A DNA stretch of 21,477 nucleotides from a virus. The translations under genes and the position numbers were made by a program. Where the stretch lies: positions 1 through 21,477 of IMG/VR virus record IMGVR_UViG_3300050015_000066; one strand, given 5' to 3'. Shown in pieces: positions 1 through 21,477 of the stretch. Positions within the stretch are counted from its first letter, which is position 1, and every line of letters begins with the position of its first letter. The notes beneath the pieces were generated by a model, which saw only the letters and a list, made by a program, of their open reading frames with translations, was not told the origin of the DNA and searched no databases.

Positions 1-1980
1 AACCCCAACAACATAAGGCGAATAACTTGCGGATATAGCTTTAATCGCTACTGAAGCGGTTACAGGCAATGTTGACGCGGTCACCAGTGTATTCTGTTTA
101 CCGTTCAATTGTGTTACAACTGAAGCAGAATAAGCGACATTAGTTGGTGCGTATGAAGCACTAATAGAACTAAATGAACTTGAAGCATAACTTGCAGACG
201 TTGATAACCCAACGACAAATGGTGCGTAACTTGAAGAAATTGAATTTATAGCTACTGAACTTGTAATGGAATAGGTTTGACCGTTTACGATTGGACTAGC
301 TTTAGCGTTTATCAGTGTTGAAACCGAAGACGAATAATTTATATCGGTTGGTGCGTATGAAGCGGATATTGATTTAACCGCTACAGAACTTGTAATAGAA
401 TAAGTGTTACCAGTAACCAATGTAGCCTGTTTTGTTCCAAGTTGTGTTGATACACTTGCTGAATAATTTATATCAACTGGTGCCCATGAACTTGATTTTG
501 AATAACTGGACGATACCACACTTGCCACATAACTTGCTGTATTAGATATAAATGAAGTGGAAGCATAACTAGCTGATTTTGATTGATTAGAATAACTAGC
601 TGTACCAGTAAACGAACCAATGAAAGCTGAAGCGGATACATTACCAACTACGTCAAGTGTGTTAAGACTAGCAGTAGTTCCAATACCTACACGACCATTT
701 TCGTCGATACAAACCACGTCACGAAGACCACCGGCTTGACTAGCTTGTGTAAGAAAACGAACCCGTGAACCATTCGTATCATTGGAGCATTCAAATTTAA
801 GATCGGCTTTGGTTCCGTCATTGTTTTGTGAAAACCTAATACCTACACCAGCATTTCTTGAATTGGCGAATGTTTGATTACCCTGTAAAGTTATAACGTC
901 AACAACTTGATTTGCAGAACCTGTTGATATTATATGTAAAGGTGTTAATGGACTATTAATATTGATACCAACATTTCCACCTTGATCTATAATATTACCA
1001 CCAACTACTTTCCAAGGATAAGAACTTGTTAAAGCGGTTGTTATTGTACCGACTACATTGGATATATCAACATAACTAGCAGTATCGGAATATATAGATT
1101 GAACAGCTTGGGTGCAAGTTAAAGCATGACCTAAAAGTGGTCCATAGATTTGATTTGCCATTAATACGTCAACCGATATTGTCGTTGGCATGTTACCATT
1201 AACCAATGAACCACTTATACCACTTGCAGGAACATTAGAAGCGTAACTAGCCGATTTTGCATAACTAGCAGATATAGAATTGTCGGAATAACTAGAACTT
1301 TGATTATTGTAATTAACCCCATACTTGGAAGCATAACGTGCGTCTGAACTTGATACAGTTAATACATAAGAGTTATCAAGATTATGTAACTTAACCGAAG
1401 TTCCTTTTTTTGGTTTAACAATCAACAAGTCTTTTGCAAGCCAGTTGGTCGCACCAGTCGCAGGAACACTTACGAAGAATGTTGTGGTTATCTTCCCAAA
1501 GCAATCAACTTGATAGATACCTGGAATTAAATTGGTATAGGTTGTTGAGCCAGTATTATTAGTTATTGAGCCGGTAGAGTTTAAAGTATAAACAGAACCA
1601 CTGAAATAAGTTGGATAATTAATCGTTGGTGTTACTGTTACCTTCTTGACGTCGAACGGGTCTTTGATTATATCGATTAAATCAAACTCAACATTCTTAG
1701 CCGACCCACTTACAACGCTTGAACTAATTAAAGTTGTAGTATTCTCATTAACATTAACATAGAATGAAGTAGCTGGAAGTGGTGTAGCAATATCAACCTT
1801 GTATATACCAGAGACAAAGCTAGAAGTTACATTACCAAGATTATCGGTATATAACTGTATTGAGTCTGCAACTGTAAGATAACTAGCTGATATTGTAGGT
1901 GTTGCTGTAGGAGTAAACAGTACCTTTTTATTGGCAAAAGGCTTAGAGCTACAATCTTTGAAGTTTAAGTTTAAATTCAT
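1..1980 (-). CDS. Tail fibre / appendage protein, 3' end outside window
   Basis: The frame is open from the ATG at 1978-1980 to the window edge (660 residues; the stop lies outside). After an N-terminal part of about 200 residues there are many S-A-S-Y/T-A-S-Y motifs. Two repeats of the VGI(N/G) type follow, one with GGNVGININSPLTPLHI and one with GRVGIGTT followed by LDVVG. Such motifs are common in trimeric tail fibres and appendages of marine and Bacteroidota phages. The last 165 residues are 43-residue tandem modules. I expect a trimeric fibre distal to the tail tip that binds the host surface. A C-terminal chaperone domain (for example peptidase S74 type) is common in such fibres but would lie beyond the window. 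It follows the zinc-ribbon gene and has its own TTGGACA box and a long leader with a perfect palindrome. Confidence 0.85.
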   Translation of the reverse strand, partial: MNLNLNFKDCSSKPFANKKVLFTPTATPTISASYLTVADSIQLYTDNLGNVTSSFVSGIYKVDIATPLPATSFYVNVNENTTTLISSSVVSGSAKNVEFDLIDIIKDPFDVKKVTVTPTINYPTYFSGSVYTLNSTGSITNNTGSTTYTNLIPGIYQVDCFGKITTTFFVSVPATGATNWLAKDLLIVKPKKGTSVKLHNLDNSYVLTVSSSDARYASKYGVNYNNQSSSYSDNSISASYAKSASYASNVPASGISGSLVNGNMPTTISVDVLMANQIYGPLLGHALTCTQAVQSIYSDTASYVDISNVVGTITTALTSSYPWKVVGGNIIDQGGNVGININSPLTPLHIISTGSANQVVDVITLQGNQTFANSRNAGVGIRFSQNNDGTKADLKFECSNDTNGSRVRFLTQASQAGGLRDVVCIDENGRVGIGTTASLNTLDVVGNVSASAFIGSFTGTASYSNQSKSASYASTSFISNTASYVASVVSSSYSKSSSWAPVDINYSASVSTQLGTKQATLVTGNTYSITSSVAVKSISASYAPTDINYSSSVSTLINAKASPIVNGQTYSITSSVAINSISSSYAPFVVGLSTSASYASSSFSSISASYAPTNVAYSASVVTQLNGKQNTLVTASTLPVTASVAIKAISASYSPYVVGV
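34..495 (-). repeat. Three 43-residue (129-bp) repeats in the tail fibre
   Basis: Unit 1 is 367-495, unit 2 is 238-366 and unit 3 is 34-162. A 25-residue spacer (163-237) lies between units 2 and 3, and the beginning of the same spacer type (SPYVVGV versus APFVVGL) follows unit 3 at 1-33. Each unit runs S-(A/S)-S-(Y/W)-A-P, then about 6 residues, then YS(A/S)SV, a variable middle, and (I/V)T(S/A)SVA(I/V)K/N-x-I. The codons differ between units, so the duplication is not recent or is under selection at protein level. The alternation of module and spacer probably continues past the window edge. Confidence 0.9.
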
Positions 1981-2000
1981 AAATTATTAGTGATAATGCT

Positions 2001-2018
2001 ATTGATATTAATATCAAT
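2001..2018. repeat. Perfect 18-bp palindrome in the tail-fibre leader
   Basis: ATTGATATTAATATCAAT is its own reverse complement. It lies between the TTGGACA box (2053-2059) and the fibre start codon at 1980. It could be an operator or an RNA hairpin in the 5' leader. It is entirely A/T except for two G/C pairs, so chance is not excluded. Confidence 0.6.
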
Positions 2019-2052
2019 GGTCTTGCTATGCACCAGATAACTATTTGGAGTT

Positions 2053-2059
2053 TGTCCAA
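2053..2059 (-). promoter_or_regulatory. TTGGACA box before the tail-fibre gene
   Basis: TTGGACAAAC lies 72 nt upstream of the fibre ATG, in the 95-nt gap after the zinc-ribbon gene. It is one of seven such boxes placed ahead of gene modules and oriented with them; probably a promoter element. Confidence 0.5.
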
Positions 2060-2075
2060 GAGGTTTAGAAAAATG

Positions 2076-2546
2076 TTACCACTTAGGTGGTTTATCAGGA
2101 CAAATCTCCGTAAGAAGTTTAATTTTCCATTCTAATCTACAGCCACAAAGCAAACACCGACCATTTTTAAACTTATCACAAATGGAACATATAGAACGTC
2201 TTGAATCAATCAATTCACTACCAGCCTCAACAGGCTCCCCATGTAACTTAGCTTGTATGACTCTACCAACAGCTTTTGTAGCATTTGTTAGTTGTGTGGT
2301 TATTGGTGGAAAATTAGCAGGTCTGGCTTGACCTATAGGCAATGTTGATTCTGTTTTAGTAGTACAACCACATGGTTTTTTAGGTGCTTTTGTTGTTGGT
2401 TGATATTTGGTTAACAACTCAACATACTTATTATATTCTATCTCCAAAGCATTACCATTAACAACACCAGCAGATATTATATCATTAACATATCCTTCTG
2501 GACGTTGGTTAGCCTTACTATAGATATCTATAAGTTTAATTTTCAT
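2076..2546 (-). CDS. Small zinc-ribbon phage protein (156 aa)
   Basis: The C-terminal 40 residues carry a clear metal-binding pattern: C120-x2-C123, C131-x2-C134-x-C136 (CLLCGC), then C149-P and a terminal KW. The core C-x2-C...C-x2-CGC...K...CP...W is a pattern I know from small phage and metagenome zinc-ribbon proteins encoded among tail genes. A further CGC sits at residues 59-61. The N-terminal half is unremarkable and may be flexible. I chose the ATG at 2544-2546; a TTG four codons upstream would give 160 residues but is less likely. Position between the large cysteine-rich protein and the fibre suggests a structural or tail-assembly role, but the function is unknown. Confidence 0.8.
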   Translation of the reverse strand: MKIKLIDIYSKANQRPEGYVNDIISAGVVNGNALEIEYNKYVELLTKYQPTTKAPKKPCGCTTKTESTLPIGQARPANFPPITTQLTNATKAVGRVIQAKLHGEPVEAGSELIDSRRSICSICDKFKNGRCLLCGCRLEWKIKLLTEICPDKPPKW

Positions 2547-2568
2547 GGTTATCGACAATATATAGGTT

Positions 2569-2625
2569 TAATTATATGATTATCTACTTTTGATATAGAT
2601 AACACCACTCTAATTATATGATTAT
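2569..2625. repeat. 15-bp direct repeat around the end of the 1055-aa gene
   Basis: TAATTATATGATTAT occurs exactly at 2569-2583 and 2611-2625. The second copy overlaps the stop codon of the cysteine-rich gene (2622-2624). A copy with one mismatch (11811-11825) overlaps the stop codon of the major capsid gene in the same register. On the coding strand each of those two genes ends TAA followed by TCATATA(A/G)TTA. Confidence 0.6.
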
Positions 2626-5600
2626 GGTGCCGGTAGATATTGCATGTCACCACAGTTAACACCGGATTTCATGTAGTCGTTAGCCCATATACCGTCATTA
2701 CATACACAAGCCCTTTGACTGAGATAATCAATCCAAGGTGTAGCGTATGGATTAACTGAGTAAGTATTACACTCATTGCCATAGAACATATCTTGAGAAT
2801 TGTTAAATGGAACTGTACATGTATCGGTAAACAATGTTATACCGCTTGGCAAAGCTGGAGCACCAATAGGAACAACCGTTCTAGCTTCAACTTGTGGAGG
2901 CATTGGATAATATTTTGTATTATCGGTATCAGTCAAACAATTGCCGTTATCTTCGACCCAAGCACCTTGAGTAATAAATTGTGTTCCACCAGTGTTAGCA
3001 TTCCAGACAGCTTCCGGTGGTTGTGGTGGTCTTTGCCAGAATGGATCGTCAATGGCTTGTCTAATGTTACCTTGCCACATGGAACTGTAATCTGGATCAA
3101 AAGTAGCACCGCCCCACCCTAGGTTAACCGAACTACTCACATTTGCCCACTCACCATTAGGCGAATAGAAAGCAATTGAAGCACCACAAGGATTGAATGA
3201 CACACAGTTATTTTTGACCGTTACACTTGTCATTGTCCTATCACCACAGTTTGTTGCTGCTGGTAATGTAGCAACTTCTGGATTGGTGCAGATACCAAGA
3301 TTATTAAATTGTCTTTGTTGTTCTAATGTTCTGTTATACTCACCAACACCACGATAATTAAAATGCCAGTCGATAGATACAAATTCACCTTTAGATTCTG
3401 TGTCGTTCCATTTCCAGTCGGCACCATTACTTGAATACAATTGACCAGTATTAGCTTTATAATCATTGGTCATTACACAATCAACCAATGTTATGTTTTG
3501 GTTATCATTAACAATGACAGACCACACACCATTGATATTACCACCAACCGCACCAGTTATTGTTACGGCGTCACCAGTTACTAGATAGGTTGGTTGGCTT
3601 GGTTTAATATAATTATTGATACAATCTATATAACCAACTTCAACTCTTCCACAGATTGCTGGTTTTAATGTTTGCCATTTCAACGGAGCAATAATACCCG
3701 TCCCACATTCTACTATAGGTTTATCAGGTAGATTTGAACCACTCACAACACAGCTAACCAAATTAATATTATAGTTATCAACCTTGTTAACTTTATAACA
3801 ACCTTCATATAATGGAGCACATAACCAGACCAATGTATTGGTCGTTATTCCTTGAACATATGGTCCAGTTGGCTCTAATTCAACTCTTGAACCACTTATA
3901 TTAGATATATTTAATACTTTGGTATTATCAATTTGGAATCTATCAATACCACATGGTCTAGCGAAATTAATACTTGGTTTCTTGAAGATAACTTCAGCGG
4001 TCTTACAAGCCCACATTAACCCAGTTGTAAACTGTGTTGGATTACCGGAATTACCTGTTGCTAGTAATGACCAGAAGAAACCATTACCCACAAACGCAGA
4101 ATCTGGAACCGAACTTGCCTCATAGTCGTTTAGCCAAGCTGTAGCAGAACCACCACCAATAGAATCATTATAAGCACCATAATTCTTTTCATAGATTGTT
4201 TTTTGCTCTTGTTGATTACTATCAATATATGTACAAATACAATAATTCGGGTGTGCTGGATCCCAGACATGATCAAGACCGCTTGGGCCAGGTATTCCAT
4301 AAGTGTCACCCGTTGAACTGTTATCTGGTATACCTGTTATAATTGGAGAATTTTCGTGTTCGTCATAGTAACACACTGGACCTTTTGTGGTGTTGCCGTC
4401 TTGTCGCCATGGTAACAAATCGTCCCTGTCTAGTGGTAGGTTAGCCAACAGGTTTGTTAAATCAGTCTGCAAATCACTTGTTGAATATGGATTGGATAAA
4501 GTGGTTACAACGCTGATATGAGTTTCCGTATCGTTTTGCCAACTAGAACCAACTTCTGGATAGGTATCAAGCGTATGTGTGTAGGTTGTTCCTGTCCATT
4601 CGTAATGATCATGTGATATCAAACCCCAACCCGGCTTGCATTGTTCTGAGTCACAACTATTACGACATTTTTTAGTTACGTCAGAAACATAGAAATCAAG
4701 TGTGCTTGGTAAGCTGATAACTAACTTATATCTTACTCTATCGTCTTCGTAGTGGACCGTAGGGCAACCTATATCATATCCTATGGTTTCGTGCCATTCT
4801 ACTGTCCAACTAGAACCAGCACCAGAAAACACCATGTTATAAGCTGGTTGGTTGTTGTTAAGATAATATATTACCCTCTTCAGAATGGTATATTCTGGAT
4901 CGTCACACTCACCAGCCATTAATAATGCTTCATTGGCTCTATATAGTTCGGATATCTGTTGATCCTCTGGATAATACCACTCAATACCAGACATGGTTGA
5001 TCCAGAACTATATGCGTTAACAGTCAGATTACCACTATATCTATCGACTGTAGTTGAGACGTGTGCTGTATTGGTTTCGGACGTTGTTGTATCAAGAATA
5101 TATTCCCGGCAATAATTATCGGTTGGCCAGTCATTACCTTGACCGTCTGGACATATGTAATAACCAGAATATGTAGTTTCTTTATGATAATTTTTTTGAG
5201 TAACAGTCTTACTAACAACTGAATCAATAGATAGATATTTTACAGTATCAGGACTTAATATTGGTTTTAACTCTGCACATTGAATGTTACCATATGATAA
5301 ATCTATACTTGTAGGTGTCTTAGCACCCGGACTATTGAAACCATATCTACCATGAAAAGCTTTCTTCGCATAAGCTCTTTTATAACCTATATAAGAAATT
5401 GAATCACAAGGATTATTTTGTGGTTGGCCAGTGTTAGCATAGTAATTCTCATACGGTCCAACTAAGAAAGAACTGGTTCCTATACCAGTCATTATCTTGA
5501 TATCGTCAGGTATAGGAATACCACAATAAGGTTCTCCGTTCGGTGTATCCCTTATACCACAAACTGGATTATAATCGGTGTCACAACTAGGAACGTCTTT

Positions 5601-5789
5601 ATTCCTAAATGGATATGGATCACGCCAACCGAATACACCGGGAGCATAATCTATCATTTGTGTTATATTCTTCTTAGCCATAATCAATGGCCCAGAAGAC
5701 TGTTGACCACAGCCAGACAATGTAATTATCTGCTTGTCGGCTTGTGTGACTCCACAAGGCAATCTAGTATCTGTTGATTTAATCGACAT
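2622..5789 (-). CDS. Large cysteine-rich tail-tip / receptor-binding candidate (1055 aa)
   Basis: I do not recognise a named family. The protein is rich in Cys (about 35), Gly, Asn, Tyr and Trp, poor in helix-forming stretches, and looks like a string of small beta domains. Two related modules stand out. One at about residues 630-680 ends YKVNKVDNYNINLVSC. One at about 735-775 contains NINGVWSVIVNDNQNITLVDC-like sequence. Both share a ...(Y/W)xVxxVxxxxNI(N/T)LVxC ending, a beta-sandwich repeat often seen in phage tail proteins. A cluster CRNSCDSEQC lies near residue 375. There is no signal peptide or membrane segment. Its place after the tape measure and before the fibre, and its size, fit a tail-tip or adsorption protein. 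The start ATG at 5787-5789 lies 1 nt after the preceding gene's stop. Confidence 0.6.
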   Translation of the reverse strand: MSIKSTDTRLPCGVTQADKQIITLSGCGQQSSGPLIMAKKNITQMIDYAPGVFGWRDPYPFRNKDVPSCDTDYNPVCGIRDTPNGEPYCGIPIPDDIKIMTGIGTSSFLVGPYENYYANTGQPQNNPCDSISYIGYKRAYAKKAFHGRYGFNSPGAKTPTSIDLSYGNIQCAELKPILSPDTVKYLSIDSVVSKTVTQKNYHKETTYSGYYICPDGQGNDWPTDNYCREYILDTTTSETNTAHVSTTVDRYSGNLTVNAYSSGSTMSGIEWYYPEDQQISELYRANEALLMAGECDDPEYTILKRVIYYLNNNQPAYNMVFSGAGSSWTVEWHETIGYDIGCPTVHYEDDRVRYKLVISLPSTLDFYVSDVTKKCRNSCDSEQCKPGWGLISHDHYEWTGTTYTHTLDTYPEVGSSWQNDTETHISVVTTLSNPYSTSDLQTDLTNLLANLPLDRDDLLPWRQDGNTTKGPVCYYDEHENSPIITGIPDNSSTGDTYGIPGPSGLDHVWDPAHPNYCICTYIDSNQQEQKTIYEKNYGAYNDSIGGGSATAWLNDYEASSVPDSAFVGNGFFWSLLATGNSGNPTQFTTGLMWACKTAEVIFKKPSINFARPCGIDRFQIDNTKVLNISNISGSRVELEPTGPYVQGITTNTLVWLCAPLYEGCYKVNKVDNYNINLVSCVVSGSNLPDKPIVECGTGIIAPLKWQTLKPAICGRVEVGYIDCINNYIKPSQPTYLVTGDAVTITGAVGGNINGVWSVIVNDNQNITLVDCVMTNDYKANTGQLYSSNGADWKWNDTESKGEFVSIDWHFNYRGVGEYNRTLEQQRQFNNLGICTNPEVATLPAATNCGDRTMTSVTVKNNCVSFNPCGASIAFYSPNGEWANVSSSVNLGWGGATFDPDYSSMWQGNIRQAIDDPFWQRPPQPPEAVWNANTGGTQFITQGAWVEDNGNCLTDTDNTKYYPMPPQVEARTVVPIGAPALPSGITLFTDTCTVPFNNSQDMFYGNECNTYSVNPYATPWIDYLSQRACVCNDGIWANDYMKSGVNCGDMQYLPAP

Positions 5790-5790
5790 A

Positions 5791-6369
5791 TCATGCTGTT
5801 AAAGAATCTTTAGGGCAACCTTGTATCTGGAATGTCTTGGTAGTCCCGTTGACACACATATTTACGTCTATGGTATGTAGTCCTATCATTTGCCAGAATT
5901 TAGCTTGTTGATTAACCGTCACGGATAGAGGCATAATCAATGGTTCAGGATAGATAGGTGCGTAAGTTACACTAACAGACCTTTTGTTCTGACTATTGAT
6001 ATAATCAATTATATATTGGTCTGTGCCGGGTGTAAATTGTCCTTCGATAGTTATGACAATAGGAACCGGAAATACACATAAATAAACACCTTTTCTTTGG
6101 TAGAATTTATTGCCTACAATTGTTATCTCTTTATCTTCAGTTACATTAACTACGTCACCAATATTATAAGCTCTATCTGCTGCAAAATCACCACACCACC
6201 TAACCCAAGTGGATATCATTTTCTTTTGTGACAACTTAACACCGTATGGAGATTTGGATATAATGCTATCTGCGGACTGCGTAAGTTGATTACCAACCAT
6301 GTAAGCTCTAGCGGTCCTAAGCCATTTGGTTAAACCGTTATTTCTTGATTGTGGATTACTTGGTATCAT
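5791..6369 (-). CDS. Tail protein with possible chitin-binding-like module (192 aa)
   Basis: No family is certain. Residues about 55-100 read W-x-R-W-C, then DRAYNIGDVVN and, after a loop, FYQRKGVYLC. This is the W...Y-x2-G-D-x-V...Y pattern seen in CBM5/12-type carbohydrate-binding modules and in many phage tail-tip proteins. The rest is mixed beta with an invariant-looking MCVNG near the end. It lies in the tail module between a 283-aa protein and the large cysteine-rich protein, with tight spacing on both sides, so a tail-tip role is likely. The leader is TATAATATATG without a Shine-Dalgarno sequence. Confidence 0.5.
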   Translation of the reverse strand: MIPSNPQSRNNGLTKWLRTARAYMVGNQLTQSADSIISKSPYGVKLSQKKMISTWVRWCGDFAADRAYNIGDVVNVTEDKEITIVGNKFYQRKGVYLCVFPVPIVITIEGQFTPGTDQYIIDYINSQNKRSVSVTYAPIYPEPLIMPLSVTVNQQAKFWQMIGLHTIDVNMCVNGTTKTFQIQGCPKDSLTA

Positions 6370-6380
6370 ATATTATATAA

Positions 6381-7232
6381 TTAATTAACGTCCAACATAG
6401 CACCATATAATTTGCTTGACCAGTAACCATACTCATATTCAACTGTAACTTCAAATAGGTTTTGGCCAACCTCAGAGTAACTTGGACAACCTTTAAGCCA
6501 CCCAACATACAAAGTTATATTTGATCTTAAAGGTAAACCAAATGTATTATTTATTCTATCGGTTAACAAACCAGAAGGTAACATTATACTTGTTATACTT
6601 GTAGGAACATACTCCGTAGCTATCAAGTGTGGTGTTGACCAAATCATATTAACTCCATACATGGACTCAGCAACTTGAAACTTGTTGCTAACTTGATATA
6701 CTTTTCTAAGTGTCTGACTGTAAGAAGTAAATGTATTAACACCGTTCATATAGTGAAGATATACGTCAGCCGCTACCGTCTTCTCAGCTTGTGTTGTGAA
6801 TAATCCAGCATTAATGCTTCCCGTCAAAAAATTAGGAGCCAATTGTTCTTTAACCGTGTCTTTAATAGCTTTAATTATTGAAGGCTTAAGATATGAGACA
6901 AATGCACACTGTGAGTCTAACAAATCCTTCTCAATCTTGTTAGGTATCAGTTCAAACTTAGGAACAGGAATTTCTGTTGAACCTGACGTTGGTGTGCCGT
7001 CTGAGTTTGTTTCTGTAGCAATCTTCGCAGTAAGTTCCCAAAGTGGACCCTGCTTAACGGTGTAGTCCCAAGCCAAACTTTTCATTTCTAACGCTTTGGC
7101 TTTTATCGGTGCTTCTTTGCCCTTCCATATCCTACTAATGTAATAACCATTAGCACTAGTCCAACCCTCTTCGTATGGTTCCTCAAATATATCAAGTGAG
7201 GCTGAACTATTATATTGTATTACTTTATCCAT
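6381..7232 (-). CDS. Tail protein of unknown role (283 aa), after the tape measure
   Basis: The protein is soluble, with a beta-rich N-terminus (residues 1-70, many aromatic residues), a helical middle (about 95-185) and a beta-rich C-terminus ending in a YEYGYW stretch. I see no catalytic motif. Genes directly after the tape measure in siphoviruses usually encode the distal tail or tail-tip proteins, so this is a candidate distal tail protein, by position only. It starts 12 nt after the tape-measure gene stop and its leader AATAACAATTTATG has no Shine-Dalgarno sequence. Confidence 0.5.
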   Translation of the reverse strand: MDKVIQYNSSASLDIFEEPYEEGWTSANGYYISRIWKGKEAPIKAKALEMKSLAWDYTVKQGPLWELTAKIATETNSDGTPTSGSTEIPVPKFELIPNKIEKDLLDSQCAFVSYLKPSIIKAIKDTVKEQLAPNFLTGSINAGLFTTQAEKTVAADVYLHYMNGVNTFTSYSQTLRKVYQVSNKFQVAESMYGVNMIWSTPHLIATEYVPTSITSIMLPSGLLTDRINNTFGLPLRSNITLYVGWLKGCPSYSEVGQNLFEVTVEYEYGYWSSKLYGAMLDVN

Positions 7233-7244
7233 AAATTGTTATTG

Positions 7245-8399
7245 TTAAGCGGGTAAACCAAGTTGAGTTCCTATATCAACGGTTGGTGTTTTGTAATACA
7301 ACATTCGTCTTGTATTAGCTGCTATGATTTTTAATTGTTTGTTAGAATCTAACTCAATATTATAAGACGATCCTAAACGCTCACCCATGAAATTGCCCCT
7401 AGCTAAGTTAGTGTCACCACTTCTAGCTTGTCCAAACTTCTTTTCTTTTTCTTCTTTCTTAGGTTCAACTACACCGGGACCTGTAGCTGAGTTTGCTTTA
7501 GCTGCGTCAACTCTTTCTTGAGCTTTTTGTTGTCTTTTTTGTCTAGCAGCAAATATTTCGTCATATGACGCTTCATATTCTTTATCAACGTCGGCTGCTG
7601 CTTTATCCCCTGCTTTCGATCCACCAACAGACCAACCCCCTAACCATGCAGCATTTCTAGCTATGAAATTCGCAAATATGTTGTAGAATGCTCTTAGACC
7701 GTCTATTACGTCAGCAAAGAAACCAACGAAGAAATCAATAACTGGAGTCAATCCGTCTTGAACTGCTACGGTTGCGTCGTCAATAGCAATTTTAAATTTA
7801 GCTAATTCCACTTCATTATATAATAAACCGCTATCCGATTTCTCTTTAAGTGTTCCACTAAAATTAGACATATCAGGTTGCATAGCCGCAAATGTTCCAA
7901 CTTGTTTTTTGCCCACAATATCTGACATTCCTATAGCCCGTAACTCTTGGACACTTTTGTCTGCGAACACTCTAGCCATTTGTTCAGCTATGGCTAAGTT
8001 AGATTTGTCTTGAACGTCTTCTTTAGATAGACCAGCCGCTTGGAATGTTTTCATTTTAGCGTCTCCAGTTGATCCACCTTGGAGAGCGTCAATCTGAGCC
8101 TCAGATATATTATTCAATACCATTTCAACATTAGATAGTTCTTTACCAGCTAACTGTGCCATTTGAGCAAGTAACTGAACTTCTTGGACTGTTCTACCCA
8201 TTGAGTCAGCAGAGTCACCCATTGAATTTAAATGTTCTGCGGTTGATTTTATAGTTTCATAAATAGCCATGCTACTGAACGCACCAGCTATCTGGTGTTT
8301 AACGTCTTCAGCCCATTTGCCAACGGATTGTTTAATACCATTTAATCCGCTAGCTACTTTTGAATTATTAACTTCAACGTCAACTCTTAATTGTGCCAT
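7245..8399 (-). CDS. Short tape-measure protein (384 aa)
   Basis: The N-terminus resembles lambda gpH-type tape measures: a short beta start (VDVEVNNSKVASGLNGIKQ) followed by long Ala/Ser/Gln-rich helices (residues 20-215). A hydrophobic segment rich in Phe, Ala and Ile follows (about 219-256), as expected for the part that enters the cell envelope. The tail end is Lys/Glu-rich (about 260-330). The role is to set tail length and to help DNA entry. At 384 residues it is far shorter than most tape measures. It follows the chaperone candidate by 11 nt, as in other siphoviruses. Confidence 0.72.
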   Translation of the reverse strand: MAQLRVDVEVNNSKVASGLNGIKQSVGKWAEDVKHQIAGAFSSMAIYETIKSTAEHLNSMGDSADSMGRTVQEVQLLAQMAQLAGKELSNVEMVLNNISEAQIDALQGGSTGDAKMKTFQAAGLSKEDVQDKSNLAIAEQMARVFADKSVQELRAIGMSDIVGKKQVGTFAAMQPDMSNFSGTLKEKSDSGLLYNEVELAKFKIAIDDATVAVQDGLTPVIDFFVGFFADVIDGLRAFYNIFANFIARNAAWLGGWSVGGSKAGDKAAADVDKEYEASYDEIFAARQKRQQKAQERVDAAKANSATGPGVVEPKKEEKEKKFGQARSGDTNLARGNFMGERLGSSYNIELDSNKQLKIIAANTRRMLYYKTPTVDIGTQLGLPA

Positions 8400-8410
8400 A
8401 TGTTATATCT

Positions 8411-9058
8411 TTATTTTGGAATACCGTATTTCTTAATATATTCGGTGTCTGGATCTTCAAACTCAACGATACCTTGCTTCTCATACTCTCTAGCCATTTC
8501 GAGTCTGACTTGATTAAGTGGAAAGTTAATAGCTTTATCCATGTCATACTTGCTACTTAGGAAATCAACAATAGATACAGACCAATGACAATAAGACTGT
8601 TTAGCATTATCATTATCAATAACCATAACAGGAGGTTGAACATTACCGTCTGTTAGATATTGTTGAAATTTCTTAAACTCATTAGCTACAAGATATGATT
8701 TATCTTTCTTAGCTTTATTAGCTATCAATTTACCCCACTTATTTATTTCCCAGCCCGCTGGACCAAATTCCTTTTGTCCCTTTAACTCTTTACCAAATGA
8801 CTTTATATTAGTCCAAGACAGCGGGTGTATCTTGGTTGTATTCTCCATAAAGTCTATATACTCTTGGTAGTCCATTGAACATATCAACACACCACAAATC
8901 AAATCAGACATTGAACAAGGAACAGGTTCGTCTGAAGCATAGTTGCAACCATTGTTGCACATGTGTATATAGTGTCCTAGGCTCAATGGTTTAAGCCGAA
9001 GCCCTAACACATTGCAGGGCTTCGGCTGTCTAGCTTGAACATACGTTGAGAAGTTCAT
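8411..9058 (-). CDS. Tail assembly chaperone candidate (215 aa)
   Basis: There is no strong family signature. It lies exactly between tail tube and tape measure, where lambda has the gpG/gpGT chaperone that coats the tape measure. Residues 1-50 contain a PLSLGHYIHM-like segment and several cysteines (C15, then a CNNGCNY cluster). The C-terminal half is charged and ends in FEDPDTEYIKKYGIPK. I looked for a slippery sequence and a second overlapping frame, as found in many gpG/gpGT pairs, and saw none: the frame closes normally and the tape measure begins 11 nt on. The assignment is by position only. Confidence 0.42.
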   Translation of the reverse strand: MNFSTYVQARQPKPCNVLGLRLKPLSLGHYIHMCNNGCNYASDEPVPCSMSDLICGVLICSMDYQEYIDFMENTTKIHPLSWTNIKSFGKELKGQKEFGPAGWEINKWGKLIANKAKKDKSYLVANEFKKFQQYLTDGNVQPPVMVIDNDNAKQSYCHWSVSIVDFLSSKYDMDKAINFPLNQVRLEMAREYEKQGIVEFEDPDTEYIKKYGIPK

Positions 9059-9066
9059 TGTTATTA

Positions 9067-9462
9067 TTACAATGTCATTCTTGCAAATCTATGAAGAGGA
9101 ACAGTTACTTTAGCAATTTGTCCCCTACTTACAGACGGAGAACCAGCAATCCATTTTCCGTTTATATCGGTTGATACAGCGTCAGTTAACGTAACCACAG
9201 CACCTGGCTGCGGATAATCTGAGTCAGTGATAGTGACAGCACCACTAACAGTAGAACCACTAATCCAACATTCTAGGTTAGCTGTCTGTCTTTGGTTATA
9301 GTTTGCTTCAACTACAACATAACCGTCCCCGTCTGTAGCCGTAGCTGTATCAGATTCGACAGTTAGTGAAGTTCCATTAAGTTTTAATTTGCCGAAGCCT
9401 GTGATACCAGTAGAAGCGACTCCCCAGTGACAACCTCCTGCAAATGTTGGTGTATTATCCAT
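9067..9462 (-). CDS. Candidate major tail tube protein (131 aa)
   Basis: This is a small, almost entirely beta protein. An N-terminal region contains GKLKLNGTSLTVESD. A central GYVVVEANYNQR is followed by LECWISG, and then by a GAVVTLTD...INGKW segment related to modules in the 1055-aa protein. It ends with VTVPLHRF. Size, beta content and position between the terminator candidate and the chaperone/tape-measure genes match a tail tube subunit (lambda gpV position). It would polymerise around the tape measure. A single-domain minor tail protein is the alternative. Confidence 0.5.
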   Translation of the reverse strand: MDNTPTFAGGCHWGVASTGITGFGKLKLNGTSLTVESDTATATDGDGYVVVEANYNQRQTANLECWISGSTVSGAVTITDSDYPQPGAVVTLTDAVSTDINGKWIAGSPSVSRGQIAKVTVPLHRFARMTL

Positions 9463-9493
9463 AATATGTTATTTATTTAAATTGTGTTGTTTG

Positions 9494-9928
9494 TTAAAGT
9501 TGTCCACTGACAACCATTTCTAGTAAATTGTTGGTAACATAACAGTCTTCTTCTAGTCCCTGATTATGTGCTTTAAAATAACAAGCCATAATACTTAGTT
9601 TGTCTGTTGAAGACCGTAAGTTAGTTAATAGATTAGGATTATTATAAATCAACTTAGATAGTTGCTCTACAATAGCGTTCCTGTTGATAAGTTCTCCAGT
9701 TTCAAATGGAAAAGAAAAATGTATAACTAAAGTCACCGAATAGATTCCAGAATTTTGTTCTAGTTCTTGTGCGTCGGTAGAATAAGATAATACAAGTGGA
9801 CCGTTTTTAATTTGTTCCTCATTGCCTCTGTAGAAGTTAGGCGTTACAATTCCTTCAGTAGTTACCCAACTACCAGACAAGTAATTAGTCCAAGCGTCTT
9901 CACATTTTTCTAATATCCAGCCAGTCAT
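9494..9928 (-). CDS. Tail terminator-like protein (144 aa)
   Basis: The pattern is that of small tail-terminator/minor tail proteins of the gpU type. There is an N-terminal helix, then a Pro-Phe-Tyr segment. Next come a strand with AQELEQNSGIYSVTLVIHF (residues about 52-72) and a helical stretch NRNAIVEQLSKLIY. The C-terminus has a conserved-looking beta hairpin. It would cap the tail tube and join it to the head. It lies where lambda has gene U. A TTGGACA box (9968-9974) precedes it, so it probably opens the tail transcription unit. Confidence 0.52.
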   Translation of the reverse strand: MTGWILEKCEDAWTNYLSGSWVTTEGIVTPNFYRGNEEQIKNGPLVLSYSTDAQELEQNSGIYSVTLVIHFSFPFETGELINRNAIVEQLSKLIYNNPNLLTNLRSSTDKLSIMACYFKAHNQGLEEDCYVTNNLLEMVVSGQL

Positions 9929-9967
9929 ATATTATAATATCAATCCTATCTATAAAGATTGTGTATT

Positions 9968-9974
9968 TGTCCAA
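9968..9974 (-). promoter_or_regulatory. TTGGACA box before the tail module
   Basis: TTGGACAAATACACAATC lies 39 nt upstream of the start at 9928 and overlaps the stop region of the 477-aa gene only at its 5' side. It belongs to the seven-member box set and is almost identical to the box at 15889-15895. Confidence 0.5.
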
Positions 9975-9976
9975 TA

Positions 9977-11410
9977 TTACGACTTAGCCCTATTAAACCT
10001 ATCTATGTTCTCTTGTACTTTTCTTCTAACATAAACCATTAAGTCTGCGGTCTTATCGTCTATGGCTTGTTGTAAACCTCTTCGCATGTGGTTTTGGGCA
10101 ACTGGATCACCACCAGCATTAAAATCATTCCATGAAGAGGAAACGGCTTTATAACCGCTTTCATTGTTTCTTGCTGGAGCGGCTCCACCCTTGTCCCTGC
10201 CCTTCTGTAATCGTCCCAGACCAGCGGAGAATTTCTTTTTGACCACTGGTGCCAATTTACGAACTGAAGGCACCCATGGAGCCCGTAGAGAGCCTATCGC
10301 CCTTGTTCTGGCACCTATCATTCGTTTAACCGCAGAATTGAGTTTTGGTCTTGTGAATCTCTTATTATGTTTTTTCTGTTCACCATTTACCACAATCGCT
10401 TCCCCAACGGTTAACCCTTTATACATTCGACTTGGTTGTTCTAAGTCATTTTTGATTCGTTCTTTATTGGTTTTAAAAGTTGCATATATAGCTGAAGTAA
10501 CAACTTTATAGTTAATCTCATTAACAACTTGTGTCGCGTCTTTTTTGGTATATGCCATGAATTGTGATAACGCCCGGTTGAAATCCGTCAGATTAATATC
10601 ACCACTAAATGTTATTCCACCGCCAACATTCCTTAAACCGCCACCAACTATACCATGTAAGTTATCAAGTGAATCTATACCAATCTTTTTAAGTGTGTTA
10701 ATCGTTTGTCTTCTAGCTATATCTTGTGTAGCAAGTGCCATTCTCTCAACTATAGCCGAAGCAACAACACCAACAACCATTCCCCACATTGAAGCCTTAG
10801 CACCCAATGAAGCCATTCTACCAGCTTTTAGGAGTGGTGAAGCTGATCTAACTGATATACCAACTAAGTCTTCAACCACACCTTGTTTAGCAAATGTCAA
10901 TCTTCCTAGTTGTGGTTTTGGTAATATTTTTGCGTGAGCAGGAAATACTTCATGTTCTATAGCTGGACTTTTTACGTCGCCAACGTCGTATCTATGACCC
11001 CTAGTTCTAGTATATTCCCTATAAGCTCTTGCGTCTGTCATTGCCGACATTCGTAAACTTTTAGCATGACTTACTTTGAGTGACTCCATAGTAACACGCA
11101 TATCATAGTCCCATTTACGTGTATCAGCTTCTTTTTTTAATATTTGTTCTTTTAAATCAAATATATTTTGTCTTAATAGTTTACCTGTAGATCGTGGAAT
11201 AGCTTGAGCACCCCTAGCCCCAGTATTAATTACATATTGTTCTGATAAATTAAATGCTCTTTCAGGAAGTTTAGTATGTGACGTGATACCTATATGTCTA
11301 TCTAATGTAATACCTATATGTCTATCAGATATATCAGTCATTGATATAGCTGGTTCCACAAACTCAGAAAAATCAATATCGTATATGTTACTGTAAGCTA
11401 TATTAGGCAT
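9977..11410 (-). CDS. HK97 gp10/Z-like tail completion protein with long N-terminal extension (477 aa)
   Basis: The C-terminal 200 residues resemble HK97 gp10-like neck proteins. A helix NLTDFNRALSQFMAYTKKD (about 273-291) is followed by VVNEINYKVVTSAI. There is a basic middle, and a final helix RRGLQQAIDDKTADLMVYV (443-461) of the kind that ends such proteins. The first 270 residues are unusual: a tandem DRHIGIT repeat (29-35, 37-43), a charged helical region (75-145) and an Ala/Gly/Val-rich hydrophobic stretch (198-222). gp10-like proteins normally have only about 110-190 residues. Its position after the head-closure candidate and before the terminator matches lambda gene Z. Long shadow ORFs on the opposite strand are not genes. 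Confidence 0.55.
   Translation of the reverse strand: MPNIAYSNIYDIDFSEFVEPAISMTDISDRHIGITLDRHIGITSHTKLPERAFNLSEQYVINTGARGAQAIPRSTGKLLRQNIFDLKEQILKKEADTRKWDYDMRVTMESLKVSHAKSLRMSAMTDARAYREYTRTRGHRYDVGDVKSPAIEHEVFPAHAKILPKPQLGRLTFAKQGVVEDLVGISVRSASPLLKAGRMASLGAKASMWGMVVGVVASAIVERMALATQDIARRQTINTLKKIGIDSLDNLHGIVGGGLRNVGGGITFSGDINLTDFNRALSQFMAYTKKDATQVVNEINYKVVTSAIYATFKTNKERIKNDLEQPSRMYKGLTVGEAIVVNGEQKKHNKRFTRPKLNSAVKRMIGARTRAIGSLRAPWVPSVRKLAPVVKKKFSAGLGRLQKGRDKGGAAPARNNESGYKAVSSSWNDFNAGGDPVAQNHMRRGLQQAIDDKTADLMVYVRRKVQENIDRFNRAKS
11283..11330. repeat. 24-bp in-frame tandem duplication
   Basis: Units 11283-11306 and 11307-11330 differ at three bases. They encode DRHIGITL and DRHIGITS near the N-terminus of the 477-aa protein. 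Two of the three changes leave the protein unchanged. Confidence 0.85.
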
Positions 11411-11418
11411 ATTTTATA

Positions 11419-11745
11419 TTAAACTCCTCTTTGTGTATCAGTACAGAACAATCTAAGTATAGCTCCAGTAGCGTCTGTCTTAACAACATTAACTCTATAT
11501 TGGATATCATTATAGGTTATATAATCTCTTTTTGAATTTGGATATATACCGTCAGTGAATAAATCCTTATTGATTGTTACAACCAAATCAGAATCTTCTG
11601 CGATACCACCCCACTCTAGTTTACCAGCGGTGCTAACACTTGAAGGAATACAAGCATAGTCTTCGCCGTTAAAAGTTATAAATGGATTGCCCAAATCCTT
11701 GTTAATACTAGCTAAGTCAGTTTTAATAAATTCTTTAAGTGTCAT
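11419..11745 (-). CDS. Head-closure / head-tail joining candidate (108 aa)
   Basis: This is a small beta-rich protein with an N-terminal helix (TLKEFIKTDLASI). Strands containing FNGEDYACIPSS and KLEWGG follow, and it ends in a YNDIQYRVNVV ... ILRLFC segment. This layout is typical of small head-completion proteins of the gpFII/stopper type. They sit between the portal/adaptor and the tail and are encoded just after the capsid gene. The family is not certain. Unlike other late genes it lies directly behind a terminator (11754-11792) and has no TTGGACA box, so it probably depends on read-through. The leader is TATAATATTATG. Confidence 0.5.
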   Translation of the reverse strand: MTLKEFIKTDLASINKDLGNPFITFNGEDYACIPSSVSTAGKLEWGGIAEDSDLVVTINKDLFTDGIYPNSKRDYITYNDIQYRVNVVKTDATGAILRLFCTDTQRGV

Positions 11746-11753
11746 AATATTAT

Positions 11754-11792
11754 AAAAGAAAAAAGGTAGGCAGATTTTAACCCACCTACCTT
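11754..11792 (-). terminator. Intrinsic terminator after the major capsid gene
   Basis: On the minus strand AAGGTAGG (11785-11792) pairs with CCTACCTT (11763-11770) across a 14-nt loop, followed by TTTTTTCTTTT. It lies 29 nt after the capsid stop and before the head-closure gene. It should make an abundant scaffold-capsid transcript and lower expression of downstream genes. Confidence 0.8.
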
Positions 11793-11821
11793 ATGTGTTA
11801 TGTTATGTATTAACTATATGA

Positions 11822-12712
11822 TTATTTAATATGATAAAGTGCGGTAGAATCACCAACACCAGCACCGAACAAGCAGTCAAATACGCGGACATTGGTTGCT
11901 TTAGAAGGATCGTAGTATTGGCGGAAACCAATCGTAAGACCGGTCTTGTCGTCAGTCAATTGGTTAACGGCGGAGTATTGACTACCGAAGTCCTGAGGGG
12001 CGTGATAGGCATTTCCGAACAAGATCGCGTTAGGATTCACTGCGAATCCAGCGTCAGAGTTAGGAAGAGTCAAGCTAGTCAAGTAAGGCGTAAACCCTAA
12101 GACTGTTGACAACATACCCTGTTGAACTGGACCAGTAGAACCGAAGTTCTGGGCAACGGTGATACCCGAGTTAGCCAAAAGGTTAGCATAAAGCTGTGTA
12201 CCACAGATCAACGAACGTTGACCAACAGGCCATTTGTAGTCGCTTACGGTTTTCACCAAAGCAGCAACTGCGTTAAGCGAAGAAGTGAAATTGCTAACCG
12301 AAGAGTTAGACCCAGAGTTAGGAAAATTCGCTTGTGTTACAACCGAAGCCAAACTTGCAGAAATCACGTCGGAAGCAAGGGCTTGCCCGGCTTGGAATCC
12401 AATGTTAGTTAAAGCCTGTTGATTCAAGAGAACCAAATCAGAATCGGTTAAGGTGATTTTTTGATACTTGATAGACCCCATGGTAATGGTTTTGCCGGTC
12501 ACGGTGTTACCGTCAGAAGCATAGCCCGTCCCATAAGCGAAGTCGTAGGAAGCGGAAGTATTCTGTGCGAATGGTACACGGACGGTATCATTTAATGCAC
12601 AAAGTCCCGGTTTTACCACATAACCAAAACTGGTTACGGGCATGATTAGAGAGGTGAAACCTTGAATTGCACCCTCAGTTAAATATTGATTTAAATTACT
12701 TACTGTTGCCAT
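11822..12712 (-). CDS. Major capsid protein (296 aa)
   Basis: Features typical of HK97-fold coat proteins: an N-terminal arm, a beta segment with DTVRVPFAQ (about 42-50), TGKTITMGSIKYQKITLTDSDLVLL-like E-loop/spine region (about 73-97), a helical region with a long Ala/Ser-rich stretch, a KWPVGQRSLICGTQLYANLL spine helix, and C-terminal strands with GLTIGFRQYYD. It follows the scaffold gene, as capsid genes do. The gene is visibly richer in G and C than its neighbours and uses codons such as AAC, ACC and GGT/GTC heavily, as expected of the most highly expressed gene. That composition also produces long meaningless ORFs on the opposite strand. A terminator follows directly. Confidence 0.88.
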   Translation of the reverse strand: MATVSNLNQYLTEGAIQGFTSLIMPVTSFGYVVKPGLCALNDTVRVPFAQNTSASYDFAYGTGYASDGNTVTGKTITMGSIKYQKITLTDSDLVLLNQQALTNIGFQAGQALASDVISASLASVVTQANFPNSGSNSSVSNFTSSLNAVAALVKTVSDYKWPVGQRSLICGTQLYANLLANSGITVAQNFGSTGPVQQGMLSTVLGFTPYLTSLTLPNSDAGFAVNPNAILFGNAYHAPQDFGSQYSAVNQLTDDKTGLTIGFRQYYDPSKATNVRVFDCLFGAGVGDSTALYHIK

Positions 12713-12748
12713 AATATTATATTTTTGTTAAATTTGTTTATTTGGAAA

Positions 12749-13150
12749 TTATTTCTTGGTATGATCAACAATGGTATAACCTTTGTTAATCACGGGAGAT
12801 TCTTTTATGATCTTGATTGCTTCAGGCTCAACACCCAAAGAAGCCACAACTTCAATCGCTTTAGTATTCGCTTTAGCGTCAACTTCAGTTTTGGTAACTT
12901 CAACTTTAGTATTCAAGTCAGCAATCTTAGTATCATATTCTTTTTTATACGTTTCAGCGTCATTGACAAGAGTTGATATTTTAGTCTCATACTCTTTTTT
13001 CATTAACTCTTCTTTACCTAAGAAGCTAGTTACCGTTTCTTTTGTTTCGTTTAACTCTTTTTCCATTTCGGATATACGAGTTAACAACGTTGCTTTTTCG
13101 GTCTGAAGTTCTTTAACTTGATCAACCGCTTTAAAAATATTGAAATTCAT
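12749..13150 (-). CDS. Coiled-coil scaffold protein (133 aa)
   Basis: Residues about 8-95 form one long charged helix with heptad-like spacing of Leu/Ile/Val (KELQTEKATLLTRISEMEKELNET, then KKEYETKISTLVNDAETYKKEYDTKI). The C-terminal 30 residues are short and basic, ending HTKK. Capsid scaffolds have this form: an extended coiled coil and a positively charged C-terminus that touches the coat protein. In lambda the scaffold Nu3 is nested inside the protease gene; here it is a separate gene in the same place, between protease and capsid. The TTGGACA box that precedes it lies inside the end of the protease gene. Confidence 0.72.
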   Translation of the reverse strand: MNFNIFKAVDQVKELQTEKATLLTRISEMEKELNETKETVTSFLGKEELMKKEYETKISTLVNDAETYKKEYDTKIADLNTKVEVTKTEVDAKANTKAIEVVASLGVEPEAIKIIKESPVINKGYTIVDHTKK

Positions 13151-13170
13151 TATAAAAATTCTTTCTTATG

Positions 13171-14013
13171 TTATTTGTTTGTTTGTCCAATTGTTTCGTT
13201 AATTAATGTTACCAACTCACCCAATGAATTGATATTGCCGTCAGACAATCCATTAACTACTGCTGTTTCTCCGTCAAATACTTGACCCTGCAAATACTCG
13301 TCAGATATCTTGCGGTTGTTGTTAACAGTTGATTTAAATTGTTCGTAAGTCTTGTTTACGTCAGTTTGGAACATGGCTCTTTCTTCGTCAGACATAGGAC
13401 GGAATGAAGCACCACTTAATTTATACTTACCAGCGGAAATAGCATTAACTGTAATACCAGCCTTGTCTAACTGTCTAGATTGGTCCATAATCAGCGTATA
13501 GACACCAACAGAACCTATCTCAGCACTAGGTGAAGTATAAACATACTCACATTGGCTAGCCAACCAATAAGCCGCAGAAGCACATAATGTATCAGTATAA
13601 GCAAAACATTTTTTATTCTTGTTGATCGATTGTATCAAGTCACCCAACTCCCTAACCCCTGTGACTGTTCCACCGGGACTGTTGAAGTATAGGACAATGT
13701 TCTTTATGTTATCGTCAGCCGCAGCAGCTTTTAGGTCTTCGGTTACACAATCCAAATCACAAGCACCGCACATGGTTTCCATGATAGATAAGTGTTTGCC
13801 GATAATACCTTCAACATTGATAACCGCTACATTGCCAACGGTTGTCTCTTCGTCCATTGGTTCCTGCGGCATATTTTCTGGCATGTCGTCAGGCATTGGC
13901 ATACCGCCCTTAATGTGGTTCTCAAATTGTTTAACAAGCGATTGGTGAACCATAGGAAGGATACACCACTTGTCTTGATACAACTTATTAGCTATATGTG
14001 AAAAATTCTTCAT
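13171..14013 (-). CDS. Prohead protease, peptidase family S49 (280 aa)
   Basis: This is the SppA/lambda gpC-type serine protease that cleaves scaffold and portal during head maturation. Visible signs are VAVINVEGIIG (62-72), the oxyanion segment NSPGG (111-115), the nucleophile Ser146 in CASAAYWLAS and the general base region AGKYK (194-198, Lys196/198). The EIGSVGVY segment (165-172) is typical of the family. The length suits a protease domain alone, without the C-terminal scaffold fused in lambda C. A cysteine cluster CGACDLDC (82-89) is unusual. The gene begins 3 nt after the portal stop, so the two are probably coupled. Confidence 0.93.
   Translation of the reverse strand: MKNFSHIANKLYQDKWCILPMVHQSLVKQFENHIKGGMPMPDDMPENMPQEPMDEETTVGNVAVINVEGIIGKHLSIMETMCGACDLDCVTEDLKAAAADDNIKNIVLYFNSPGGTVTGVRELGDLIQSINKNKKCFAYTDTLCASAAYWLASQCEYVYTSPSAEIGSVGVYTLIMDQSRQLDKAGITVNAISAGKYKLSGASFRPMSDEERAMFQTDVNKTYEQFKSTVNNNRKISDEYLQGQVFDGETAVVNGLSDGNINSLGELVTLINETIGQTNK
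13184..13190 (-). promoter_or_regulatory. TTGGACA box before scaffold and capsid
   Basis: TTGGACAAAC lies 33 nt upstream of the scaffold start at 13150 and inside the last codons of the protease gene, where it encodes part of the Ile-Gly-Gln-Thr end. With the terminator at 11754-11792 it would define a two-gene scaffold-capsid unit. Confidence 0.5.
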
Positions 14014-14016
14014 AAA

Positions 14017-15615
14017 TTATTGATTGTTATTATTGTTATCTTGTGTGGTGTTGTTATCTTCTACTTGGTTATCAACAGGTTTATTATCGGTTGGTGTACC
14101 ACCAGTAACCGCAGCATTAGGTGTTCTCTGTTGAAGTAGATTCAATACGTCAACTAAAGTTATCCCATACTTCTTGGATTTTGCTACCGCTCTATCTAGC
14201 AAGTCGTCAACTTCTATATCTTGTTGGTTTCTAACTTCATACCAATCTTGACCATTTTTCGCACAAACAGCTTGAAATGTAGTTGCACCAATCTTTAATG
14301 ATTCAAAGTCAATCTTAGCTTCATTGCCGTTATCAACCGTTAATAGACCACCTTTACTGAAGTTCCATTTATACCAATCTTTATTGTTGTATGGTATCAA
14401 TCCATTTTTCATAGCGGTAGCCAAAGCGAAGTTAACAATCAATTTGGCTCGCTTCTCAAGTGTGGTCTGTCTTTGAGCTATAGACTTTCTAACTTCGTCT
14501 TGGATTAATCTAACACTAGCACCACCTATCTTACTTGGATCAATTAATTCATAACGCCAACCCAAAGCCACAAAGCAACGCCTTTTAATAGCTTCCAAAT
14601 AATCTACAACATTCTGTGAAGGTCTTTCGTCTTTAATAGCTTCAATCTTTTCATTGGCACCAGCCTTAAAATAATAGGTGTCACCAGTATCAACAAATTC
14701 AAGGGCTTGTGCGGTCTTACCGTCAACAGGTTTATCCTCTTCTATTCCGAAGCTAGAACCTTTTTGATCAGCTTCACCGGCAATATTGTGGACCGTCATT
14801 GCAATGGCTGACATTCTTTTGATACCACGTTTGTAATATTCGTGAATATCCTGTGAGTCTATTAAATCAGTTTGTGATCTAGCTAGTCTTGATATTCCCC
14901 TATATTGATCAGACCATTCTGTTTCAAATAGAAGTTGACAATTTTTAATTGAAACTTGGTAATCTTCGTCTGCGGTATCACCAAGAATATTATAAGCTAT
15001 TGGTCTTCCACTTGAATTAACTATAACACCGTCGATACAATTATAACCAACGTAAGAACCTTCTGTCATTTCACCTTCATTTCTATTACCTATTCTATGT
15101 GAAGGTATAATCTGTATCTGAGGAAAACCGTCTCTTGTTGTGGTTAATATTAAAAGATTATCACCGTCAACTTCCAAAGCTATACTATCATTATAAAGAC
15201 CAGTATTAAAATCATAGTTAGTTCCCATTACATTACACATTGGAAAGAATCTATTAATTAAAAATTGTTCTGCTATGTCACCCCACACCTTATCTTCTCC
15301 AGTGTGTGTAGGTTTATATGTACCAGGTCCAGCCGCCCAACTAGCCTTGTCCATAATCGCCCCACCGATATCTGTTAACTGAGCAAACAATGATCTTCCA
15401 TACTTCAGCATTATTTTTCGGTCACTTGAAGTAACACCAACTTTAGTATCTGATACATTATAATATCTTGGACGATATTGTTTTGGATTATAGGACGGAG
15501 AAGGATACAAGCCCATTGCACGTTTATCTGGTTTACCTATATCAGAACCACGTTTATCTATGTATGTATAACCCTTAGATATTTCAACCGCAGATTTTAA
15601 TTCATTATTTGACAT
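14017..15615 (-). CDS. Portal protein, lambda gpB family (532 aa)
   Basis: The protein forms the dodecameric DNA channel at one head vertex. Features: an N-terminal region with SSDRKIMLKYGRSLFAQ, a beta domain with DGDNLLILTTTRDGFPQIQIIPSHRIG (about 150-176) and IVNSSGRPIAYNIL, then WSDQYRGISRLA (about 234-245), the stem helix region and the clip. SKIGGASVRLIQDEVRKS (about 363-380), near the helix that lines the tunnel, is typical of Phage_portal_2 proteins. The last 30 residues are low-complexity Asn/Asp/Gln. Length matches gpB (533 residues). It lies between the gpW-like connector and the protease, as in lambda. The leader is TATAATATATATG. Confidence 0.95.
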   Translation of the reverse strand: MSNNELKSAVEISKGYTYIDKRGSDIGKPDKRAMGLYPSPSYNPKQYRPRYYNVSDTKVGVTSSDRKIMLKYGRSLFAQLTDIGGAIMDKASWAAGPGTYKPTHTGEDKVWGDIAEQFLINRFFPMCNVMGTNYDFNTGLYNDSIALEVDGDNLLILTTTRDGFPQIQIIPSHRIGNRNEGEMTEGSYVGYNCIDGVIVNSSGRPIAYNILGDTADEDYQVSIKNCQLLFETEWSDQYRGISRLARSQTDLIDSQDIHEYYKRGIKRMSAIAMTVHNIAGEADQKGSSFGIEEDKPVDGKTAQALEFVDTGDTYYFKAGANEKIEAIKDERPSQNVVDYLEAIKRRCFVALGWRYELIDPSKIGGASVRLIQDEVRKSIAQRQTTLEKRAKLIVNFALATAMKNGLIPYNNKDWYKWNFSKGGLLTVDNGNEAKIDFESLKIGATTFQAVCAKNGQDWYEVRNQQDIEVDDLLDRAVAKSKKYGITLVDVLNLLQQRTPNAAVTGGTPTDNKPVDNQVEDNNTTQDNNNNNQ

Positions 15616-15620
15616 ATATA

Positions 15621-15857
15621 TTATAACGGTTGTGTATAGACTGAACTTGTTCTATTTCTGTAAGTTCCATTGTATTTCTTGATAAATATTCTAGTCTCTT
15701 CTAGAATAGCTTTAGGCGTGTCAGTGAAGATATAACTAACACTTGTACCTTCGCTAGTCCATTGCGTAGGTCTGACACCAGCTTTATACATGTCCATAGC
15801 GGTCTGTCTAATCGCTAATATATCCTCAAGTAAATCAATTTCTGGGTCAAATAGCAT
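15621..15857 (-). CDS. gpW-like head-tail connector (78 aa)
   Basis: A small protein in the same place as lambda W, between large terminase and portal. It has an N-terminal helix (EDILAIRQTAMDMYKAGV) and a beta hairpin around SEGTSVSYIF (residues about 35-44). A helix LEETRIFIKKY follows. This helix-hairpin-helix plan and the 'IR..a...G...v..EGtsv.Y' pattern match gpW-type connectors, which bind under the portal and complete the head. Sequence similarity is short, so the assignment rests on pattern and position. A TTGGACA box lies 31 nt upstream. Confidence 0.65.
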   Translation of the reverse strand: MLFDPEIDLLEDILAIRQTAMDMYKAGVRPTQWTSEGTSVSYIFTDTPKAILEETRIFIKKYNGTYRNRTSSVYTQPL

Positions 15858-15888
15858 AATTATAATTTGTTATATAGATTATGTTATT

Positions 15889-15895
15889 TGTCCAA
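15889..15895 (-). promoter_or_regulatory. TTGGACA box before connector and portal
   Basis: TTGGACAAATAACATAATC lies in the 50-nt gap between the terminase stop (15908) and the connector start (15857). The 18 nt match closely with boxes at 9968-9974 and 18558-18564. Confidence 0.5.
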
Positions 15896-15907
15896 CTGGT
15901 TTATATA

Positions 15908-17764
15908 TTATACTTTCGGCAACTCTTTAGTTTTATCAACCTTGTTAACTTTGGTGTTGGTGTCACCCAATAAACCAAGAATACAAACACCAACGACTTG
16001 CATAGCTTCACAATCGAAATAATGGTTGGCGACACCAGGTCGAGCCTTGTAAACCCACTCCGCCCTACCAGTTTGTTTGTTGATATCCCTTGTGAGTATC
16101 TCGCTATTCATTTGACGTTCATACTCTTCGTCATACTCGTTGTTTAACCATTTGCCTGTCTTGTCGTCTCTTAGGTGTACAAGTATATCTTTAACAGACC
16201 TACTTGAGGCCCAACGATAGACTGGACACGTAACACCTTTCTTACCTTGACCACTAGCAGGATCACCCCTTGTCTCTGGAGAATATAAACGTCTTGTATT
16301 ATCGGAATGCTGGAAGTCTCTATACTTATCACCTTTTAGAGCTGTCCAACCAACAACAGTTTTTAAACCATTAACAACCGCTTCATGGCTATATTCGCAA
16401 CACTTCTGGAACACCATAGTTTGTTGATAACCACAATCAATTAATACAAGCTGGTCTTTAATTTGGTTCTCTTGTTGTATCTTTCTAAGTTCTTCCCAGC
16501 TTGGTGCTCTACCACGTTTAATGCCCCTTGAAAAACTATTACTATCCCAACTTCTAATCACCCACCAAAACTCTTCAAAGTTGTCCTGACAGTCAATGGT
16601 CATAATGTTAACTTTGCCCCATGGTTTAGTTGTATCATAATCAGCCAACATTATTTTCTTCATTTCGACTTGCATATCTCTTTCATTAAAAGATTGAGCA
16701 AGTCTCTTCTGGTAGAACTCTTGCATAGGCTTGTCATTACCTTCCTGTTTTTTAATAGCTTTGGCCTGTAAGTATTCAATCGCCAATGTTGAAAATGGTA
16801 ACTCTATGTTAGCCATAGCATTCCAGCGAAATGATTTTGAATTAGGATTACCTTTAGTATTAGTACAGATATACTTGCCAGTATCGTTTAACATTCTTCT
16901 ATTAAGTGGAGTATCTTTGATTGAATGGTCGCAGTAATGACAAGATAACTTAACGGTCTTTGATAACTCTTCATAATTATATTCACCGTTTGGTTTTGTA
17001 GTTTCGTTTTTCGACCATGTTATACCACTATACTTGCCGTCTTCCCTTGGCTTATTGAAGTGGTAAGTTTGCTCTTTCTTACATGCTGGACATACCCAAC
17101 CCCACTCATAAATCGGTGACTTATCAAATTCAATAGACCAGTCGTCACCCGCTTGACCACCTTGGCTTAACAACAATATCTTATAGGTTGATAGGAAGTC
17201 ACCTATACGACTCTTAGCCTCACCAATGAAACCTTCTTTCCATAACCATACTTCGTCACCAACAATATACTTATAACCAGCGGATTGTAACCCCTTGATC
17301 TTAGCACCAGACAAGTATATTTTCATGTGTGGAAAAGTATAACGCTTCTTATTGATAATGCCCTTGGTCTGTTCTGGTATCATTACCTTGACTGGTGGAC
17401 ATGACATAAGAAGCGGTTGCATTCTTAGGTCACCCATTTTGTCAGCCATTTCGTCTGAAGATTGAATCCAACCAAATGTCCCTGCGTTATTCGCAATGGT
17501 ATGAAGCATGAATACTTCTGCTAATAATGTTTTGGCACACCTTGGAGAAGCCATGACATTGATTTGTCTTATGTTAGGATCAGCCAAAGCATTGAACGGC
17601 TCTATAAGATATCTACTTCTATCAACGGAGAACTTGCCGGGGATACTATAAGCAGAGTGTAGATTGACGTTATCACTAGCCCATTGATATATCGGTCTAT
17701 TATCTGGCAGTACTAAACCACCTTGAAATTCTGTTAACAATTCGTCTTGCCAGTTTGAAGTCAT
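15908..17764 (-). CDS. Terminase large subunit, GpA family (618 aa)
   Basis: The ATP-driven packaging motor and genome-cutting nuclease. The ATPase has a Walker A-like loop ASPRCAKT (72-79) and Walker B YIVGDE (166-171) followed by VW. A zinc-binding insertion has C225-x2-C228 (CPAC) and C275-x2-C278 (CHYC). The RNase H-like nuclease has Asp391 in NIMTIDCQD and Asp443 in LVLIDCGYQ. Near the C-terminus there is a GVANHYFDCE-like segment typical of GpA (HxxDCE). Length fits the family (about 600-680). It is overlapped at the start by the stop of a 39-codon ORF (ATGA), so translation is probably coupled. A leader AAAAAGAGAT is the only purine-rich one in the window. Confidence 0.97.
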   Translation of the reverse strand: MTSNWQDELLTEFQGGLVLPDNRPIYQWASDNVNLHSAYSIPGKFSVDRSRYLIEPFNALADPNIRQINVMASPRCAKTLLAEVFMLHTIANNAGTFGWIQSSDEMADKMGDLRMQPLLMSCPPVKVMIPEQTKGIINKKRYTFPHMKIYLSGAKIKGLQSAGYKYIVGDEVWLWKEGFIGEAKSRIGDFLSTYKILLLSQGGQAGDDWSIEFDKSPIYEWGWVCPACKKEQTYHFNKPREDGKYSGITWSKNETTKPNGEYNYEELSKTVKLSCHYCDHSIKDTPLNRRMLNDTGKYICTNTKGNPNSKSFRWNAMANIELPFSTLAIEYLQAKAIKKQEGNDKPMQEFYQKRLAQSFNERDMQVEMKKIMLADYDTTKPWGKVNIMTIDCQDNFEEFWWVIRSWDSNSFSRGIKRGRAPSWEELRKIQQENQIKDQLVLIDCGYQQTMVFQKCCEYSHEAVVNGLKTVVGWTALKGDKYRDFQHSDNTRRLYSPETRGDPASGQGKKGVTCPVYRWASSRSVKDILVHLRDDKTGKWLNNEYDEEYERQMNSEILTRDINKQTGRAEWVYKARPGVANHYFDCEAMQVVGVCILGLLGDTNTKVNKVDKTKELPKV

Positions 17765-17880
17765 ATCTCTTTTTCTATTTTAATCACATACACCACATTA
17801 TTGATAACAACTTTGGTTAACTCATTGATATTAACTTCTTTACACACACCGTTGATACAGATTCTTATAACTTCATTCAT
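17761..17880 (-). CDS. 39-aa micro-protein coupled to the large terminase
   Basis: The frame runs from ATG at 17878-17880 to TGA at 17761-17763, and the TGA overlaps the terminase ATG (ATGA). It starts 3 nt after the next upstream gene's stop. The protein begins MNEVIRICINGVCKEVNINEL and then has a Val/Ile-rich strand and a basic end. It resembles the neighbouring 56-aa protein over 17 positions (I-x-(V/I)-C-x-N-G-x-x-K-x-(I/V)-(D/N)-(V/I)-N-x-L). The perfect tiling between genes and this similarity argue that it is translated. The function is unknown. Confidence 0.6.
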   Translation of the reverse strand: MNEVIRICINGVCKEVNINELTKVVINNVVYVIKIEKEI

Positions 17881-17883
17881 AGG

Positions 17884-18054
17884 TTATTCAACTGGTATCA
17901 TACCAATATCTTTTAACTGTTTAACTGTTAAATATAGTTGTTCACCACCCATTCCACAAATACTAATCTTATCAGTATCGGATAGAGTGTTTACGTCAAT
18001 TTGTTTTGCTTTACCGTTATCACAAACGGTTATTATATTTGGTTGTTTATTCAT
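17884..18054 (-). CDS. 56-aa micro-protein, paralogue-like to the next ORF
   Basis: I chose the ATG at 18052-18054, which starts 4 nt after the small-terminase stop and has the usual AAATAACTATATG leader; a start at 18075 would overlap that gene. The protein contains IITVCDNGKAKQIDVNTL at residues about 6-23, related to residues 5-21 of the following 39-aa protein, then a CGMGG turn and a helix LTVKQLKDIG. It may be a small beta-sheet protein. It sits between the two terminase subunits, so a packaging accessory is possible, but no function can be assigned. Confidence 0.65.
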   Translation of the reverse strand: MNKQPNIITVCDNGKAKQIDVNTLSDTDKISICGMGGEQLYLTVKQLKDIGMIPVE

Positions 18055-18058
18055 ATAG

Positions 18059-18541
18059 TTATTTCCATTTATCAATTGGTTCCTTCATTATATTAATTAT
18101 TTCATAAGCGGTATCGATCATTACCAATCTCATTTTATCAACGTCCAACCCCAATAGCTTAGGTGGTAACTCTTGTGATAACTTAGATATCAATAGATTA
18201 GATTGTGCTGCGGATATTGATTTTAAGAATGATATAACGTCAGTCTTGTTAAGTGTATTCCTTTTATCCTCAGCGAGTTTAATCTCTTCCCTGTCAGCCT
18301 TAGCGGTCATTAACCTTGTCTTGGATTCGTTGTAATCAGATAGATTAATTGATAACAACAAGTCTTTATGTTGCTCATACCATGGCTTAAATATGGTCCA
18401 ATTGATTCTTCTACCGTCTGTAAAGCCAGGAGCATTACACTTTTTACATAGTTGAATGATATCTAACTCAATGCCAGTATCATTACTAAAACTGCCTTGA
18501 TCCTCATACACTATCTCACCGTTGCTATTTGGTTCCAACAT
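18059..18541 (-). CDS. Terminase small subunit candidate (160 aa)
   Basis: Nu1-like features: a middle region SKTRLMTAKADREEIKLAEDKRNTLN (residues about 73-98), the 'xxRLxxAKADxxExxLAxxRG' helix that lies between DNA-binding and oligomerisation parts in this family, followed by helices VISFLKSISAAQSNLLISKL and a C-terminal helix. The N-terminal half contains CKKCNAPGF and GRRINWTIFKPWYEQH, where a winged helix-turn-helix would be expected. It lies first in the late module and upstream of the GpA terminase, as in lambda. It would recognise the packaging site and deliver DNA to the large subunit. A TTGGACA box lies 16 nt upstream. Confidence 0.72.
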   Translation of the reverse strand: MLEPNSNGEIVYEDQGSFSNDTGIELDIIQLCKKCNAPGFTDGRRINWTIFKPWYEQHKDLLLSINLSDYNESKTRLMTAKADREEIKLAEDKRNTLNKTDVISFLKSISAAQSNLLISKLSQELPPKLLGLDVDKMRLVMIDTAYEIINIMKEPIDKWK

Positions 18542-18557
18542 ATGCTTAATTATGTTA

Positions 18558-18564
18558 TGTCCAA
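18558..18564 (-). promoter_or_regulatory. TTGGACA box before the terminase module
   Basis: TTGGACATAACATAATTAAG ends only 16 nt before the small-terminase ATG. A 12-bp perfect palindrome TATACATGTATA (18567-18578) lies directly upstream and could be an operator. Confidence 0.5.
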
Positions 18565-18566
18565 GA

Positions 18567-18578
18567 TATACATGTATA
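18567..18578. repeat. 12-bp perfect palindrome in the divergent region
   Basis: TATACATGTATA touches the TTGGACA box of the terminase module. A similar GATATACACATATG sequence lies at about 18595-18608. A possible operator for one or both directions. Confidence 0.45.
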
Positions 18579-18671
18579 ACCTATGCCCAATTATAGATAT
18601 ACACATATGATTATGTATCTGGTGTGTATAACGTTACTATGGATATCCAATGCTAAAATTATAATAAGTGA

Positions 18672-18875
18672 GTGAGTAGTGTAAAGAAAGCTTACAAATA
18701 CGTGAAAGCAGCTCTCACGGTCACCTACGCGAGTTTTACGTTAACGTTAAAAGAATACCTATACGGGCCATATCCCGTATTACAGTGGCCTATAGGCCCT
18801 ATTAGGATTGGATATAGGCAATCTTTATTGTTGTTTGTTGCGATTGTATCAACCATTTGTTTCTATTGCCTATGA
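18672..18875 (+). CDS. Doubtful small membrane protein (67 aa, GTG start)
   Basis: An open frame from GTG at 18672-18674 (an in-frame TGA lies directly before it, and there is no ATG) to TGA at 18873-18875. The product would have a basic N-terminus (VKKAYKYVK), a YGPYPVLQWPIGP stretch and a C-terminal hydrophobic segment SLLLFVAIVSTICFYCL that could span a membrane. Codons and base content differ from the neighbours, being richer in GC. Against it: the same bases form several perfect palindromes, which suggests selection on DNA or RNA structure instead of protein. No Shine-Dalgarno sequence or box precedes it. Confidence 0.28.
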   Translation: MSSVKKAYKYVKAALTVTYASFTLTLKEYLYGPYPVLQWPIGPIRIGYRQSLLLFVAIVSTICFYCL

Positions 18876-18950
18876 CAGTGATTAGACTTGTTGTTGATTG
18901 ATTTATATAATCAATTGTTTCGATTGTTGTATGTGTCATGGGCACCCATG
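18681..18950. repeat. Cluster of inverted repeats, GC-richer island
   Basis: Within 270 bp: CGTGA/TCACG around 18701-18719; ACGTTAACGT (18738-18747), a perfect palindrome; ATACGGG/CCCGTAT (18761-18767, 18774-18780; 6-nt loop); GGCCTATAGGCC (18787-18798), perfect; ATAGGCAAT/ATTGCCTAT (18814-18822, 18865-18873); TTGATT/AATCAA (18894-18899, 18909-18914); CATGGG/CCCATG (18937-18942, 18945-18950). Such density suggests a structured RNA, an origin or a protein-binding region. Confidence 0.6.
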
Positions 18951-19193
18951 CTAGCGGGTGGTGTCAAACTCTTCCAAGTTGAGTTGACCAATCGTTGTTT
19001 GTGGTTGACCATTTGGATTTGATTCAACACATAGTATTGTACTTAATTGACATGATATTGTTATCGTTGTATTTAATATACCTTTTGTATTGATTGGATA
19101 GGTTTGTATATTAACAGTTGATATATCATTACTGTTAATGATATCTGTTATTCTATCTATTAGAAGTTGTTTCTTTTTATTTGTGTTATTCAT
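18951..19193 (-). CDS. Small unknown protein (80 aa)
   Basis: The start ATG at 19191-19193 has the usual A/T-rich leader (GACAATAATATG). An alternative ATG at 19253 would give 100 residues but would overlap the preceding gene by 29 nt. The protein has a basic N-terminus, a helix LLIDRITDIINSND, and then beta strands (NIQTYPINTKGILNTTITISC). It ends LEEFDTTR. I recognise no family. It is the last of three small same-strand genes and ends at the edge of the palindrome cluster. Confidence 0.55.
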   Translation of the reverse strand: MNNTNKKKQLLIDRITDIINSNDISTVNIQTYPINTKGILNTTITISCQLSTILCVESNPNGQPQTTIGQLNLEEFDTTR

Positions 19194-19224
19194 ATTATTG
19201 TCTTTCTTTGATTGTATTAAATTG

Positions 19225-19452
19225 TTACACCAATTTTTTCTTTGAGTTGTCATATATTCCGTGTTCTATATTATCTATTATTTCATTTGGTATATTCTGT
19301 CTGATATATACCATACCGTCCGAATCACACCTGATAAACATGTTTGTATTTTTAATGTTATGATTTCGTAATATATCAACAATATCATTTATCACAATTA
19401 ACATTGGTTTATCTTCTTTTTTTATTTTTTTTAATATATCATTTATATTCAT
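19225..19452 (-). CDS. Small unknown protein (75 aa)
   Basis: A charged small protein: helix MNINDILKKIKKED, strand MLIVINDIVDIL, then NMFIRCDSDGMVYIRQNIP, which looks like a beta hairpin, and a basic end. No family is recognised. It begins one nucleotide after the stop of the upstream 36-aa ORF, so the two are probably translated together. Confidence 0.6.
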   Translation of the reverse strand: MNINDILKKIKKEDKPMLIVINDIVDILRNHNIKNTNMFIRCDSDGMVYIRQNIPNEIIDNIEHGIYDNSKKKLV

Positions 19453-19453
19453 A

Positions 19454-19564
19454 TTATTTCTTTCCTTTGTTATTTCCCAATGTTTTATCTATTGATTCAA
19501 CCAACTTCTTAGCTTCCTTAATAGCTTTATCAATTCTATCTTTAAATTCTTGATTTGTTTCCAT
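19454..19564 (-). CDS. 36-aa micro-protein
   Basis: The frame runs from ATG at 19562-19564 to TAA at 19454-19456, one base before the next ATG. The product is one Lys/Glu-rich amphipathic helix (EFKDRIDKAIKEAKKLVESI) with a GNNKGKK tail. Tight tiling with the next gene and similar codon use support it. It is divergent from the resolvase gene with 67 nt between the starts. The function is unknown. Confidence 0.5.
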   Translation of the reverse strand: METNQEFKDRIDKAIKEAKKLVESIDKTLGNNKGKK

Positions 19565-19605
19565 GTGTATAAATATGTTTTGATTTAACCAAAATCATTT
19601 TTATT

Positions 19606-19612
19606 TTGGACA
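19606..19612 (+). promoter_or_regulatory. TTGGACA box before the resolvase gene
   Basis: TTGGACATATTTTC lies on the plus strand 19 nt before the resolvase ATG. It is the only box on this strand that precedes a gene and its orientation follows the gene, supporting a directional element. Confidence 0.5.
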
Positions 19613-19631
19613 TATTTTCTATTTATGTTAT

Positions 19632-20150
19632 ATGACAACACAAATAGGATTAGATTGTTCAACTACCACCTGTGGTTATTCTATAAATGAAAATGGTGTA
19701 ATAGTATCAGCAGGATTTATTGATTTAACTTCTTTGAATACTACCAAGAATAAAGCATTCTATATTCTTAATGTTATAGACCCACTAATAAAACAATTTA
19801 ATGTTGGTGTTATCAATCTGGAAGCAGCAATGTCTGGTTTTCGTGGTGGAAAGACTTCACAACAAACTATAATTAAATTGGTTAGAATGAATTGTATTCT
19901 AGAATATGTTTTGATTGAAAAATATAAAGACACCAAAATCAATTTGGTTAATGTGTTATCTGCTAGGAAGCAATTGTTTGGTAAAGCTTTCGTAAAAGGT
20001 ATACCAGCAAAGAAATATGTCCAGATTGAACTTGATAAGCTTATGGGCTCATTAATCTATAAGTTCTTTGTATTTACTAAGAAAGGTAAACTGGATAAGC
20101 GAAACGAAGATTTGTTAGATTCAATAGTGTTATCATTATTCAACAGTTAA
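19632..20150 (+). CDS. RuvC-like Holliday junction resolvase (172 aa)
   Basis: A RNase H-fold nuclease. Motifs: IGLDCSTTTCGYS with the first catalytic Asp8, the VINLEAAMSG segment with Glu64, and a C-terminal NEDLLDSIVLS with Asp160/Asp163. These match the D-E-D-D arrangement of RuvC and related phage and poxvirus resolvases. The length is right for a complete protein. It should cut branched DNA made by recombination and replication so that the terminase can package it. The ATG at 19632 is the first in frame. It is the only convincing plus-strand gene. Its stop overlaps the stop of the convergent neighbour within TTAA. Confidence 0.85.
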   Translation: MTTQIGLDCSTTTCGYSINENGVIVSAGFIDLTSLNTTKNKAFYILNVIDPLIKQFNVGVINLEAAMSGFRGGKTSQQTIIKLVRMNCILEYVLIEKYKDTKINLVNVLSARKQLFGKAFVKGIPAKKYVQIELDKLMGSLIYKFFVFTKKGKLDKRNEDLLDSIVLSLFNS

Positions 20151-20377
20151 ATATAATATTGCATTCTTTGTTTTCTCATTTCTTGAATGGTATCATAATA
20201 TTCTTTTGAACAATGCTTTTTCAAATATATACCTTCAGGACTCTCTTCATATTGTTTAATTCTATATTCTATTCTAGAAAGCAATTGATACTCTTTATTT
20301 AATCTTATTTTTTGTTGTTTCTCTTTTTTTCTATGTAACTTTATAAAATGTTGTTTTATTTGTTTTGATTTCTTCAT
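20147..20377 (-). CDS. Small basic protein of unknown function (76 aa)
   Basis: A very basic helical protein: the first 26 residues hold about a dozen Lys/Arg (KKSKQIKQHFIKLHRKKEKQQK). It continues as a charged helix with YQLLSRIEYRIKQYEE, and ends with Tyr- and Gln-rich sequence. It could bind nucleic acid. Its stop overlaps that of the convergent resolvase gene. It lies 100 nt downstream of the putative structured RNA and may be transcribed with it. A 14-bp palindrome and a 9-bp hairpin occupy its leader. Confidence 0.6.
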   Translation of the reverse strand: MKKSKQIKQHFIKLHRKKEKQQKIRLNKEYQLLSRIEYRIKQYEESPEGIYLKKHCSKEYYDTIQEMRKQRMQYYI

Positions 20378-20390
20378 ATTGTTATGTTAC

Positions 20391-20404
20391 CAACTTTAAA
20401 GTTG
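20391..20404. repeat. 14-bp perfect palindrome upstream of the small basic gene
   Basis: CAACTTTAAAGTTG lies 13 nt before the ATG at 20377. It could be an operator or a short hairpin that hides the ribosome site. Confidence 0.5.
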
Positions 20405-20429
20405 TTTATCAAATTGTTATAAAATTTAT

Positions 20430-20457
20430 TTAATGCTTGTTGTAGGTTAAGCATTAA
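20430..20457 (-). terminator. 9-bp hairpin, weak terminator or leader element
   Basis: TTAATGCTT (20430-20438) and AAGCATTAA (20449-20457) form a perfect stem with a 10-nt loop. On the minus strand it is followed by ATAAATTTTAT, not a clean T run, so termination is uncertain. Confidence 0.35.
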
Positions 20458-20515
20458 GCAATGTATTATATATGTTATCTCTGAAGTATAAATGTCCTTG
20501 TTACAGGACGTATTA

Positions 20516-20565
20516 AAAAAAGAATATAAAAACCACATTTTAATATGATTCTTATATTCTTTTTT
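20516..20565 (-). terminator. 14-bp A/T stem with T run near the ncRNA 3' end
   Basis: On the minus strand AAAAAAGAATATAA (20552-20565) pairs perfectly with TTATATTCTTTTTT (20516-20529), across a 22-nt loop, followed by TTAATA. It may be the 3' terminator of the RNA or an internal helix; being A/T-rich on both arms it might act on either strand. Confidence 0.5.
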
Positions 20566-21026
20566 CCTTCAGAGAATATGTTATCTCCTTCGAGATTATC
20601 GTAATTCGGTTTATACTGGGTCCCCCTGTTTTCCGGAATCATTAACACTGATTCTTGATAATCTATTAATATTCCGTTAGTTTGAATTCTTCAACCTCAA
20701 ACACTGGAATATACTTTACCAATTAAACTCCATTAAATAGTTTTAAATTGATAATAATGGTCGGTCACACTACTCTTACATAGTTTTACTCACCATTAAA
20801 TATTTAGTGGAGCTCCTTTTGTTATTCTTCTATAAGAGGTTCCCATAAGAACCAGAGTCACGTTGTGTCTAAACATACTGTTGTGGTTTAGATTCACCTT
20901 TTGTAGGAGTGTTGGTATCATATAGATATTCAACCTTTGACTACAGAGAGTTTATTTTTGATATTCACCAGTAGCTTCCCTCGATCTACTGTTAACTACG
21001 ATAAGTGTTTAATTATATAAATAAAT

Positions 21027-21126
21027 TGGGCGAAATGTTAAGAAAAGAAACTGTGTGAAAAAAGAAGTAGAAGTCGTTAACACTCGCCCATAAAATTCTA
21101 ATACTACTACTTCATACTTTTCACAC
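21027..21126 (-). other. Interleaved inverted repeats forming a long H-type pseudoknot
   Basis: Stem 1: TGGGCGA (21027-21033) with TCGCCCA (21084-21090), continued by TGTTAA (21036-21041) with TTAACA (21077-21082): 13 pairs. Stem 2: GTGTGAAAA (21053-21061) with TTTTCACAC (21118-21126) and GAAGTAG (21064-21070) with CTACTTC (21107-21113): 16 pairs. The 5' arm of stem 2 lies in the loop of stem 1 and its partner lies outside, which is the pseudoknot order. Pairing holds for either strand. Confidence 0.75.
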
Positions 21127-21144
21127 TTATACATATAGTTTATT

Positions 21145-21151
21145 TGTCCAA
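21145..21151 (-). promoter_or_regulatory. TTGGACA box before the putative ncRNA
   Basis: TTGGACAAATAAAC lies 18 nt upstream of the pseudoknot. Nineteen nt after its TTG comes TAAGTGTG, one base from the Bacteroidota -7 consensus TAnnTTTG, so it could be a -33/-7 promoter; transcription would then start within the first pseudoknot arm. Confidence 0.5.
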
Positions 21152-21197
21152 AACGCTCAATTTATTTTAACTATTTTCATTATTTTAATTTAACAAT

Positions 21198-21224
21198 AAA
21201 AAAGCCCATACACAAGTATGGGCT
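21198..21224 (-). terminator. Strong intrinsic terminator of the gene at the right edge
   Basis: A perfect 9-bp stem AGCCCATAC/GTATGGGCT (21203-21211, 21216-21224) with a 4-nt loop is followed on the minus strand by TTTTTTATTG. It lies 87 nt after the stop of the gene that enters from the right and closes that transcript before the ncRNA. Confidence 0.85.
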
Positions 21225-21251
21225 AAAATAAATGAGTAACTAAGAAACGAA

Positions 21252-21275
21252 AGTGATATTAAATCACCTATCACT
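21252..21275 (-). repeat. Hairpin in the 3' region of the right-edge gene
   Basis: AGTGATA (21252-21258) and TATCACT (21269-21275) form a 7-bp stem with a 10-nt loop, between the stop codon at 21312 and the terminator. It might protect the mRNA end. Confidence 0.4.
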
Positions 21276-21311
21276 GTTAATATATATCAACTCAGAATCG
21301 AAAACAACATT

Positions 21312-21477
21312 TTATTTGTATCCAAGTGTTATTTTAATTTTGTCGATCATAGCTTTTTCGTTGGTGTCTAGTGATTTATCTAGTTCTACCAACAATTCTT
21401 TGACGGTAATGTCTCTTCCCAATTTTGTTTGTAAATCCTTTATAGATTGTATATTATCTATTATTTTGGTCAACAAT
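21312..21477 (-). CDS. Unknown protein, 3' end only (54 residues visible)
   Basis: An open frame enters from the right edge and stops at 21312-21314. The visible part is helical and charged (LLTKIIDNIQSIKDLQTKLG, then KELLVELDKSLDTNEKAMIDKIK, ending LGYK). No family can be named from this fragment. A clear terminator follows, which supports it as the last gene of its transcript. Confidence 0.65.
   Translation of the reverse strand, partial: LLTKIIDNIQSIKDLQTKLGRDITVKELLVELDKSLDTNEKAMIDKIKITLGYK

Follow-up and report, generated by a model that had tools for sequence, protein, structure and literature searches.

Introduction

To our knowledge, only a few classes of large structured RNA have been described from phages, and what ROOL and GOLLD do there is an open question. 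ROOL typically lies near tRNA islands and forms a homo-octameric cage; OLE, a bacterial gene occurring mostly in extremophiles, works with small protein partners, including OapA, which is a membrane protein, and others. Both ROOL and GOLLD form RNA-only cages, whose function is unknown (PMC12286853), and phage K has abundant intergenic lncRNAs, one of them with its own promoter (PMC9241854). The phage K lncRNAs were merely likened to ROOL and GOLLD by the authors and not filed as members (PMC9241854); their transcription was measured, whereas that of the element described here is predicted from its sequence.

This element lies in a 21,477-nt contig (the window), which makes up the whole virus record and is probably a fragment of a larger genome. 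As proposed below, it shares with ROOL a size of about 550–660 nt, the encoding by a phage or prophage, a multibranched fold with pseudoknots and a stand-alone nature, with GOLLD its being phage-borne, large and ornate, and with OLE a length of about 600 nt and many stems. It differs from ROOL in having no sequence or structure match to it at E ≤ 10, in lying outside any tRNA neighbourhood and in being thermodynamically much more marked; from GOLLD in having no match at E ≤ 10, in being shorter and likewise in the absence of a tRNA neighbourhood; and from OLE in the lack of an Rfam match and in its neighbour, a basic 76-aa ORF without a family.

Results

The region matches no known RNA family

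No Rfam family reached its gathering score anywhere in the contig, in keeping with the first-pass annotation, which had described a structured RNA without a recognisable family and called for this search. When the region alone was searched at E ≤ 10, only terminator look-alikes and chance matches were returned, with no ROOL, GOLLD, OLE, HEARO, tmRNA or introns among them. The ROOL model (RF03087) found no match in the contig at E ≤ 10 and, as a positive control, recovered the real ROOL of plasmid pMP118 (130 bits, E 1e-29); the GOLLD model (RF02032), which represents the conserved 3′ half, found none at E ≤ 10 either, its control genomes giving sub-cut-off matches only. By ARAGORN, no tRNA genes were detected in the 21.5-kb (partial) contig. 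The likeness to ROOL and GOLLD suggested at first reading holds only for size and phage context, as both models fail at E ≤ 10 and no tRNA is nearby. A diverged ROOL or GOLLD RNA would suit the size, the phage location and the ornate fold; it is nevertheless largely refuted and most improbable, because RF03087, RF02032 and the other Rfam models all gave no fitting match at E ≤ 10 while the ROOL control worked, and the contig carries no tRNA genes. A type III toxin-antitoxin RNA was rejected as no tandem repeats occur in the element, and a pRNA as the phage has a GpA-type terminase.

The interval appears non-coding and is strongly structured

The 875-nt stretch at 20378–21252 is bordered on one side by a small gene at the contig's right end and on the other by the 76-aa ORF. 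No other gap in the contig reaches 180 nt while lacking ORFs of at least 60 aa. Within 20478–21126, the longest ORF is 57 aa and the codon log-odds fall below zero in each of the six frames, which upholds the earlier statement that no credible protein gene is present.

Folding was assessed by z-scores from dinucleotide-preserving shuffles. The whole region yielded z-scores of −5.9, −6.4 and −7.5 in three runs on the minus strand and, about as extreme, −5.2 to −7.2 on the plus strand, compared with values between +0.7 and −1.7 for coding controls. As a genuine ROOL RNA gave z-scores of just 0.0 on one strand and −1.5 on the other in the identical test, the element stands out more strongly than a known RNA of ornate fold. 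Although hairpins are cheap in this interval because it is AT-rich (31% GC), the dinucleotide-preserving shuffles allow for such bias. The structure is concentrated at both ends of the region, the middle being only moderately marked, and a strand-neutral tally of G-U versus A-C mismatches did not discriminate between the strands. At least eight hairpins had been claimed, and more than eight were found on the minus strand, the individual helices of the middle being no better than chance. The interval is thus strongly structured and without a known family, and it appears to be non-coding.

Such a stretch could also stem from a gene in decay or from sequence inserted recently, its structure being accidental: one minus frame contains 7 stops in 219 codons, where 12 would be expected in the best of the six (P = 0.02), and relatives are without any such gap at the locus. 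However, no codon signal was detected, no protein family matched pieces of this few-stop frame, and fold z-scores of −6 to −7.5 are not expected from decay, making this origin very unlikely.

The element appears to be an orphan in a little-known phage

The contig carries a leftward structural module comprising the terminase small and large subunits, portal, S49 protease and tail proteins. The nearest named relatives of its terminase and portal are those of Verrucomicrobia phage P8625 and Akkermansia phage Moulinsart (24–29% identity), and the best relatives in IMG/VR reach 39–49% identity. Homologues of the element were sought by blastn (words of 11) among phages and plasmids and by exact DNA patterns in IMG/VR, a search by which a diverged RNA would be missed, and both returned chance matches only. 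In about 0.9–1.0 Mb from terminase and portal relatives, neither blastn nor covariance models gave a match, and no comparable gap was found near the terminase and portal genes of these relatives; among 289 genomes from the phylum to which a distant relative belongs, there was either no match or one at chance level. The non-coding gaps in four relatives (L008, L034, L035 and L113) had no Rfam match and were less structured than the element. Judged by these searches, the element appears to be a single orphan sequence among the phage, plasmid and IMG/VR records searched. The earlier argument that a compact phage genome would keep such a stretch for a function is reasonable, the relatives being almost without such gaps; their near-absence also shows a lack of conservation of the element at the locus.

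As a separate observation, the terminase relative L113 has a 315-nt ORF-free gap (4893–5207) with a fold z of about −3.6 on both strands and no Rfam match.

A recurrent promoter-like box and an upstream terminator favour the minus strand

A promoter-like box, TTGGACAAATAAACTATATGTATAAG, is located on the minus strand at 21126–21151 (TTGGACA 21151–21145, TATAAG 21131–21126), in agreement with the first-pass annotation, which had mentioned such a box, and the same box (TTGGACAAATA...TATA) is found again in front of further phage genes. TTGGACA was found 12 times in the contig versus 2.6 expected, with 7 of the 12 outside genes (binomial P about 3e-5, an approximate value, as the gene list puts six of them in intergenic space, while the seventh, at 13190, overlaps with the last part of the gene before it). 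All seven share the orientation of the next gene; they lie at 21151, 15895, 13190, 9974, 2059 and 18564 on the minus strand and 19606 on the plus strand. TATA occurs 13–14 nt past the box in three cases, and in three genes (one with TTGGACG) the box is only 23–26 nt before the ATG, which is close for a classical −35. From this distribution, the TTGGACA box is likely a promoter or initiation element of the phage.

A strong intrinsic terminator, consisting of AGCCCATACTTGTGTATGGGCT and a T-run (9 pairs, 5 GC), lies upstream of the element on the minus strand at 21224–21203, as expected from the earlier description of an insulated element, and is predicted to end the upstream transcript. With this terminator and the recurrent box, a minus-strand transcript starting near 21117–21119 is likely. 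The neighbouring gene likewise makes the minus strand the likelier of the two. The proposed structured ncRNA (minus strand, 20478–21119, ~640 nt), supported by the lack of coding signal, the fold z-scores and the lack of an Rfam match, would have its 5′ end near 21117–21119, as set by the box, and its 3′ end between ~20478 and 20420. A sigma-70-like site at 21041–21012 is possible as the sole promoter, but was discarded as the 5′ pseudoknot would then be lost from the RNA.

We lean towards reading the interval as an orphan, stand-alone large structured phage ncRNA of ~640 nt on the minus strand that is probably not ROOL or GOLLD. It would be transcribed leftward from its own phage-type box (21151–21126), be insulated by the terminator of the upstream gene, and have a fold of three modules, beginning with a 5′ pseudoknot, continuing as a closed multibranch body and ending in a rigid 3′ three-way junction.

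The predicted fold comprises a 3′ junction, a multibranch body and a 5′ pseudoknot

The 3′ three-way junction (20478–20575, minus strand) is formed by an outer helix, UCUCUGAAG (20575–20567) with CUUCAGAGA (20486–20478), and two inner hairpins, one of 24 bp (20566–20515) and the GUCCUGUAACAAGGAC hairpin (20509–20494); in the RNA reading, CUCUGAAG/CUUCAGAG surrounds the 24-bp hairpin and GUCCUGUAACAAGGAC. Its folding gave −46 kcal/mol, a z of −10.5 and an MFE frequency of 0.36, with a z of −8.4 in another run. The junction reported at first inspection is present on the minus strand. It is more stable there than on the plus strand (−42.2 versus −29.7 kcal/mol), and only on the minus strand is its hairpin a continuous 24-bp helix. 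An exact 12-nt repeat, GAGATAACATAT (minus), occurs at 20470–20481 and 20576–20587, with a 3′-domain stem ahead of each copy.

A small hairpin, UCUC GAAG GAGA (20584–20595, minus), adjoins the multibranch middle domain (20596–21004, minus), which is closed by UUAUCGUAGUU (21004–20994) pairing with AAUUACGAUAA (20606–20596) and includes the hairpins CAGUAG/CUACUG, UCUAAAC/GUUUAGA, GGUUC/GAACC, CUCCA..UGGAG and GAAUCA/UGAUUC. The z-scores of this domain are −2.7 on the minus and −4.8 on the plus strand, and the closing helix by itself is not significant.

The 5′ pseudoknot (21027–21126, minus), also announced by the first reading, consists of the outer helices GTGTGAAAA (21126–21118/21061–21053) and GAAGTAG (21113–21107/21070–21064), together with a crossing helix, TGGGCGAG (21090–21083) with TTCGCCCA (21034–21027), that is continued by GTGTTAA/TTAACAT. 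None of 300 local shuffles reached its level in one test and none of 150 in a second, in which the two-layer pseudoknot energy had a z of −4.3 for this domain; a comparable helix pair appeared somewhere in 9 of 100 full-region shuffles. Folded from 21119, the 5′ domain falls to a z of −2.0. With a 5′ end near 21117–21119 as set by the box, most of the outer pseudoknot helix would be outside the RNA, and the first helix may thus lie partly upstream of the transcript. The promoter-like box and the pseudoknot are further bracketed by a 14-nt inverted repeat (21019–21167, strand not assigned), AAATAAATTGAGCG (21167–21154) with CGCCCAATTTATTT (21032–21019), which competes with the crossing helix and is possibly an operator or an alternative fold.

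These repeats might act in the DNA itself, as a replication origin, a site for packaging or partition, or an operator with extruding or protein-binding inverted repeats, RNA then being irrelevant. The helices come close to perfect inverted repeats and are of about the same extremity on either strand, the 14-nt repeat surrounds the box, and terS is ~2 kb from the structured element, all of which would fit such a role. No iterons or tandem arrays were found in it, however, pseudoknot topology and multibranch closure have no obvious role in DNA, the 24-bp hairpin is unbroken only in RNA of the minus strand, and 650 nt is long for an operator; a DNA-level function is accordingly quite unlikely.

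A basic 76-aa protein is encoded directly downstream

A 76-aa protein (20147–20377, minus) is encoded directly downstream of the element, its ORF beginning 100 nt past the 3′ junction. It is basic (pI 9.9; 21 K/R, 9 D/E) and matched no protein family, and pattern searches in IMG/VR yielded no relatives of it or of the RuvC protein of the contig. By position and charge alone, it is a plausible RNA-binding partner of the element.

Its mRNA may possibly be led by the element, which would then be a very long structured 5′ leader of the 76-aa mRNA, perhaps extending to genes further left, and act by attenuation or protein feedback. The short distance from the 3′ junction would agree with a leader, as would the finding of neither a strong terminator between the element and the 76-aa gene nor a TTGGACA box belonging to that gene, and the duplicated GAGATAACATAT beside two stems would suit alternative pairings. 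Yet none of the 3′-domain stems reaches over the start codon, the genes that follow include none of a known regulatory type, and usual leaders are far shorter than 640 nt, so that we regard a leader as unlikely.

For the stand-alone ncRNA that we favour, the fold would most likely serve as an RNA scaffold during infection, as proposed for ROOL, GOLLD and the phage K lncRNAs, and the scaffold would possibly act with the basic 76-aa protein. We suggest only tentatively that it stands for a new class, in which a small basic phage protein would accompany a large, ornately folded RNA of the phage that combines a 5′ pseudoknot with a rigid 3′ junction. If true, it would be an independent, sequence-unrelated example in a lineage whose nearest named relatives infect Verrucomicrobiota, pointing to repeated origin and a common need, and the candidate protein neighbour would provide a handle on function.

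Other features of the contig

The RuvC-like resolvase (19632–20150, plus strand) is the sole credible rightward gene, and its end overlaps that of the 76-aa gene by 4 nt. A second stretch without a leftward gene (18542–18950, 409 nt) contains several hairpins with a weak fold z (−1.6) and a 67-aa plus-strand ORF without a PHROGs match. The C-terminus of a 160-aa protein (2076–2558, minus) shows a weak match to DUF6171 (E 7e-5, short of the curated cut-off). Shine-Dalgarno-like motifs were observed ahead of just 3 of the 22 contig genes, and 19 of the 22 have a T at position −1 (TATG).
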